Positions 1 through 64,000 of a stretch of DNA of 64,000 nucleotides are shown here, piece by piece; position 1 is the first letter of the stretch, and every line of letters begins with the position of its first letter. The stretch is taken from NCBI RefSeq assembly GCF_030408635.1, contig NZ_CP047198.1, forward strand, positions 1,054,001 through 1,118,000. The letters are read 5' to 3'. The notes beneath the pieces are model-generated. The model saw nothing but the letters and a program-made list of their open reading frames with translations. It did no database searches and was not told the DNA's origin. The position numbers and the translations under genes are program-made. This DNA is from Corynebacterium coyleae. GTDB taxonomy: Bacteria > Actinomycetota > Actinomycetes > Mycobacteriales > Mycobacteriaceae.

Positions 1-1
1 A

Positions 2-745
2 GCCGAAACCGGGGCGCAGACCAGCGAACCCTCGCGCGTCAACAGGCTATCCGCACCAGCGATGCGCATATTCAACGCTGCAGTGCGCCAAACCGACGTC
101 GCGCGCGCCAAACGCGGCCGCACCTACGCCGACGGCGGGCATGTCCTTGGGCTGACCGCCGTAACTAATGGAATGCACGCAGACGTTGCAGGCAGCCAAA
201 ACGAGCCCTTCCGCACCACACTCGTCCTGCCGCACCGCAGCCGCGAAGACATCGAAACAGCCATCGGCTCGCTTGTGCGCGAAGCAGGTTCCCTCGAGCG
301 CCTCCGTGCCGGGGAACTCAATGACGACGTCCTTGACATCCTGCTCTGCTCCTCACCCGACGAGGTGCGGTTTTACTGCGACTGCCCGGACAACGCCCAA
401 GTTTGCAAGCACGCGGTCGCGTTCGCACAGTGCGCTGCCGAACTTATCGACGACGACCCGAGCCTCATCCTCTCCATGCGCGGCATCACGCTTAACGCGC
501 TCGAAGACCGCAAACGGCGCGAATCACACAACATGGCGCTCGAGAACTCCGCGCCGGGTTCGCCGTACTTCTGGGATGGGCACGACCTGCCCGATCTGCC
601 ACACCCGAAGATCGCGCCGATGATCGAAGATTCGGACATCCACTTGCTGCACCGTGCGATGCAATCTGTGTCGTTTACCAACATCGACCAATTGCGCGCG
701 GTAGCAGATATCGAGGATCTTTACGACGACCTCACGCGTTCATAG
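2..745 (+). CDS. SWIM zinc-finger family protein (5' end outside window)
   Basis: The reading frame is open to the left window edge, so the gene probably begins upstream; the first in-window ATG is at 62. Counting from that ATG, a SWIM-type zinc motif CxCx6CxH is visible at C106, C108, C115 and H117. The N-terminal stretch (GRTYADGGHVLGL) is typical of actinobacterial SWIM proteins, which are usually encoded next to a SNF2-type helicase; that neighbour would lie outside the window. SWIM domains bind nucleic acid or protein; the exact function is unknown. The C-terminal 80 residues hold no motif I recognise. The family call is firm, the start is not. Confidence 0.75.
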   Translation, partial: AETGAQTSEPSRVNRLSAPAMRIFNAAVRQTDVARAKRGRTYADGGHVLGLTAVTNGMHADVAGSQNEPFRTTLVLPHRSREDIETAIGSLVREAGSLERLRAGELNDDVLDILLCSSPDEVRFYCDCPDNAQVCKHAVAFAQCAAELIDDDPSLILSMRGITLNALEDRKRRESHNMALENSAPGSPYFWDGHDLPDLPHPKIAPMIEDSDIHLLHRAMQSVSFTNIDQLRAVADIEDLYDDLTRS

Positions 746-803
746 TTCATATGTTCGAATATATTGTGTGCTGTGTCGTGATGGGGTGGTAGTTGTTGTG
801 GGT

Positions 804-1952
804 ATGACGCGCACGACATTCATTCACACGTCCGACCTGCAGTTGGGCATGACAAGGAAGTTCCTGTCCGCCGACGCCCAATCGCGTTTCAACGAAGCCC
901 GGCTCCGCGCGGTAACGCGCCTCGGCGAGATCGCCGAAGAGCGCGGAGCTGAATTTATCGTGGTTGCAGGCGACGTGTTCGAACACAATTCGCTCAAGCG
1001 CGAAACGCGGGGGCGCGCACTCGAAGCATTGCGGCATCTCCCGGTGCCGGTGTATCTGTTGCCGGGAAACCACGACCCGTTGGTGGCGGATTCCATCTTT
1101 AATTTCACCTCTGACATTGATGGGGTGACGGTCTTGGGAGACTCCACGCCCGTGGAGGTCCGCGAAGGCGTGGAGATTGTCGGTGCGCCACTGCTGGCCA
1201 AGCATGCCTCCGAGGATTTGTGCGCGAAGGGGATTCGGAATCTGGAGCCGACAGAAAACGTGCGCATCTTGGTCGGCCACGGCCAGGCAGAAGGCTATGG
1301 CACCGAGGAGACGGCGGCGCTTATCGACATTGCCAAACTAGATGCGGCAATCGATCGCGGCGTGATCGATTACGTGGCGTTGGGAGATACCCACTCCACG
1401 CAATCACTGTCGGACTCAGGTCGAGTGTGGTTCTCCGGCTCCCCGGAAACCACCGACTACTTCGACCGTTCACCTGGCGCGAAGGGCGGGGAAGTGGATT
1501 CCGGCAACGCGCTAGTCGTGACCGTGGAGAAGGACAGTCTGACATCCACAGTCGAGGTTGAGAAGGTTCCGGTTGGCACCTGGACGTTCGAAGCACGCTT
1601 CTGGGAGGTCAACGATGCCGACGATGTTGCCGCGGTTATCGACGATCTGAAGGCCTATCCTGCGAAGGATCGGACCGTGATCAAGTATGCGCTCTCCGGC
1701 ACGCTTGGCCTGGAAGCAACCCGTACGTTGCAACGAGAGTTAGACGAGTTAGAGCCGGTCTTTGCCGCTCTCTACGAGCGGGAGCGGTTGATGAGCCTGC
1801 ACCTCGAGCCAGACGAGGAAGAGCTAGAGAATTTGCCGCTGACGGGTTACGCCAAGGAGGCGATGCGCGAGCTTATAGGTGTTGCTGGCGATGAGGCTAC
1901 AGCGCGCGATGCCGTGAACTTGTTGTTCCGTCTGTCTAAGGAGGTCCACTAA
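804..1952 (+). CDS. SbcD-like metallophosphoesterase (DNA repair exonuclease family)
   Basis: A 382-residue calcineurin-like phosphoesterase. The metal-binding motifs appear in order: HTSDLQLG near residue 10, VVAGDVFE, LPGNHD, VGHGQ and ALGDTH. The first motif reads D-L-Q where the SbcD/Mre11 consensus is D-x-H. It lies two bases upstream of the SbcC-like ATPase gene, so the two very likely form an Mre11-Rad50-type nuclease complex acting on DNA ends. An in-frame extension to TTG 768 exists, but ATG 804 gives a protein that starts directly on the domain. The C-terminal 120 residues are acidic and would be the capping or ATPase-contact region. Confidence 0.85.
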   Translation: MTRTTFIHTSDLQLGMTRKFLSADAQSRFNEARLRAVTRLGEIAEERGAEFIVVAGDVFEHNSLKRETRGRALEALRHLPVPVYLLPGNHDPLVADSIFNFTSDIDGVTVLGDSTPVEVREGVEIVGAPLLAKHASEDLCAKGIRNLEPTENVRILVGHGQAEGYGTEETAALIDIAKLDAAIDRGVIDYVALGDTHSTQSLSDSGRVWFSGSPETTDYFDRSPGAKGGEVDSGNALVVTVEKDSLTSTVEVEKVPVGTWTFEARFWEVNDADDVAAVIDDLKAYPAKDRTVIKYALSGTLGLEATRTLQRELDELEPVFAALYERERLMSLHLEPDEEELENLPLTGYAKEAMRELIGVAGDEATARDAVNLLFRLSKEVH

Positions 1953-1954
1953 TC

Positions 1955-4624
1955 ATGCGTATCCATTCGCTGACCCTCGACAATGTTCGTGCGATTGAGC
2001 ACCTGGAGCTGCGTGACCTGCCGGATACAGGCGTCATCGTTGTCCACGGACGCAACGAGGCCGGCAAGTCGACCATCTTGGACGCGCTTGATGCAGTACT
2101 CAACGAGCGTCACACTGGCGGCGGCAAGAAGATTCGCGCTCTTGCACCCGCAGGACGTGACGAATCACCAGAGGTAGAACTCAACGCCACGATTGGCGGC
2201 ACCACGTTTACCGTGCGCAAGCGATGGCTCAAGGGAAAGAAATCAGAGCTGACGGTGCACACGCCGGTCCGCGCTAACTTCACCGGCCGCGAAGCCGACG
2301 ATGAGCTTTTGCGGATCCTGGACGAGCACCTGGATACAGCGCTTACTCAGACGCTGTTTCTCCGCCAGGGGGACCTCGATCCAGCGATCGCTGCTGCCGG
2401 TATCCCGACGATCTCTCGTGCCCTTGACGCGGAAGCCGGAGAAGGCGAAACCGGTGAGGAAGATTCAGACCTCGCCCGCGCCATTGATGCCGAATACGAA
2501 AAATACTGGACCAACGCGCAACCACCGAAGAAGAAAGCACCCTATGCGGCGTTGTTTACCGCCGTAGAGGATGCCCGCGAGAAGCTGCGAACACACGAAG
2601 CGGAAGTGCAGCAGCTGTCGCAGTACGTCGATGAGGTTGAGCGACGCAAGAGTGAGATCGACAGCATCGACAAGGAACTGCCTGATGCCGAGCAAGAGTT
2701 GCGTGAGCGCGAGCAGGCAAGCGCTGCGGCGAACCAGGTCCGCGATAAGGCAGCTACCGCCCAGGAGCGCCTCGAGCGAGCGACGATCACTCGCAAACGT
2801 GCTGAGCAGGATGTAGCAGACCGCAACGCCCTGAAGAAGCGCGTGGAGTTGGTCAAACATGAGGAAGCTCAGCTCCGTGAAGAGATTGAGCCTGCACGAA
2901 AAGCCCGTAACGAGGAAGGGGAGAAGATAGCAACCCTTCTTGCGGATGTCGAGGGCGCGAAGACACGACTTACAGACGCACGCACTGCATCCAAACATGC
3001 AGAGACCTTGCGGGATCTTGCACGGGCGAAGCGTCGCCTCAAGACCATCGACGAGCAGCTCGAACGCATTGGCACGGTAGAGCAGGCGTATAAAGAACTG
3101 CTCTCCAACGCGCCAGAGCGCGACGTCACTGACAAACACATTCGGGACCTTGAACAGGCAGAAAACGAGGTCACACTCCAGCGCCGTCTGCGCGACGCAT
3201 CCTCGGCAAAACTAGAGATCACCGCAGATCATGCGACGATCACTGTCGATGGCGATGATCGCCCCATCAACGGTACGGAAACCGTCGCGGTCTTCGAGGG
3301 CTCCACGTTGCAGTTGGGTGAATTCGGCGTGGTGTTCCGCGCAGCCCAAGGCTCTGCAGATCCCCAAAGCGCCGTAGAGAAGGCAGAACGCGCATTTGCT
3401 GATGCACTTGCCGCCACCGGTTGCGACAGTGTTGATGAGGCCCGTGCCGCCCGCGACGCCACGCAGGAGTACGCCTCCGAACTCAAGGTGGCGCGCCAGC
3501 GTCTCGACGACACCCTCGCCGGTGCATCCGCCGACGAACTGCGTGCCGAGCGGACCAAACTGTCGGCACAGGCTGAAGAGCTTGCGGCAGCGCTGAAAGA
3601 CACTGCTGCATCCGATGCCGTAGCGGAGGTGGACGAAGCAGACGCAGAGGAAGCGTTGCGCGAGGCGCAAAAGGCGCTCGCTAGCGCAGAACGTGACGTG
3701 GACGCTGCCGAAGCCGCACTGAAACCCTACGCAGACAAAACCGCAGCACACACGCTGACCGTCCTGGAGACCCGTCTGGAGGCAAAAACAGCAGAAGCCT
3801 CTGCAGCAGCCGCGGAACTGTCCCGTGCGGAGGAAACAACACGTGCCGAAGATTTGGACAAAACTCTCCAGCAAGCGCGTGAAGACGAAACCGAATCCCA
3901 ACAGGTTGTTGACGCGCTAAAGGCGGAATTGGCGGAAGCGGATCCCGAATTCGCCGCATCCCTGCTGGAGGGAGCCACCACACGTCTGAGCAATCTGGAG
4001 AAGCGCAAGAACGATGCACAGAACCGAATCCGCGAGCTCACCGGATACATCGACATGGCCACCGGTACTGCCGAGCAAGCCGACCATGCTGCTGCGGAGC
4101 TCGAGATCGCCCAAGCCGCCCTTGACCGTGCAACGCGACGGGCAGAGGCGGTGAAACTCCTACGCGAGACTATGCACCGCCACCGCGACGTTGCCCGTTC
4201 GCGCTACGCAGCACCGTTTAATGCCGCAGTGCGCGAGCGTGCCCGAATCCTGTTCGGCCCGAGCGTAGATTTCAACTATGGCGATGACCTGACGATTACG
4301 GACCGCACCATCGATGGCGTCACGGTGCCACTCGATCAACTCTCGGGAGGCACCAAGGAGCAGTTAGCAATCCTGACCCGCTTTGCCATCGCAGACCTGG
4401 TGTCCGGAGAGGAGACAGGTGCTCCTGTGCCGGTAGTTGTTGATGACGCGTTGGGTGCGACCGACCCGGAGCGCCTTGCTCGCATGAACTCGCTATTTAG
4501 CCAGGTGGGCAAGCACTCACAGGTGCTCGTACTCACGTGTTTCCCGCAACGATTCGACCGCGTGTCGGCTGCACGGACCTACGCAGTGGATGACTTAAAG
4601 GGGATTCATAAGGGGATTGGATAA
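1955..4624 (+). CDS. SbcC/Rad50-like AAA ATPase with long coiled coil
   Basis: An 889-residue ABC-type ATPase of the Rad50/SMC class. The N-terminal half-domain carries Walker A GRNEAGKST near residues 33-41. A very long Ala/Glu/Arg-rich coiled coil fills roughly residues 180-740. The C-terminal half has the signature LSGGTKEQ and Walker B VPVVVDDAL. No CxxC zinc hook is present: the only cysteine in the coiled-coil region is an isolated one. Dimerisation must therefore differ from classical Rad50. It follows the SbcD-like gene by two bases and presumably gates its nuclease with ATP. The role in DNA repair is inferred from family and pairing. Confidence 0.85.
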   Translation: MRIHSLTLDNVRAIEHLELRDLPDTGVIVVHGRNEAGKSTILDALDAVLNERHTGGGKKIRALAPAGRDESPEVELNATIGGTTFTVRKRWLKGKKSELTVHTPVRANFTGREADDELLRILDEHLDTALTQTLFLRQGDLDPAIAAAGIPTISRALDAEAGEGETGEEDSDLARAIDAEYEKYWTNAQPPKKKAPYAALFTAVEDAREKLRTHEAEVQQLSQYVDEVERRKSEIDSIDKELPDAEQELREREQASAAANQVRDKAATAQERLERATITRKRAEQDVADRNALKKRVELVKHEEAQLREEIEPARKARNEEGEKIATLLADVEGAKTRLTDARTASKHAETLRDLARAKRRLKTIDEQLERIGTVEQAYKELLSNAPERDVTDKHIRDLEQAENEVTLQRRLRDASSAKLEITADHATITVDGDDRPINGTETVAVFEGSTLQLGEFGVVFRAAQGSADPQSAVEKAERAFADALAATGCDSVDEARAARDATQEYASELKVARQRLDDTLAGASADELRAERTKLSAQAEELAAALKDTAASDAVAEVDEADAEEALREAQKALASAERDVDAAEAALKPYADKTAAHTLTVLETRLEAKTAEASAAAAELSRAEETTRAEDLDKTLQQAREDETESQQVVDALKAELAEADPEFAASLLEGATTRLSNLEKRKNDAQNRIRELTGYIDMATGTAEQADHAAAELEIAQAALDRATRRAEAVKLLRETMHRHRDVARSRYAAPFNAAVRERARILFGPSVDFNYGDDLTITDRTIDGVTVPLDQLSGGTKEQLAILTRFAIADLVSGEETGAPVPVVVDDALGATDPERLARMNSLFSQVGKHSQVLVLTCFPQRFDRVSAARTYAVDDLKGIHKGIG

Positions 4625-4635
4625 CATCATCGGTT

Positions 4636-5109
4636 ATGGCTACTCAACCGCGCTGGCTTACTGAGGACGAGCAACACCTCTGGCGACTGATCCTGGCTGC
4701 CTCGAAGAAGGTAAATAACGCCATCGATGAGCGGCTGCAGGAAACCGCAGCCATGTCTGCTCCCGAGTTCTCAATCCTGGTGGTGCTTTCCGAAGCCCCA
4801 GAACGGACAATGCGACTGCGCGAACTGTGTGCCGAGCTGCAATGGGACCGCTCGCGTGCGTCGCACCAGGTCACACGCATGGAAAAGCGCGGATTGGTGT
4901 CGAAGAAGGTGTGTCCGGGCGATGCGCGCGGCGTATTGGTGACTATCACCGATGAAGGCTTCACACGCCTGGAATCTGCAGTGCCGGATCACGTCGAAAC
5001 CGTCCGCCGTCTGATCTTTGATCAACTGACAGACGAGCAAAGGGACGTGCTTCAAACCTGGCTGAACGATGTCATTGCGGCCGACCCACGAACCCCTGAC
5101 GGTTCGTAA
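4636..5109 (+). CDS. MarR family transcriptional regulator
   Basis: A 157-residue winged-helix regulator. The central part [28 protein letters not shown] is the MarR DNA-recognition helix region (given here only as a guide, residues about 62-90), followed by a wing with the typical [14 protein letters not shown] pattern. MarR proteins bind DNA as dimers and release it on binding a small ligand. The gene begins 11 bp after the SbcC-like gene on the same strand, so it may be co-transcribed. No cognate target or ligand can be read from the context. Confidence 0.85.
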
Positions 5110-5180
5110 AAATATCGCAACATGTTTCCAGAACCATTGCCGGAGCGAGGGAAGCGGAGTTTGATGGAGGCATGTCTTAT

Positions 5181-5396
5181 ATGAATAGCTCCCAGAACTT
5201 TAGTAACACTCCGAAGCGACTTGAACGGTCAATGACTGATAAGTACATCGCGGGCGTATGCGGTGGCATAGCGAAATACTTCGGGGTGGACTCCACCCTC
5301 GTTCGCGTGGTCTTCATCCTGCTGGTACTCGCCGGGGTAATGCCGGGCCTGTTGGCATACATCGTTGCTTGGATGATCATGCCGGCAGAGTTCTAA
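5181..5396 (+). CDS. PspC domain membrane protein
   Basis: A 71-residue protein made almost entirely of a PspC domain: the stretch [19 protein letters not shown] is the family hallmark and is followed by one hydrophobic membrane segment ([20 protein letters not shown]). PspC-type proteins belong to envelope-stress responses. An ATG at 5172 is also in frame, but the purine-rich ATGGAGG (5164-5170) lies only one base from it and ten bases from ATG 5181, so 5181 is the better start. The gene is followed by a strong hairpin, so transcription ends here. Confidence 0.8.
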
Positions 5397-5420
5397 AACA
5401 CAGAGTTTTAGAAAATAATG

Positions 5421-5464
5421 CAGCCCGTGATGTGGTTCGTCGCTACGAACTCCATCACGGGCTG
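5421..5464. terminator. bidirectional terminator hairpin
   Basis: A perfect 12-bp stem (cagcccgtgatg at 5421-5432 with its complement at 5453-5464) encloses a second small stem, gttcgt/acgaac. It lies between two convergent genes, the PspC gene (+) and the secreted peptidase gene (-), and can serve both. Confidence 0.75.
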
Positions 5465-5480
5465 ACGCCTATGCGCGGGG

Positions 5481-7094
5481 CTATCCCTGGTTGAAGTACC
5501 CCGGCTGATCAACCGGTCCAAGGTTGCCGGTGCGCAGGTATTCGACAACCTGACGGTCGACAGCCTGGTTGCCGCGCCCGACGTGACCGTGGCCCGGGCC
5601 GTGAACCGTCACCACGTGCGAGCCCATCGGCTGGGCGATGCCGAAGCGTCCCGCATACATGGTTTGCGGATCACGCGTGGCGTTGATCTGCAGTGGACGA
5701 GTCTTCAGCTTCGAACCGTTGAGCGCCACCTTGCCCGTGACTGGCGCTGCGCCGTTGCAGGTCACACCAGAGCCGAACTGCAGAGCAGGGGCGGTGATGA
5801 CCTCGCCGGTCTGGTTGGCCCAAAACGCTTCCGGAATAAGGCCGTAGTCCGGCGCAGCGATGTTCTCGTTGCAGGTCTGCACGGCGAGCAACTCGTTGCG
5901 GGCGATGGACTCGTCTTGGAGGAACTTCATCAACTCAGGCGCCGGCTTGGCCTGGTCTTGCTTTAGCGAGCCATTGGTGAGCCGTGCAAGCGAGTCCCAG
6001 TCCGCAGGCGAGGGCAGCACATTGCGAGTGGCCAGCAGCAGCGGTGATGACACCTGGTTCGCACCCGGGTTGAGCATGCGGGAGATAATGCCTTCGCCCT
6101 CTACACGGGCCTTGCCGGCAGCCGACATAGCGTCTGCGCCCGCTTGGCCGGCAAACGCGAGTGCAGGCGGAAGGTCGCCCACACGGGCTGGCGGTGGGGT
6201 CACGGTCGGGTTAGTGCCGGACTGTGCGACGACCACGTTCGACCAGTACTGGTACGCCTTCAGTGGGGTATTGCCCATGCGGTACTTTGCGTCGTTTGCG
6301 GCGACCCACGCGAAGTACTCGTTTAGTGCACGTTCGTAGCCGCCCTTTTGGTCCAGCAGGATCTTCGACCACTGGTCGTTCGGGTTCATCGCGGAGTCGA
6401 GGACGACCTTGTCGGTGCGGTTGGGGAACATCGACGCGTACGCCGAGCCCAAGTACGTGCCGTACGACAAGCCCATGATTGAGATGGTGTCGTATCCAAG
6501 CGCCCAGCGGACCATGTCCCAGTCACGGGCGTTGTTGTAGGTGGTGATCGTCTTGGTGTAGCCCGGACGAGGCTTCTCGCACAGTTCGCGGGTGAGTCCG
6601 CCTTGGGTGACCGTGGCGTCCCATGTCAGCTTCGCTATGTCGGCAGGGCCGTTCATTGCAGGGTCAGCGCACTTCAACTGAGTAGAACCAATCAGGCCAC
6701 GCGGTTGTACCGCTACGAGATCCCACTCGTTGCGCATCTCCTGCGGCCACTTCATGCCTTCGTTCATGCCGAAGAAGCTGTAAGCATCGCCACCAGGCCC
6801 GCCTGGGTTGCCGAAGATCGCGCCACGACGTGCACCCGGATTTTGAGCCGGGATCTTGATAAAGCCAACGGAGATGTCGCCAGCCGTGGGGTTGTCGTAG
6901 TGCATGGGCACCAAAATGCGGCCGCACTGTGCGCCCTTGGCATCAACGTAGAACGGGCACGACTCCCACGTAATGACAGGGGAAGTCGGCTGCGCGTGAG
7001 CAGGGGTTGCGGTCAGTGGTGACAAGGTGAGTGCCAGCGCGCCGAGTGCTGCAGCACTTCGCTTGACGACGCGTCTCGTGACCGACTTCAACAT
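5481..7094 (-). CDS. secreted alpha/beta hydrolase, TAP-like (tripeptidyl aminopeptidase type)
   Basis: A 537-residue exported serine hydrolase. The N-terminus has a basic start and a hydrophobic segment ending in ATPAHA, a plausible signal peptidase site. The oxyanion motif GNPGGPGG and the nucleophile elbow GLSYGTYLG (Ser210) mark the alpha/beta hydrolase fold; the C-terminal part with GPGHGHVG supplies the likely catalytic His and matches the TAP-like C-terminal domain. Members cleave N-terminal tripeptides or ester/amide substrates. ATG 7115 is in frame but ATG 7094 sits 7-8 nt behind an AAAGGAG ribosome site, so 7094 is chosen. Substrate unknown. Confidence 0.85.
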   Translation of the reverse strand: MLKSVTRRVVKRSAAALGALALTLSPLTATPAHAQPTSPVITWESCPFYVDAKGAQCGRILVPMHYDNPTAGDISVGFIKIPAQNPGARRGAIFGNPGGPGGDAYSFFGMNEGMKWPQEMRNEWDLVAVQPRGLIGSTQLKCADPAMNGPADIAKLTWDATVTQGGLTRELCEKPRPGYTKTITTYNNARDWDMVRWALGYDTISIMGLSYGTYLGSAYASMFPNRTDKVVLDSAMNPNDQWSKILLDQKGGYERALNEYFAWVAANDAKYRMGNTPLKAYQYWSNVVVAQSGTNPTVTPPPARVGDLPPALAFAGQAGADAMSAAGKARVEGEGIISRMLNPGANQVSSPLLLATRNVLPSPADWDSLARLTNGSLKQDQAKPAPELMKFLQDESIARNELLAVQTCNENIAAPDYGLIPEAFWANQTGEVITAPALQFGSGVTCNGAAPVTGKVALNGSKLKTRPLQINATRDPQTMYAGRFGIAQPMGSHVVTVHGPGHGHVGRGNQAVDRQVVEYLRTGNLGPVDQPGYFNQG

Positions 7095-7166
7095 AGCCAG
7101 GCTCCTTTTCTCCATACCTAAGGTTTCGCTTAACCGAATCTACCGGAGTTGTCAGCTATCGCCACG

Positions 7167-7625
7167 CTACGCGCCGATTCTTTCGCGAATTGCACGCTGC
7201 ACGTGGTCTTGATCCGCCACGGCAACGAGGCAGTCATCTGCATTGCGGACACAGATGCGCACCGTGGGCCCGCCGAGGGTGAACGCGTCCGCATCGGCGT
7301 AGCGGTCCGGCTGGTCGGTCAGCATGGCAATACCGGTGAAGTGGATCAGGCTGGGTTCTTCTCCGGGGCGCACGTCCTTGATGTCCGAATATGAGATGGT
7401 TCTGGATCGGCTGCCAAGGGTGGTGGTGAGGGAGTCGTGGTCAAGAACCAGCGCCACTTTGCGGGAGAAAATCCAGAGCCCCCAAAGCACCACCACGAAT
7501 CCAAACAACAGCGCACCGTAGAGTTCGCCGCTCAACGCTGCAACGACGACTGCCACAATGACGAAACCCGCGACGAATGCCGCGGGTAGACCGCCTGGAT
7601 GGCGGGTAAACACTTTCCGCTCCAT
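7167..7625 (-). CDS. small membrane protein with PH-like domain
   Basis: A 152-residue protein. Two hydrophobic segments (about residues 13-32 and 37-52) are followed by a soluble beta-rich region reminiscent of the bacterial PH-like domain (YSDIKDVRPGEEPSLIHFTG). Such proteins are common and mostly uncharacterised in corynebacteria. It begins 17 bp after the end of the yceI-like gene on the same strand, so the two may be co-transcribed. Function not assignable. Confidence 0.6.
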   Translation of the reverse strand: MERKVFTRHPGGLPAAFVAGFVIVAVVVAALSGELYGALLFGFVVVLWGLWIFSRKVALVLDHDSLTTTLGSRSRTISYSDIKDVRPGEEPSLIHFTGIAMLTDQPDRYADADAFTLGGPTVRICVRNADDCLVAVADQDHVQRAIRERIGA

Positions 7626-7642
7626 GGCGGCGAGTATAAGGC

Positions 7643-8176
7643 CTACTGCTTGATGCCGGAGCCTTCGATCTCGATGCCGACCTTCTCGCTGACCAGCATG
7701 CCGCCGGAGTTCAGCGGTGCCTGGAAGTCGATGCCGAAGTCCGTGCGGTTAATGGTGGTGCGAGCTTCGAAGCCGATGCGTGTGTTGCCGAACGGATCCT
7801 CTTCGACGCCAAACGTCTCGACGTCAAACGTGATCGGCTTGGTGGTGCCCTTGATGGTGAGGTCGCCAGTGACGGAGCCGTTTCCCGACTCATCGATGTT
7901 GAACTCGGTGGCGGTGAACGTCATTTCCGGGTGCTTGTCGACGGCGAAGAAGTCGTCGCCACGCACATGCTCATCACGATCAGCGTTGTTCGTATCGACG
8001 CTCGCGGTGCGCACAGTGCCCGTCGCGGTGCTCTCGGCCGGGTTCTCGGCGATGGTTAGTGTTGCATCGAAGTCGGTGAACTCGCCGCGGACTTTGGTCA
8101 CCATCGCGTGGCGCACGGTGAAGCCGATGGTGGAGTGGGCAGGGTCGAGGTTGTAAGTACCGGTCAGGTTAGTCAT
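7643..8176 (-). CDS. YceI family protein
   Basis: A 177-residue YceI domain protein. The start (TYNLDPAHSTIGFTVRHAMVTKVRGEF, quoted in part) and the central GDLTIKGTTKPITFDV are diagnostic of the family, a lipocalin-like beta barrel that binds polyisoprenoid or other hydrophobic ligands. There is no signal peptide, so unlike many proteobacterial homologues this protein should be cytoplasmic. It has a good ribosome site (aaaggagacgca before ATG 8176). Confidence 0.9.
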   Translation of the reverse strand: MTNLTGTYNLDPAHSTIGFTVRHAMVTKVRGEFTDFDATLTIAENPAESTATGTVRTASVDTNNADRDEHVRGDDFFAVDKHPEMTFTATEFNIDESGNGSVTGDLTIKGTTKPITFDVETFGVEEDPFGNTRIGFEARTTINRTDFGIDFQAPLNSGGMLVSEKVGIEIEGSGIKQ

Positions 8177-8242
8177 TGCGTCTCCTTTATTTGATGTCGT
8201 TTGAACGTGTGGCGCCGACTGTAACGGAGTAATGGTGACACG

Positions 8243-9163
8243 TCAACAATTGTTTGACCGGCAATTTGCTGGTTGAGAAGTAGCTCGCTTAATGAGCAGA
8301 TACGCTCCGGCGGTCGCCGCCACGGTGGCCACCAACGAGATCGCAAGATCGCTTGACGACAACGCCGCCAAGTCCACCCCGTCCACGCCGAATGCGTCCG
8401 GCGCGTAGGCGAACGTGTTGCCGACTGTGTGCACCGCAGCCGCCGCTTCAATCCCACCGGTTGTGTGGGTGAGGAAGATGGCGCACAGCGCGAACACTGT
8501 GACGCTGACCATGCCTTGCCATCCGTAGTGGTGGCCTGACAGGAAAAACAGCAGCGGCAGCAGATACGCAATCACGGCGGAGGAGAACCACTGGCCGGTG
8601 ATCTGCACAAGCGAGCCGCGGAAGAAGAGCTCCTCGGACAGCGACTGGAGCGGTGCCATCGCGACGATGACGGCCAGTGCGGCGACATTCATAAAAGTAA
8701 AAGTCGCCTGGGACCGGTCCGAGATAACCACCGCGTAGATGCCCTCGGCGCCGAGGAACAGCAGGGCGGGTAGCAAGGCGAGCCCGAAGTTGCGCCACCT
8801 AAAGCGCAGTTCCCTGGACCACAGCGCACGGGGGTCGCGGCCTGTCACTCGGGCAGCGATGAACCCCGCGGGGATCATCGCCACCCACCCAATAAATGTT
8901 GCAGCTGCGAGATACGGATGCTCCAAAAACGAGTATTCCGCGAACGCGCTGACCTCAGGATGGGCGATCTTCTCGTACAGGTAGAACAGGCCGATCGCCG
9001 CGCTCGTTAGCGTGACCAAAAGCACCAGAGCGATGACGAGTTCAATCAACGGACGCCACCATGCCGGCCGGGGTGGAGTGGGGTTGTCAGTGTTGGGCGG
9101 TGTGGCGGGTCGTCGATACGCGCGTCCGAGGAGGTGGTAGGCGGGGGATGTAGAGACTTTCAA
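8243..9163 (-). CDS. CPBP family intramembrane metalloprotease
   Basis: A 306-residue integral membrane protein with about eight hydrophobic segments. The CPBP (CAAX protease and bacteriocin-processing) motif is seen as SLSEELFFRGSL; the EE pair plus downstream His residues would bind zinc. The N-terminus has a Pro-rich cytoplasmic tail. I place the start at TTG 9163 because AAAGG lies 7 nt upstream and because an earlier TTG/GTG-type start at 9223 would overlap the end of the broken gene just upstream. Members process prenylated proteins or peptides, or confer bacteriocin self-immunity. The bacteriocin-like genes in this window are 4 kb away. Confidence 0.75.
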   Translation of the reverse strand: MKVSTSPAYHLLGRAYRRPATPPNTDNPTPPRPAWWRPLIELVIALVLLVTLTSAAIGLFYLYEKIAHPEVSAFAEYSFLEHPYLAAATFIGWVAMIPAGFIAARVTGRDPRALWSRELRFRWRNFGLALLPALLFLGAEGIYAVVISDRSQATFTFMNVAALAVIVAMAPLQSLSEELFFRGSLVQITGQWFSSAVIAYLLPLLFFLSGHHYGWQGMVSVTVFALCAIFLTHTTGGIEAAAAVHTVGNTFAYAPDAFGVDGVDLAALSSSDLAISLVATVAATAGAYLLIKRATSQPANCRSNNC

Positions 9164-9179
9164 GATGTGACCTTTCTCG

Positions 9180-9380
9180 CTACTCGCCGTGTTTCTTATC
9201 CCAGCGATACATGTGGAAGTCAAAGATTGGCAGAATGGCGATGTAGTAGACCCCCGGTGTCCACGCGGCCGGTTTGAGTAAGTTGCTTAGGTTGAAATTG
9301 TCCCTGTCAACAGGAAACACGATATACATGGCCAGGACGGCCAAAGGGACGACTATGAAACTCTGCCACCATGGCGGAAC
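9180..9380 (-). pseudogene. C-terminal remnant of a membrane protein gene
   Basis: The minus strand reads an open segment of 66 codons that ends in YRWDKKHGE-stop only 17 nt before the start of the CPBP gene. It contains two hydrophobic stretches (FIVVPLAVLAMYIVF and VYYIAILPIFDF). The frame is closed upstream by a TAG at 9383-9381 and has no ATG in a suitable place. The likely reading is that the 5' part was removed when the accessory DNA to the right arrived. It marks the left breakpoint of the variable region. Confidence 0.55.
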
Positions 9381-9383
9381 CTA

Positions 9384-9545
9384 TGGGGCTCCATCCTCTT
9401 CTCTTGCGGTAAGTGCTCCGCCAAAACCAATTTCGAACCGAGAGCCCATTCCAAAGCCTCCTTACTACAAAAAGCTTAATACCGCCCGCGTGACAACGGG
9501 TGCGACAAAGAGGGGGCTGTGAATTGCACTCCCGGAACGACCCCG
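9384..9545. other. accessory junction sequence without recognisable gene
   Basis: Between the truncated membrane gene and the insertion-sequence end nothing with coding character was found. The last bases (about 9530-9545) look loosely like the sequence just upstream of the right end of the IS481 element, so part of this could be eroded transposase DNA. Confidence 0.3.
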
Positions 9546-9589
9546 AAAACAAAAATCTCGAGACACCGTAGGAACGATGTCTCGAGACA
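9546..9589. repeat. solo copy of the IS481 element right end
   Basis: These 44 bp are identical to 13007-13050, the right end of the IS481-type element, and include the terminal motif ggaacgatgtctcgagaca. There is no transposase next to it, so it is a relic of a second, deleted copy or a product of recombination between copies. Confidence 0.8.
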
Positions 9590-9596
9590 ACGGGAC

Positions 9597-9613
9597 TTTC
9601 ACGAAACCTCCTG
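9597..9613. repeat. inverted repeat, left copy, flanking the cadmium-resistance segment
   Basis: The 17-mer tttcacgaaacctcctg occurs here and, as its exact reverse complement, at 11573-11589. Together they bracket the decayed gene and the cmtR-cadD operon. Confidence 0.6.
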
Positions 9614-9632
9614 ACCTGTTATATCGGGTCCA

Positions 9633-9652
9633 CGGTTACACCTCGGTTACAC
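9633..9652. repeat. tandem cggttacac direct repeat
   Basis: cggttacac occurs at 9633-9641 and 9644-9652. A very similar pair (ccgcttacac, cggcttacac) occupies 13089-13110, at nearly the same distance from the other copy of the IS right end. The role is unknown; it may be subterminal element DNA or a preferred target. Confidence 0.45.
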
Positions 9653-9660
9653 GACAGGAG

Positions 9661-10233
9661 TCAATTATATGATGTGAACAGGAGCGCTCCTTGGAACGGG
9701 AAGTCAGGAAATTCCGCTTCCGCCTCTTCCTGCCTCTCGGCAAGCTCCACGCTCCACCGTGAACGCTCGACAAGTTCGTCAAAGGTGAGCACCTCCGGTG
9801 ACTTGCGGTTCGAGCGGAAACTTTCAAAGCTACGGAACTTCGAGCCAATTCGGTTGCCTTGGGCGCGGCACAAATCGCACATGGGCCGATCGTCAGAAAC
9901 GAGCGTGGTTCAACCAAGTATGCACCGTCGCCAGTGTTTCCCTTGTTGTCCCTCTCGGCAATCCATCCGGCAAGGCTCTCCTTGGCGGCGTGAACCGTTG
10001 TCGAACCCCGAGGTGTCCCCGCTGCAAACGGGAATCGAGTCGAGGCTGCTGATGAGGTAGATAAGTTCGTTCGAGCCTTCCCGGTTCAAGATGATGGGGC
10101 CATCGGGTTTTGTCCCGTTCAGATCATTGCTTGGGGCCTGAAAACCGATCTCTCGAACTACGCCCGGCTCGTGCGCAACTTGAATCTCGAGCTGGCGACG
10201 CTGTTTTCGCAACTTTGCCGGAATCACTGCCAT
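9661..10233 (-). pseudogene. decayed gene, C-terminal part resembles DUF4263 (Shedu-like)
   Basis: A real start seems to exist at ATG 10233 with GGAG five bases upstream. The frame is protein-like to about residue 75 and is then interrupted by a frame change and a TGA at 9910-9912. The same strand resumes at 9882-9661 with a segment containing PEVLTFDELVERSRW, which resembles the C-terminal end of DUF4263 proteins (Shedu anti-phage nucleases typically end in a VxTYDELLERAR-like stretch). Another frame just upstream reads PRSFLTIG, also expected in that fold. I infer a broken Shedu-like gene. This rests on recalled family patterns only. Confidence 0.4.
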
Positions 10234-10290
10234 CTCTGCTCCTTCCACTGTCTCTTGAGCGGCACACGCTGCTACGCCGCTACATCGGAC

Positions 10291-10318
10291 TTGAAATGTT
10301 CAGTGCTCGCTGTATAGT
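10291..10318 (+). promoter_or_regulatory. cmtR-cadD promoter with overlapping direct repeat
   Basis: TTGAAA (10291-10296), 16 bp spacer, TATAGT (10313-10318), then 7 nt to the cmtR ATG, so the transcript should be leaderless. The sequence gttcagtgc occurs twice, between the two hexamers and again across the transcription start; this pair is a likely metal-regulated operator. Confidence 0.6.
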
Positions 10319-10325
10319 TCAGTGC

Positions 10326-10685
10326 ATGCTGACTATTGCTTCACGTCTCGACGTGATGAACCGCCTGGGTCGTGCACTGGCCGACCCCACTCGATCCCGG
10401 ATCATCTTGACCCTGCTCGACCATCCCGCTTACCCGGTGGAACTGTCCCGAGATCTGGACCTGACACGCTCGAGCGTGTCCAATCACCTGGCATGCTTGC
10501 GCGATTGTGGGATTGTCGTCTCCGAGCCCGAGGGGCGTCGGACGCGATATGAGATCGCCGATCCGCACCTGACGCAGGCGCTGACTACATTGGTCGATGC
10601 CACCTTGGCAGTAGATGAAGATGCCCCGTGCATCGATCCCGCCTGCTCGGTTGCCGGGTGCTACGCAGCTGGGGAGGACGCATGA
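10326..10685 (+). CDS. cmtR: CmtR-type ArsR/SmtB family Cd(II)/Pb(II)-sensing repressor
   Basis: A 119-residue winged-helix repressor. Cysteines stand at positions 57, 61 and 102, exactly the three metal ligands described for Mycobacterium tuberculosis CmtR (two in the recognition helix, here NHLACLRDC, and one in the C-terminal tail, APC). That register fixes the start at ATG 10326 rather than at upstream in-frame codons. Metal binding is expected to release DNA and induce the operon. The stop overlaps the cadD start (ATGA, 10682-10685). The promoter carries a direct repeat that suits autoregulation. Confidence 0.9.
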   Translation: MLTIASRLDVMNRLGRALADPTRSRIILTLLDHPAYPVELSRDLDLTRSSVSNHLACLRDCGIVVSEPEGRRTRYEIADPHLTQALTTLVDATLAVDEDAPCIDPACSVAGCYAAGEDA

Positions 10686-11284
10686 TCCTCACCACGGTCT
10701 TGCAGGCGATAGGCCTGTTCGCAGCTACCAACATCGACGACATCATCGTGCTCTCCCTCTTCTTCGCGCGAGGGGCAGGCCAGAGCGGCACCACCGCCCG
10801 TATTTTGGCCGGCCAGTACCTCGGATTTGCCGGCATCCTCGTCGCCGCGATCCTTGTGACCGTCGGCGCCGGAGCATTTCTGCCCCCGGCAGCTATTCCA
10901 TACTTTGGTCTCATCCCTCTAGGCCTCGGCCTCTGGGCCGCATGGGAGGCCTGGCGCGGAGACGATGACGACGATGACGACGAGGCCAAGGTTTCCGGCA
11001 AGAAGGTCGGCGTTTGGACAGTCGCAGGCGTCACGTTTGCCAATGGCGGCGACAACATCGGTGTCTACACCCCTGTATTCCTCAGCGTGGAACCTCTCGC
11101 AGTAGTTGCCTACTGTGTTATCTTCCTCGCGCTCGTTGCGGTCCTGGTGGCCCTGGCAAAGTTCGTCGCCACCCGCCCCCCGATCGCGGAAGTGCTCGAA
11201 CGCTGGGACGACATCCTCTTTCCCATCGTTCTCATCGGCCTCGGCATCGTGATCCTCGTCAGCGGCGGAGCCTTCGGGCTCTGA
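10682..11284 (+). CDS. cadD: CadD family cadmium resistance transporter
   Basis: A 200-residue inner-membrane protein with five to six hydrophobic segments. It has the CadD hallmarks: an ATNIDD segment near the N-terminus and a second FANGGDNIGVY segment in the middle, which repeat a common half-fold. An unusually acidic run, seven Asp in a row, sits in the loop between them (about residue 94-100) and could bind cations. It is translationally coupled to cmtR and is expected to export Cd(II). Overlap with the regulator gene and the terminator at 11511 define a two-gene operon. Confidence 0.9.
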   Translation: MILTTVLQAIGLFAATNIDDIIVLSLFFARGAGQSGTTARILAGQYLGFAGILVAAILVTVGAGAFLPPAAIPYFGLIPLGLGLWAAWEAWRGDDDDDDDEAKVSGKKVGVWTVAGVTFANGGDNIGVYTPVFLSVEPLAVVAYCVIFLALVAVLVALAKFVATRPPIAEVLERWDDILFPIVLIGLGIVILVSGGAFGL

Positions 11285-11510
11285 CGTAGCGGCAGTGTTC
11301 CAAACGGCCCCGACCGGGCGCACCCCTCGCGGTTCAGACCCCAACAACTACCCGCAGCCAGTCCTGCGTGATCGCAGCAACAAGACCGCCATGGAGCACT
11401 GCAAAAACCGCGCCACCAGATGAGTACGGAAACTCTTCCGCGGCTCGGTCCGCGCTCATAAACAATCCGCGCTATAACCCGAGCAGGAACGGCGTTCAGA
11501 CAAAGAAAAA

Positions 11511-11544
11511 TGACCCCTCCGAACGAACGGAGCGGGTCACTTTT
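11511..11544 (+). terminator. terminator of the cmtR-cadD operon
   Basis: Stem tgaccc-ctccg (11511-11521) pairs with cggag-c-gggtca (11528-11539) with one bulged C, followed by a short T run. It lies 227 bp after cadD; the stretch 11285-11510 in between shows no coding signal. Confidence 0.7.
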
Positions 11545-11572
11545 GTGTTCGCGGCCGTTTTCCTTCGGCCGA

Positions 11573-11589
11573 CAGGAGGTTTCGTGAAA
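11573..11589. repeat. inverted repeat, right copy, flanking the cadmium-resistance segment
   Basis: caggaggtttcgtgaaa is the exact reverse complement of 9597-9613. A related palindromic piece, gtttcgtgaaac, follows at 11601-11612. Confidence 0.6.
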
Positions 11590-11624
11590 AGATTGGAACA
11601 GTTTCGTGAAACCCCCTGCTTAAT

Positions 11625-11639
11625 TGGTGTCCCCGACAG
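11625..11639. repeat. candidate attachment site, distal copy
   Basis: tggtgtccccgacag, identical to 23828-23842, the 3' terminal 15 bp of tRNA-Arg on the opposite strand. It abuts the left end of the IS481 element at 11640, so an alternative reading is that tgtccc belongs to the insertion-sequence end. Confidence 0.5.
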
Positions 11640-13050
11640 TGTCTGGTTCGGTGACATCGTTCCGCATGTCTCATGAGATTGTTCCGGTTTGTCCTGCGGG
11701 TATGTCTCGCCACATCGTTCCGGTGGAAAACGAGTCCACTGAAAATGCCCCACCGGGCCGAAAACCGATGTCTCGAGTCATCGTTCCGCCCATGCTTATC
11801 GGATGGAGAAACCAGGCAAGCCCACACCGAAAATCATCATCCAGACCATGCTCGCCACAGGCATGAGCCAAGCCGAGGCGGCTGAGCACTTCGGCGTTTC
11901 GACCCGGTGGATTAGAACACTGCAAAAGCGCTACCGAGAAGGCGGCATGGACGCGCTTACACCTCGATCAAAACGGCCAAGAACAAACCCAAGGGCGCTC
12001 GACAAAACAGTTGTCGACCGCATTCTTCAACTGCGCGACGAACTCACCCACCGCGGCACCGACGCCGGCGCTCACACCATCCGTTGGCACCTACAACAAG
12101 ACGGAATAGACCCTCCACCAGCAGTATCAACCATCCACCGAGTGCTTGCCAACAACGGACGCATCACACCACAGCCCCAAAAACGCCCACGCAGCTCTTG
12201 GCGTCGCTTCCAGGCAGACCAGCCCAACGAAACATGGCAAATGGACTACAGCGACTGGACCATCGCCGGACACAAACGCGTAGCCATCCTGACCATCCTC
12301 GATGACCACTCCCGATTCATCATCTCCTGCCGCGCCTACCACACAGCCACCGTCACAAACGTCATCACAAGCTTTATCGCAGCAGTTCAGGTACATGGCT
12401 GCCCACAATCAACGCTCACCGATAACGGCCGAGCATTTACCACCAACACCGACCGGAAAAACCCGTCACGAAACGGCTTCGAGCAACTGCTCATCGACTT
12501 GGGCATTACCCAGAAAAACGGCAAGCCCTACCACCCGCAAACCCAAGGCAAAGTCGAACGCTTCCACCACACACTCAAACTCGCGCTAAACAACAAGCCA
12601 CCAGCACAAACCATCGAGGAGCTCAACGAAGATATCAACGAGATCATCGACTACTACAACTACAAACGCCCACACAGAGCACTCGCCCGCATCACCCCAG
12701 CCGAGGCCTACAGCGCACTGCCCAAAGCCAAACCGGCAGCAGCAAACTTCGACCACCACTACCGGCTACGCACCGACAAAGTCAGCATCAACGGCAAGAC
12801 CACTCTGCGATGGGGCGGGAAATTACGCCGCCTCTACATCGGCCGACGCTGGGGCGGCGAACCCATCACCATGGTCTGCGTCGACAACCACGTCGACATC
12901 AAAATAAACGCCACCGGGGCACAAATCGCTGCCTACACACTCACCGACGAAAAGATCTACTACAACCAATCAGACAACGAACTAAACCCCAAACGGGGCA
13001 ACTCCAAAAACAAAAATCTCGAGACACCGTAGGAACGATGTCTCGAGACA
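11640..13050 (+). mobile_element. IS481-type insertion sequence
   Basis: The right end is ggaacgatgtctcgagaca (13032-13050). Its reverse complement recurs in variant form four times in the left 160 bp: at 11640, 11667-11686, 11703-11723 and 11769-11788, each of the form tgtct...atcgttccg or ttgttccg. The outermost copy is taken as the left end. No clear target-site duplication is visible. The single transposase gene is intact. A 44-bp relic of the right end is found at 9546. Confidence 0.75.
11803..13032 (+). CDS. IS481 family DDE transposase
   Basis: A 409-residue transposase. An N-terminal helix-turn-helix (AEAAEHFGVSTRWIRTLQKR, about residues 25-44) is followed by a second HTH-like region and an rve integrase core. 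The catalytic triad is visible as D in MDYSDW, D in LTDNGRAF and E in QGKVERFH. The start ATG 11803 follows the innermost copy of the terminal motif. The gene appears complete, and the stop codon lies inside the right terminal repeat region. The base composition is less GC-rich than the backbone. Confidence 0.9.
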   Translation: MEKPGKPTPKIIIQTMLATGMSQAEAAEHFGVSTRWIRTLQKRYREGGMDALTPRSKRPRTNPRALDKTVVDRILQLRDELTHRGTDAGAHTIRWHLQQDGIDPPPAVSTIHRVLANNGRITPQPQKRPRSSWRRFQADQPNETWQMDYSDWTIAGHKRVAILTILDDHSRFIISCRAYHTATVTNVITSFIAAVQVHGCPQSTLTDNGRAFTTNTDRKNPSRNGFEQLLIDLGITQKNGKPYHPQTQGKVERFHHTLKLALNNKPPAQTIEELNEDINEIIDYYNYKRPHRALARITPAEAYSALPKAKPAAANFDHHYRLRTDKVSINGKTTLRWGGKLRRLYIGRRWGGEPITMVCVDNHVDIKINATGAQIAAYTLTDEKIYYNQSDNELNPKRGNSKNKNLETP

Positions 13051-13415
13051 GGGACATTCAGCAAACTCCCCAACCTTTAGCTCCGCCGCCGCTTACACGG
13101 CGGCTTACACGTTTTCCGCCGCTTCCTTACACACCCCGCAACGATCCCGTCCCGGAAACCGCCGCGAGTCTCGAAGCGAAACCCCTACCGACCTTCGCGC
13201 GGGAATCATTCTGCCACGCGGGCGGGCCAAGAAACTGGACAGGCTGTAAGCAATATACGGTTCCCCGTGCGCTAGCACGGGAGCATTTACTTATGCTTCG
13301 TAAGACAGCCGAGAAGCTAACAAAATTAATGGTGATATCACTGGGATTGTTGTCCGGGTCCGATAACAGTCCTATTTAAATTGGATAACTATCGAGTGAC
13401 ACTGCACTATTGAGG
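13051..13415. other. intergenic accessory sequence between IS481 and the precursor genes
   Basis: No gene was recognised. It holds three cttacac repeats (13089-13130) and a small hairpin, cccgtgc-gcta-gcacggg (13264-13281), without a T run. It is AT-richer toward the right, where the promoter of the next gene lies. Confidence 0.4.
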
Positions 13416-13444
13416 TTGAGATGTAGTCGGTGCGCACAATAATA
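13416..13444 (+). promoter_or_regulatory. candidate promoter of the precursor/membrane-protein cluster
   Basis: TTGAGA (13416-13421), 17-bp spacer, ATAATA (13439-13444). The ATG is 36 bp downstream, leaving room for the ggagg ribosome site at 13471. Inference from spacing only. Confidence 0.45.
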
Positions 13445-13480
13445 GAAAGGCGAAGGTTCACCCAAAGATTGGAGGAAACG

Positions 13481-14044
13481 ATGATCTGTAAGAGAACTTT
13501 CGGAAAGGTTGCAGGGGCAGCTCTGATGGGAGTGGGGCTAGCGTTTGCGCCAGCTGCGTCAGCGGACGCACAAGAGGGGGACTATGCAGTAAGTCAGGTG
13601 GGCGATAATTCTTTCGTCCTACAAGGCGCTGATGGGCTGACTCGATCAACCTTGCCTGTTGATCAGCCGGGTGTCCAAGGCCGACACATAGAGCTGCAAC
13701 CTGGCGACAGAATTGAGATCAGCGGTGATGGACAAATCGCTGACCTGGTCAATAAAGACGGCGATGTCGTAGGTTCATTTACTGCACCACAGATCTATGA
13801 CGCTGACGGCAACGAGCTATCTGCAAGTTTTGTTCAATACGAAGATATGCTTATTCTTGCTGAAACAGGTCTTTCATCCCGTGATGCTTGCACCAAAGCT
13901 GCGGTAGGCAAGTGGACATACCGTGTAGGGGCTACTGGAGTATGCGGAGCGCTTGGTGCAGGGACTGGAGGTGTTGCAGCGGGAGCTTGCGGTCTCGGTG
14001 CAGCATGGGCAGAAGATAATATCAACTTTGATTCTGTATGTTAG
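13481..14044 (+). CDS. secreted precursor with four-Cys Gly/Ala-rich tail, putative bacteriocin 1
   Basis: A 187-residue exported protein. A signal peptide ends near ASA-DA (residue about 28). An acidic beta-rich domain follows (about 30-130), with the phrase LQPGDRIEISGDGQI. The tail holds four cysteines, C137, C155, C170 and C187, the last being the C-terminal residue, and the motif CGALGAGTGG. The same design, in the same spacing, recurs in the gene at 14341. A secreted precursor with a small hydrophobic Cys-rich tail next to a tiny membrane protein suggests a peptide bacteriocin and its immunity protein, in the style of halocin C8-like precursors. ATG 13481 has GGAGG eight bases upstream. 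Function is inferred, not recognised. Confidence 0.6.
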   Translation: MICKRTFGKVAGAALMGVGLAFAPAASADAQEGDYAVSQVGDNSFVLQGADGLTRSTLPVDQPGVQGRHIELQPGDRIEISGDGQIADLVNKDGDVVGSFTAPQIYDADGNELSASFVQYEDMLILAETGLSSRDACTKAAVGKWTYRVGATGVCGALGAGTGGVAAGACGLGAAWAEDNINFDSVC

Positions 14045-14055
14045 TGAGGGGAAAG

Positions 14056-14277
14056 ATGTCCAATTTTCGCAACCCGAAAAAAATCGCTACATCATTCGCC
14101 TACCTCATCGCTGGGATATGGGTCTACTGTCTGATCGTAGCTCCACTATTCTCTGAAGCCAGTTACGCCAATGTGGCCCTAGAGAAATCAAAAGATATCG
14201 GCATTGGATTTACGATTGTGGCGCTTCTTGTAGGGACCGTATGGTTCCTGTTTGCCAAAAATAAATCTGACGCATAA
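14056..14277 (+). CDS. small two-helix membrane protein, putative immunity protein 1
   Basis: A 73-residue protein with two hydrophobic segments (about residues 12-33 and 50-67) and a Lys-rich C-terminus. It starts 12 bp after the precursor gene and has the ribosome site GAGGGG before ATG 14056, so the two are almost certainly co-transcribed. No family is recognised. Small membrane proteins encoded just after bacteriocin precursors are often immunity factors; that is the basis of the call. Confidence 0.55.
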   Translation: MSNFRNPKKIATSFAYLIAGIWVYCLIVAPLFSEASYANVALEKSKDIGIGFTIVALLVGTVWFLFAKNKSDA

Positions 14278-14340
14278 AACCGTGTGAGGCTACCCTGCTT
14301 TTATTTGGCCTTCTTCTACAGCAAGGATTGGAGTAATCCG

Positions 14341-14868
14341 TTGAAAACTATTGTTTCTCGATTCGTACCAGTCGCAGCTATTACGGCAGCTGCTCTTGTT
14401 GGAGTTGCCTCTGTAAGTGCTTCGGCTTTTGCCGCTGAGTCAGTTTCTGCCGCAGCTTCCGAAGCTTCTGGCCAGAATGGTAAGGGTGATTTTTGGTTCG
14501 AGTCAGAAGACGGAATTCGCAGCTTTAACGTCGATGGCAACGTGCTGGTTCCTGAACTTCTTGATGGCGACAAGGTTGAGATCGAAGGAGACGTCATCAA
14601 CGCTTATGATGCCCAGGGAGAGGTTGTTGCAAGCCTCAAGGCAGACCTTCCTGAGGGAGTTGCTCTGAAGTATACCGATGGAGTGATTTACGCTGGCAGC
14701 GAGAGTGGCCAAGCCTCACGTTGCATCGATAATAAGTGGGTAGCTTTGGGCATCAATTACGCTGGCGATGCACTCGTCTGTGCTCCGCTCGCTGCCGGTA
14801 CCGGTGGTGCTGGCGCTGTTTTCTGCGGTGCAGCTGTAGGCGCTGGCGTCACTGCCGCCAGCTGCTAG
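14341..14868 (+). CDS. secreted precursor with four-Cys Gly/Ala-rich tail, putative bacteriocin 2
   Basis: A 175-residue paralogue of the gene at 13481. TTG 14341 is the likely start, as AAGGATTGGAG stands about eight bases upstream. The signal peptide ends near AFA-AE (about residue 31). The middle domain repeats the pattern of the first protein (LLDGDKVEIEGDVINAYD). The tail has C128, C147, C162 and C175, again with the last Cys at the very C-terminus, and the motif CAPLAAGTGG. Cys spacing is x18, x14, x12 against x17, x14, x16 in the first. An Arg just before the first Cys in both (SSRDAC, ASRC) may mark a processing point. Confidence 0.6.
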   Translation: MKTIVSRFVPVAAITAAALVGVASVSASAFAAESVSAAASEASGQNGKGDFWFESEDGIRSFNVDGNVLVPELLDGDKVEIEGDVINAYDAQGEVVASLKADLPEGVALKYTDGVIYAGSESGQASRCIDNKWVALGINYAGDALVCAPLAAGTGGAGAVFCGAAVGAGVTAASC

Positions 14869-14900
14869 TGCATTGATGTAGAAGCAAAAGGGTTTAAGAA

Positions 14901-15218
14901 ATGACAAAAGCAAACGGTAGCACTGTTGTAAAGACACCTATGGGACTGCCGGTTCCCCTACTTCTCTATGCAGCATCGATCGCGACTCTAATTGCTGCTG
15001 GATCGGCCGCTTCAATGTACAAACTAAGCTACCCATGGTGGGTGTGGATTGTAGAGGCATTGATCCTTTTCCCTATCGTTTATCGGATCTCTCGTAATTC
15101 TGCCAAGGGCAATGACTCCGGCGACTATGTAATTGTTACGGAGTCAAGGGTCATTGCATTTGCCACAATTTCAGCGATTGTGATTGCACTGCTGATCATT
15201 ATGATCGCTGTACTGTAA
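14901..15218 (+). CDS. small three-helix membrane protein, putative immunity protein 2
   Basis: A 105-residue protein with three hydrophobic segments (about residues 18-38, 45-65 and 84-105). It follows the second precursor by 32 bp with AAGGG upstream of its ATG. It is not obviously similar to the 73-residue partner of the first precursor, so each precursor has its own, unrelated membrane protein. The role as immunity or export factor is inferred from position alone. Confidence 0.5.
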   Translation: MTKANGSTVVKTPMGLPVPLLLYAASIATLIAAGSAASMYKLSYPWWVWIVEALILFPIVYRISRNSAKGNDSGDYVIVTESRVIAFATISAIVIALLIIMIAVL

Positions 15219-15290
15219 CAGCTGTGCTCTCTCCGGCGCCCATTGCCGTAGATATACCTAGGTCCCCGACGGGTCTTAGCCGGTTTATTG

Positions 15291-15322
15291 CCCCTGCATG
15301 TAGCAATGTAGGGGTAATTTTA
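15291..15322 (+). terminator. terminator after the precursor cluster
   Basis: Stem cccctgca (15291-15298) pairs with tgtagggg (15307-15314, one G-T pair), followed by taatttta. It ends the four-gene unit starting at 13481. Confidence 0.65.
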
Positions 15323-15465
15323 TGCCTTGTATGATCCAATAGGTGGCACTGTGCGTCAAAGTTTCACAGTTGCTTGTTAGGACCACGGATTTAGTAACGC
15401 TGTGGTGAGTATCCAGTAACGCCCGGGTGAGTATCGGGTAACACCCGGGCGTTGACTATGAGCCG

Positions 15466-16242
15466 CTACTGCGTATTGGCTTCGAGGCGCATGTTCGGGC
15501 CTTCCAGCGTGATGATCTCAGCGCCAACGACAAGCCGATTCAGTATCGACTCGGCGATGACAGCATCCGGGATGGACTTGTACCACTCATCGGGCGTGAA
15601 CTGGGAGGTGACAATGGTTGATCCCCGGTGTTCACGCTCAGCAAGAATGTTGAGCAGCTGGTGTGCTGTGGCAGCATCAATCGGCGTTGTTAAGAAGTCA
15701 TCAAGCACGAGTACGTCTGCCAGGTGTAAGTCTTGAAGAAACTCCATGCGTGCTGTGTCATCATGGCGTAGCACCATTAGCTGGTTGGCCAGGGTGTCTG
15801 TGCGGAAGAAACGGGCAGAGTAGTCGTTTCTGCACGCAGCGGTAAGGAGTGCTTGGGCCAGGTATGTTTTGCCGACGGATGATTTGCCGAGGATGACAAT
15901 GCTTTGCGCTTTTTGACACCATTGGCAGTGAGCGAGTCTGGTGATTTGCTCTTTGTTGAGGTTGCGGCCGGGTGCGTAGGTGATGTCTTCGATACACGCA
16001 TCGAGATTTGGCGATCGGGATGCTTTGAGTAATTTGTTGACTCGTCGTTCACGCTTGGCCGCGACTTCTTTATCGAGCGCGTAGAGCACTTTGTCAGAAA
16101 AGCTCCACGAGTCGAAGACAGGATCTGCTGCAATATCAATCACGGTTCGGCCAAAAGCCGTCATACGTAGATCGGTAAAGACAGGCAGGATCGATTCATC
16201 AAGAAAGCGCGCTGATGCTGATGCTGGTTGTGGCTGTGTCAT
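15466..16242 (-). CDS. istB: IS21 family helper ATPase IstB
   Basis: A 258-residue AAA+ ATPase. Walker A is GKSSVGKTYLA (around residue 118) and Walker B is DVLVLDDF. The N-terminal region with basic residues is the IstB_N domain. It assists the IstA transposase by bending target DNA and stabilising the strand-transfer complex. The start overlaps the istA stop by four bases (ATGA type), so translation is coupled. The gene is intact. Confidence 0.92.
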   Translation of the reverse strand: MTQPQPASASARFLDESILPVFTDLRMTAFGRTVIDIAADPVFDSWSFSDKVLYALDKEVAAKRERRVNKLLKASRSPNLDACIEDITYAPGRNLNKEQITRLAHCQWCQKAQSIVILGKSSVGKTYLAQALLTAACRNDYSARFFRTDTLANQLMVLRHDDTARMEFLQDLHLADVLVLDDFLTTPIDAATAHQLLNILAEREHRGSTIVTSQFTPDEWYKSIPDAVIAESILNRLVVGAEIITLEGPNMRLEANTQ

Positions 16243-17873
16243 GACTGTAGGGGTCCTTTCTTCGTGAGGTTTTCCATACTGAACTGGGCAGACCCACCCA
16301 GATATGCGCCGCGGGTATCGCGTGCGTGTTCCACCGGTGGTGTTTCAGGCGCTGTTGTGGCTGGCAAATCATGGCCTGTCGGGCGGGTTGATTGGTCTTT
16401 GCGTACCGCGGCCATCATGTTTTTCACCGCGGTATACGACACTGCTCTCCTGGTGCCATCAGGTGCGATCAGGCGTGCACAGGCTTGTTCTAAAATCACT
16501 TTGTTGGCGTGTTTGCCCATATTCAGTACGTTTCGGCACGACTGAAATGCCTGGGCAGGGATTGCCTTTGCGCTGATGAGTTCTTCGATGACTGTCCGGG
16601 TTGCTGGCCCGATCTTGGCTGCTTCACGGTAGAAGTAGTCACTGGTCCACAACCCTGTGGTATCAGCCATGTTGGCAGGAATATGATCCACATCGGTGAC
16701 ATAGATTCCCCGGGCTTGGGCAAGCCGGTGGGTTGCAACACGCTGCCCGGCATCAAAGACGGTTACTTCATTGCCAGTGATACGTACATCGACAGTCCGG
16801 CCGACGAGCTGGTAAGGCACCGAATAACGTGCTGTGTTGACGGTGATGTGGAAGTTGGGGGCGACTTTCGCACGTTTCCATTCGGTATGCTGCCACGGTG
16901 TTGTGGGAAGTTCGCCGAGTACATCGCGTTCAAACTCGTCAAAGAGCATCCTTCTGCTGGTGTTGATGCCGCGAAACGGTACCGCGTCATTGATGCTGTC
17001 AACCAGGCTGCGGATGCGCGCATTGAGTTCATCGAGCCCAATACATTGATGTCCGTGGAGGGTGTGGATGACTTTTTGGGTGATGATCTTGACTGCTGCT
17101 TCTACATTCGCCTTATCCTTTGGACGCCGAGCACGAGCAGGCAGCGCGGCAGTGTTGTAGTGCTCAAGGAATTCCTCGTAGGTGGAATTGACCTGCCGGT
17201 TGCGGTCAGCAGCACTAATTGCGTGGGATGCTGTCGAAGCATTGTCCGGCACGATGACTTCAGCAACCCCGCCGAAGTATTCAAATGCTTGGATATGCGC
17301 CCACAGCCACGCTTGTTGCCGCTGGTTCGGGCAAGCACAGGCAAACAACATGCCGGAATACGGCAGTGACGCCACGAAAATGCTGACTTTTGCACCCCGA
17401 GCATCAGTTGGGTCGAACAGGCGCATTGCGGTGCCAGCCCAGTCGACTTGCATGGTGTGTCCCGGGGCATGGGTAATGCGTGCGGTAAGTCCTGTGGCAT
17501 CGACGTGTTCAGCAACAAGCTGGCGGAAACGCTCGTAGCTGTAGTAACGCTGGGACGGGTGGGCTGGTTGGGTGGTGTAGCGGCCCCACAAGACTTGGAG
17601 AGTGACTTTGTTGCGGCCGGTACGTGCTTTGGCCACTGCGTCAAAGTCGATGGGTACGAAGTCGCCTTGGGCACCACTTCGGCCATCGACAAACCATGTG
17701 GCCATTTCTTCGTCGGTGATACCGGCGAGTTGTTCACCGGTTGTGATCTGGTGTGCCGCCATTGTGTGGCGGGCTTTTTGAACTGTGGTGTGTGAGCATC
17801 GCACAGTCGAGCAGATTTGGCGGACGGACCAGCCTTGTAAGACAAGGTCCATCACAGCCCGGTAATCAGTCAC
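16239..17873 (-). CDS. istA: IS21 family transposase IstA
   Basis: A 544-residue transposase. An N-terminal HTH (QGWSVRQICSTVRCSHTTVQ, about residues 13-32) precedes an rve core with the catalytic D in MQVDWAGT, a second D in IVPDNAST and E in DKANVEAAVK. A C-terminal beta-barrel region follows. It is full length for IS21 and lies between the repeated end sequences. It is likely functional, since neither gene of the element is broken. Confidence 0.92.
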   Translation of the reverse strand: MTDYRAVMDLVLQGWSVRQICSTVRCSHTTVQKARHTMAAHQITTGEQLAGITDEEMATWFVDGRSGAQGDFVPIDFDAVAKARTGRNKVTLQVLWGRYTTQPAHPSQRYYSYERFRQLVAEHVDATGLTARITHAPGHTMQVDWAGTAMRLFDPTDARGAKVSIFVASLPYSGMLFACACPNQRQQAWLWAHIQAFEYFGGVAEVIVPDNASTASHAISAADRNRQVNSTYEEFLEHYNTAALPARARRPKDKANVEAAVKIITQKVIHTLHGHQCIGLDELNARIRSLVDSINDAVPFRGINTSRRMLFDEFERDVLGELPTTPWQHTEWKRAKVAPNFHITVNTARYSVPYQLVGRTVDVRITGNEVTVFDAGQRVATHRLAQARGIYVTDVDHIPANMADTTGLWTSDYFYREAAKIGPATRTVIEELISAKAIPAQAFQSCRNVLNMGKHANKVILEQACARLIAPDGTRRAVSYTAVKNMMAAVRKDQSTRPTGHDLPATTAPETPPVEHARDTRGAYLGGSAQFSMENLTKKGPLQS

Positions 17874-18057
17874 GATCGGACTCCTCTGATGATGCCGCGT
17901 GTCCTTTTGCCACGCGGTCAGAAGAATCTTCTCCCAAAGCGTTACCCGATACTCACCATTGCGTTACCCGATACTCACCACGGTGTTACTGGATACCCCC
18001 GCGCAACAGTTGCTTACGAACCGCTTTGTGTCAAGTGGTTGTGAACGGATTTGGGTG

Positions 18058-18378
18058 TTAGATCGTGATGGGTTGTGGGGTTGGGGCGGTTTGGGTGGTG
18101 GTGCGTATGATGCTGACTTCTGCTGGAAGGCCTGTGCCAGCTTTGGTGTCCGGTAGTTGTGTGATGGTGACTTCGCTTAGTGCGTTTCGCATCCCTTCTT
18201 CTCGTTTGCGTTGCAGTTTGGTCCAGGTGCCGTCGAGTACTGCTTGTGGTGGGTAGTAGTTGATTCCGCTGTGCGGGGTGGCGTTGTAGACCGGCACCCA
18301 AGGGCTGACCCAGGCGTTGGCTTCGCCCAGCGTGGTGAAGGTTTTCGGATAGTACGTCCTGGTTTTCAGGGTGTTTGG
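18058..18378 (-). pseudogene. IS3 family transposase fragment (C-terminal part)
   Basis: The minus strand reads about 105 residues beginning near NTLKTRTYYPKTF and containing YNATPHSGINYYPPQAV, the standard C-terminal block of IS3-group OrfB transposases (the E of the catalytic triad would lie just upstream and is missing). The N-terminal two thirds are gone. The sequence tgtgtcaagtgg at 18030-18041 may be the old right end. A relic of an earlier insertion. Confidence 0.75.
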
Positions 18379-18481
18379 ACGTTTTCGACACCAAAAAGTT
18401 CGCGCTGCCGCCACATAAGCGAACACGCATAACACCCCCGAAATAGGTCACTCAAATACCCCCGGACAGGGTCATCCGTGC

Positions 18482-18495
18482 GTGCAAACATGCAC
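18482..18495. promoter_or_regulatory. palindromic operator, copy 1
   Basis: gtgcaaacatgcac: half-sites GTGCA and TGCAC with a 4-bp spacer. It is the same palindrome as at 19030, 20498 and 20532. It lies at the left edge of the repressor/integrase block, downstream of the repressor gene, with no gene of its own evident nearby. Confidence 0.65.
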
Positions 18496-18518
18496 ACACT
18501 TCCACCACTCCTGTCGAC

Positions 18519-18560
18519 GTCGTTCCGGCCACCCGTGTCGACACATCGAATCGGAACGAC
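18519..18560. repeat. 9-bp inverted repeat
   Basis: gtcgttccg (18519-18527) and cggaacgac (18552-18560) are separated by 24 bp. It could be a weak terminator for the minus-strand repressor gene or the end of an element. The stretch 18379-18651 otherwise has no gene that I can support. Confidence 0.35.
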
Positions 18561-18651
18561 TTGCGCCTGCCAGGAGGTGTACTTTTGTGAGTGTGCGAGC
18601 GTTTTAGCCATGCGAAACAACGAAACTTTCACCATCACACACCCGCAAGAC

Positions 18652-18993
18652 TTACGGGTAGTCATACCCGCCCTTGGACTTCAGACCTTTTCGCGACGGA
18701 GCCTTCTGGTACGGCCACATCGGCATGTGGACCGCGGCCTCGACGGCGGCAACGGTGTCGGCAGACGGCCACACGTCACCTGTGACCCAACGCGAGAGCA
18801 CCGAGGGGTGCAACCCGCACCTGCGTGCGAAGTCCGACCTGTTCTTCGCCCAGCCCTCGGCAACGTAGTACTCGACCGTTTTCACGAGATTGTCCCGCAG
18901 TGCCCAAGCCTTGCGGTAGACCTCGGGCACCGTCTCGACGTCCACGTCGGGCCACGTCTCGTATGCGCGTCGCGGTGGAGGGAACTGGGCCAT
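18652..18993 (-). CDS. HTH (XRE-like) DNA-binding protein, probable repressor of the integrase block
   Basis: A 113-residue protein. A helix-turn-helix is visible at about residues 45-70 (RSDFARRCGLHPSVLSRWVT), with the preceding helix ALRDNLVKTVEYYVAEGWA. The start at ATG 18993 is preceded by TAGCGT and 7 nt, a leaderless promoter, and the palindrome at 19030-19043 lies next to that promoter's -35 position. It is divergent from the first integrase-like gene. By position it is the natural candidate to bind all four palindromes and repress both transcription units. Specific family unknown. Confidence 0.65.
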   Translation of the reverse strand: MAQFPPPRRAYETWPDVDVETVPEVYRKAWALRDNLVKTVEYYVAEGWAKNRSDFARRCGLHPSVLSRWVTGDVWPSADTVAAVEAAVHMPMWPYQKAPSRKGLKSKGGYDYP

Positions 18994-19000
18994 GCCTGCA

Positions 19001-19006
19001 ACGCTA
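19001..19006 (-). promoter_or_regulatory. leaderless promoter -10 element of the HTH gene
   Basis: TAGCGT read on the minus strand, 7 nt before ATG 18993. Confidence 0.45.
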
Positions 19007-19029
19007 CAGCCCAAATGCAGCGAACCGTA

Positions 19030-19043
19030 GTGCAAACATGCAA
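19030..19043. promoter_or_regulatory. palindromic operator, copy 2
   Basis: gtgcaaacatgcaa, one base off the perfect palindrome. It lies between the divergent HTH gene and the first integrase-like gene and could control both. Confidence 0.65.
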
Positions 19044-19151
19044 CGGGGGTACTGGCTTCGTCATTGCGACTGTTTTCGCCGAGCGACAGGACCCGAGCCC
19101 CGTTTCGTCTACTCGCGTCGAGATCCGCTCAGTTACCCGAGGCGGTGCGAA

Positions 19152-20432
19152 ATGACACTGACCAACCACCAACGCGAAGAAGTCTTGGGCCGTATTGAAA
19201 ACTACGCCCCTCTAGGCACCGACGCCGGCACCTGGGAACACATTGCTCACTTCGTTCGTGAGACCGCGAAGAAGGCGACTGTCGGGTCGGAAACCGGGTC
19301 GAAGGTGTTCGTTGCGGACCAGAAGTCGAGCGTCGACGTTCGTGGTGTACTGCGTGTGCTGACCCGAGCCTCCGCGAGAGCGTTCAACTCCGGGCGTGCG
19401 CTCACCGTTGACACGGTGCTCAGCGACGCGAACGTCTCAGCGATACTCGCAACCTTGAAGTCGAGGAACTCGGTTTCTCAAGAAGCCTACCTCTACCGGC
19501 TCGTGCGCGAGGCGCTCGACGGCCAGGAGTTGTCGTTGTACCACCGACGGGACATCGAAAAGCCGCCGGCACAGCCGTACAAGCCGAACGACTGGCAGCG
19601 CCTGCACCACTGGGTTGTTTCACAGTCCACAGAGCTTCGCCGCGAGCGTGCGGCCGTCATTGTCGGCTTGGGCCTTGGTGCCGGCATTGGGCCAGAGGTT
19701 GCACGGGTCAAAGCCCGTGACGTCACCCTTGACCCGGACGGGGTGGTGTGGGTTGCGGTGCCGCACCGTGTCGCCGAAGGCGCGGCGCCCGCTGTTCCTG
19801 TGGCGGCGGCACTGGCTCGAAATGTGTGGGAGGTGGCGCAAAAGCGTGAACCCGACGAGTTGCTGCTCGGTGGCGCAGAGAGCGACGTTCGCGAAATTAC
19901 GAAACGGTTGAACCTGAACCGTTCGTTCAGGGTCGAACTCGACAGGTTGCGTGCGACGTGGGTGCGTGAGGTGGTGCGAAATTTGCCGCGCGAAACTGCG
20001 GCGGCCGCGGTGGGCACTGACCTCCTCAGCTTTCGTCGCCTTGAGAAAACCGCGCGTCTTGACCCGGCCACACCCGACTCGCTTGCCGACAGGCTCGACG
20101 TGTTGGCAGACCCGCTTCGAGACTGGCCGGCGCTGCGGTTGTCCGAGGCCGCACCTGTGGCTGACGTAGGGGAAGGTACAGGTTCCGTCCCGGTGTCCGA
20201 CGCGGTGGTCGTGTCGTTGCCGAAGCCGGAAGCAGACAGCGCCACGCGCGGCGACGGGACCAGGGCTGCGGCACCGGAACCAGGCCAGCAGGCCACCGTC
20301 GCCGACCTCGACGCGCACCGCCCACAGCGGGCACCCCGCTCAATTTCGAGCGAACTGCCTGCCCCCGAAGAGGGTCGTCTTACCGACTTTGCCCGCGGAC
20401 CGAACCCCGGTACGGAAAGTCGTGGGTGGTAG
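19152..20432 (+). CDS. tyrosine-recombinase-like protein A, catalytic residues lost
   Basis: A 426-residue protein with the layout of a tyrosine recombinase. The box I region reads GLGAGIGPEVARVKARDV: where active enzymes have Arg (GLRxxEL) there is Gly180. Box II keeps an Arg (RLRATWVRE), but the HxxR His is Asp. The position of the nucleophile Tyr is Phe294 (LLSFRRLE). It is a paralogue of the next gene (shared AFNSGR/VFNAGR block in the N-terminal domain). A Pro/Ala-rich tail of about 100 residues follows the core. It is likely a non-catalytic DNA-binding partner. The start is ATG 19152; upstream in-frame codons overlap the operator. Confidence 0.6.
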   Translation: MTLTNHQREEVLGRIENYAPLGTDAGTWEHIAHFVRETAKKATVGSETGSKVFVADQKSSVDVRGVLRVLTRASARAFNSGRALTVDTVLSDANVSAILATLKSRNSVSQEAYLYRLVREALDGQELSLYHRRDIEKPPAQPYKPNDWQRLHHWVVSQSTELRRERAAVIVGLGLGAGIGPEVARVKARDVTLDPDGVVWVAVPHRVAEGAAPAVPVAAALARNVWEVAQKREPDELLLGGAESDVREITKRLNLNRSFRVELDRLRATWVREVVRNLPRETAAAAVGTDLLSFRRLEKTARLDPATPDSLADRLDVLADPLRDWPALRLSEAAPVADVGEGTGSVPVSDAVVVSLPKPEADSATRGDGTRAAAPEPGQQATVADLDAHRPQRAPRSISSELPAPEEGRLTDFARGPNPGTESRGW

Positions 20433-20497
20433 GCATGTTGACCTGCGAAATTGCAGTGTTTGTCCAGGCAGAACATTCGGGAGCACGTCGTATTCGT

Positions 20498-20511
20498 GTG
20501 CATGTTTGCAC
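20498..20511. promoter_or_regulatory. palindromic operator, copy 3
   Basis: gtgcatgtttgcac, the same palindrome in the opposite orientation of spacer, in the gap between the two integrase-like genes. Confidence 0.65.
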
Positions 20512-20531
20512 GCTGTGGACCTTGACGTCGT

Positions 20532-20545
20532 GTGCAAATTTGCAC
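20532..20545. promoter_or_regulatory. palindromic operator, copy 4
   Basis: gtgcaaatttgcac, a perfect 14-bp palindrome, 34 bp (about three helical turns) from copy 3 measured start to start, and 82 bp upstream of the second integrase-like gene. Confidence 0.7.
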
Positions 20546-20626
20546 ACACTGGGGCTAACTCTTTCCACCATAGGAGTAGCCCACGCCACCACCACCTTGT
20601 GTGTGGGCGGACAAGGACAAACGAAT

Positions 20627-21619
20627 ATGACCACCACAACCACCCGCAAGGACGTCCACCAGGTCATTGCGGCCTACACCCCGAAAGTTGTCGAACCCCA
20701 CGAATGGGACGTTGTCGCACCGTTTGTGCGCGAGCACGTCGCCGCTGTCGCCAGTGCCGACTGGTCGGCTGACCAGTGCCGAAACGCACTTCGACTCGTG
20801 ACCCGACTCGCGGTGCATGTCTTCAACGCTGGGCGAGACGTCAGCGTTGCAGCCGTGTTTAGCGAGGGTGCTATCAACGCATTTTGCCACCAGGAGCTCG
20901 ACACCGCGGCAACGCACGTCCGTGGCACGTCACGGGCGACGCTGCGCCGGATCGCCAAGCAAGTCAACCTGAACTTCGACGGACCGCGTCAGCGCCCCGA
21001 GTACGGCAACGAAACGAAGGCCGCACCGTACACCGAAGCAGAAGTGCTTGGCGTAAAGACCTGGGCTGACGCTGAGCACACCGAGTCTCGTCGCCAGCAG
21101 GCGAACCTGCTGCTTGCACTTGCACTTGGCGCAGGGCTTCGCTCCGGCGAGGTCGCAAACCTCACGGCCGGCGACGTTGAGACCGACGCGCAAGGCACCG
21201 TGGTCTACCCGTGGGGCTACCGAGGGGCGGACAAACGGTTCGTGCCTGTCGAGCGCGAGTGGGCAGGCGTTGTTGCTCAGGCCGTCGAGAACGCAGCAAG
21301 CCGTACAGAGTGGCTGTTTCGGCCAATGCGGACAACCGCCGACTCGGGCACCGTTGCGACGTTTACGAAACGCTCTCCGCACCGGGGCACCGTGCTCGAC
21401 ATGGCACGGGCACGGACAACCTGGCTTGTCAACCAGATCAAAAAGGGCGTGCCGGAGACCGCCGTCGTCGAGGCCGCGGGGCTTTCCGACTTGCAGCACT
21501 ACCGGCAGTTCTTGGTCGAACCGACACACGTTTCGGCGCGCGAGGCGAGAAGCCTGCTGTCCGGGACGTTGCACGAGACGCCGAAGCGAGGGCTGACGCT
21601 TATTCACGGCAGCGCGTAG
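20627..21619 (+). CDS. tyrosine-recombinase-like protein B
   Basis: A 330-residue protein. An N-terminal helical domain (about 1-110) precedes a catalytic-type domain. Box I is intact in its Arg (ALGAGLRSGEVANL, R172). The second Arg (R263, ARARTTW) aligns with HxxR, but the His position is Ala. A Tyr (Y292, LQHYRQFL) is near the expected nucleophile position, three residues early. It could be weakly active or use the partner protein. ATG 20627 has AAGGA nine bases upstream. It is flanked on the left by two palindromes and on the right, 102 bp away, by the DDE gene. Confidence 0.65.
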   Translation: MTTTTTRKDVHQVIAAYTPKVVEPHEWDVVAPFVREHVAAVASADWSADQCRNALRLVTRLAVHVFNAGRDVSVAAVFSEGAINAFCHQELDTAATHVRGTSRATLRRIAKQVNLNFDGPRQRPEYGNETKAAPYTEAEVLGVKTWADAEHTESRRQQANLLLALALGAGLRSGEVANLTAGDVETDAQGTVVYPWGYRGADKRFVPVEREWAGVVAQAVENAASRTEWLFRPMRTTADSGTVATFTKRSPHRGTVLDMARARTTWLVNQIKKGVPETAVVEAAGLSDLQHYRQFLVEPTHVSAREARSLLSGTLHETPKRGLTLIHGSA

Positions 21620-21721
21620 GCGCTTTCCACACAAACTTCTAACCCCATAAAACACCTGGTCGCGACCCAGGGTGAGTTTTCTATTGCCAAAAACAGACCA
21701 CTTGAAAAGGAGGTGACAACA

Positions 21722-23578
21722 ATGTCGAAGGGACTTCGCACACGCAAATACGCACCCGCGAAGAAAGGCCACCGCCACAGCGTCCGCCTCGTTGAGGAGC
21801 GCCGCGTGTCCTACGCCAACTTGCAGTTGGCCCAGCGCATTGTTGACGCCTCCGGAGCGGTTGGCCTCGTGGACTCCTGGCGGGTCGCTGACGGGCTGAA
21901 AACCGACAAGGGCGGCCGCCCGCCCGAGGTGGACACCCGCGCGGCGCTCACACTTTGGACCTACCAGGCAGTTACGCAGTCCCCGCAGCTCATTTCGCAC
22001 ATGGCAAGGTCGGTTGCCTTCGGCTTAGAGGGCAAGGGCTGGGAACTTCTGGGGCTCACCCCATTCGACTGGGACGAGTCGGACCCGAAGGCGCATTTCG
22101 ACACCTACATGACCTGGTACAAGCGCATTGCTGCCTGCCTCGACCGCGTTCGCGCGACCATTGAGCCCTTCCCGGAAGTGAGCAAGAAGAAGCGCTACAC
22201 CGTCGAGGAGTGGGTGCCCTTCATTGCGTACTACGACGAAGAGAAGGGCAAGAAGGAAGTTCTCGCCCGCGTCGAGGAGCGAAAGGCCCGCGGCGTCGAG
22301 CTCACCAACCGCCTTGTGTGGGCGACTGTGGAACTCATGGACCCCGAGGCCTTCGCCAAGTGGAACGGCGACATTGCCGTTGACGGCACCATTATTCCGG
22401 TGTCGAAAAACGGCAACCCGAGCAAGAAGGAGATGCTCGCCGGTAAGGCGAATAAGCACCGTCTTGTCGCTTCGACTCCGACGCTCGGCTGGCACGCCAA
22501 GGAAGGCGACCACGACGGCGAGAACACGAAGAAGACCGCGACGCACACTTGGGGTCTTGAGGCCACCGTCGTCGCCATGTGCGGTGAGGGTTTTGCCGAA
22601 CCGGGTGGCGCTCCGGGGCTCATTCTCGGGGTGACTGGCGGAGTACCTGCTGTGGCACCGTCGAAGCGCGTGTTTGAGTCGCTGAAAAACCTCATCGACC
22701 GCCCAGAACTCCCGCGCCGGCACTTCATTGCCGACCGCCTGTACTCGCCGGGTCAGAACCCGGTGAAGTTCCAAATGCCTATGCGCAAACTGGGCTACGG
22801 GTTCGTCGCTGACATGCGCCGTGACACCCGTGGTGTGCAGACTATTACGACGTCTGGCGCGCCCATTGTGGACGGTACTGCGTACTGTCCTGCAATTCTC
22901 AACATGCCGCGCCTGCTCGACCCCTACACCGCGTGGGAAAAGGGGCAACTGACCGACCAGCAGTTCTCAAACCTGCTTCAGGCCCGCAAGCGTCTCGCGC
23001 TCGCCCGTTATGGCACGAGGCCGAACAAGAAGGGCGACGTGCGACTGGGTTGTCCTGCCCGCGCAGAGGGCGCGGAAATTACCTGTCCGCTCGTGCCGCC
23101 TGCCGAGGAAGGCAAGAAGAAGGCCGGCTTCCAAAAAGACGAGCTGACCGACTCCGAGGTGCCCTCCAAGGCGTCCTGCCCCAAGGTGTGTCAACAGCGC
23201 ACGGTGACGCTGAAGAACACCGCCGAGGACGGCGCGAAGTTCCTACAGCACGGTCCGGCATTTATGACCGCCGAGTGGCGCAAGGAGTACGGCCGCCGCA
23301 ACACCATTGAGTCGCGCAACGCCATGCTCAAGAACGGCTCCTACCAGGGTGCAGGCGACGTCACCACGCGCCTTATGCGCGGTTGGGCAGCACAAATGCT
23401 GTGCATGGCCATGGCCGCGGTGGGGGTGAACCTCGCCATGCTCGACGCTGCTGCCTGGTCTCGCCCGCACACGGGTCAGAAGCCGACTCCGCCACCGCCG
23501 CGGGGCGGCCGCAAGCCTGACGCGGACGACATTGAGCAATGGAAGTTGGGCGACAACGCACCGCCGAAGGCGGCATAA
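21722..23578 (+). CDS. DDE transposase-like protein with Cys cluster
   Basis: A 618-residue protein. The probable catalytic triad is D221 (AVDGTIIPV), D338 (FIADRLYS) and E530 (NTIESRNAMLK). Between the second D and E lies a long insertion with four cysteines, C444, C455, C486 and C490, likely a zinc knot. This layout recalls IS1182/IS4-type transposases, but no terminal inverted repeats were found around it. The start is ATG 21722: an exceptionally strong Shine-Dalgarno, AAAAGGAGGTGA, ends six bases upstream, unlike any neighbour. It ends 250 bp from the tRNA. It probably works with the integrase-like pair. Confidence 0.65.
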   Translation: MSKGLRTRKYAPAKKGHRHSVRLVEERRVSYANLQLAQRIVDASGAVGLVDSWRVADGLKTDKGGRPPEVDTRAALTLWTYQAVTQSPQLISHMARSVAFGLEGKGWELLGLTPFDWDESDPKAHFDTYMTWYKRIAACLDRVRATIEPFPEVSKKKRYTVEEWVPFIAYYDEEKGKKEVLARVEERKARGVELTNRLVWATVELMDPEAFAKWNGDIAVDGTIIPVSKNGNPSKKEMLAGKANKHRLVASTPTLGWHAKEGDHDGENTKKTATHTWGLEATVVAMCGEGFAEPGGAPGLILGVTGGVPAVAPSKRVFESLKNLIDRPELPRRHFIADRLYSPGQNPVKFQMPMRKLGYGFVADMRRDTRGVQTITTSGAPIVDGTAYCPAILNMPRLLDPYTAWEKGQLTDQQFSNLLQARKRLALARYGTRPNKKGDVRLGCPARAEGAEITCPLVPPAEEGKKKAGFQKDELTDSEVPSKASCPKVCQQRTVTLKNTAEDGAKFLQHGPAFMTAEWRKEYGRRNTIESRNAMLKNGSYQGAGDVTTRLMRGWAAQMLCMAMAAVGVNLAMLDAAAWSRPHTGQKPTPPPPRGGRKPDADDIEQWKLGDNAPPKAA

Positions 23579-23668
23579 GCCTCCACAGGCCACCGGCTGA
23601 ATCTTGAGTTTCAAGGACTTCATGCCGAGTGGCCTACAGGTCGTGCAGCAACACCAGTTTCAACACAA

Positions 23669-23715
23669 AAAACCGGCCGGCAAAGCCTTTTTCAGGCTTA
23701 AAACCGGCCGGTTTT
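23669..23715. terminator. nested hairpin terminator
   Basis: Outer arms aaaaccggccgg (23669-23680) and ccggccggtttt (23704-23715), inner arms aagcct and aggctt. It can end transcription of the DDE gene (+) and of the tRNA (-). A further inverted repeat, aggccac/gtggcct, lies at 23587-23635. Confidence 0.75.
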
Positions 23716-23827
23716 CGTCTTCCCGGAGATAGTTTCTCCAAAAGTTACCCAATTTCGAAAACCGGGTTTAACCTGGAAGGAGTTTCCTGAATTGAACGGA
23801 AAAGTTAGCCGAAACCCCCAGACAACA

Positions 23828-23842
23828 TGGTGTCCCCGACAG
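23828..23842. repeat. candidate attachment site, tRNA copy
   Basis: tggtgtccccgacag, the complement of the last 15 nt of tRNA-Arg including CCA. Repeated at 11625-11639 in the same orientation. Confidence 0.5.
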
Positions 23843-23904
23843 GATTCGAACCTGCGACCTTTGGTACCGGAAACCAATGCTCTAATCCACTGAGCTACGG
23901 AGAC
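23828..23904 (-). tRNA. tRNA-Arg (anticodon CCG)
   Basis: A complete 77-nt cloverleaf on the minus strand. The acceptor stem GTCTCCG pairs with CGGGGAC, the D arm GCTC/GAGC and T arm GCAGG-TTCGAAT-CCTGT are canonical, and the anticodon loop TTCCGGT gives CCG, reading CGG codons. CCA is encoded. The 3' end points toward the accessory block. Confidence 0.95.
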
Positions 23905-24070
23905 AATGCCGATCACACTAGCACCCCGTGTGTGGGCAGAAGAAATTGGTGCAGCGCTTCACGACGAAACCCTCAGGACACTCTCAGCCACACGCCATGG
24001 TTTCTCAACACCGGTGTTTCATAATGATTGTGCGCCGCGGGAACGGCGTGACACGGGAAACAATGACAGC

Positions 24071-24104
24071 GAAATGGCCGGCCCCAAATGGGACCGGCCA
24101 TTTC
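24071..24104. terminator. terminator of the lactate operon
   Basis: Arms gaaatggccggcccc (24071-24085) and gggaccggccatttc (24090-24104) with one mismatch and a 4-nt loop, just after lutC on the minus strand. Confidence 0.75.
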
Positions 24105-24146
24105 GTGTATCTCACCCCGGCGGAGACGCCGGGAAGTTGGAGAGTG

Positions 24147-24827
24147 TTACTTCACGACCATGACGATGAGGTCACGCGGGCCGTGCACACCCTCGACACG
24201 CACGAGCTCGATGTCGGAGGTAGCGGACGGGCCAGAAATCATCGTGGCCGGGTGCTCCGGGTTGATACGGGCGATCATCTCCGGCACGCCGTAGACCACG
24301 GAGTCTGCACGCACGATGCAGATGTGGCGGTCCGGAACCAGAGACAGTGCACGGCGGCCGCACACGTCGCCAGCCTCCAGCACGATCGAGCCGGTCTGTG
24401 CAGAGGTGACGTGAGAATCCGTCACCACAGCATCGACATCGCCCAGCGCGCGCGGATCCGACGTCACATCATCAGGACGGGCAGTGCCGGAAAAACCGTC
24501 AAACAGCGACGCATCCAAGCCCGGGGCATAGACAACCTCGTTGCACTTGCGGTCGGCAAGCACCTTCAGCAGATCGTCGCGAAGCGTTTCCTCGGTCGTC
24601 TCCACAACGTCAGCCTTGTAGTCCACAAGACGGTCGATGAGGATTTCGCGCAGCTCGTCGCCCTTGATGTCGGACGTGGTGCGGTACTCGCGGACGACCT
24701 CGACATGCTCCGGAACATTAGAGAGCTTGTGAGCGTCGCGGATGCGCTTGAGAATCTCGCGCTTCGCAGCCTCGTTACGGGAGTCGCGGGCGGGGGAGCC
24801 TGCAGCATTACCAGTAGTGGTAGTCAT
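24147..24827 (-). CDS. lutC: lactate utilization protein C
   Basis: A 226-residue LUD-domain protein. The C-terminal half ([20 protein letters not shown], and the [19 protein letters not shown] region) is typical of LutC/YkgG. It is the third subunit of the iron-sulfur L-lactate oxidase complex LutABC, which converts L-lactate to pyruvate. The gene abuts lutB (stop of lutB at 24828) and closes the operon before a hairpin. Confidence 0.93.
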
Positions 24828-26378
24828 TTACTTCTCCTCCTCGATCGGCTTGGTGTTGACCTTCTGGCCGTTCGGAATGCCCTGCTCACGTGCCTCGGAC
24901 AGCAGACGCTTCGCCTCGTCCGTCTCCCACCACTGGCGGAAGGACTTCTTCGGCGGCACCGCAACATCGCGGTAGCCAGTCCAGCCGGAGATTGGAGGCG
25001 GCATGGTCTCGATCTTGCCGTTAAAGCCGCCGAGCACACGACCAAGCGCAACCATGCGGACCAGACGGTTCCACACGTTGCTGCGGCCCCACACCTGAGC
25101 CAGCGACGCGAACGCGGCCTGCTCCATGCGGTTCGGCTCGTTCTTCGCCTTCTGGTAGCGCAGCTCCAACAGAATGTCGGTGATCGGAATCTTCACCGGG
25201 CACACCTCGTTGCAGCGACCGCACAGCGACGACGCGTACGGCAGGGAACCGTTCGGGTCGTCGGACGAATCGATACCCGTGAGCTGCGGGGTCAGGATTG
25301 CACCAATCGGGCCCGGGTAGGTGGAGCCGTAGGAGTGGCCGCCGGCACGCTCGTAGACCGGGCAAACGTTCAAACAAGCCGAGCAGCGGATGCACTTGAG
25401 TGCCTCGCGGCCGATCTCGTTAGACATTGCGGCGGTACGACCGTTGTCCAGCAGAACAATGTGGAAGTTCTGCGGGCCGTCGCCCTCGGTCACACCGGAC
25501 CACAGGGAGGTGTACGGGTTCATGCGCTCACCGGTAGAGGAGCGCGGCAGCAGCTGCAGGAACACACCGAGGTCATCGAAGCTCGGCAGGAGCTTCTCAA
25601 TGCCCATCACGGTGATAAGGGTCTCCGGCAGGGTCAGGCACATACGGCCGTTGCCCTCAGACTCGACGATGGAGACGGTGCCGGTATCAGCGCAACCGAA
25701 GTTGGCGCCGGAAATGGCAACCTTTGCCTCCATGAACTGCTGACGCAGGTACTGACGTGCAGCCTCTGCGAGTTCGGCAGGTTCCTGGGTCAGCGTCTCG
25801 TCCGTGTTCGGCATCTTCGCGGCGAAGATGTCGCGGATCTCCGCGCGGTTGCGGTGGATCGCCGGGACGAGAATGTGGGACGGGAAGTCCTCGCCGAGCT
25901 GCACAATCAGCTCTGCAAGGTCAGTTTCCTGAGCGAAGATGCCGGCCTTTTCCAGCTCGTCGTTCAGGGCGATTTCCTGGGTCGCCATGGACTTGATCTT
26001 GACGACCTTGTCCTCACCAGTCTCCTTGATCAGGCCCTGGATGATCTCGTTGGCTTCCTTGGAATCGCGAGCCCAGTGGACATGGCCACCGCGCTTAGTC
26101 ACGTTCTCCTCAAACTGCTCAAGCAGCTCAGGCATACGTGCCGCAACGTCGCGCTTAATGGTGGAGCCTGCCTCGCGCAGCTGCTGCCAGTCATCAAGCT
26201 CGTCGACAACATTCTGACGCTTCACACGAATGGTTGTGGTGGCGTACTGGTAGTTACGGCGCTTGGTGACGTCGTTCAGTTCGTGGTGCGCAGCCTTCTG
26301 GAACTTCTCCTTGCCGCGCAGGTGAGCCGGGCCGTTGGCAAACGGCGGCATCGTGGGTTGGCCGAGTGCAACCTTCAC
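24828..26378 (-). CDS. lutB: lactate utilization iron-sulfur protein B
   Basis: A 516-residue protein with an N-terminal LUD domain and two ferredoxin-like cysteine clusters: CIRCSACLNVC (C329, C332, C335, C339) and CGRCNEVC (C386, C389, C393). These hold [4Fe-4S] clusters that carry electrons from lactate oxidation. A basic C-terminal extension follows. It overlaps the lutA stop by four bases (26375-26378), so the genes are translationally coupled. Confidence 0.95.
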   Translation of the reverse strand: MKVALGQPTMPPFANGPAHLRGKEKFQKAAHHELNDVTKRRNYQYATTTIRVKRQNVVDELDDWQQLREAGSTIKRDVAARMPELLEQFEENVTKRGGHVHWARDSKEANEIIQGLIKETGEDKVVKIKSMATQEIALNDELEKAGIFAQETDLAELIVQLGEDFPSHILVPAIHRNRAEIRDIFAAKMPNTDETLTQEPAELAEAARQYLRQQFMEAKVAISGANFGCADTGTVSIVESEGNGRMCLTLPETLITVMGIEKLLPSFDDLGVFLQLLPRSSTGERMNPYTSLWSGVTEGDGPQNFHIVLLDNGRTAAMSNEIGREALKCIRCSACLNVCPVYERAGGHSYGSTYPGPIGAILTPQLTGIDSSDDPNGSLPYASSLCGRCNEVCPVKIPITDILLELRYQKAKNEPNRMEQAAFASLAQVWGRSNVWNRLVRMVALGRVLGGFNGKIETMPPPISGWTGYRDVAVPPKKSFRQWWETDEAKRLLSEAREQGIPNGQKVNTKPIEEEK

Positions 26379-27160
26379 AGCATCTTCTCCTTCGTGTACG
26401 CCGCAGACGTCGGAGTCAACGGGTGCTCCTTGGTGGAGGCGAGGATCTCAGCCATGTGCACGGCACGAATGCCTTGGTGCTGGCGAGACAGTGCACCACC
26501 AATGTTCATCAAGCAAGAGGAGTCACCAGCGGTGACAAACTCCGCCTGGGTCTCCTTGATGTGGCGGACCTTGTCGGACACCATCGCGGAAGACACCTCA
26601 GGCATCTTCACAGAGAATGTGCCGCCGAAACCGCAGCACTCCTCGGAGTTCGGCAGATCCACAAGCTCAAGGCCCTCAACGTGGCGCAGCAGCTCGGTCG
26701 GACGGTCGCCGACCTTGAGGAAGCGCAGGGAGTGGCAAGAGGAGTGGTAGGTCACGCGGTGCGGGAAGAATGCGCCCACGTCGTAGGTGCCGGCGACATC
26801 AACGATGAATTCGGAGAGATCGTAGGTCTTCTTCGAGGCGATCTTTGCGCCGTCGACAAGCGCCTTGGAGCCGAAACGCTCCGCAAGCTCGACGTGCTGC
26901 TCGCGGACAGCTCCCGCGCAGGAGCCCGAAGGAGCCACAACGTAGTCAATCGACGAGTCTGCAAAGGCATCGACGTACGTCTCAATGATTGGGACGGCTT
27001 GTTCTTTGTAGCCAGTGTTGACGTGCATCTGGCCGCAGCAGGTTTGTTGCTCGGGGAAGACAACCTCATAGCCGAGACGGGAAAGCACAATGGCCGAGGC
27101 CTTATGCGCGTCAGGGAAGAGGGCGTCGCCGATACAAGTAGAAAACAGAGCTACTCGCAT
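26375..27160 (-). CDS. lutA: lactate utilization protein A (CCG domain)
   Basis: A 261-residue (Fe-S)-binding protein with two CCG-type cysteine-rich halves: PEQQTCCGQMHVN in the first and EECCGFGGTFSVK in the second. These ligate an unusual Fe-S cluster in the succinate dehydrogenase C/heterodisulfide reductase class. It is the first gene of lutABC and follows lldP after a hairpin at 27203. Confidence 0.94.
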   Translation of the reverse strand: MRVALFSTCIGDALFPDAHKASAIVLSRLGYEVVFPEQQTCCGQMHVNTGYKEQAVPIIETYVDAFADSSIDYVVAPSGSCAGAVREQHVELAERFGSKALVDGAKIASKKTYDLSEFIVDVAGTYDVGAFFPHRVTYHSSCHSLRFLKVGDRPTELLRHVEGLELVDLPNSEECCGFGGTFSVKMPEVSSAMVSDKVRHIKETQAEFVTAGDSSCLMNIGGALSRQHQGIRAVHMAEILASTKEHPLTPTSAAYTKEKML

Positions 27161-27202
27161 TTCGGGCTCCTATCGTGGGAAATCTCAGGGAAAACGACGA
27201 AA

Positions 27203-27229
27203 CTCCCGAGGTCACTTGGACCTCGGGAG
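27203..27229 (-). terminator. intra-operon hairpin between lldP and lutA
   Basis: Perfect 11-bp stem (ctcccgaggtc / gacctcgggag, loop acttg) without a long T run. It probably reduces rather than stops read-through from lldP, or protects the mRNA 3' end. Confidence 0.65.
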
Positions 27230-27248
27230 CACCGTAAAAGGATGGCAG

Positions 27249-28931
27249 TTACGGAACGACCGGAGCAAGGACCTCTAGAACGTTCGACTGCAGAAAGACT
27301 ATCACGCACACTGCGAGCAAGAAGCCGAAGGACCAGCCCACGACCTTCTTGAAAATCTCGGACTCCTTGCCCTCCATGCTCACCGCGGTAGCGGCAATTG
27401 CGAGGGACTGCGGGGAGATCATCTTGCCCACAACACCACCGGTGGTGTTAGCAGCCAGCATGAGGTCCGGGTTGAGGCCAAGGTTGTTCGCGGCGGTGAC
27501 CTGAAGGTTGGCGAACAGGGCGTTGGCCGAGGTGTCGGAACCAGTCACAGCCACGCCGACCCAGCCAAGCATCGGAGCGAAGAACGCGAATGCCGGGCCG
27601 AGGTTGGCAAAGAACTCACCAATGGTCACGGTCTGACCCGAGTAGTTCATCACGTATGCCAGTGCGAGCACCAGCATGATGGTGACGGCAGACCAGCGCA
27701 TCTTCCATGCGGTGTCCACGAACTCCTTACCAACTTGGCCCCAGGTGAGGCTGTAGCGACCGTTGTCGTTGAACACCATGTAGGCGATGGAGACGATGAT
27801 GGCGGAAATGACCATCAGCGAGCCCGGGTTGTTGATGTAGGCGAATGAGTAGTCGGTGTTGACCGGCTCGCCCGCAGCGTTGAGCAGCTGGCCATCGATG
27901 ACTGGCCACGGGAACGAGATCTTGAACTGCTTGAGCCAGGTCGGAATCGTGGTGCCCAGGTTTGCCAGGCCGAACACGACAACGACGATTGCGTACGGCA
28001 TGAGTGCCATCCAGACGCGGCTGCCGGTGAGCGCTTCAGTGTCGCCATCTTCGTCGGCGTACGGCTCGAGGCCGAGGCGCTCACGCATGGCTTCCACACC
28101 GCGCGGCTGCCAAAAACGCAGCAGCACAAACGCGGCGCCAAGTGCGACGATGCAGGCGATAACGTCAGTGAGCTGGTAGGCGAAGTGGTTGGAGGTCCAC
28201 CACTGGGCGATCGCGAAAGCCAGACCGATGACACCTGCGGCCGGGGCGGTCTCCTTGACGCCACGGAAGCCGTCGATAAGCAGCGCAATGATGAACGGCA
28301 CGAAGAACGCCAGAACCGGGGTCTGGTGGCCGACGATGGCGGCGATGTTCTCGGTCTGCTCCAGCGTACGACCACCCACGTCACCTGCGGTGGTAATCGG
28401 AATGGCGACCGCGCCGAATGCCACCGGAGCGGTGTTCGCAATAAGCACCACGGTGGCGGCCTTCAGTGGCGGGATGCCGAGCGCGAGAATCATCGTCGCG
28501 GTAATAGCAACCGGGGCACCGAAGCCGGCGAGGGCTTCAAGCAGGCCACCGAAGCAGAAAGCGATGAGCATCGCCTGGATGCGAACGTCACCGTTGCCCA
28601 TCTTGTCGAACACAAGACGAAGGTCCTCGAAACGACCAGAGGCGACCGTGATCTGGTAGAACCAGATGGCCGTCAGGATGACGAATACGATGGGGAACAG
28701 GCCGAACAGGCCACCGCGGAACGCGGAAGAGATGGCAAACGCGGTCGGCATATGGAAGCCGAAGATGGCCACGAGAATTGCAACGATAAGTGCAACAAAA
28801 CCCGAGGTGTGAGCGCGAGCTTTCACGCCGAGCAGCATGATGAAGAAGGTTAACAGCGGCAGGGTAGACACCAATGCCGACAGACCAGTGCTGCCACCGA
28901 CTGCGTCGGTGAAGATTTGGAATTGGTCCAT
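27249..28931 (-). CDS. lldP: L-lactate permease
   Basis: A 560-residue membrane protein of the LctP family with about 12-14 hydrophobic segments. Family-typical phrases include GGLLEALAGFGAPVAIT and the C-terminal TSANALFANLQ and NTTGGVVGKMISPQS. It imports L-lactate with protons. As first gene of the unit lldP-lutA-lutB-lutC it couples uptake and oxidation. A LldR-type regulator is not in the window, and no clear operator was found in the 28932-29122 gap. Confidence 0.94.
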   Translation of the reverse strand: MDQFQIFTDAVGGSTGLSALVSTLPLLTFFIMLLGVKARAHTSGFVALIVAILVAIFGFHMPTAFAISSAFRGGLFGLFPIVFVILTAIWFYQITVASGRFEDLRLVFDKMGNGDVRIQAMLIAFCFGGLLEALAGFGAPVAITATMILALGIPPLKAATVVLIANTAPVAFGAVAIPITTAGDVGGRTLEQTENIAAIVGHQTPVLAFFVPFIIALLIDGFRGVKETAPAAGVIGLAFAIAQWWTSNHFAYQLTDVIACIVALGAAFVLLRFWQPRGVEAMRERLGLEPYADEDGDTEALTGSRVWMALMPYAIVVVVFGLANLGTTIPTWLKQFKISFPWPVIDGQLLNAAGEPVNTDYSFAYINNPGSLMVISAIIVSIAYMVFNDNGRYSLTWGQVGKEFVDTAWKMRWSAVTIMLVLALAYVMNYSGQTVTIGEFFANLGPAFAFFAPMLGWVGVAVTGSDTSANALFANLQVTAANNLGLNPDLMLAANTTGGVVGKMISPQSLAIAATAVSMEGKESEIFKKVVGWSFGFLLAVCVIVFLQSNVLEVLAPVVP

Positions 28932-29122
28932 AAAACAGGGCTCTTTCGAGACAGGAACGGAAAAAGAAACGGGTGACCGTGGCCTCGGCGTGCGAGACCC
29001 GATGGGCTAAATATGCCAAACAAGGCAGCGAAGTGAAAAGATTTGCCCCTCAAGGGGGATGTGAATTAGCGCACTTTGCGTATCGACGACCATCCGTATG
29101 CGCCCGTGTCAAAGCCCTCAAT

Positions 29123-29128
29123 TACACT
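29123..29128 (+). promoter_or_regulatory. argS promoter -10 element
   Basis: TACACT, 8 nt before ATG 29137; suggests a leaderless or near-leaderless argS-lysA transcript. Confidence 0.35.
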
Positions 29129-29136
29129 GCATGCCC

Positions 29137-30798
29137 ATGACGCCAGCAGAACTTGCCATCACCGTAAAAGCCGCCGCAGAGCGCGTGCTTGCAGACCATG
29201 ATCTCGACGCCTCTGTTGTCCCCGACACCGTGACTGTGGAGCGCCCGCGAAATCCGGAGCACGGCGACTACGCCACCAACATTGCACTGCAAGTGGCGAA
29301 GAAGGCGGGCACGAACCCGCGCGAACTCGCAGGCTGGCTTGCAGAGGTCTTGGCAGAGGACCCGGCCATCGCCGCCGCTGAGATCGCAGGGCCCGGCTTT
29401 ATTAACCTGCGCCTCGCCGCAGACGCCCAGGGCCAGCTGGTAGCCAAGGTGCTCGAGGAGGGTGCCGCGTTTGGCAACTCCGACATCTACGCCGGCGAGA
29501 AGGTGAACCTGGAATTCGTCTCGGCGAACCCGACCGGCCCGATTCACCTCGGCGGTACCCGCTGGGCTGCGGTGGGTGACTCGCTGGGCCGCGTGCTCGA
29601 AGCCTCTGGTGCGAAGGTGACCCGTGAGTACTACTTCAACGACCATGGCGGCCAGATTGACCGCTTCGCGCGTTCGTTGGTTGCTGCTGCCAAGGGGGAG
29701 CCAACCCCGGAGGATGGTTACGGGGGCGATTATATTCGCGAGATCGCTCAGGCGGTCGTCGAAAAGCAGCCCAATGCTCTCGAAGGCACTGATGCTGAAG
29801 TGCAGGAGACCTTCCGCGCTGCTGGCGTGGAGATGATGTTCGCGCAGATTAAGCAGTCGCTGCACGATTTCGGCGTGGACTTCGACGTGTACTTCCACGA
29901 GAACTCGCTGTTCGAATCGGGTGCGGTGGATAAGGCGATTGCCACCCTGAAGGAAAACGGCAACCTGTATGAGGCTGACAACGCGTGGTGGCTGCGCTCC
30001 TCTGACTTTGGCGACGACAAGGATCGTGTGGTGATCAAGTCCGACGGCGACGCGGCATACATCGCCGGCGACATCGCCTACGTTGCGGACAAGTTCGACC
30101 GCGACCACACACTTGCCATTTATATGTTGGGTGCGGACCACCACGGCTACATCGCACGTCTGAAGGCTGCGGCGCAGGCGCTGGGCTACAACGCGGACGC
30201 CGTCGAAGTGCTCATCGGCCAGATGGTCAACCTAGTGCGCGACGGCCAGGCGGTGAAGATGTCCAAGCGTGCAGGCACCGTGATCACGCTTGAGGATCTT
30301 GTCGACGCCATTGGCGTGGATGGCGCGCGCTACTCGCTGGTGCGCTCCTCTGTGGACTCCTCGCTGGATATCGACCTAGATCTGTGGACGAAGCAGTCCT
30401 CCGACAACCCCGTCTACTACGTCCAGTACGGCCACGCGCGCCTGTGCTCGATTGAGCGCAAGGCGAAGGAAGCCGGCGTGACGCTGCCCGACGTCGCGGA
30501 CATCGACTTGGGCCTGCTGACCCACGAGAAGGAAGGCGACCTGATCCGCACGATCGGTGAGTTCCCTGCAGTCGTGCGCGCCGCCGCGGAGCTGCGCGAG
30601 CCGCACCGCATTGCCCGCTACACCGAAGAGTTGGCCAGCGCCTTCCACAAGTTCTACGACTCCTGCCAGATCCTGCCGAAGGCCGGCGAGGCGCCGGAGC
30701 CGATCCACACGGCACGTCTCGCACTTGCGATGGCGACACGCCAGGTGATTGCAAACGCGCTGGGCCTGATCGGCGTGAGCGCCCCGGAGCGGATGTAA
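29137..30798 (+). CDS. argS: arginyl-tRNA synthetase
   Basis: A 553-residue class I synthetase. The HIGH-like motif is in [15 protein letters not shown] and the KMSKS loop is VKMSKRAGT. The N-terminal Add-1 domain and the C-terminal anticodon-binding domain (DALR type, ending [10 protein letters not shown]) are both present. It charges tRNA-Arg with arginine. ATG 29131 is a near alternative. The stop overlaps the lysA start by one base (TAATG), the classic corynebacterial argS-lysA operon. Confidence 0.95.
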
Positions 30799-32162
30799 TG
30801 ACTGTTTTCGTATCCACCCCGTACAGCACCGACGAGGGCGACTTCAACGAACTGCCCACACACGTTTGGCCGCGAAACGCCAAGCGTGAAGAAGACGGGG
30901 TAGTGACCATCGCTGGTGTGCCACTGCCTGAGATCGTCGCCGAATACGGCAGCCCGGTTGTCGTCGTGGATGAGGACGATTTCCGCTCTCGCTGCCGCGA
31001 CATGGCGGAAGCATTCCGTGCGCCGGAAAATGTGCACTACGCGTCGAAGGCCTTTTTGACCCGACACATTGCACATTGGGTGGATGAGGAAGGTCTTGCC
31101 CTCGATGTGGCGAGTGAAAACGAGCTCCGCATCGCACTTGCAGCCGATTTCCCGCCGGAACGCATCACTGTTCACGGCAACAACAAGTCCGACGAGTTTC
31201 TGCGCCTATGCGTGGATTCGCGCGTGGGGCATGTGGTCATCGACTCTCACCAGGAGTTAGCGCAACTGGAAGCTGTCGCCCGCGAGGCCGGTGTCATCCA
31301 AGATGTGTTCATCCGAGTGAAGCCCGGCGTGGATGCGCACACGCACGAGTTCATTGCGACGAGCCACGAAGACCAGAAGTTCGGCATTTCCCTGGCCACT
31401 GGCGATGCACTTGCTGCGGCCGTGGCAGCAATTGACTCAGATTCGCTGCAGTTGACCGGCCTGCACTGCCACGTCGGCTCCCAGGTCTTCGACGCTGAAG
31501 GCTTCAAACTGGCTGCAGAGCGCGTGCTCGGCCTGTACGCAGAAGTGTGGAAGACCTGCGGTGTCGCGCTTGGCTACCTCGATCTTGGCGGCGGCTACGG
31601 TATTGCCTACATGTCAGGGGAGCAGCCGCTCGACGTCGCGGCTGTTGCGCGCGACCTGCTTGCGTCCGTGCAGGATGTCGCCGACGAGCTCGGCATCGCC
31701 GCGCCGACTGTGGTTGTGGAGCCGGGACGTGCGATTGCTGGTCCTTCTGCGGTGACGGTGTACACCGCGGGTGTGATTAAGGAAGTCGATACCTCGTTCA
31801 CCACATCTCGTCGCTACATCGCGGTCGATGGTGGCATGAGCGACAACATTCGCCCTGCGCTCTACGGGGCGCTTTACGACGCCCGCGTGGTCAACCGCTT
31901 CGTCGACGGTGACAACACCGATACCCGCCTGGTTGGTTCGCACTGTGAATCCGGCGACATTCTCGTAGAGAATGCGAAGTGGCCGAATGATATTTCCTCC
32001 GGCGATCTCATTGCGTTGGCTGCGACTGGCGCGTACTGCTACTCCATGGCCTCGAATTACAACGCGTTTGGACGTCCGGCTGTCGTGTCCGTGCGCGGCG
32101 GACAGATCACCCCGATGGTGCGCCGCGAGACCGTGGAAGACCTGTTGGCCCGCGAATATTAA
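30798..32162 (+). CDS. lysA: diaminopimelate decarboxylase
   Basis: A 454-residue PLP enzyme of the alanine racemase-like fold III. The PLP lysine is in VHYASKAFL. The glycine-rich phosphate-binding loop (DLGGGYGI) and the active-site CESGD segment of the partner subunit are visible. It makes L-lysine from meso-diaminopimelate, the last step of lysine synthesis. Translation is coupled to argS. Confidence 0.96.
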
Positions 32163-32245
32163 TTGACCTGAGTGCTTGCTTAAGCGATAGTAGACCAAGC
32201 GGTTCAAACCTGTACTTTGCAGCAACGAAAAGGAGCATCCTGACC

Positions 32246-33598
32246 ATGACAGTTGCCAGCGCTGAAGGCATCAACGGAAATTACCCCGGCAAGGGCATCG
32301 GCACCCCGGTGGGTATTGCCGTGTTGGGCAAGGGCACCGTGGGCACGGAAGTGCTGCGACTGCTCAGCGAATTCTCCTCGAACTTGGAGAATCGCATCGG
32401 TGGCCCGATCGAGGTTCGCGGCGTGGCTGTCTCCGACGTGGACAAGCACAAGGACGCGCCTGAAGTCCAGGGACTTTACTTGACTGCGGATGCGAGCGAA
32501 CTGGTCACACGCGACGACGTAGACATTGTCGTCGAACTTATCGGTGGCATTGACTACCCGCGCCAGCTGGTCCTCGAAGCACTCAACGCTGGAAAGTCGG
32601 TGGTGACGGCAAACAAGGCGCTCGTCGCAGCGCACGGTTCCGAGTTGGCTGATGCTGCGAACGCAGCCGGCGTCGACCTGTACTACGAAGCAGCCGTCGC
32701 TGCCGCGATCCCCGTGGTCGGCATGCTGCGCCGTTCGCTCGCGGGCGACCAGGTGCAGCGCATCTCCGGCATTGTTAACGGCACCACGAACTTCATCCTG
32801 GACGCGATGGCTTCCACCGGCGCGAGCTACGAGGAGGCGCTGGCTGAGGCAACCCGTTTGGGCTACGCCGAGGCTGACCCGACTGCGGACGTCGAAGGCC
32901 ACGACGCGGCCTCCAAGGCAGCGATCCTTGCGTCCATGGGCTTCCACACCCGTGTGACGTTCGACGACGTCCACTGCGAGGGCATCACCAAGATCACCGC
33001 AGACGACATCGCGGCAGCGAAGAAGTCCAACCAGACGATTAAGCTGCTGGCCATCTGTGAGCGTCTCTTGGACGAAAACGGCAACACCACCGGCATTAAC
33101 GCACGTGTGCACCCGACGCTGGTGCCGAACGAGCACCCTCTGGCAACGGTGGACAAGAGCTACAACGCCATCTTCGTCGAGGCAGAAGCAGCCGGCCGCC
33201 TGATGTTCTACGGCAACGGCGCCGGCGGTGCCCCAACCGCTTCCGCCGTGTTGGGCGACCTGGTCGGTGCAGCCCGTAACAAGGTCCACGGTGGCCGTGC
33301 GCCGGCGGAGAACCCGTACGCGGACTACCCGATTGTGGCGTTTGACGATGTGACCACGCGTTACCACATCAACATGACCGTCAACGACCGCGTCGGCGTG
33401 CTCGCAGACCTCACGGCTCGCTTTGCTAAGGCAGGGGTGTCGCTTTCCGCGGTCCGTCAGGAGGAATCTGGCGACGAGGCACACCTGATCGTCGTCACGC
33501 ACGGCGCACGTGAAGCTGCCCTGAACGGCATCGTCGAAGAGCTCACCGGCCACGATGATGTGAAGGCCGTCAACTCCGTCATCCGCCTCGACGCTTAA
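32246..33598 (+). CDS. hom: homoserine dehydrogenase
   Basis: A 450-residue enzyme. The NAD(P)-binding [10 protein letters not shown] motif is at about residue 31, the catalytic domain contains [11 protein letters not shown] and EGHDAASK, and an ACT domain occupies the last 80 residues ([20 protein letters not shown]). It reduces aspartate semialdehyde to homoserine. The ACT domain is where threonine inhibits the corynebacterial enzyme. It is 14 bp from thrB. Confidence 0.96.
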
Positions 33599-33612
33599 AG
33601 GAGCACTCCCTC

Positions 33613-34542
33613 ATGGCAACCGATCTTGAAGTAGGCCTGAAAGCACGAGTGAAGGTTCCGGGCTCCTCGGCGAACCTTGGCCCCGGCTTCGACACCCTCG
33701 GCCTGGCGCTGAGCATCTACGACACGCTCGAGGTAGAAGTCATCGAGTCTGGCCTCGAAGTGGAGATCTTCGGCGAGGGAGCCGACGATCTGCCGCGCGA
33801 TAGCTCGAACCTGATCGTCAAGGCGATCAACTCTGGTCTGATTGCCGCAGATGTGCGGGCGCCGGGTCTGCGCGTGGTGTGCCACAACCAGATCCCGCAG
33901 TCGCGCGGTCTGGGCTCGTCTGCTGCCGCGGCAGCCGCAGGTGTCGTCGCTGCGAATACGCTCGCAGGCTCGCCGCTGGATGAGGACACCGTCGTGCAGC
34001 TCTCGTCCGAGTTTGAGGGCCACCCGGATAACGCGGGTGCATCCGTGCTCGGCGGGGCAGTGGTGTCCTGGACCGACATTCCGGTCGATGGGCGCTCGAA
34101 GCCGTCCTACCGTGCCGTGCGCATTCCTGTCGACGAGTCCATCAAGGCCGTAGCCCTCGTCCCGGACTTCCACGCATCCACCAATGCGGTGCGCAAGGTC
34201 CTGCCGAGCCACGTCACCCACACAGACGCGCGTTTCAACGTCTCGCGTACGGCGGTGATGGTTGCTGCGTTGCAACACCACCCGAACCTGTTGTTCGAGG
34301 GCACCCGCGACCGTCTGCACCAGCCGTACCGCGCCGACGTCCTTCCGGTGACTGCGGAGTGGGTCAACCGCCTGCGCAACCGCGGCTACGCGGCATACCT
34401 GTCTGGCGCAGGTCCGACCGCGCTCGTGCTCATCACCGAGCCCATTGAGCCTGCGCTTCTCGACGACGCCCGCGCCGCCGGCCTCCGCGTCATCGAACTC
34501 GAAGTCGCAGGGCCGGTGACCGCAGAACTGCTGCGCGACTAG
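33613..34542 (+). CDS. thrB: homoserine kinase
   Basis: A 309-residue GHMP kinase. The ATP-binding motif is [16 protein letters not shown], and an N-terminal [12 protein letters not shown] precedes it. It phosphorylates homoserine on the way to threonine. It forms a two-gene operon with hom and is followed by a strong terminator. Confidence 0.96.
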
Positions 34543-34554
34543 CGCAAATGCTTT

Positions 34555-34596
34555 GATGCCCCGGGGTGCACATGCGTACCCCGGGGCATCGTTTTT
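34555..34596 (+). terminator. rho-independent terminator of hom-thrB
   Basis: gatgccccggggt (34555-34567) pairs with accccggggcatc (34578-34590), followed by gttttt. Confidence 0.9.
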
Positions 34597-34745
34597 GTGC
34601 GGCATTATGACGGGAGCGAAACGCCTCGTGCATCAGGTAGAAACCGTGTAAGTCCCGGGGAGCACGGATCAGCCCGTGCGAGTGTGGTGGGTTTCTTTTA
34701 TTGTCGAACGTGATTCTGCACACATCAAACGAAGGGCGTGTTCGA

Positions 34746-35648
34746 ATGAGGTGGTCAGTTTCGCAGAAGGGCGTGAGGGTTGTTCTCGCGCTGATGATTG
34801 CAGTGTGTTGTTGTCTTGCGTGGGCGCCGGTGGCGTGGGGGCAGTCGTCGTCAACGACGTCGACATCGTCGCAGGCAACGTCTGCGAAGGCCGATGACGG
34901 GTCGGCTGATGGCAGGGCGATGCTGATTTTGGATGCGTCGTCGTCGATGCTTGCGGCTGACGCTGGGGGTACGCGTATGGATTCGGCAAAGAAGGCGGCC
35001 AATGAGTTGGTGGATTCGCTGCCGGATACGGCGAATATGGGGTTGATGGTCTATGGGGCGAATGAGTCGGATGCTCCGGACAACCGCGAGCGCGGGTGCA
35101 AGGATGTGGAGACTCTAGCCACGGTGGGACGGATTGATCGGGGGAGGTTTGCTTCGGCGATCAACGGGCTCGAGCCGAAGGGGTATACCCCGATGGGTCA
35201 TTCGTTGCGTAAGGCGGCGGAGGAGCTCGGGAGCGAGGGGCAGCGTTCGATCATTTTGGTATCTGACGGCATTGACTCGTGTGCGCCGCCGCCGGTGTGT
35301 GAGGTAGCTAAGGAATTGGCGCAAGATGGTGTTGATCTTGCGATTCACACGGTGGGGTTCCAGGTTGATGAGGAAGCACGCAAGGAGTTGCAGTGCATCG
35401 CGGACGCAGGCAATGGCCAGTTCCTGGAGGCTGGGGATGCCGGTAGTTTGGCGCAGTCGTTGAAGTTTTTGGCGCAGCGCGACATCGGCAAATACAAGGT
35501 GAAGGGCACACCGTTTGAGTTTGCGGATACGCCCGAGGACGCCAAGTGGTTTGGTGAGGGGCAGTACCGGACGAAGGTCACCCCGGATACGAATGCGAAG
35601 AAGAACCGTTACTTCCGTGTGTCCGTGCCGGAGGGCACAACGCGTTGA
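34746..35648 (+). CDS. secreted VWA-domain protein, N-terminal part of a split gene
   Basis: A 300-residue product. The signal peptide has a hydrophobic core VVLALMIAVCCCLAWAPVAW. A von Willebrand A domain follows, with the metal-site motif LDASSSM near residue 62. The frame ends at TGA 35646-35648, while the next frame continues immediately with no domain boundary (LITMTPIWQ). The second part has a C-terminal membrane anchor but no signal peptide, so the two most likely were one about 660-residue surface protein. ATG 34746 is chosen; a TTG at 34701 is in frame. A hairpin gcacgg/ccgtgc lies upstream at 34663-34680. Confidence 0.75.
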   Translation: MRWSVSQKGVRVVLALMIAVCCCLAWAPVAWGQSSSTTSTSSQATSAKADDGSADGRAMLILDASSSMLAADAGGTRMDSAKKAANELVDSLPDTANMGLMVYGANESDAPDNRERGCKDVETLATVGRIDRGRFASAINGLEPKGYTPMGHSLRKAAEELGSEGQRSIILVSDGIDSCAPPPVCEVAKELAQDGVDLAIHTVGFQVDEEARKELQCIADAGNGQFLEAGDAGSLAQSLKFLAQRDIGKYKVKGTPFEFADTPEDAKWFGEGQYRTKVTPDTNAKKNRYFRVSVPEGTTR

Positions 35649-36727
35649 TCACGATGACCCCAATCTGGCAGACGGAAGGCAACATCCAGGAAACCGAGAT
35701 CTTCCTCGAAGTTCCGGAGGCAACCAACGAAAACGACCCTGATTGTGGCACGGCGAGCAACGCAATTGGCGACAGCAGAATCCTCGGCGAGGCCAGCTTG
35801 TTAATGAATCCTTACCGGTTCTCGCTGGAACGTGGCGGAAGCGACAACGATTGCGATATGAGCTCTTGGCTCATTGCCACCCAGGTCTACCAAGAAGGGC
35901 AGCCGATTGACGATGCCTTGGACCTCGAGGTGAACGTGTTCTACGTACCGAACCCTGATCAGGAGCAGAAAACTGAGTGGTCCAATGGTCCTATTGCTCC
36001 CTCCTTCTATGACGGCGACGTCCCGTTTGGCACCCCGCAGGAGAACAAGGGAGGCACCGGCTTTAACGACGCTGTTGAGATCACCGAAGGTACGTATTCC
36101 GACAAGATCGTTCCCGGCGAATACCGCTTCTACAAGATTCCAGTGAAGTGGGGGCAGCGCCCGGTGGTGAAGATGAAGGCACCAGAATCTGTGACGGAGG
36201 ATTCAGATGTAATCAAGGTGGGCATCTATGACTCGCGGCGCAAGCTTTCGGGAGAAGGGAGCCTCAATGTCTACGACGACGCGAAAGAGAGTGATCCAAT
36301 TGCGCCGAAGTATTACGCACAGGTTGCAAACGACATAGGTAAGTCTTACCAGGGCTACTACTACTTAAATTTTGCGATGAATTCCAAGCTTGAAGATGGC
36401 ATCGCCGGTGTGGAGCAGCCGTACGAGTTCGCGGTGATAGTGGATGGTGAACCGTTCAATGGTGGTCCGGATTGGACCCCCACCTACGAGGACGGCCCGG
36501 AGCCGTCTGATGAGCCGATCAAGTTCGACGGTGCCGTAAGCACGGATGAGCAGCAGACGGTGGAGGAGACTACCGAGGCAGCCGAGGAGACCGAGCAAGT
36601 CCTCGTAGAGGAGGAATCGGGCGGGCTCTCCCTGCCGCTACTCGGCGGCCTCGGAGTGCTGTTGCTCGCGGTCATCGGTGCGGTGTTCTTTATGTTCAGC
36701 CGCAACCGGGCGCAAGAGACCCGGTAG
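35645..36727 (+). CDS. C-terminal part of the split VWA surface protein, membrane anchored
   Basis: A 360-codon frame starting at TTG 35645, overlapping the stop of the first part (TTGA). It contains an extracytoplasmic beta-rich region with paired cysteines (DPDCGTAS, DNDCDMSS), an acidic Glu/Thr-rich stalk (about residues 290-320) and a final transmembrane helix (LPLLGGLGVLLLAVIGAVFFM) with a short basic tail. There is no export signal of its own. Adding a single base near 35640 would fuse the two frames. Either a real mutation or an assembly error; a programmed frameshift is less likely as no slippery run is present. Confidence 0.7.
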   Translation: MITMTPIWQTEGNIQETEIFLEVPEATNENDPDCGTASNAIGDSRILGEASLLMNPYRFSLERGGSDNDCDMSSWLIATQVYQEGQPIDDALDLEVNVFYVPNPDQEQKTEWSNGPIAPSFYDGDVPFGTPQENKGGTGFNDAVEITEGTYSDKIVPGEYRFYKIPVKWGQRPVVKMKAPESVTEDSDVIKVGIYDSRRKLSGEGSLNVYDDAKESDPIAPKYYAQVANDIGKSYQGYYYLNFAMNSKLEDGIAGVEQPYEFAVIVDGEPFNGGPDWTPTYEDGPEPSDEPIKFDGAVSTDEQQTVEETTEAAEETEQVLVEEESGGLSLPLLGGLGVLLLAVIGAVFFMFSRNRAQETR

Positions 36728-36742
36728 TAGGAGCATATTGCT

Positions 36743-38473
36743 TTACGACGACGCCTTCGGCCGGCTGCCTGGTCCGGGCAAGGCGATGATGTCGAACTCC
36801 TCGCGCTGCAGGTGCTTGCGCAGGTCCTTCTTGTCAAACTTGCCTACGGACGTTTTGTCGATGGAATCCACAAACGTCCAATACTCAGGCGCCATCCACT
36901 TCGGCAACGTGTCTGCGAGCGACTCGCGGAGTCGTGCCGCAGTCTCCTTTGTGGGCTCAATGCCCGAGAGAAGCTTGGTCACCGCCAGCGGTCGCTCACC
37001 CCACTTGGGGTCCGGGATGCCGATGACTGCGCATTCGACGACTTCCTCGGACTCCATAATGAGGTTTTCCACCTGTGCGGAGTAGATCCACTCGCCGCCG
37101 GAGCGAATGACATCGCGGGCACGGTCGTAGAGCGTCATAAACCCGGCGTTGGTGACTGTGCCTACGTCGCCGGTACGCAGCCAGCCGTCGGCAGTGAAGT
37201 GTGCGCGCACGTCGTCGACTTCTTCGCCACGGAAGGTGGAAGCGATCTCGCCCGGTTCTTGCGTGGGTGAGTGGTAGTAGCCTGCAGCGACCATATTGCC
37301 GCGGACCTGAATCTCACCCTGGGTCAAGTCGTTAAACGCCATGACTTGGCCATCGTTGACCACTCGGTATTCCAGCGACGGGGCAAAGCGTCCCTGGGAA
37401 ATGCGGTAGGACCAGCGCGCCTCACCAGAAGCGCCCGATGGCGGACGCGCCACTGTGCCGACCGTGGTGGTTTCCGTCATGCCCCAGCAGTGGACGATAT
37501 CCACGCCGTAGCGTTCCTCCCACACCTTGATCAGCGCCGGTGGGGCAGGAGAACCGCCGACGAAGATCTCCTGCAGACTCATTCGTTCCGGGCGATTGTG
37601 CAGGTAATGCACCATCAGCTGGATCCACAAGGTGGGCACGCCGTGTGCCACGCGCGGGTGCGTGCTTGCGATAAGTCTTGCCAGTGTCGGGGCAGACACG
37701 TCCGAATCGGGCAGAACCAGGGGAGTGCCCGCGAGAAAAGCTGCGAACGGTACGCCCCAACTGAGCACGTGGTAGATCGGGATGCAGCACAAAAACGTCT
37801 CACCGTGAGTGACCGCTAGTGAGTCCGTTGCGCGAAGACCGGTCGCTTCTAGCCACAACGCGCGGTGGGAGTAGGCGACGCCCTTCGGTGCGCCGGTCGT
37901 TGCTGTTGAATAGACCAAGGCAGCGGCGGTGTTCTCCGGGAGTTCGGGCCAGTCGTACTTTGTCGAGCGGCCGTCGAGAAGCTCCTCGTAGCTGTACACA
38001 GCGACATGCTCTGGCAGATACGCCGCGGCGTCTGTAATCGGTTCGGCACCTGTAAATGCCACCGCGCGAACCTTGGGGCAAAGCTCCACAACGTTGCCTA
38101 ACTTCTCCGCAAGCCGCGGATCGGCAACGATCAGTTCAGCCTCGGAGTGGTTGGCAACGTAGGCGATCTGGTCCGTCATCAACTGGATATTTAGCGGCGT
38201 AAACACAGCGCCCTTGGCAGCGACGGCAAACATCACCTCGAGGTGCTCAGAGCAGTTGTACAGCATGGTGGCGACGCGTTGATCGCTATCAATGCCGAGG
38301 TCATCATGCAGGGCGTGGGCGAAGGCCGAAGCGCGGGCGCCGATTTCGGCGAACGTCGTTTCTTCCGCGCCATCAGTGCGCCATGTGGTGCACTTCGTTG
38401 TCGCGTGCGCAGTCCTGCCGTATTCGAGAATGCGTGCGACGGAAAAGGGCACTTCCTGCATCGTTGAAAGCAT
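36743..38473 (-). CDS. acyl-CoA synthetase (AMP-binding, FadD type)
   Basis: A 576-residue adenylate-forming ligase. The phosphate-binding loop is YSTATTGAPKGVAYSHRAL, with ST-ATTG where most have S-GTTG; the A8 region reads LYDRARDVIRSGGEWI and the catalytic Lys is expected in the C-terminal SVGKFDKKDL. It activates a medium- or long-chain fatty acid as acyl-CoA. The start is set at ATG 38473, which has TAACAT seven bases upstream (leaderless pattern); an earlier in-frame codon exists at 38503. It is divergent from rho. Confidence 0.88.
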   Translation of the reverse strand: MLSTMQEVPFSVARILEYGRTAHATTKCTTWRTDGAEETTFAEIGARASAFAHALHDDLGIDSDQRVATMLYNCSEHLEVMFAVAAKGAVFTPLNIQLMTDQIAYVANHSEAELIVADPRLAEKLGNVVELCPKVRAVAFTGAEPITDAAAYLPEHVAVYSYEELLDGRSTKYDWPELPENTAAALVYSTATTGAPKGVAYSHRALWLEATGLRATDSLAVTHGETFLCCIPIYHVLSWGVPFAAFLAGTPLVLPDSDVSAPTLARLIASTHPRVAHGVPTLWIQLMVHYLHNRPERMSLQEIFVGGSPAPPALIKVWEERYGVDIVHCWGMTETTTVGTVARPPSGASGEARWSYRISQGRFAPSLEYRVVNDGQVMAFNDLTQGEIQVRGNMVAAGYYHSPTQEPGEIASTFRGEEVDDVRAHFTADGWLRTGDVGTVTNAGFMTLYDRARDVIRSGGEWIYSAQVENLIMESEEVVECAVIGIPDPKWGERPLAVTKLLSGIEPTKETAARLRESLADTLPKWMAPEYWTFVDSIDKTSVGKFDKKDLRKHLQREEFDIIALPGPGSRPKASS

Positions 38474-38480
38474 GTTGGCA

Positions 38481-38486
38481 ATGTTA
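38481..38486 (-). promoter_or_regulatory. leaderless promoter -10 element of the acyl-CoA synthetase gene
   Basis: TAACAT on the minus strand, exactly 7 nt before ATG 38473. Confidence 0.45.
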
Positions 38487-38511
38487 GCGAAGCAATGCGA
38501 CACGCCCCGGA

Positions 38512-38540
38512 TTAAACCGCGGACGCAAATGCGCTACACT
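38512..38540 (+). promoter_or_regulatory. rho promoter and long leader
   Basis: TTAAAC (38512-38517), 17-bp spacer, TACACT (38535-38540). The expected start near 38547 leaves a leader of about 210 nt before the rho GTG, long enough for the autogenous attenuation known for rho genes. Confidence 0.5.
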
Positions 38541-38757
38541 TTGCGCAGGATCGTGCGAACCGCACCCGGCAGGGGTTGTCCCAGGTGGGGATGCGATGGC
38601 GGGCACAGCGGCGATTTTTGCTCCCGCACCCCGTGAGATCCGGCAGGGCTACAAAGTTTTACTTCAGTCCAATCCCGATGAAACGCACCGCTTCCAGCAT
38701 GCACCGTCGCGTGTTAACTACGCGAGAACCTGCTGGTTGAGCGACGAAAGGACACAC

Positions 38758-40602
38758 GTGACCGACACCGGTACCGCGGCAGACTTGGCCGCTATGAAGA
38801 TTCCGGAGCTGCGCAAAATTGCCGCCGAGAAAGGCCTGAAGGGCGTTTCGGGGCTGCGTAAGGGGGAGTTGATCCAGGCAATTACTACCGGCCAGGTTCC
38901 CAAGAAGGCTGCACCGCAAAAGGTGGAGGCCGATAACGCGGAGGCGCCAGCTGCTTCCGAGCGTGCAGAGCGCAAGGCCGACAAGACCGACAAGCCTGCA
39001 GAAAACGCTGACAAGGCGACCGACAATTCTCATGACGACGATTCGCGGGGAGCTTCGCGTTCCGCAGCGCGCCGTGCTCGCCGAAACCGTGCGCGTCACC
39101 AGCATGAGGACAATACGCAGGGTGGCGACGCCAAGGACGGCAAGGACGAGAAGTCCGAGAAATCCGAGACCACGGACAACCGCGACGAGAACCGCGACAA
39201 TCGCGATAACCGCGACAACCGTGACAATAACGACCGCGGTGGCCGTAACAATGGCAACAACGGCAACAACCGTGGCGGCCGCAACAACCACCGCGACGAT
39301 AACGATGACGACCACCAGGGTGGCGGTCGTCGTGGGCGTCGCGGTCGTCGTAATCGTAATCGCAACCGTGACAATCACGGCGGCAACAACAACCAAGGTG
39401 GCGGCAACGAACAGCACTTCGACCCGGAGGACCTGCAGGAGGTTGCGGGTATCGCGGATGTGCAGGACAACGGCTCCGCGTTCATCCGCACCACTGGCTA
39501 CCGTCAGTCCAATTCGGACGTGTACGTGCCGCAGCGCCTGGTCCGTCAGGCGGGTCTGCGCTCCGGCGACGCGGTAACCGGTCAGGTTCGTGCTAACGGG
39601 CAGTCGCACCAGCAGGGCAATGGCCGTAACCGTCGTAGCTACAACCAGGTTGTTCGCGTCGACACGATCAACGGCCAGACTCCGGAGGATGCGAAGGGAC
39701 GCAAGGAGTTCCACAAGCTCACCCCGCTGTACCCGAACCGTCGTCTGCGTCTGGAAACTGAGCCGAAGATCCTGACCACGCGTGTGATCGACCTGGTCAT
39801 GCCGATCGGTAAGGGTCAGCGCGCACTGATCGTGTCGCCGCCGAAGGCTGGTAAGACGACGATCCTGCAGAACATTGCCAACGCGATCGCCACGAATAAC
39901 CCGGAGTGCTACCTCATGGTTGTGCTTGTCGATGAGCGCCCGGAGGAAGTTACCGACATGCAGCGCAGCGTCAACGGCGAGGTCATTGCCTCGACGTTCG
40001 ACCGTCCGCCGTCAGAGCACACTGCTGTCGCCGAGCTTGCTATCGAGCGTGCGAAGCGTCTGGTGGAGATGGGCCAAGACGTTGTGGTGCTGCTCGACTC
40101 GATTACTCGTCTTGGCCGTGCGTACAACAACTCCTCGCCGGCGTCGGGTCGCATCCTCTCCGGTGGTGTGGACTCCAACGCGCTCTACCCGCCGAAGCGT
40201 TTCCTGGGTGCTGCCCGAAACATCGAGGAGGGTGGCTCGCTGACGATTATCGCAACGGCCATGGTGGAAACCGGTTCCGCTGGCGATACCGTTATCTTCG
40301 AGGAGTTCAAGGGCACCGGTAACGCCGAGCTCAAGCTCGACCGCAAGATCGCGGAGCGTCGCGTGTTCCCGGCTGTGGACGTCAACCCGTCCGGCACCCG
40401 CAAGGACGAGCTGCTGATGAGCCCGGAGGAGGCGCGCGTCATGCACAAGCTGCGCCGCATCCTGTCTGCGCTTGATCCGCAGCAGTCCATCGACATGCTG
40501 ATTAAGCAGTTGAAGAAGACCAAGACGAACGGCGAGTTCCTCATTGGTGTGGCGAACTCGGCACCAATGGCGCAGGCCGAAACTGAGGAGGACTACTCCT
40601 AA
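38758..40602 (+). CDS. rho: transcription termination factor Rho
   Basis: A 614-residue hexameric RNA helicase. The N-terminal Rho_N domain (about 8-45) is followed by a highly charged low-complexity insert (about 50-220) rich in Arg/Asp/Asn and Gly, with runs such as [13 protein letters not shown] and [18 protein letters not shown]. The OB-type RNA-binding domain ([14 protein letters not shown]) and the ATPase ([10 protein letters not shown] near residue 365, [13 protein letters not shown]) follow. Actinobacterial Rho often carries such inserts. GTG 38758 with GAAAGGA upstream is the start. The stop overlaps prfA by one base. Confidence 0.95.
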
Positions 40603-41681
40603 TGGCAGAAAAATCGCATGTTTCGCTTGTCGACGACTACGTCGCCGAATACGAGGGCATCCAGGCCCAAATGGGCGATCCGGAGGTCGCTGGTGACCAG
40701 GACCGCTTCCGTAAGCTCTCCAAGCGCTACGCGGAGCTGCAGCCGATCATCAACGTCAATAACGCCCTGAACCAGGCGCGCGATGACCACGAGGCGGCAT
40801 CCGAAATGGCCTCCGAGGACAAGGAGTTCGCGGAGGAGGCCAAGCGCTTAGAGGACGAGATTGTGCGCCTCGAGGAGGAGTTGGCTGACCTGCTGGCGCC
40901 GCGCGACGAGCACGATGGTGATGACATCATCATGGAGCTCAAAGCAGGCGCAGGCGGTGAAGAGGCCGCGCTGTTCGCTGGCGATTTGGCTCGCATGTAT
41001 CAGAAGTACTGCGAAAAGCACGGCCTGACCTGGGAGGTCCTCGACGTTGCCGAGTCTGACCTGGGTGGTGTGAAGGACATGACCGTCGCGGTGAAGGCGA
41101 AGACCCCGTCGCGTGACGGTGCGTGGTCGATGCTGAAGTTTGAAGGTGGCGTGCACCGTGTGCAGCGCGTTCCGGTGACGGAATCGCAGGGCCGCATCCA
41201 GACTTCTGCCGCAGGCGTATACGTCTTCCCAGAGCCAGACGAGGTTGAAAGCGTCAATATCGATGAGAAGGATTTGCGCGTCGACGTCTACCGTTCTTCC
41301 GGTAAGGGTGGCCAGGGCGTGAACACCACCGACTCAGCCGTGCGTATCACGCACCTGCCCACCGGCATTGTGGTGACCTGCCAGAACGAGCGTTCTCAGA
41401 TCCAGAACCGTGCCCGCGCGATGCAGGTGCTGCAGGCTCGCCTCGACCAGATTGAGCGCGAGAAGCAGGAAGCCGAAGAGGCCGAGGGCCGCGCATCGCA
41501 GGTGCGCACGATGGACCGCTCGGAGCGCATCCGCACCTACAACTGGCCGGAGAACCGCATTTCGGATCACCGCATTAACTACAAGGCCAACAACCTTGAC
41601 TCGGTGCTCGACGGCAACATGGACGATCTGATCACGGCGCTGCAGACGCACGAGCGCCAGGAGCGCCTTGAAGCCGAGTAG
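40602..41681 (+). CDS. prfA: peptide chain release factor 1
   Basis: A 359-residue release factor reading UAA and UAG. The GGQ motif is in [16 protein letters not shown]. It begins on the last base of the rho stop (TAATG), so it is coupled to rho. Its own stop lies inside the next gene, prmC, whose product methylates the GGQ glutamine. Confidence 0.96.
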
Positions 41682-42531
41682 CCTCTGCGACACCATCGCC
41701 CGCGCCACGCAGACCCTTGCTGGCGCGGGCGTTGCGTCGCCTGAAGTCGACGCACGCCTGCTCGCCGCGCACTTGATCGGGGTGCCGCCGATGCAGCTCA
41801 TGTTCGCCGACGCGCCTACGGACTTCGACGAGGCCTATGCCAAACTCATTGCCCGACGCGCGGCTCGCGAGCCGTTGCAGCACATCATCGGTACAGCACC
41901 GTTTGTTGACATCGACCTCGCCGTCGGGCCCGGGGTATTCATCCCACGGCCAGAAACGGAAGTGCTCGCTCAGTGGGCGGTACATTTGCTTAGCGACGAC
42001 ACCACCTCGCCCGAATCCCCAACCGTCGTGGACTTAGGCTCCGGCTCGGGTGCGTTGGCCATCACGATCGCCCGGGCGTGCCCGCGCGCACAGGTGATCG
42101 CGGTCGAGCGTTCGCCTCAGGCGCGGAAGTACTTGGAGCGAAATGTGGGGGACTACGCGTCGTCGATACGCATTGTCCCAGGGGATATGACCGATCCGGA
42201 GTTGCTTCGGGAACTCGACGGTGCCGTTGACCTCGTCGTCACCAACCCGCCGTACGTGCCAGAAACCGGTGACTTAGATGTGGAGGTCTACGCCGACCCT
42301 CATGAGGCGGTGTTCTCCGGCGCGGACGGGATGCATGCAATTCGGGGGCTCGTTCCGGTCGCCGCACGGCTGCTGCGTCCGGGAGGGCACCTCGGCATTG
42401 AGCATGATGATTCCACGTCGGAGGCCGTACAAGATGTGGTGCGCGACCACGGCGCATTCGGCCCGCCGAGTGTGGTCGAGGACCTGACCGGCCGAGCCCG
42501 GTTTGTCATGGCGAGTAAGCTAGCCCGGTAA
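41668..42531 (+). CDS. prmC: release factor glutamine methyltransferase
   Basis: A 287-residue SAM-dependent methyltransferase. The SAM motif [13 protein letters not shown] and the catalytic NPPYVP are present. It modifies the GGQ Gln of release factors. The start is TTG 41668 inside prfA, a 14-bp overlap; no better start is available downstream before the conserved N-terminal helices. Confidence 0.93.
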
Positions 42532-42554
42532 CTTTCAGAACATGAAGGAGCACT

Positions 42555-43211
42555 ATGTCCGCGATTTATAACTGCCTTGATCCGCAGGTTCGCGACGACG
42601 CGGTGCGCGCGGCCGCGGACGCTGTGCGAGCCGGCCGTTGCGTCGTCCTGCCGACAGACACCGTCTACGGAATCGGTTGCGACGCTTTCAACAACGACGC
42701 CGTAGCCACGCTGTTGGCTACCAAGCGCCGTGGCCCCGACATGCCTGTGCCGGTGCTCGTGGGCAGCTGGTCGACGATCCAGGGGCTCGTGCGGGAGTTT
42801 TCCGACACCGCGAAGACACTCGTGGAGGCGTTCTGGCCGGGTGGGCTTTCCATCGTCGTGCCTGAAGCGCCGAGCCTGCCGTGGAATCTTGGCGATACAC
42901 GTGGCACCGTGCTGCTACGCATGCCGAACCAGCCGCTCGCACTTGAACTGTTGCAAGAAACCGGACCGATGGCGGTGTCGTCTGCCAACATCTCCGGCAA
43001 CCCGCCGGCACAGACCGCAGCAGAGGCCAAGGCGCAGTTTGGCGATGCGATTGGTGTGTACCTCGACGGGGGAGAGGCCGAGGTTGGCACTCCTTCGACC
43101 ATCATTGATATTTCGAAGCCTCAGCCGGTGATTTTGCGCGAAGGCGCGATCCCGGTCGAGCGCATTGGTGAAGTCTTAGGGCTTGACCCAGAGTCGTTGC
43201 GTCGAAAGTAG
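42555..43211 (+). CDS. L-threonylcarbamoyladenylate synthase (Sua5/YrdC family)
   Basis: A 218-residue YrdC-domain protein. The nucleotide/threonine-binding motif is CVVLPTDTVYGIGCDAF, and the SSANISGN segment is conserved. It makes threonylcarbamoyl-AMP for the t6A37 modification of tRNAs. ATG 42555 has GAAGGAG upstream. It is usually found downstream of prmC in actinobacteria. Confidence 0.93.
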   Translation: MSAIYNCLDPQVRDDAVRAAADAVRAGRCVVLPTDTVYGIGCDAFNNDAVATLLATKRRGPDMPVPVLVGSWSTIQGLVREFSDTAKTLVEAFWPGGLSIVVPEAPSLPWNLGDTRGTVLLRMPNQPLALELLQETGPMAVSSANISGNPPAQTAAEAKAQFGDAIGVYLDGGEAEVGTPSTIIDISKPQPVILREGAIPVERIGEVLGLDPESLRRK

Positions 43212-43229
43212 CGGGGGAGTTTTCAGGGG

Positions 43230-44423
43230 ATGTCCGGAGCTGGTGTGCCGCTTCGCGAGCTCGCACTCGTGCTACTCGTCGCGGCTGCGATCACGTACCT
43301 GGCCACAGGTGTGGTGCGTTCAGCTCTCGTGCGCACAGGACGCGTCGCGGAGATCCGCCAGCGCGACGTTCACACCCAGCCAACACCGTCGCTCGGTGGA
43401 CTGGCCATGTTTACAGGGTTCGCTGGCGCGTTTGTTCTCGCGCAGCAACTGCCCGCACTGACCCGCGGGTTCGCTCCAGTCACCCCAGAGATGACTGCAG
43501 TGCTCGTCGGCGGTGCCGCCGTCGTTGCTGTCGGAATTGTTGACGACCTCTACGAGCTCGGCGCGTTACCCAAACTCATCGGGCAATTCGCTGCTGCGAT
43601 CATCATGTCCATCTTGGGGATTGCCTTTACGGTGTTTTACGTACCAATCGGGGAGGGCACCACCCTGATTTTGGACGAAGTCCAGGGCATGGTCTTGAGT
43701 GCGCTGTTTACTGTGCTGTTGATCAACGCAGTGAATTTCGTTGACGGCATCGACGGCCTCGCCGCGGGGCTGGGCATGATCGCCGGGATGGCGATCCTCG
43801 TCTATTCGCTGTCAGTTCTCCATGACCAGGGCGGGGCGGTCTCCGCGTACCCGCCGGCGATTATCTGCACGTTGCTCGTCGGTATCTGCGCGGGCTTTTT
43901 GCCCCACAACTTCGAACCGGCGCGCATCTTCATGGGGGACTCCGGTGCCATGCTCATTGGGCTGCTGCTTGCCGCAGCGTCGATCTCCGCATCGGGCAAG
44001 ATCAACATGTCGCTCTACGGGGCCGCGGACCTAGTAGCACTCATTAGCCCGATCATCGTCGTGCTCGCCGCGATTGCCCTGCCGGTCCTCGACCTGATTT
44101 GGGCCGTTGTGCGACGAACAGCCCGCGGCCAAAGCCCGTTCCAGGCAGACGCAGGCCATATCCATCACCGTTTGCTCCGCCTTGGGCATACGCACCGCCG
44201 TACTGTTCTGGTGCTGTACCTGTGGGTCTCCGCAGTCGCCTTCGGCGCGGTCAGTTTTTCCGTCGTGCCGGTGCGCATTGCCGTGATCTTCACCGTTGTC
44301 GCGCTTGTCTTTGCTTTCGTGCTCACTCTGGTTCCGCTTGCGGAAGGCAAGATTGGCCCGCGGCGTGGTGGGGACGGTGCGGTGGCGTCGTCGAAAAGCA
44401 ACCCTGCTCAGTCTGTAGGATGA
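43230..44423 (+). CDS. undecaprenyl-phosphate sugar-1-phosphate transferase (MraY/WecA family)
   Basis: A 397-residue polytopic membrane enzyme with about 11 helices. The conserved family motifs are NFVDGIDGLAAGL and GDSGAMLIG, with DDLYELG near residue 107. It transfers GlcNAc-1-phosphate (or a decaprenyl counterpart) to a polyprenyl phosphate, the first step of arabinogalactan linker synthesis in mycolata. It sits between the Sua5 gene and the ATP synthase operon, the usual actinobacterial position of the WecA-like gene. Confidence 0.9.
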   Translation: MSGAGVPLRELALVLLVAAAITYLATGVVRSALVRTGRVAEIRQRDVHTQPTPSLGGLAMFTGFAGAFVLAQQLPALTRGFAPVTPEMTAVLVGGAAVVAVGIVDDLYELGALPKLIGQFAAAIIMSILGIAFTVFYVPIGEGTTLILDEVQGMVLSALFTVLLINAVNFVDGIDGLAAGLGMIAGMAILVYSLSVLHDQGGAVSAYPPAIICTLLVGICAGFLPHNFEPARIFMGDSGAMLIGLLLAAASISASGKINMSLYGAADLVALISPIIVVLAAIALPVLDLIWAVVRRTARGQSPFQADAGHIHHRLLRLGHTHRRTVLVLYLWVSAVAFGAVSFSVVPVRIAVIFTVVALVFAFVLTLVPLAEGKIGPRRGGDGAVASSKSNPAQSVG

Positions 44424-44429
44424 CCCAGC

Positions 44430-44861
44430 ATGGAACCGCTCGAAGTCAATGACACGTCCCAGGTCAGTGATCATCGTCAGCCGCTCATCCGCGCACTGAA
44501 GGTCGCGGGATGGGCACTCGTCGTGCTTACCGTCGTCTCGCTCATGGCGTGGGGCGCGACCCGCGAATTGCCCGGCATCTGGGCCGCGCTGATGGGAGTC
44601 GCCGTCGGCGGTGCGTTCGTGCTCGCCACCACGGTGTCCGTGCTCGCAACCTCAAACTCATCCCCAAACACCACCATGGCAGTTGTCCTCGGCGGCTGGC
44701 TGCTGAAGATGGGGCTGCTCGCAATCTTCCTGCTGTGGATCCGTGGATTCGACTTTTACGACCATCGAGCATTTGGCGTGACGACGATCGCAGCACTCGT
44801 CGTTGCACTCGCCGCCGAAGCCTGGGGTGTACTCACCACACGCACCACCTACCTCAGCTAA
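44430..44861 (+). CDS. AtpI-like small membrane protein
   Basis: A 143-residue protein with four hydrophobic segments (about 24-42, 48-70, 82-104, 113-135). It occupies the place of atpI, directly before the atp operon, and is 6 bp after the WecA-like gene. AtpI-type proteins help assemble the c-ring. The sequence itself is poorly conserved, so the call rests on topology and position. Confidence 0.65.
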   Translation: MEPLEVNDTSQVSDHRQPLIRALKVAGWALVVLTVVSLMAWGATRELPGIWAALMGVAVGGAFVLATTVSVLATSNSSPNTTMAVVLGGWLLKMGLLAIFLLWIRGFDFYDHRAFGVTTIAALVVALAAEAWGVLTTRTTYLS

Positions 44862-45217
44862 CACAGGGTGTGGGGACCCTGTGACAGACCTAACAATCCG
44901 CTAGAAAGCCGTGCAAGCTGGGTGATTAGGGGTAAAAACCCTTAAAAGTCACCTTGGTGGGGGGTCAATGGCACAGGTAAAACCCACATTCTCAGGATGT
45001 CCTGTTAGGATATCCGCTGGGTTTGTTCCAGGCTGGCGTTACCCCTGATGTGCAGGCGAAACCGGCCGGGGAACGACATCCCCTGCCCCGCGGAAGCAGA
45101 TGTGCGACGGAGTCCGCCGCGGAGGCAGCCTGATGAAGACGTCCATCGCACCGCCCTCCGGGGAACCGGGGAGCGGCCCGAGAACGGGAGAGAACGCTGA
45201 GCGTTACAACTTTGGCC
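44862..45217 (+). promoter_or_regulatory. upstream region and leader of the atp operon
   Basis: 356 bp without a gene. A hairpin (cacagggt/accctgtg, 44862-44883) follows the AtpI-like gene. A possible -10, TAGGAT, is at 45006-45011; no convincing -35 is seen. The rest, 45020-45217, is GC-rich with several short inverted repeats, which suggests a structured 5' leader before atpB. Confidence 0.4.
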
Positions 45218-46012
45218 ATGAAGGGTGAGTTTCACGCACCTGCGCTTGGTCCAGAATTTTTCCCGGGGCAAACGTACGGCCATATCATTGGTGAGGAATT
45301 TGCCAATGGGTGGTTCGCACTGGACCGCATCATGCTCGTCCGCCTCTTGATTGCGGCGATCCTGGTGCTCCTCTTTGTTATCGCCTTTAGGAACCCGAAG
45401 CTGGTTCCGAAAGGCCTGCAGAATTTCGCCGAGATCGGCGTCGACTTCGTCCGCATCCACATCGCGGAAGACACCTTGGGCAAGAAGGACGGCAAGCGGT
45501 TCCTGCCGCTGCTGTGCACCATCTTCTTCTCCATTCTGTTCATGAACGCGGCGACGATCATCCCAGGTCTCAACATCTCGCCTAACGCGCGTATCGGCAT
45601 GCCGGTCGTGCTGGCAGTTGCGGCCTACATTGCAATGATTTACGCCGGCGTCAAGCGTTACGGCGCTGCGTACTTCAAGCACTCGACCGTCATCCCCGGC
45701 CTTCCGCCGGCGCTCCACATTCTCGTGGTGCCGATCGAGTTCTTCTCGACGTTCATTCTGCGTCCGGTCACCCTGGCGCTTCGTCTTATGGCGAACTTCC
45801 TGGCTGGCCACATCATTCTTGTCCTGCTGTACTCCGCCACGAACTTCTTCTTCTGGCAGTTGAACGCATGGACGACAGTGAGTGGCCTGACCCTGATTGC
45901 AGCGCTGCTGTTCACCGCATACGAGTTGATCATCATCTTCCTGCAGGCGTACATCTTCGCCCTGCTGACTGCGGTGTACATCGAGCTGTCGCTGCACGCG
46001 GATGCGCACTAA
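45218..46012 (+). CDS. atpB: ATP synthase Fo subunit a
   Basis: A 264-residue membrane protein with five to six helices. The essential Arg lies in the helix LALRLMANFLAGHIILVLLY. It forms the proton half-channels next to the c-ring. The track of conservation starts at MKGEFHAP, so ATG 45218 is preferred over TTG 45212. The ribosome site is weak. It is first of the operon atpBEFHAGDC. Confidence 0.95.
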   Translation: MKGEFHAPALGPEFFPGQTYGHIIGEEFANGWFALDRIMLVRLLIAAILVLLFVIAFRNPKLVPKGLQNFAEIGVDFVRIHIAEDTLGKKDGKRFLPLLCTIFFSILFMNAATIIPGLNISPNARIGMPVVLAVAAYIAMIYAGVKRYGAAYFKHSTVIPGLPPALHILVVPIEFFSTFILRPVTLALRLMANFLAGHIILVLLYSATNFFFWQLNAWTTVSGLTLIAALLFTAYELIIIFLQAYIFALLTAVYIELSLHADAH

Positions 46013-46094
46013 CAAAGCGCGACCACACACGGCCAACTGAATAACCCCCAACATCTGTCACACGCTTTCCCGCGGCCTGCGGGGAGGCACCTAG

Positions 46095-46358
<264 letters not shown>

Positions 46359-46404
46359 AAACAAGAACGAATAACCCCGTCCATTTTTAGATCAGGAGCA
46401 ACCA

Positions 46405-46977
46405 ATGACTAACGTCACTGCATTCCTCGTAGCCGCAGAAGGCTCCGAGACGCTGCCGCTCGAGAATGAACCATCCATTCTCTTCCCGGCCGCGTACGAC
46501 GTGGTTTGGTCTCTTGTCGTTTTCATCATTATCGGCCTGCTTTTCTGGAAGTACGTTATTCCGAAGTTCCAGGAAGTGCTGGCAGAGCGCGAAGACCGAA
46601 TCAAGGGCGGCATCGAGCGTGCTGAAGTCGCCCAAAAGGAAGCCAAGGCTGCCCTGGAGAAGAACAACGCTGAGCTTGCGGAGGCGCGCCACGAGGCCGC
46701 TGAAATCCGTGAGGCAGCGCGTGCCCGCGGCAAGGAAATCGAGGCTGAAGCCCGTGCCCGTGCCGAGGAAGAAGCCCGCCGCATCATCGAGGCAGGCGAA
46801 AAGCAACTGCAAGCAGCTCGCGACCAGGTTGTCGCAGAACTGCGCAACGAGATGGGCCAGAACTCCATCTCGCTGGCAGAGCGTCTGCTGGGCATCGAGC
46901 TGTCGGACACGACCCGTCGCTCGAACACGATCGATGAGTTCCTCTCCGAGCTCGATCACGTCTCGACGAGAAAGTAG
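46405..46977 (+). CDS. atpF: ATP synthase Fo subunit b
   Basis: A 190-residue protein with an N-terminal membrane helix ([20 protein letters not shown], about 32-51) and a long Ala/Glu/Arg-rich coiled coil that forms the peripheral stalk. AGGAG precedes ATG 46405. Next gene 5 bp away. Confidence 0.95.
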
Positions 46978-46982
46978 GCGAG

Positions 46983-47816
46983 ATGAAGGCAGCTAGTCGC
47001 GAAGCACAGTCGCACGTCACCGGTCAGCTCGAATCGCTGATCGGCAGCGCCGACAACGCAGTCGCCACCGCAGCACAGATCGGTACCGAACTGTTCCTCA
47101 TCGTGGACCAGCTCGACACCGAACGTGCCCTGCGCGTGGCAATCGCCGACACGTCGCTTGAAGCAGGCCAGCGCGCCGGCATTGTCAAGGACGTTTTCGG
47201 CGGCAAGGTGGCGGAGCCCACCCTGAACATCCTCACCGCAGCAGCGGAGCAGGAGTGGTCGACCCCGCGCGAATTCCGCGCAGGTCTGATCAACCTGGGT
47301 CGCATCGCACTGCAGAAGGGCGCACAGGAACAGGGCCAGTTGGAGCAGGTCGAAAACGAGCTCTACCAACTGTCCGTCCTCCTCGAGGACGAAAAGGAGC
47401 TCACCCAGCTCCTGTCCGACCGCACCGCAACCGCTGCGCAGAAGCGCGGACTGCTAGCTAGCGTGATTTACGGCAAGGTGACAATGTTCACCGAGGCCCT
47501 GGCCCTGCAGGTCATCGGCCGGCCGCACCACAATCCTGTCGACGATCTCGCCGCACTGGCAGAAAACGTTGCAGAGATGCGCGGCAAGTCGGTTGCACGT
47601 GTGAAGACCGCTGAGGCGTTGAACGACACTCAGCGTGACGCACTGGCCCGCAAGCTGGAGCAGATTTACGGCCGCGAGATCGCCATCCACTCTGAGGTTG
47701 ACCCCAGCCTCCTCGGCGGAATGGTGGTTCGTGTGGGCGATGAGGTCATCGACGGTTCGACGCGCGGCAAGATCGAGCGTCTCCGTACCGATATGGCAGC
47801 CCAGGCGGCTAAATAA
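46983..47816 (+). CDS. atpH: ATP synthase F1 subunit delta
   Basis: A 277-residue delta subunit, about 100 residues longer than the E. coli protein, as is normal in corynebacteria. The C-terminal block ([19 protein letters not shown]) is the conserved OSCP signature. It links the b stalk to the alpha3beta3 head. Confidence 0.94.
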
Positions 47817-47857
47817 TTAACAATATGCTGGATAAAACTACCGAGAGCAGGAAGAAC

Positions 47858-49489
47858 ATGGCGGAGCTGACGATCTCCTCCGATGAGATCCGTAGCGCGA
47901 TAGCGAACTACACCTCGAGCTACTCTGCGGAGGCCTCCCGTGAGGAGGTCGGCGTGGTGACTTCGGCCGCAGACGGTATTGCCCAGGTTTCTGGGCTGCC
48001 GGGCTGCATGACGAACGAGCTGCTCGAGTTCCCCAACGGCGTCATCGGCGTCGCCCAGAACCTTGAGACCGATTCCATCGGTGTCGTGGTGCTGGGTAAC
48101 TTCGAGACCCTTTCCGAGGGCGACGAAGTCAAGCGGACCGGCGAGGTCCTCTCCATCCCGGTCGGCGAGAACTTCCTCGGCCGCGTGATTAACCCCCTGG
48201 GTCAGCCGATTGACGGCCTTGGCCCAATCGAATCCGACGAAGAGCGTGCACTGGAACTCCAGGCCGCAGGCGTTCTCGACCGCCAGCCGGTCGAAGAGCC
48301 GCTGCAGACGGGCATGAAGGCGATTGACGCCATGACCCCGATCGGCCGCGGCCAGCGCCAGCTCGTCATTGGTGACCGCAAGACCGGTAAGACCGCGGTC
48401 TGCATCGACACCATTTTGAACCAGAAGGAGTTCTGGGAGACCGGCGACCCGTCGAAGCAGGTGCGCTGCATCTACGTCGCCGTCGGCCAGAAGGGCTCCA
48501 CCATCGCTGGCGTTCGCCAGACGCTGGAGGAGGCCGGTGCGCTGGAGTACACCACGATCGTGGCTGCTCCGGCATCCGACTCCGCAGGCTTTAAGTGGCT
48601 CGCACCGTTCTCCGGTGCAGCACTGGGCCAGCACTGGATGTACCAGGGCAAGCACGTCCTGGTGATCTACGATGACCTGACCAAGCAGGCAGAGGCATAC
48701 CGTGCCATTTCGCTGCTGCTTCGCCGCCCGCCGGGCCGCGAGGCATACCCGGGCGATGTGTTCTACCTGCACTCCCGCCTGCTGGAGCGTGCCGCAAAGC
48801 TTAACGACGAGCTCGGCGCAGGCTCCCTGACCGCACTGCCGATCATCGAGACCAAGGCGAACGACGTCGGTGCCTTCATTCCGACCAACGTCATCTCGAT
48901 TACCGACGGCCAGGTCTTCCTCCAGTCCGATCTCTTCAACCAGGGCGTGCGCCCGGCTATTGACGTGGGTATCTCCGTGTCCCGTGTCGGTGGCGCCGCA
49001 CAGACCAAGGGCATGAAGAAGGTTGCCGGTAACCTGCGTCTGGACCTCGCGGCATACCGTGACCTCGAGGCCTTCGCTGCGTTCGCTTCCGACCTCGACG
49101 CCGCTTCCAAGAAGCAGCTCGAGCGCGGCCAGCGCCTGGTCGAGCTGCTCAAGCAGTCCGAGCACGCGCCGCAGCCGGTGGAGTTCCAGATCATCTCGAT
49201 CTGGGCTGCCAACGAAGGCGTCTTCGACGTCGTTCCCGTTGAGGACGTCCGCCGCTACGAGACCGAGCTGCACGAGGCCATCAAGGCCAATGCACCGCAG
49301 GTCTATGACCAGATCGCTGGTGGCAAGCAGCTTGACGACGACTCGCAGGCCGCAATCCGCCGCGTCAACGAGGACCTGGCACGTAACTTCCAGGCATCCT
49401 CCGGCGAGCGCATTGTCCGCGAGGCCGAGCACGAGCCGCTCGACTCCGGCCAGGTTGCGAAGAACCAGCTCAACGTCAGCCGCTCCTAG
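47858..49489 (+). CDS. atpA: ATP synthase F1 subunit alpha
   Basis: A 543-residue nucleotide-binding subunit with Walker [12 protein letters not shown] and the signature region [13 protein letters not shown]. The start ATG 47858 has AGGAAG at the proper distance; a further in-frame ATG at 47825 lacks one. It forms the alpha3beta3 head with AtpD. Confidence 0.96.
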
Positions 49490-49536
49490 TGCCAGTCGGT
49501 TCTAGGACTACTACATAAAGGAAGGGAGGAAACACC

Positions 49537-50505
49537 ATGGCAACGCTTCGCGAATTGCGTGACCGCATCAGGTCCGTCAACTCCACGAAGAAAATTACAA
49601 AGGCCCAGGAACTGATCGCCACCGCGCAGATCACCAAGGCCCAGCAGCGCGTCGAGGCGGCTAAGCCGTACGCCGACGAGCTCAAAGACGTCATGGAACG
49701 CCTCGCGTCCGCGAGCTCCCTGGCCCACCCCATGCTCCACGAGCGTGAGAACGGCCGGGTCGCGGCAATCCTCGTGGTCACCTCTGACCGCGGTATGGCC
49801 GGCGGCTACAACCACAACGTGCTGAAGAAGGCTGCGCAGCTTGAGCGCATGCTGACCGAGGCAGGTTACGAGGTGGTTCGTTACGTCACCGGTAATAAGG
49901 GCGTGACGCACTTCAAGTTCCGTGACATGGATGTCGCGGGATCATGGACCGGATTCTCGCAGCAGCCGTCTTGGGAGGACACGCACGACGTGCGCCACCA
50001 GATCATCGACGGCTACATGGCTGGCTCCGAAGCCACCGTCCCGCTTCGCCAGAACGGCGAAACGGGCGAGTCTGTCCGCGGGTTCGATGTTGTCCACGTT
50101 GTCTACACCGAGTTCGTATCTATGCTTTCCCAGGAGGCACGCGTCGATCAGCTTCTGCCGATCGAGCCGGTCCTGGAAGAGTTCAAATACGAACAGGAAG
50201 ACATGCTGACTAACTCTGGTGAAGTCAGCCCGGACATGAACTTCGAGCCGGACCCGGACACGCTCATGGATGAGCTGCTGCCGGTCTACGTTTCCAGGTT
50301 GCTCTACTCGATCTTCCTGGAAGCAGCGGCCGCCGAGTCGGCATCGCGCCGCACGGCAATGAAGAATGCGACCGATAACGCCACCGAACTGGCCAACGAT
50401 TTGTCTCGCGAGGCAAACCAGGTCCGTCAGGCGAAGATCACCCAGGAAATCACCGAGATTATCGGCGGCGCTGGTGCGCTGTCCGGTAGTGGAGAAAGTG
50501 ACTAA
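49537..50505 (+). CDS. atpG: ATP synthase F1 subunit gamma
   Basis: A 322-residue central-shaft subunit. The N-terminal helix ATLRELRDRIRSVNSTKKIT and the C-terminal helix ending in the ITQEITEIIGGAGAL block are conserved and form the coiled coil that turns inside the head. GGAGG precedes ATG 49537. Confidence 0.96.
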   Translation: MATLRELRDRIRSVNSTKKITKAQELIATAQITKAQQRVEAAKPYADELKDVMERLASASSLAHPMLHERENGRVAAILVVTSDRGMAGGYNHNVLKKAAQLERMLTEAGYEVVRYVTGNKGVTHFKFRDMDVAGSWTGFSQQPSWEDTHDVRHQIIDGYMAGSEATVPLRQNGETGESVRGFDVVHVVYTEFVSMLSQEARVDQLLPIEPVLEEFKYEQEDMLTNSGEVSPDMNFEPDPDTLMDELLPVYVSRLLYSIFLEAAAAESASRRTAMKNATDNATELANDLSREANQVRQAKITQEITEIIGGAGALSGSGESD

Positions 50506-52026
<1,521 letters not shown>

Positions 52027-52034
52027 GAGGAACC

Positions 52035-52403
52035 ATGGCTGAACTTACCGCTCAACTGGTCTCGGTTGACCGCCTGCTCTGGAAAGGTCCGGCAAGCATC
52101 GTCACCGCTCAGACTACGGAGGGTGAGATCGGTATCCTTCCTGGGCACGAGCCGCTCTTGGGGCAGCTCAAGGACAACGGTGTGGTAACCATCCGCCCGA
52201 TCGGCGGCGAGCGTATCGTCGCGGCCGTACAGGGTGGGTTCCTCTCCGTTGTCGGCGACAAGGTGACAGTCCTCGCGGACTACGCCATCTTCGCCGACGA
52301 GGTTGACTCCGCCGTCGCAGAGTCCAACCTCGACAACGAGGACAGGGTCGTACAGGCTCGCTCGGAGGCGGAGCTGGCGGCCGTTCGTCGCAACGCGCAC
52401 TAG
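52035..52403 (+). CDS. atpC: ATP synthase F1 subunit epsilon
   Basis: A 122-residue subunit with the N-terminal beta-sandwich ([29 protein letters not shown]) and a shortened C-terminal helix. It modulates the direction of the motor. AGGAGG lies before ATG 52035. A terminator follows. Confidence 0.95.
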
Positions 52404-52441
52404 TCGCTGCGCCGAGGAAGGCGTAACGCCGGCCTGACCAG

Positions 52442-52480
52442 CGCCCCCATCCGGATACACATCCGGATGGGGGCGTTTTT
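52442..52480 (+). terminator. rho-independent terminator of the atp operon
   Basis: Perfect 15-bp stem (cgcccccatccggat / atccggatgggggcg), loop acac, then ttttt. Confidence 0.95.
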
Positions 52481-52567
52481 CTATGCCCCCACTCGCGCAG
52501 CGTGCGCATAAAAGACACAAAGGGCGTTAAGATATTGCGCATTACCCGCTGTCTGGAGGTTGAAACA

Positions 52568-53029
52568 ATGGTGTTCGTCGTTGTCGTGGCTGTGCTTGTG
52601 GTGGCCACGTTTGCGGCGTCTGCCATTTGGCGGTTCAGCATGGTCCGCGGTAGCGGTTCCCGTGCGATGATCCGCCAGATGCCGGCTGAAGGCATCCATG
52701 GCTGGCGCCATGGTGTCTTGAGGTACGACGGGGAGCGCATGCTGTTTTACAAGCTGCGCTCTTTGTCGTTTACGCACGATATGGTCGCGGACCGACGCCT
52801 CCTGCAATTCACAGGCTTGCGGGACGTGACGGCAGATGAGCGCCAGTTTATGCCCGATATTGCGAAGATTCTGCAGGTCGATTCGCCCGATGGCGGTATC
52901 GAATTTGCTGCTGATCGTCGCACGCAGATGGGTTTTATCTCGTGGATTGAATCGGCCCCGGACGTACGCGCCGAGCGCACCGATATGCGCTCACTTGAGG
53001 AGCGCGCCCAGCGAGAGACCGAGCGTTAG
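52568..53029 (+). CDS. DUF2550 family membrane-anchored protein
   Basis: A 153-residue protein with one N-terminal membrane helix ([20 protein letters not shown]) and a cytoplasmic domain ([22 protein letters not shown]) that matches the DUF2550 family, found next to atpC in mycobacteria and corynebacteria. The start ATG 52568 has GGAGG upstream. Function unknown. Confidence 0.85.
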
Positions 53030-53047
53030 CGGCGTTCGTCGCAACGG

Positions 53048-53053
53048 TACCCT
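53048..53053 (+). promoter_or_regulatory. leaderless promoter -10 element of nucS
   Basis: TACCCT, exactly 7 nt before ATG 53061. Confidence 0.5.
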
Positions 53054-53060
53054 TGGGCGC

Positions 53061-53753
53061 ATGCGTCTAGTCATCGCCCGTTGTTCTGTTGATTATGTGG
53101 GTCGCCTCGATGCCCACCTGCCTGAAGCGCTGCGTCTCATCCTGGTGAAAGCGGACGGCTCTGTGTCCGTCCACGCCGATGACCGCGCGTATAAGCCGTT
53201 GAATTGGATGATGCCGCCGTGCACGCTGCGGGTGGAAAACGTTGTTGATATGGATGGCGAGGATACGGGCGAAGAGCTGTGGATCGTCGAGAATTCGAAG
53301 GGCGAGCAACTGCGTATCACCATCGCAGAGGTGCTTCTCGACGAATCCCGCGACCTCGGTGTCGACCCTGGCCTGGTCAAAGATGGCGTGGAGGCTCACT
53401 TGCAAGAATTGCTGGCTGAGCACATCTCCACGCTTGGTGAGGGCATTGAACTTGTGCGCCGCGAGTACCCCACAGCAATTGGTCCGGTCGATATTCTGGC
53501 CCGCGATCCGCGTGGCGGGACCGTTGCGGTGGAAGTGAAGCGTCGCGGTGGCATCGACGGCGTCGAGCAGCTCACCCGCTACGTCGAGTTGCTCAACCGT
53601 GACGAATTGCTGCGACCTGTCCGAGGTGTGTTCGCAGCTCAAGAAATCAAGCCGCAGGCGCGCACACTGGCTTCCGATCGTGGCTTTGACTGCGTAACCC
53701 TCGACTACGACGAGCTGCGCGGTATCGAGTCGAACGAACTGCGCCTGTTCTAA
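53061..53753 (+). CDS. nucS: endonuclease NucS (mismatch-specific)
   Basis: A 230-residue nuclease of the EndoMS/NucS family. The N-terminal DNA-binding half begins [16 protein letters not shown]. The C-terminal RecB-like catalytic part has [26 protein letters not shown] and ASDRGFDCV. In actinobacteria it replaces MutS/MutL in mismatch repair and acts with the beta clamp; the C-terminal NELRLF is the family's clamp-binding end. The ATG lies 7 nt behind TACCCT, so the mRNA is leaderless. Confidence 0.95.
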
Positions 53754-54041
53754 ATGCCACGCAGAAACCGCCGCCAATACCAGTCGCCACGCTACGTCCT
53801 GCCGCGGGACGGGTCGACCTTTATCGGCACCCAGGAGATGGAGGGGCCGAAGTGGACGAATGGCGAGATATTCAAGGTCCGCCAGATTGGGTCTGCAGCC
53901 GCGACGAAGTTTTACATCTGCCCGGGTTGTAACCAAAACATTCCGCCCGGGGTGTCGCATGTCGTGGTATGGCCGCGGGATTCCGGCAGGGGAGTCGATG
54001 ATCGGAGGCATTGGCATAAGCATTGCTGGGGTCGTCGATAA
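53754..54041 (+). CDS. small Cys/His protein encoded directly after nucS
   Basis: A 95-residue basic protein. Its ATG follows the nucS stop without a single base between. A zinc-like site is visible: C56xxC59, then H69, and H86, H88, H90 and C91 near the C-terminus (CPGCNQNI, HWHKHCW). Similar proteins are annotated loosely as ATP/GTP-binding in actinobacteria, with no real support. The tight coupling suggests a shared role with NucS in DNA transactions. Confidence 0.7.
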   Translation: MPRRNRRQYQSPRYVLPRDGSTFIGTQEMEGPKWTNGEIFKVRQIGSAAATKFYICPGCNQNIPPGVSHVVVWPRDSGRGVDDRRHWHKHCWGRR

Positions 54042-54049
54042 GCGGGCGT

Positions 54050-54055
54050 TAGACT
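54050..54055 (+). promoter_or_regulatory. leaderless promoter -10 element of the thiamine-binding protein gene
   Basis: TAGACT, exactly 7 nt before ATG 54063. Confidence 0.45.
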
Positions 54056-54062
54056 GGGCCGC

Positions 54063-54365
54063 ATGATTGCAGCGTTTTCGGTCGCACCGACCTTGACGGA
54101 AAATTCCAACGCCGAAATGTCCGACATCGTGGCACGCGCCGTGAAGGTCGTCCGGGAGTCCGGGCTGCCGCACGAGACCACCGCCATGTTCACCACCATC
54201 GAGGGCGAGTGGGACGAGGTCATGGACGTGATTAAGCGTGCCACCCAGGCGGTGGAGGAGGTTTCTCCACGCGTGTCGCTCGTGGTCAAGGCTGATATTC
54301 GGCCCGGCCACACGGACATGTTGCACCAGAAGATCGAGTCGCTGAACAAGCACCTGGAGGATTAG
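54063..54365 (+). CDS. MTH1187 family thiamine-binding protein
   Basis: A 100-residue ferredoxin-like fold protein of the DUF77/MTH1187 family, recognisable from MIAAFSVAPT, the central TTIEGEWDEVMDVIKRA and the end of the second half. Members bind thiamine. One base separates it from the next gene, so they are co-transcribed. A leaderless promoter precedes it. Confidence 0.85.
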   Translation: MIAAFSVAPTLTENSNAEMSDIVARAVKVVRESGLPHETTAMFTTIEGEWDEVMDVIKRATQAVEEVSPRVSLVVKADIRPGHTDMLHQKIESLNKHLED

Positions 54366-54366
54366 C

Positions 54367-55191
54367 ATGACCAACCCGCAGTTCACCGGCGGCGCTATTG
54401 ACTTAGGCGCGCTGTCGCAGCAGCCTGAGCCTGGCGACTTTCAGCCGTTTGTCACCGTCAACGCCACCAACGTTGAGGCGGTTGCGTTTGAGCGGTCCAA
54501 GCAGATCCCTGTGATCCTCATGGTGGGCACGGACCGTTCTGAAGATTCTGTCGCGCTCAAGGCCACGTTCGAGCGGCTCGCGGCGGGGCAGCAGCAGTTT
54601 ATGGTCGCCTACATCGACGCGGATGCCACCCCGCAGGTGGCACAGATGCTCGGCGTGCGCGTGCTGCCGACCGTGGTTGCGCTTGCCGCAGGACGCCCAG
54701 TGGCCAACTTTGAGGGCAATCAGCCGGCCGACCAGTTGGAGCAGTGGATCGGCCAGATCGTTGCCCAGCTTGGCGGCCAACTCCAGGGGCTTGGTGGCGA
54801 GGAGCCTGCGCAGGATCCGCGTCTCGACGACGCCACCGCCGCCCTCAACGCCGGCGACTTCGATCGCGCAACTGCGCTTTACGACGCCATCCTTGCCGAC
54901 GACCCCACCAACACCGATGTCAAACAAGCCAAAAATACCGTCGCTGTGTTGAAGCGTCTCAACGAACAGGGCAGCGAAGGTGAGCTGGTAGACGAGGTGG
55001 AGCAGCAGCTGCTCGCCGCGGATGCGCAGTTTGTAGGCGGGGACCCAGAAGGCGCCTTCGATCAGTTGCTCGGCATGGTGAAAACGGAGCCGCGTGCGAA
55101 GGAGCGTCTGCTCGAACTGTTGACGTTGCTTGCTCCCGACGACCCGCGCGTGATTTCGGCGCGCACTAGGCTCGCTAGCTCGCTGTTTTAG
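54367..55191 (+). CDS. thioredoxin-like/TPR co-chaperone (YbbN type)
   Basis: A 274-residue protein. The N-terminal thioredoxin fold (about 45-150) lacks the CxxC motif, as there is no cysteine in the active-site position. A TPR-like helical half (about 160-274) follows. This is the layout of YbbN/CnoX, a holdase that passes clients to GroEL and DnaK. Its stop is 77 bp before the next start. Confidence 0.82.
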   Translation: MTNPQFTGGAIDLGALSQQPEPGDFQPFVTVNATNVEAVAFERSKQIPVILMVGTDRSEDSVALKATFERLAAGQQQFMVAYIDADATPQVAQMLGVRVLPTVVALAAGRPVANFEGNQPADQLEQWIGQIVAQLGGQLQGLGGEEPAQDPRLDDATAALNAGDFDRATALYDAILADDPTNTDVKQAKNTVAVLKRLNEQGSEGELVDEVEQQLLAADAQFVGGDPEGAFDQLLGMVKTEPRAKERLLELLTLLAPDDPRVISARTRLASSLF

Positions 55192-55255
55192 AGTTATCCA
55201 CAGGGGCGAATTCGCAAATTTCACAGGCTCGCAGAGGTGGGTTGCGGGTTTGGTC

Positions 55256-55261
55256 TAGCGT
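55256..55261 (+). promoter_or_regulatory. leaderless promoter -10 element of the DUF222/HNH gene
   Basis: TAGCGT, exactly 7 nt before ATG 55269. Confidence 0.45.
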
Positions 55262-55268
55262 CTTGGGC

Positions 55269-56327
55269 ATGAATTCGTTCGAGGTGTTAGTGCAGGCGAT
55301 GTCGGCCGCAGCGTTAGAGACGCTGGCTGACTTCGACCTTGATGTTGCACTCGCCTCGGGCTTCGCTCCGGATCGTGCTCGTGCCTGGGCGCGGCTGCGG
55401 GATGTGTACTTCGGGCGCACCAAGTTCACCCGCAAACAAAAGACAGCAAGTTCTTTGGCGCGTGGTTTCTCCCTCGACGAGCTGGCGCTGATCGAGCGCC
55501 GCATCGCAGCGGTGAAGGATGCGTCCCAGCGGTGGGCGCTGCGCCTGGCCTTACTTGAGGTCGAAGGTGGTTACCGGGCGATTGAGGCTGCAGCCCGTAC
55601 GTTGGTGCCGGCGGATAAGACACCGGCGGTGGATGCGGCGAAGTTCGGCCCGTCGCGAAACGGCAAACGCACCCTGCATCTGACCTACGACGAGCGGGAG
55701 ATCTCCGACATGGAGCACGCCGGGCGGTTAGGGATTGATCAGGATCGTCCGGCTGCGGCGCAGATTGCCGAGAATTTGATTGGGATCTTCTTCGGCGACG
55801 GCAAGGTGGCTACTGCAGCGCCTCGTCCGACGGTGTTAGTGCCGCTGCCGGATTACCTACGCATCCTGGATGGCAATGGTGATGATGTGCTCTTGGCCAT
55901 GACCGATGGCACCACCATGACCGGTGCGGAGTTTCTCGCCGCCCAGTTCGGTGATGCGTTGGAAGTAGCGGCGTTTCACCCGCAGGCCGGTGCGGTGAAT
56001 CTGTACCGCACGCAGCGTTTGGCGAATCAGAAGCAGCGCGATCTGGCCAAGTTGGTCTCGCCGGTGTGTGCATTCCCTGGGTGTCGTCACGGGGCTGACA
56101 ACTGCGAGTTACACCACGTGGAGGCGTGGCGGCATGGCGGGGAGACCAATATTGGCAACCTGGCGCCGTTGTGTCGCTATCACAACCGGGTCAATGATGA
56201 TGACCCGTGGCGTAAGAAACGGGGCCGGATCGTGATGGTGCGGGGTGCCCCGGTATGGATTTCGCCCCGCGGCTACCCGGTGAAAAACACCAACCGCGGG
56301 GCAATGGACCAACTCTTCGGCACTTAG
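55269..56327 (+). CDS. DUF222 / HNH endonuclease-signature protein
   Basis: A 352-residue protein of the 13E12-like family common and multicopy in actinobacteria. The C-terminal HNH motif is intact: CAFPGCRH, then ELHHVEAWRHGG, then CRYHNR, with zinc cysteines and the catalytic HH. The N-terminal DUF222 region is helical. The start at ATG 55269 is supported by the leaderless pattern. It is convergent with glgB, whose stop is four bases away, and no terminator separates them. Role unknown. Confidence 0.85.
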   Translation: MNSFEVLVQAMSAAALETLADFDLDVALASGFAPDRARAWARLRDVYFGRTKFTRKQKTASSLARGFSLDELALIERRIAAVKDASQRWALRLALLEVEGGYRAIEAAARTLVPADKTPAVDAAKFGPSRNGKRTLHLTYDEREISDMEHAGRLGIDQDRPAAAQIAENLIGIFFGDGKVATAAPRPTVLVPLPDYLRILDGNGDDVLLAMTDGTTMTGAEFLAAQFGDALEVAAFHPQAGAVNLYRTQRLANQKQRDLAKLVSPVCAFPGCRHGADNCELHHVEAWRHGGETNIGNLAPLCRYHNRVNDDDPWRKKRGRIVMVRGAPVWISPRGYPVKNTNRGAMDQLFGT

Positions 56328-58501
56328 CGCCTGAGGGTGTAGTACTGCACGCTCATTGCGGGCAGGTGCAGTTCGATGGACTGGTCGAACCGGTCCCATT
56401 CGGTGGCGTCGGTGTGCACGCTGCGTGGCAGGTCGTTGCCGGCACCACCGTAGACGGCGTCGTCGGTGTTGATCAGCATGTCCCATGTGCCTGCTTCGGG
56501 TATTCCGAGGCGGTAGTTGGGCAAGGAGACGCCGGAGAGGTTGATCACGGCGAGGACCGGCGTGGCGTCGACGCCCCAGCGGACGTAGGCCAGCACGTTG
56601 TTGGAGGCGTCGTCGCCTTTGATCCATTGGAAGCCCATTGGGGTGTTGTCCTGGGAGTACAACGCTGGGGTGTCGCGGTAGACCAGGTTGAGGTCGCGTA
56701 CGAGGCGTTTGATGCCGGCGTGGTAGTCGCGGTGCAGGTCGTCCCAGTTGATGGAGTGGGCTTCGTCCCATTCGGTGGTTTGGCCCCATTCGCAGCCCAT
56801 GAACATGAGCGGTTTGCCGGGGTGGGAGTACATGTAGCCGTAAAGGGCGCGTAAGCCCGCGGCTTTGTTCCAGTCGTCGCCAGGCATGCGCTGCCACAGG
56901 GAGCCTTTGCCGTGGACGACTTCGTCGTGGCTGAACGGTAGGACGTAGCGTTCGGAGAAGGCGTAGACGAGCGAGAAGGTGATTTCGTTGTGGTGGTGGG
57001 AGCGGTGGACGGGGTCGAGTGAGAAGTATTCGAGGGTGTCGTTCATCCAACCCATGTTCCACTTCATGGAGAATCCGAGGCCGTCGGCGTCGGTTTGGGC
57101 GGTCACGCCTGGCCATGCGGTGGATTCTTCGGCGATGGTGAGCACGCCGGGGTGTTCGCGGTGGACGGTGGCGTTCATTTCTTGGAGGAATTGGACGGCT
57201 TCCCAGTGTTCGCGGCCGCCGTGTTGGTTGGGGAGCCATTCGCCGGGTTCGCGGGAGTAGTCGAGGTAGAGCATGGAGGCGACGGCGTCGACGCGGATGC
57301 CGTCGAGGTGGAATTCTTCGAACCAGTACAGGGCGTTGGCGACGAGGAAGTTGCGGACTTCGCGGCGGCCGAAGTTGAACACGTAGGTGCCCCAGTCGCG
57401 TTGTTCGCCGCGTCGCCAGTCAGGGTGTTCGTAGAGGGGTGTGCCGTCGAAGCGTGCGAGGGCGAAGTCGTCTTTGGGGAAGTGAGCGGGGACCCAGTCG
57501 ACGATGACGCCGATGCCGTTGGCGTGCAGTGTGTCGACGAGGCGGCGGAAGTCGTCGGGGCTTCCCCAGCGTGCGGTGGGGGCGTAGTAGCCGGTGACTT
57601 GGTATCCCCAGGAGCCGCCGTAGGGATGTTCGGCGACTGGGAGGAATTCGACGTGGGTGTAGCCGTTGTCGACGAGGTAGGGCACGAGTTCGTCGGTAAG
57701 TGTGGCGTAGGTGGAGCCTTGTTTCCAGGAGCCGATGTGGCATTCGTAGATGCTCATGGCGGAGTTGGTGGCATCGCGTCCGGCACGGGCGGTGATCCAG
57801 TCGTGGTCGCTCCATTCGAATTCGCTTTGCTTTGCGACGACTGACACCGTCTCGGGTGGTGTCAACGTGCGTTTGGCGAGCGGGTCGGCTTTGTCGATGC
57901 GTGTGCCTTCGGCGGTGTGGATGGCGAATTTGTAAGCGTCGCCGTCGCCGATGCCGGGGATGAAGATTTCCCAGACGCCGGAGACGCCGAGGCTGCGCAT
58001 GGGGTACTGGCTGGGGTTCCAGGAGCAGAAGTCGCCGATGACGGCTACGCCGGTGGCGTTGGGTGCCCAGACGGCAAATGAGGTGCCGGTGACGACGCCG
58101 AGGGTGGTTTCGTAGGTGCGGACGTTCGCGCCGAGGACGTCCCAGAGACGTTCGTGGCGGCCTTCGTTGATGAGGTGGATGTCAAGGGAGCCGAGGGTGG
58201 GTAGGAAGTTGTAGGCGTCGGCGACGATGATGGGGTCGGCGCCGGGGTAGGTGATGCGGTAGCGGTAGTCGGGGGTGTGGGTGTCGTCGAGGGTGGTGGC
58301 CCAGATGTCGTCGCCAAGCGGCTGCATGGGTTGGGACGCGTTGTGGATGAGCAGTTCGACGCGTTCGGCACCGATGAAGCGGGTGCGGATGATGGAGCCG
58401 TCGCCGTGGGGGTGCCAGCCGTAGATGTCGTGGGGTGCGTTGTGGGTGCAGGCGAGGAGGCGTTGGCGGTCCCCGTCCGGGATGAGCAGGTTGGTGTTCA
58501 T
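56324..58501 (-). CDS. glgB: 1,4-alpha-glucan branching enzyme
   Basis: A 725-residue GH13 enzyme. Two N-terminal carbohydrate-binding-like domains precede the (beta/alpha)8 barrel. The catalytic residues are in GIRVDAVASMLYLDY (nucleophile Asp), TIAEESTAWPGV (Glu) and FSHDEVVHGKGS (Asp). It introduces alpha-1,6 branches in glycogen and in the glucan made by GlgE. The frame is open for 185 codons further upstream, but that lies inside glgE; ATG 58501 is the true start, 8 bp after glgE. Confidence 0.95.
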   Translation of the reverse strand: MNTNLLIPDGDRQRLLACTHNAPHDIYGWHPHGDGSIIRTRFIGAERVELLIHNASQPMQPLGDDIWATTLDDTHTPDYRYRITYPGADPIIVADAYNFLPTLGSLDIHLINEGRHERLWDVLGANVRTYETTLGVVTGTSFAVWAPNATGVAVIGDFCSWNPSQYPMRSLGVSGVWEIFIPGIGDGDAYKFAIHTAEGTRIDKADPLAKRTLTPPETVSVVAKQSEFEWSDHDWITARAGRDATNSAMSIYECHIGSWKQGSTYATLTDELVPYLVDNGYTHVEFLPVAEHPYGGSWGYQVTGYYAPTARWGSPDDFRRLVDTLHANGIGVIVDWVPAHFPKDDFALARFDGTPLYEHPDWRRGEQRDWGTYVFNFGRREVRNFLVANALYWFEEFHLDGIRVDAVASMLYLDYSREPGEWLPNQHGGREHWEAVQFLQEMNATVHREHPGVLTIAEESTAWPGVTAQTDADGLGFSMKWNMGWMNDTLEYFSLDPVHRSHHHNEITFSLVYAFSERYVLPFSHDEVVHGKGSLWQRMPGDDWNKAAGLRALYGYMYSHPGKPLMFMGCEWGQTTEWDEAHSINWDDLHRDYHAGIKRLVRDLNLVYRDTPALYSQDNTPMGFQWIKGDDASNNVLAYVRWGVDATPVLAVINLSGVSLPNYRLGIPEAGTWDMLINTDDAVYGGAGNDLPRSVHTDATEWDRFDQSIELHLPAMSVQYYTLRR

Positions 58502-58509
58502 GGTGGTCC

Positions 58510-60534
58510 TTAGGGGCGGTAGTCGTGGTCTGAGATCTGACGGTACGCGAGTGCTTCTCGACGATCCGGAGACACCTCGGGCAAACGCACCACGTGGGCG
58601 ACGTTCTTCTCGGGCGAGAGTTTGATGTAGTTGCCGGTTTCGGCGGTTGTCCACGTGTAGCGCTCGTTGGTGATCTGGTCGTGGACGTCGAAGGTGCCGG
58701 GGCTCAGTCCGATGGCGTCGGCGTCGATGTGCAGCAGGCCTTCTTGGGTGCCGGTGGGGTCCAGATTGACGACGACCAACACCGCGTTGCCGGAAATCGC
58801 ATCGACCTTGGAGTAGGCGATGAGGTTGTCGTTGTCGATGCGGTGGAAGCGGATTTGGCGCAGTTGTTGCAGGGCGGGGTTGTCGCGACGGATCTGGTTG
58901 AGCAGCGTCAGGTACGGCTCGAGGGATTTGCCTTGCTTGAGAGCAGCGTCGAAGTCGCGATGGCGCAGTTGGTATTTTTCGCTGTCGTGGTATTCCTCGC
59001 TGCCGGCGGCGACGGGGCGGTTTTCGTAGAGTTCGTAGCCGGAGTACACGCCCCACAAAGGGCTCATGGTGGCAGCGAGTGTGGCGCGCAGGGCAAACGC
59101 TGCCGGGCCACCGGTCTGCAGGGTGGCGTGCAGGATGTCGGGGGTGTTGACGAAGAGGTTGGGGCGGGAGACGTCGGCGACGTCGACAAGCAGTTGGGCG
59201 AAGTCGGTCAACTCCGCCTTGGTCACTTTCCAGGTGAAGTGGGTGTACGACTGGCTAAACCCAGCCTTGGACAGCCCGTACATGCGCGGCGGGCGGGTAA
59301 ACGCCTCGGCGAGGAAGATGACGTCCGGGTCGGTTTCGTGGACCTTGGAAATGAGCCAGTGCCAGAAGTTCACCGGCTTCGTGTGGGGATTGTCTACGCG
59401 GAAGGTGGTCACGCCGAGGTTGACCCAGTACATGAGCACTCGGTAGATCTCGGCGTAGAGGGCCTCGGGCGCGTTGTCGAAGTTCAGCGGGTAGATGTCC
59501 TGGTACTTCTTTGGCGGGTTTTCGGCGTAAGCGATGGTGCCGTCGGCGAGCACGGTGAAAAACTCGGGGTGTTCCTTCGCCCACGGATGATCTGGTGCTG
59601 CCTGTAGGGCGAAGTCGAGGGCGATCTCCAGACCCAACTCGTTGGCGTGGTCCATCATGTCCAAAAATTCGTCCTCGCCGCCCAGGTTTGGGTCGAAGGC
59701 GTCGTGGCCGCCGTATTTAGACCCGATGGCCCACGGGGAGCCGACGTCGCCGTCTTCGGAGGTCAAGGTGTTGTTGCGGCCTTTGCGGTTGACCTCGCCA
59801 ATCGGGTGGATGGGCGGGAAGTAGACGGTGTCGAACCCCATCGCCGCCACTCGGTCCAATTGCGCCGCGGTGGTGGCCCAGGTGCCGTGGATCGGGTTGC
59901 CCTTTTTATCCACACCGCCGGTGGAACGGGGAAACAGTTCGTACCAGGAGTTCACAAGTGCCTCGCGACGCTCCACAAGGATATCGGCGACGGGCCCGCG
60001 GGTGACCAATTCACGCAGGGGGTGTTCGGCGAGCACGTCTTGCACCTCCTGGGAACACCCGGGGGTGATGCGTTGGGAAAGGGGCAGGGTGTCGTCGATA
60101 AGCGATGCGCGCGCGGAGGCAAGCACCGGGGAGGAATGCTGAGCAATCGCGGCGTCGAACAATTCCACGCCATGCGCAATATCGTTGGACAACTCCGCTA
60201 ACGACTGGCCGGCGGCGAGCTTCTTTTCCACCGCGTTGCGCCACGTGGCCATGACGTCGCTCCACGCATCCACCCGATAGAGCCACAGACCTTGCTCGTC
60301 CGGCACAAACACCGCATGGCAATAATCCGGCCGATAAAACTCGGCGTGCATCGGCACCTCGTACTGCGCACCCGACGGCGCGACAAGTACCAGCGTCGCA
60401 GCAATCGCATCGTGGCCCTCGCGCCACACCAACGCGGAAACCGGCACGACCTCACCAACAACCGCCTTCGACGGCAACGTGCGCCCAGAGACCTGGGGGC
60501 GGACGTCGTCGATGCCGAAGCGAGCAACCATCAT
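58510..60534 (-). CDS. glgE: alpha-1,4-glucan:maltose-1-phosphate maltosyltransferase
   Basis: A 674-residue GH13_3 enzyme. The catalytic Asp is in TTFRVDNPHTKP and the Glu in IFLAEAFTRP; the KKGNPIHGTWATTA region and the dimer-forming N-terminal domain are typical. It extends glucan with maltose-1-phosphate, linking trehalose to alpha-glucan. Two adjacent ATGs at 60534 and 60531 follow GGAAGG by 5 and 8 nt; longer in-frame starts up to 60612 run into the divergent gene's promoter. It forms an operon with glgB. Confidence 0.95.
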   Translation of the reverse strand: MMVARFGIDDVRPQVSGRTLPSKAVVGEVVPVSALVWREGHDAIAATLVLVAPSGAQYEVPMHAEFYRPDYCHAVFVPDEQGLWLYRVDAWSDVMATWRNAVEKKLAAGQSLAELSNDIAHGVELFDAAIAQHSSPVLASARASLIDDTLPLSQRITPGCSQEVQDVLAEHPLRELVTRGPVADILVERREALVNSWYELFPRSTGGVDKKGNPIHGTWATTAAQLDRVAAMGFDTVYFPPIHPIGEVNRKGRNNTLTSEDGDVGSPWAIGSKYGGHDAFDPNLGGEDEFLDMMDHANELGLEIALDFALQAAPDHPWAKEHPEFFTVLADGTIAYAENPPKKYQDIYPLNFDNAPEALYAEIYRVLMYWVNLGVTTFRVDNPHTKPVNFWHWLISKVHETDPDVIFLAEAFTRPPRMYGLSKAGFSQSYTHFTWKVTKAELTDFAQLLVDVADVSRPNLFVNTPDILHATLQTGGPAAFALRATLAATMSPLWGVYSGYELYENRPVAAGSEEYHDSEKYQLRHRDFDAALKQGKSLEPYLTLLNQIRRDNPALQQLRQIRFHRIDNDNLIAYSKVDAISGNAVLVVVNLDPTGTQEGLLHIDADAIGLSPGTFDVHDQITNERYTWTTAETGNYIKLSPEKNVAHVVRLPEVSPDRREALAYRQISDHDYRP

Positions 60535-60613
60535 CAAAACCTTCCGAGCGACCATTGATTCACCCGCCAGGGTAGCGCGGGGCAACCACACACGCGGGCC
60601 GAAATAGGCCAAG

Positions 60614-61465
60614 ATGGGGGACGTGAATCAGACAGAGGAATTGGTGACAGATCCGGACCTGCTCATCGACATGCGCGACGTGTCCTTCATTCGTGGCGGG
60701 CACACGCTCGTCGGCCCTGTCGATTGGCAGGTCGAGCTCGACGAGAGGTGGGTGGTCATCGGGCCGAACGGCGCCGGTAAGACCACCTTGATCCGGATGG
60801 CGTCGGCGCAGGAATTCCCATCGGCAGGCCACGTGTTCATTCTCGGCGAGCGCGTCGGCGCGACCGATATGCGCGACCTGCGTGCCGCGATCGGCGTGAC
60901 GTCCTCCGCGGTGGCGAACCGTGTGCCGGAGGACGAGAAGGTCGGCGACCTCGTGGTCTCCGCTGGTTACGCCATTTTGGGGCGCTGGCGCGAGGACTAC
61001 GACGAGATGGATTACGACCAGGCCCTCGAAGTGCTTGAGCAGGTTGGCGCGATGCACCTGATCGACCGTCGTTGGGGCACTCTGTCTGACGGTGAGAAGA
61101 AGCGCGTGCTCGTTGCGCGTGCCGTGATGACCAACCCGGAGCTGCTCATTCTCGACGAGCCCGCCGCCGGCATGGACTTGGGCGGCCGCGAGGACCTCCT
61201 GGCCTACCTGGGGGATCTGGCGATGGACCCGGATGCGCCGGCGATCGTCATGATCACCCACCACCTGGAGGAGATCCCGGACGGGTTTACCCACGCGATG
61301 CTGCTGGACGAAGGCGAGATTGTCGCCCAAGGCCTCATCGATGACGTGCTGACGTCCGAGAACGTCTCGCGCGCCTACCACCAGCCGATCGAAGTGACGC
61401 GCGCTGACGGGCGTTTCTTCGCACGCCGCGCCCGTTCAGCCCGTAGGGGTGCACACCGGGCATAG
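60614..61465 (+). CDS. ABC transporter ATP-binding protein
   Basis: A 283-residue ATPase. Walker A is GPNGAGKTTLI, the signature is LSDGEKKRVLVARA (D in place of the usual G), Walker B is LLILDEPAAGMDL and the H-loop is VMITHHLEE. There is no permease gene beside it. Stand-alone ATPases of this kind are common in actinobacteria (ModF/YlmA type) and may act outside transport. A basic Arg-rich tail ends the protein. It starts 80 bp from glgE, divergently. Confidence 0.85.
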   Translation: MGDVNQTEELVTDPDLLIDMRDVSFIRGGHTLVGPVDWQVELDERWVVIGPNGAGKTTLIRMASAQEFPSAGHVFILGERVGATDMRDLRAAIGVTSSAVANRVPEDEKVGDLVVSAGYAILGRWREDYDEMDYDQALEVLEQVGAMHLIDRRWGTLSDGEKKRVLVARAVMTNPELLILDEPAAGMDLGGREDLLAYLGDLAMDPDAPAIVMITHHLEEIPDGFTHAMLLDEGEIVAQGLIDDVLTSENVSRAYHQPIEVTRADGRFFARRARSARRGAHRA

Positions 61466-61483
61466 ACCGCCGGGGTGGGAGCA

Positions 61484-62359
61484 ATGCCGACGGAGAAGAA
61501 GCGCAACGAGGCCGTGTTGTCGCACGACGAGGCCGATTCGATTGACCCGAGCGAGAAGAGCGGGTTTTTCGGTGCGCGTTTGTCTGCGACGGTAATTCTG
61601 CTGCGTAACAGCGCCGAGGGGATTGAGGTGTGGGTGCAGGAGCGTGTCCTGTCCATGCCGAATTACCCGGGGTTGACGGTGTTTCCGGGCGGCGGGGTGG
61701 ATTCGCGCGATTTCCCGCCGCGTGCTTGGGATGATGGCGAGTTGTGGCTGGGGCGTTCGGCGATTTCGCTGGCTCGCCAGCTTGGGGTGACCAAGTACAA
61801 GGCCCACGCGGTGCTGTTTGCTGCGGTGCGCGAGCTGTTCGAGGAGACTGGCACACTGCTTGCGGTTGACGACGACGGCACGCTTCTCGACGACGCCCGC
61901 CCCTTCCACAACCACCGCCTCCTGCTGGAATCGCACGAGTTGTCCCTGACCGACGTGTTGCAGGAGAGCAACCTCAACGTGTGTGCGGACCTGCTCAAGC
62001 CGGTGGCGCGCTGGGTGGGGGTGTCCGAAAGCGGCAATTGGTTTGACACGTTTACCTTTGTCGCCGCTAATCCGGAGGGCCAAGAGCCGGATTCGGATAC
62101 GTGGGAGGCAGACGACGCGAACTGGTTCCCGCCACAGTTGATCCTCGACGGCTGGCGGCATGGATTGGTGCGCCTTGCCCCTTCGACGTGGGCCCAGTTG
62201 AACGAATTGCGCCGCTTCGACACTGTCGACGACGTCCTGCACACCGCCGAAGGCGCAAGCCTGGCACCCGTGATCGGCGACCCGGTCGACGACGAGCGTT
62301 ATGAGGAATTCTTTACGTTCCAACCAGTCGACAGGATCGGAAAACGCTATGACATTTAG
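61484..62359 (+). CDS. NUDIX hydrolase
   Basis: A 291-residue protein. The Nudix box is split: the GG part in VFPGGGVDSRD and the catalytic AAVRELFEETGTLL, separated by an insertion of about 35 residues. Substrate probably a nucleoside diphosphate derivative or CoA; not determinable. GTG 61475 is also in frame, ATG 61484 is preferred. It overlaps the next gene (start 62349) by 11 bp. Confidence 0.85.
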   Translation: MPTEKKRNEAVLSHDEADSIDPSEKSGFFGARLSATVILLRNSAEGIEVWVQERVLSMPNYPGLTVFPGGGVDSRDFPPRAWDDGELWLGRSAISLARQLGVTKYKAHAVLFAAVRELFEETGTLLAVDDDGTLLDDARPFHNHRLLLESHELSLTDVLQESNLNVCADLLKPVARWVGVSESGNWFDTFTFVAANPEGQEPDSDTWEADDANWFPPQLILDGWRHGLVRLAPSTWAQLNELRRFDTVDDVLHTAEGASLAPVIGDPVDDERYEEFFTFQPVDRIGKRYDI

Positions 62360-63488
62360 CGTCGCAGAGGCACGGTTCCTCGCAGCGAACACTGAGGCCA
62401 TTGCTGCAGTCGAACCCGAGATCACCCTGACCAAGTCGAGTGTGTTTGCCGACCGTGCCGTATTGGATAAGCACTTTGGCGACTACGCCCGAGCCGTCAG
62501 TGCACTCATCGCCGCCCGGCGCGCCGCGGCAGGCAAGTTTCCCGCTGACTGGCTCACTGATGCCGATGCCGCGCAGCAGGCCACCCCGGCGCGCGTGGCG
62601 GGGGTACGTGCCACGCGACTCGCCGAGGCGGGGGCGCAGATGGTGCACGATGTGACGTGCTCTGTCGGCTCGGAGGCGCCTGCGTTTCGTCAACGTGGCA
62701 TCGCGTGGATGGGCAGCGACCTGGATATGTCTCGGCTGATCATGGCGCGGCACAACCTGGGGCAGGAGGCGTGGCTGGCGCAGGCGGATGCGCTCAGGCC
62801 GGTGACGTCTGACGGGGTGGTCGTCGCTGATCCCGCGCGCCGCGCCGGAGGACGTCGCATTACCGACCCGGCGCAGTTGCTTCCGCCGCTGCCGGATCTG
62901 CTCGACGCGCATGCTGGCCGCGAGATGGCGGTGAAGTGCGCGCCGGGCATTGACTATTCCGGGTGGGACGGGCTGGTCAGTGTGGTGTCTGTCGACGGCG
63001 GCGTCAAGGAGGCGTGTTTGTATACGCCGGGGTTGGCGGGAGGGGTTCGTCGAGAGGCAGTGGTGTTGCGCGAGGTGGAGGAGCGTGTCACAGATCTTGA
63101 CGACGACACCGTGGAGACCACCGCACCACAGCGCTACATCATCGACCCGGACGGGGCAGTGGTGCGCGCGGGGCTGGTGCGCGGGTGGGCAGCGCGTCAC
63201 GGGCTGAGCATGCTCGATGAGCACATCGCGTATCTGACTGGCGAGCAGATCCCGGCGGGCTACAGTGGTTTTCCGTTTGTGGAGGCGGTGCCGCTGCGCA
63301 GCCTGAAGAAGGTGCTCGCCTCGCACGGTGCGGGCAGCGTGGAGATCCTTGTGCGTGGTGTGGATGTCGATCCGGACCAGTTGCGCAAGAAACTCAAGCT
63401 GCGCGGCAAGGCGCAGATGGCGGTGGTGATCGCGCGGATTGGGGATCAGGCGGTGGCGCATGTGTGCGGGTCGCGCGTGCACGCCTAA
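62349..63488 (+). CDS. THUMP-like domain class I SAM-dependent methyltransferase
   Basis: A 379-residue actinobacterial protein. A Rossmann methyltransferase core (VHDVTCSVGSEAPAF, GSDLDMSRLIMARHN, VVADPARRAGG) with the DPAR motif is followed by a C-terminal THUMP-like domain (LRKKLKLRGKAQMAVVIARI). It is likely an RNA or DNA base methyltransferase. The start ATG 62349 lies in the end of the NUDIX gene, so translation is coupled. Confidence 0.85.
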   Translation: MTFSVAEARFLAANTEAIAAVEPEITLTKSSVFADRAVLDKHFGDYARAVSALIAARRAAAGKFPADWLTDADAAQQATPARVAGVRATRLAEAGAQMVHDVTCSVGSEAPAFRQRGIAWMGSDLDMSRLIMARHNLGQEAWLAQADALRPVTSDGVVVADPARRAGGRRITDPAQLLPPLPDLLDAHAGREMAVKCAPGIDYSGWDGLVSVVSVDGGVKEACLYTPGLAGGVRREAVVLREVEERVTDLDDDTVETTAPQRYIIDPDGAVVRAGLVRGWAARHGLSMLDEHIAYLTGEQIPAGYSGFPFVEAVPLRSLKKVLASHGAGSVEILVRGVDVDPDQLRKKLKLRGKAQMAVVIARIGDQAVAHVCGSRVHA

Positions 63489-63491
63489 CCT
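63486..63491 (+). promoter_or_regulatory. leaderless promoter -10 element of the cysteine desulfurase gene
   Basis: TAACCT, exactly 7 nt before ATG 63499; it overlaps the stop codon of the upstream gene. Confidence 0.5.
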
Positions 63492-63498
63492 TGGGCGC

Positions 63499-64000
63499 AT
63501 GGTCTATTTCGATCACGCTGCTACAACTCCGATGCGCCAAAGTGCGATCGACGCGTGGGTGGAACACGCAGGCGCCCTCAACGCGGGAAGCCAACACGCT
63601 GCGGGGCGCAAGGCGAATGCCGTGCTTGCCGACGCCCGCGAGCGCATCGCGGGCGCCCTCGGCGCCGACCCTGTCGAGGTGGTGTTTACCGGCTCAGGCA
63701 CGGAAGCTAACAACATTGGGGTACGCGGGCTGTTTGATGCATCCGAGCTGGATCGGGTGGTTGCTACGCCTATCGAGCACCCCGCCGTCCTCGAAGTAGT
63801 CAAGTCTCTCGGCCAGACTGGGGCGGATGTGGAGTGGCTGCCGGTTGGTCGCGACGGGCACGCTAAGGACTTGAGCGCGCTGGATACGCCGGCGGCGGTT
63901 GCGACGATGATGTGGGCGAACAACGAAACTGGCGCGATCCAGCCGGTGGGTGAGGCGATCGAGCGCGCCACCGCCGTCGGCACGCCGGTGCACGTCGATG
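63499..64000 (+). CDS. cysteine desulfurase (NifS/IscS family), 3' end outside window
   Basis: The first 167 residues of a class V aminotransferase-fold PLP enzyme: VYFDHAATTPMR at the start, NAGSQHAAGRKA, GSGTEANN and TPIEHPAVLE are diagnostic, and MMWANNETGAIQPV is a conserved core block. It removes sulfur from cysteine for Fe-S cluster assembly or tRNA thiolation (often followed by mnmA). The PLP Lys and active Cys lie beyond the window. Leaderless start. Confidence 0.92.
   Translation, partial: MVYFDHAATTPMRQSAIDAWVEHAGALNAGSQHAAGRKANAVLADARERIAGALGADPVEVVFTGSGTEANNIGVRGLFDASELDRVVATPIEHPAVLEVVKSLGQTGADVEWLPVGRDGHAKDLSALDTPAAVATMMWANNETGAIQPVGEAIERATAVGTPVHVD

Follow-up and report, generated by a model that had tools for sequence, protein, structure and literature searches.

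In Corynebacterium coyleae, two tandem two-gene modules each encode an exported precursor ending in a four-Cys tail and, directly after it, a small membrane protein; each pair is probably a Sec-exported, protease-released, membrane-active bacteriocin with its cognate membrane immunity gene. The modules lie in a window of 64,000 nucleotides (the whole stretch of DNA analysed) from a genome assembled as a single contig of 2.5 Mb. Judged from sequence comparisons, these modules and their relatives in other Corynebacterium genomes behave like a bacteriocin family with its own immunity genes, and this family appears to be undescribed, as neither an activity nor a description of the four-Cys precursors was found in the titles and abstract openings of the papers that literature searches listed. 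In the proposed mechanism, Sec would export the precursor, and the acidic, beta-rich middle would hold the hydrophobic tail in solution and prevent its activity. A protease outside the cell, from the producer or foreign to it, would then cut just ahead of the first tail Cys, often beside an Arg. The freed peptide of 47-55 residues, closed by two disulfides, would enter and permeabilise the membranes of related bacteria, and the adjacent protein, with two or three transmembrane (TM) segments in the producer membrane, would block the peptide encoded beside it.

The four plus-strand genes follow one another in the order precursor A, membrane A, precursor B and membrane B, between IS elements (Table 1). 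The sequence-only reading had placed them within mobile DNA, and this agrees with the rve transposase on the left and the IstB plus Mu/rve-type transposase on the right. GGAGG stands upstream of the precursor A ATG and GGATTGGAG upstream of the precursor B TTG, while GAGGGG precedes the membrane A ATG at 14056, which has another in-frame ATG at 14038. The same reading had set all four genes between one promoter and one terminator. The terminator part of this claim stands, as the hairpin at 15287-15318 is strong (z -4.16, 0 of 200 shuffles as good), with the reservation that it is absent from the output of a consensus terminator scan. A single promoter for all four genes is not established, because the candidate site matches the consensus at 10 of 12 positions only and promoter-like sites are common in the region (6 found by a consensus scan, 2.0 expected). 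Further out, an ArsR-like regulator adjoins a CadD-like membrane protein (both by eye) at 10110-11284, left of the IS elements. At 20426-23578, a phage-type integrase (Pfam 5.8e-07) lies beside a 621-aa protein that has no Pfam match and looks transposase-like by eye; this stretch is further mobile DNA on the right side.

Table 1. Features of the two modules and their flanks, in positions of the window.
Feature	Position	Strand	Basis or remark
IS transposase (integrase core), left flank	11803..13032	+	rve_3 3e-18, rve 7.5e-16
Promoter-like site, TTGAGA-16-AATAAT	13416..13443	+	10/12 consensus match, unproven
Precursor A (187 aa), with signal peptide, acidic middle and four-Cys tail	13481..14044	+	ATG 13481, stop 14042-14044
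Residues 137-187 of A, the predicted mature peptide with four Cys	13889..14041	+	Cys columns, tail conservation; cleavage inferred
Candidate immunity protein of A: small membrane protein of 73 aa with 2 TM predicted	14056..14277	+	
Precursor B (175 aa), with signal peptide, acidic middle and four-Cys tail	14341..14868	+	TTG 14341, stop 14866-14868
Residues 128-175 of B, the predicted mature peptide with four Cys	14722..14865	+	Cys columns, tail conservation; cleavage inferred
Candidate immunity protein of B: small membrane protein of 105 aa with 3 TM predicted	14901..15218	+	
Terminator hairpin, then TTTT	15287..15318	+	-22.3 kcal/mol
IstB-like ATPase, IS21-type element, right flank	15466..16242	-	IstB_IS21 3.1e-45
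Transposase of the same IS21-type element as IstB	16239..17873	-	Mu-transpos_C_2 7.6e-21, rve 1.5e-08

Precursors A and B had been described from the letters alone as two paralogous exported proteins, 187 and 175 aa long, whose middles are acidic, and coordinates, charges and homology all agree with this. The two are homologous across the middle and the tail (hhalign probability 98.5%, E 3.9e-15), their signal peptides are recognised by reading the sequence, and the middles carry net charges of -14 (A) and -13 (B), compared to 0 and -1 in the tails. The Cys spacing given earlier (x17-18, x14, x12-16) and the motif C(G/A)xLxAGTGG are likewise present, as C137-x17-C155-x14-C170-x16-C187 with CGALGAGTGG in A, and as C128-x18-C147-x14-C162-x12-C175 with CAPLAAGTGG in B. 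Among the precursor relatives analysed, the tail starts at the first of the four conserved Cys and ends at or beside the last, and the four columns are invariant in 7/7 aligned A-type and 14/14 aligned B-type sequences. Tail and middle statistics cover 19 sequences (7 A-type and 12 B-type, the row for L005 being partial). All 19 have a tail of 47-55 residues with four Cys and a net negative middle (-2 to -14), and the tails range from -2 to +3 in charge, from 31 to 48% in Gly+Ala content and from 0.36 to 1.19 in mean Kyte-Doolittle hydrophobicity, which is moderate. In 15 of the 19, at least one of the four residues ahead of the first tail Cys is Arg or Lys; the other 4 have neither there.

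The tail is the more conserved part of the precursor, with a mean pairwise identity of 56% against 34% for the middle in the A-type and of 57% against 30% in the B-type (12 sequences); for the membrane proteins, this value is 26-27%. Values of dN/dS of 0.15-0.28 for the precursors (5 pairs) and 0.18-0.60 for the membrane genes (4 pairs) indicate that both kinds are real genes under purifying selection. In a sixth precursor pair, precursor A of the window (13481-14041) and its copy L108 in genome G215 differ by 3 nonsynonymous and 0 synonymous changes. No B was seen beside the copy in G215 (L186), and precursor A there is probably a recent transfer. Structure models were too poor to support a fold, with a mean pLDDT of 44 for A (one sequence) and 57 for B (two sequences) and mostly below 50 in the tails. 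Residues 31-80 of the B model, in the middle, are predicted to be beta-rich, with a mean pLDDT of 70-84 per ten residues, and the B model matched no PDB fold at E <= 0.001. A glycine zipper in the tails is not supported beyond composition, as the number of patterns observed (5 for A and 2 for B) was reached or exceeded in a fraction of 0.15 (A) and 0.43 (B) of the shuffles. A short exported ORF in G078 (L017) has an A-like signal peptide and no four-Cys tail.

The same anatomy could belong to a contact-dependent toxin or to one active as the whole exported protein, its middle being a binding or delivery part and not a removable prodomain. This is unlikely in our view, even though the A middle resembles a domain of large proteins (hhalign probability 82.5%, E 9.8e-6) and A as a single sequence matches three loci of the same genus, L013-L015, at E 5.6e-4 to 0.0065. 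In A and B the middle is short and acidic and its conservation falls below that of the tail, and the B profile has no match to that set of domains, all of which speaks against this alternative.

Relatives of the precursors were searched for across the genus, in 201 genomes with A and in 242 genomes with B, and 28 places were kept, 11 of the A-type (E <= 1.7e-10) and 17 of the B-type (E <= 2.1e-5). Matches in 6 of 17 genomes were dropped from the A search (L013-L018, E 5.6e-4 to 0.0096), among which L016 and L018 look unrelated, as were 4 of 21 places from the B search (L035-L038), which are frames without the tail. L002 (E 0.0196) was dropped before the counts, and L019, a B homologue in a Corynebacterium glucuronolyticum MAG, was counted once with L023, as both are the same contig. 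A same-strand small membrane gene lies downstream of the precursor at 28 of 28 places (11/11 A-type, with a frameshift in L011, and 17/17 B-type), and in the places measured it starts no more than 98 bases past the precursor stop. At L019/L023 and L028, this gene was first read from the raw translation and then confirmed by profile (L150 and L160). The short membrane protein reported closely after each precursor of the window, of 73 and 105 aa, is thus a constant neighbour in all 28 tail-bearing relatives, which is the point on which the sequence-only reading had proposed to check itself; none of these relatives proved to be without such a gene or to fall into a known non-toxic family. In a separate scan, a small ORF with at least two TM followed 22 of 22 precursor-like ORFs, as opposed to 11 of 126 other genes; these controls, of at least 150 aa, come from the same loci and therefore represent module flanks and no random sample of the genome. 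Among the 11 positive controls, 3 are broken or divergent precursors of the family and 4 stand before orphan membrane genes of the family.

Distances between precursors and between their membrane proteins are correlated in both types, with r 0.77 for A (7 pairs; reached in 24 of 5000 permutations) and r 0.82 for B (12 pairs; reached in 0 of 5000). Such a correlation would be expected of cognate pairs, and equally of adjacent genes that are inherited together without interacting. In eight neighbourhoods of 9-11 kb, read by eye from the starts of the ORFs, no recurring third gene, enzyme, transporter or protease was seen, and transposase-like ORFs (by eye) lie near 4 of the 8. The A-membrane-B-membrane tandem also occurs in G100, at 48% and 52% identity, and the other loci around membrane genes hold at most one module within the stretch covered. 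The modules are scattered across the genus, with IS elements near some copies. In G006 (L185), a B-type module lies between two inverted transposase-like ORFs of 237 aa whose sequences agree in all of the 70 residues read, which by eye is the layout of a composite transposon.

The membrane gene outlasts its precursor. Profiles of membrane proteins A and B, each run on 242 genomes of the genus, gave 75 membrane-gene places (31 A-type and 44 B-type), and upstream of these an intact precursor was seen in 25, a broken precursor or remnant in 16 and none in 34. The 25 intact cases comprise 23 plain ones, L129, where the N-terminus is uncertain, and L172, where the four-Cys precursor is divergent; L115 and L143 were scored as remnants by eye, and L120 was scored as none, its upstream 79-aa exported ORF being without the tail. 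Of the 34 places without a precursor, 14 have E <= 1e-14 and some others are weak membrane matches, while at two (L165 and L179) the upstream sequence covered is only about 365 bases. Four long-frame rows and two second halves were dropped from this search. Counted from the precursor side, 7 of 28 precursors are broken, by an in-frame stop or by a lost end or core, as compared to 1 of 28 membrane genes, and starting from membrane genes, 7 of 75 are split or bear a stop (L126, L130, L159, L161, L162, L174 and L176); each search is biased towards intact copies of the gene with which it was run, and a stop or frameshift in one genome is possibly a sequencing error. Since the membrane gene persists without the precursor and the reverse was unseen, with 0 of 28 precursor places devoid of a membrane gene, the pattern is the one expected of a toxin and its immunity gene, and fits these better than a helper in export or processing. 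From the window alone, each pair had been proposed to consist of a peptide bacteriocin, made as a large precursor, and the immunity protein belonging to it; this is supported indirectly, by the constant adjacency and by the persistence of the membrane genes. What is shown is the anatomy and the genetics, and killing, the cleavage site, the disulfides, the membrane target and the matching of membrane proteins to tails are putative.

A helper of this kind would be a membrane protein that aids the export, folding or processing of the precursor, whose product would be non-toxic, such as a signal or a surface peptide. Strict adjacency and correlated divergence suit any obligate partner, and processing could need a helper; the plausible Sec signals, on the other hand, mean that export needs none. 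Given that a helper without a client should vanish first, the 34 membrane genes with no precursor seen, the 16 with only a broken one and the lack of any precursor place deprived of its membrane gene make this explanation quite unlikely. A toxin-antitoxin pair that acts within the producer to stabilise the chromosome or a mobile element has in its favour the two-gene size and the place beside IS elements, and is nevertheless highly improbable in view of the signal-peptide-like start, the conserved Cys suited to the outside of the cell, and a partner that is a polytopic membrane protein and persists alone. In G082 (L172, 1786-2391, minus strand), a divergent four-Cys exported precursor that the B profile barely matches (E 0.04) is followed by a B-type membrane protein, and the B-type membrane family may pair with further types of precursor.

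No convincing family for the precursors or the membrane proteins was found in Pfam, NCBIfam or PHROG, nor a convincing relative among solved structures, and weak matches were set aside (NTPase_P4 at 0.02 for A, HslJ at 0.00078 in 2 of 14 B-type members, CcmC at 0.035 for membrane protein A, and All3320 in the PDB at 0.047). Neither A nor B matched the plasmid and phage collections, and viral contigs gave no match with profile A1. Halocin C8 has a Cys-rich C-terminal peptide of about 76 residues with ten Cys, and the N-terminal part of its precursor is reported to be the immunity protein. The relation to halocin C8-like precursors that had been suggested for A and B survives as a likeness in design, a precursor with an active hydrophobic, Cys-rich C-terminal part, and fails as family membership. 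The model TIGR04449 (halocin_C8_dom) matches the halocin C8 peptide at 1.1e-16 and 61.5 bits, and has no match to A or B at E <= 10 (A of the window being the A-type member scanned) and none among 14 B-type members at E <= 1. Unlike halocin C8, A and B have four and not ten Cys in the tail, and the candidate for immunity in their modules is a separate membrane gene.

No model of lactococcin 972 or of any other bacteriocin matched A or B at E <= 10 in Pfam and NCBIfam, which presumably include a model of lactococcin 972, and A and B differ from lactococcin 972 in precursor size, Cys pattern and partner. The modifying enzyme or dedicated transporter expected beside the precursor of a modified bacteriocin (RiPP) was not seen to recur in the eight neighbourhoods, read by eye without a family search. 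Genome mining of respiratory Corynebacterium predicted unmodified secreted bacteriocins of the lactococcin 972 type (class IId) along with linaridin, lanthipeptide and other clusters, and the available part of this survey includes nothing that resembles the A/B family (PMC12188740).

Precursors activated outside the cell are described for haloarchaeal halocins in the available part of one report (PMC12893001) and for the bacteriocin PAMP of Propionibacterium jensenii in another (PMC5756557). PAMP is made as a propeptide of 198 aa with a 27-aa signal peptide and is activated by extracellular proteases; its active piece is a fragment from the C-terminus with a mass of 6383 Da, and two arginines enclose a site for proteinase K (PMC5756557). 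Compared by description, A and B resemble PAMP in precursor size and in the layout of signal peptide and C-terminal fragment, with the tail as the putative active piece, and the Arg or Lys near the first tail Cys in 15 of 19 relatives would fit activation by proteases of the PAMP type. Unlike the modules, a membrane immunity gene is not described for PAMP in the available text (PMC5756557). EsxX and TspA are membrane-depolarising toxins with membrane immunity proteins; a C-terminal glycine zipper, polytopic immunity proteins and, for EsxX, immunity genes that are often orphans are described (PMC12744356, as far as its available part goes), which provides a published parallel to the orphan A- and B-type membrane genes. 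In contrast to EsxX and TspA, LXG proteins secreted by the type VII system, A and B have a Sec-type signal and four Cys, and the LXG family is not among their Pfam matches at E <= 10.

Should the bacteriocin reading be true, a genus that is common on the skin and in the airways of humans has an undescribed set of small bacteriocins that were missed by the family libraries searched, and many of its strains hold the immunity without the weapon. These modules could then explain the exclusion of one strain by another in the skin and airway microbiota, and could provide narrow-spectrum peptides for study. As they consist of two genes with no enzyme beside them, activity, cleavage and specificity are directly testable.

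Outside the genus, the profiles were searched against 396 genomes (A2) and 296 genomes (A1), with no more than 8 and 11 candidates, respectively, scored in each genome. Among 20 loci read from the weak rows, including L046, only L048 had the middle domain. L048, matched weakly by the A profile (E 0.0166), is an exported protein from a genome of the same class, with a middle domain of the form ..PWAYDAAGRTVPTHYEV..ADP and a small membrane gene next to it (two TM by eye). L013-L015, within the genus, have the same middle domain, here of the form ..APWAYDVSGRKVPTWYEV..VADP in frames of more than 700 aa, without the four-Cys tail. A search with the 78-aa domain of L048 matched 32 of 201 genomes of the bacterial family, in 11 of 31 genera, and gave no row from Corynebacterium at E <= 0.001; the copies in the genus therefore fall below this cut-off or outside that sample.

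This ADP-type domain heads both short precursors with a Cys tail and large proteins, and Pfam and NCBIfam hold no family for L048, L084, L095 or L099. Among the short precursors, L084 and L086 have a 3-TM gene directly after them and L099 a 2-TM gene at +82, and no two-TM gene was seen for L090, L093, L095 and L098. Three of the large proteins (L085, L094 and L104) have Gly-rich ends, and no more than 16 bases separate each from a membrane ORF after it (89-166 aa). By profile comparison, the short ADP-domain set is linked to A and not to B, and the relation of the A middle to the domain of large exported actinobacterial proteins is suggestive. It is conceivable, and we put it forward tentatively, that an actinobacteria-wide class shares one exported prodomain (..PWAxDxxGxxxxTxY..ADP..) with swappable C-terminal toxins, many with membrane immunity partners. 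The C-termini in such a class would extend from pore-forming peptides with four Cys, A and B standing at this short end, up to large proteins whose ends are rich in Gly. If this were true, Corynebacterium would hold undescribed Sec-exported, protease-released bacteriocins and widespread orphan immunity genes. The exported-looking actinobacterial proteins that carry the ADP-type domain, including L076-L105, vary in their C-termini, and some of these look toxin-like.
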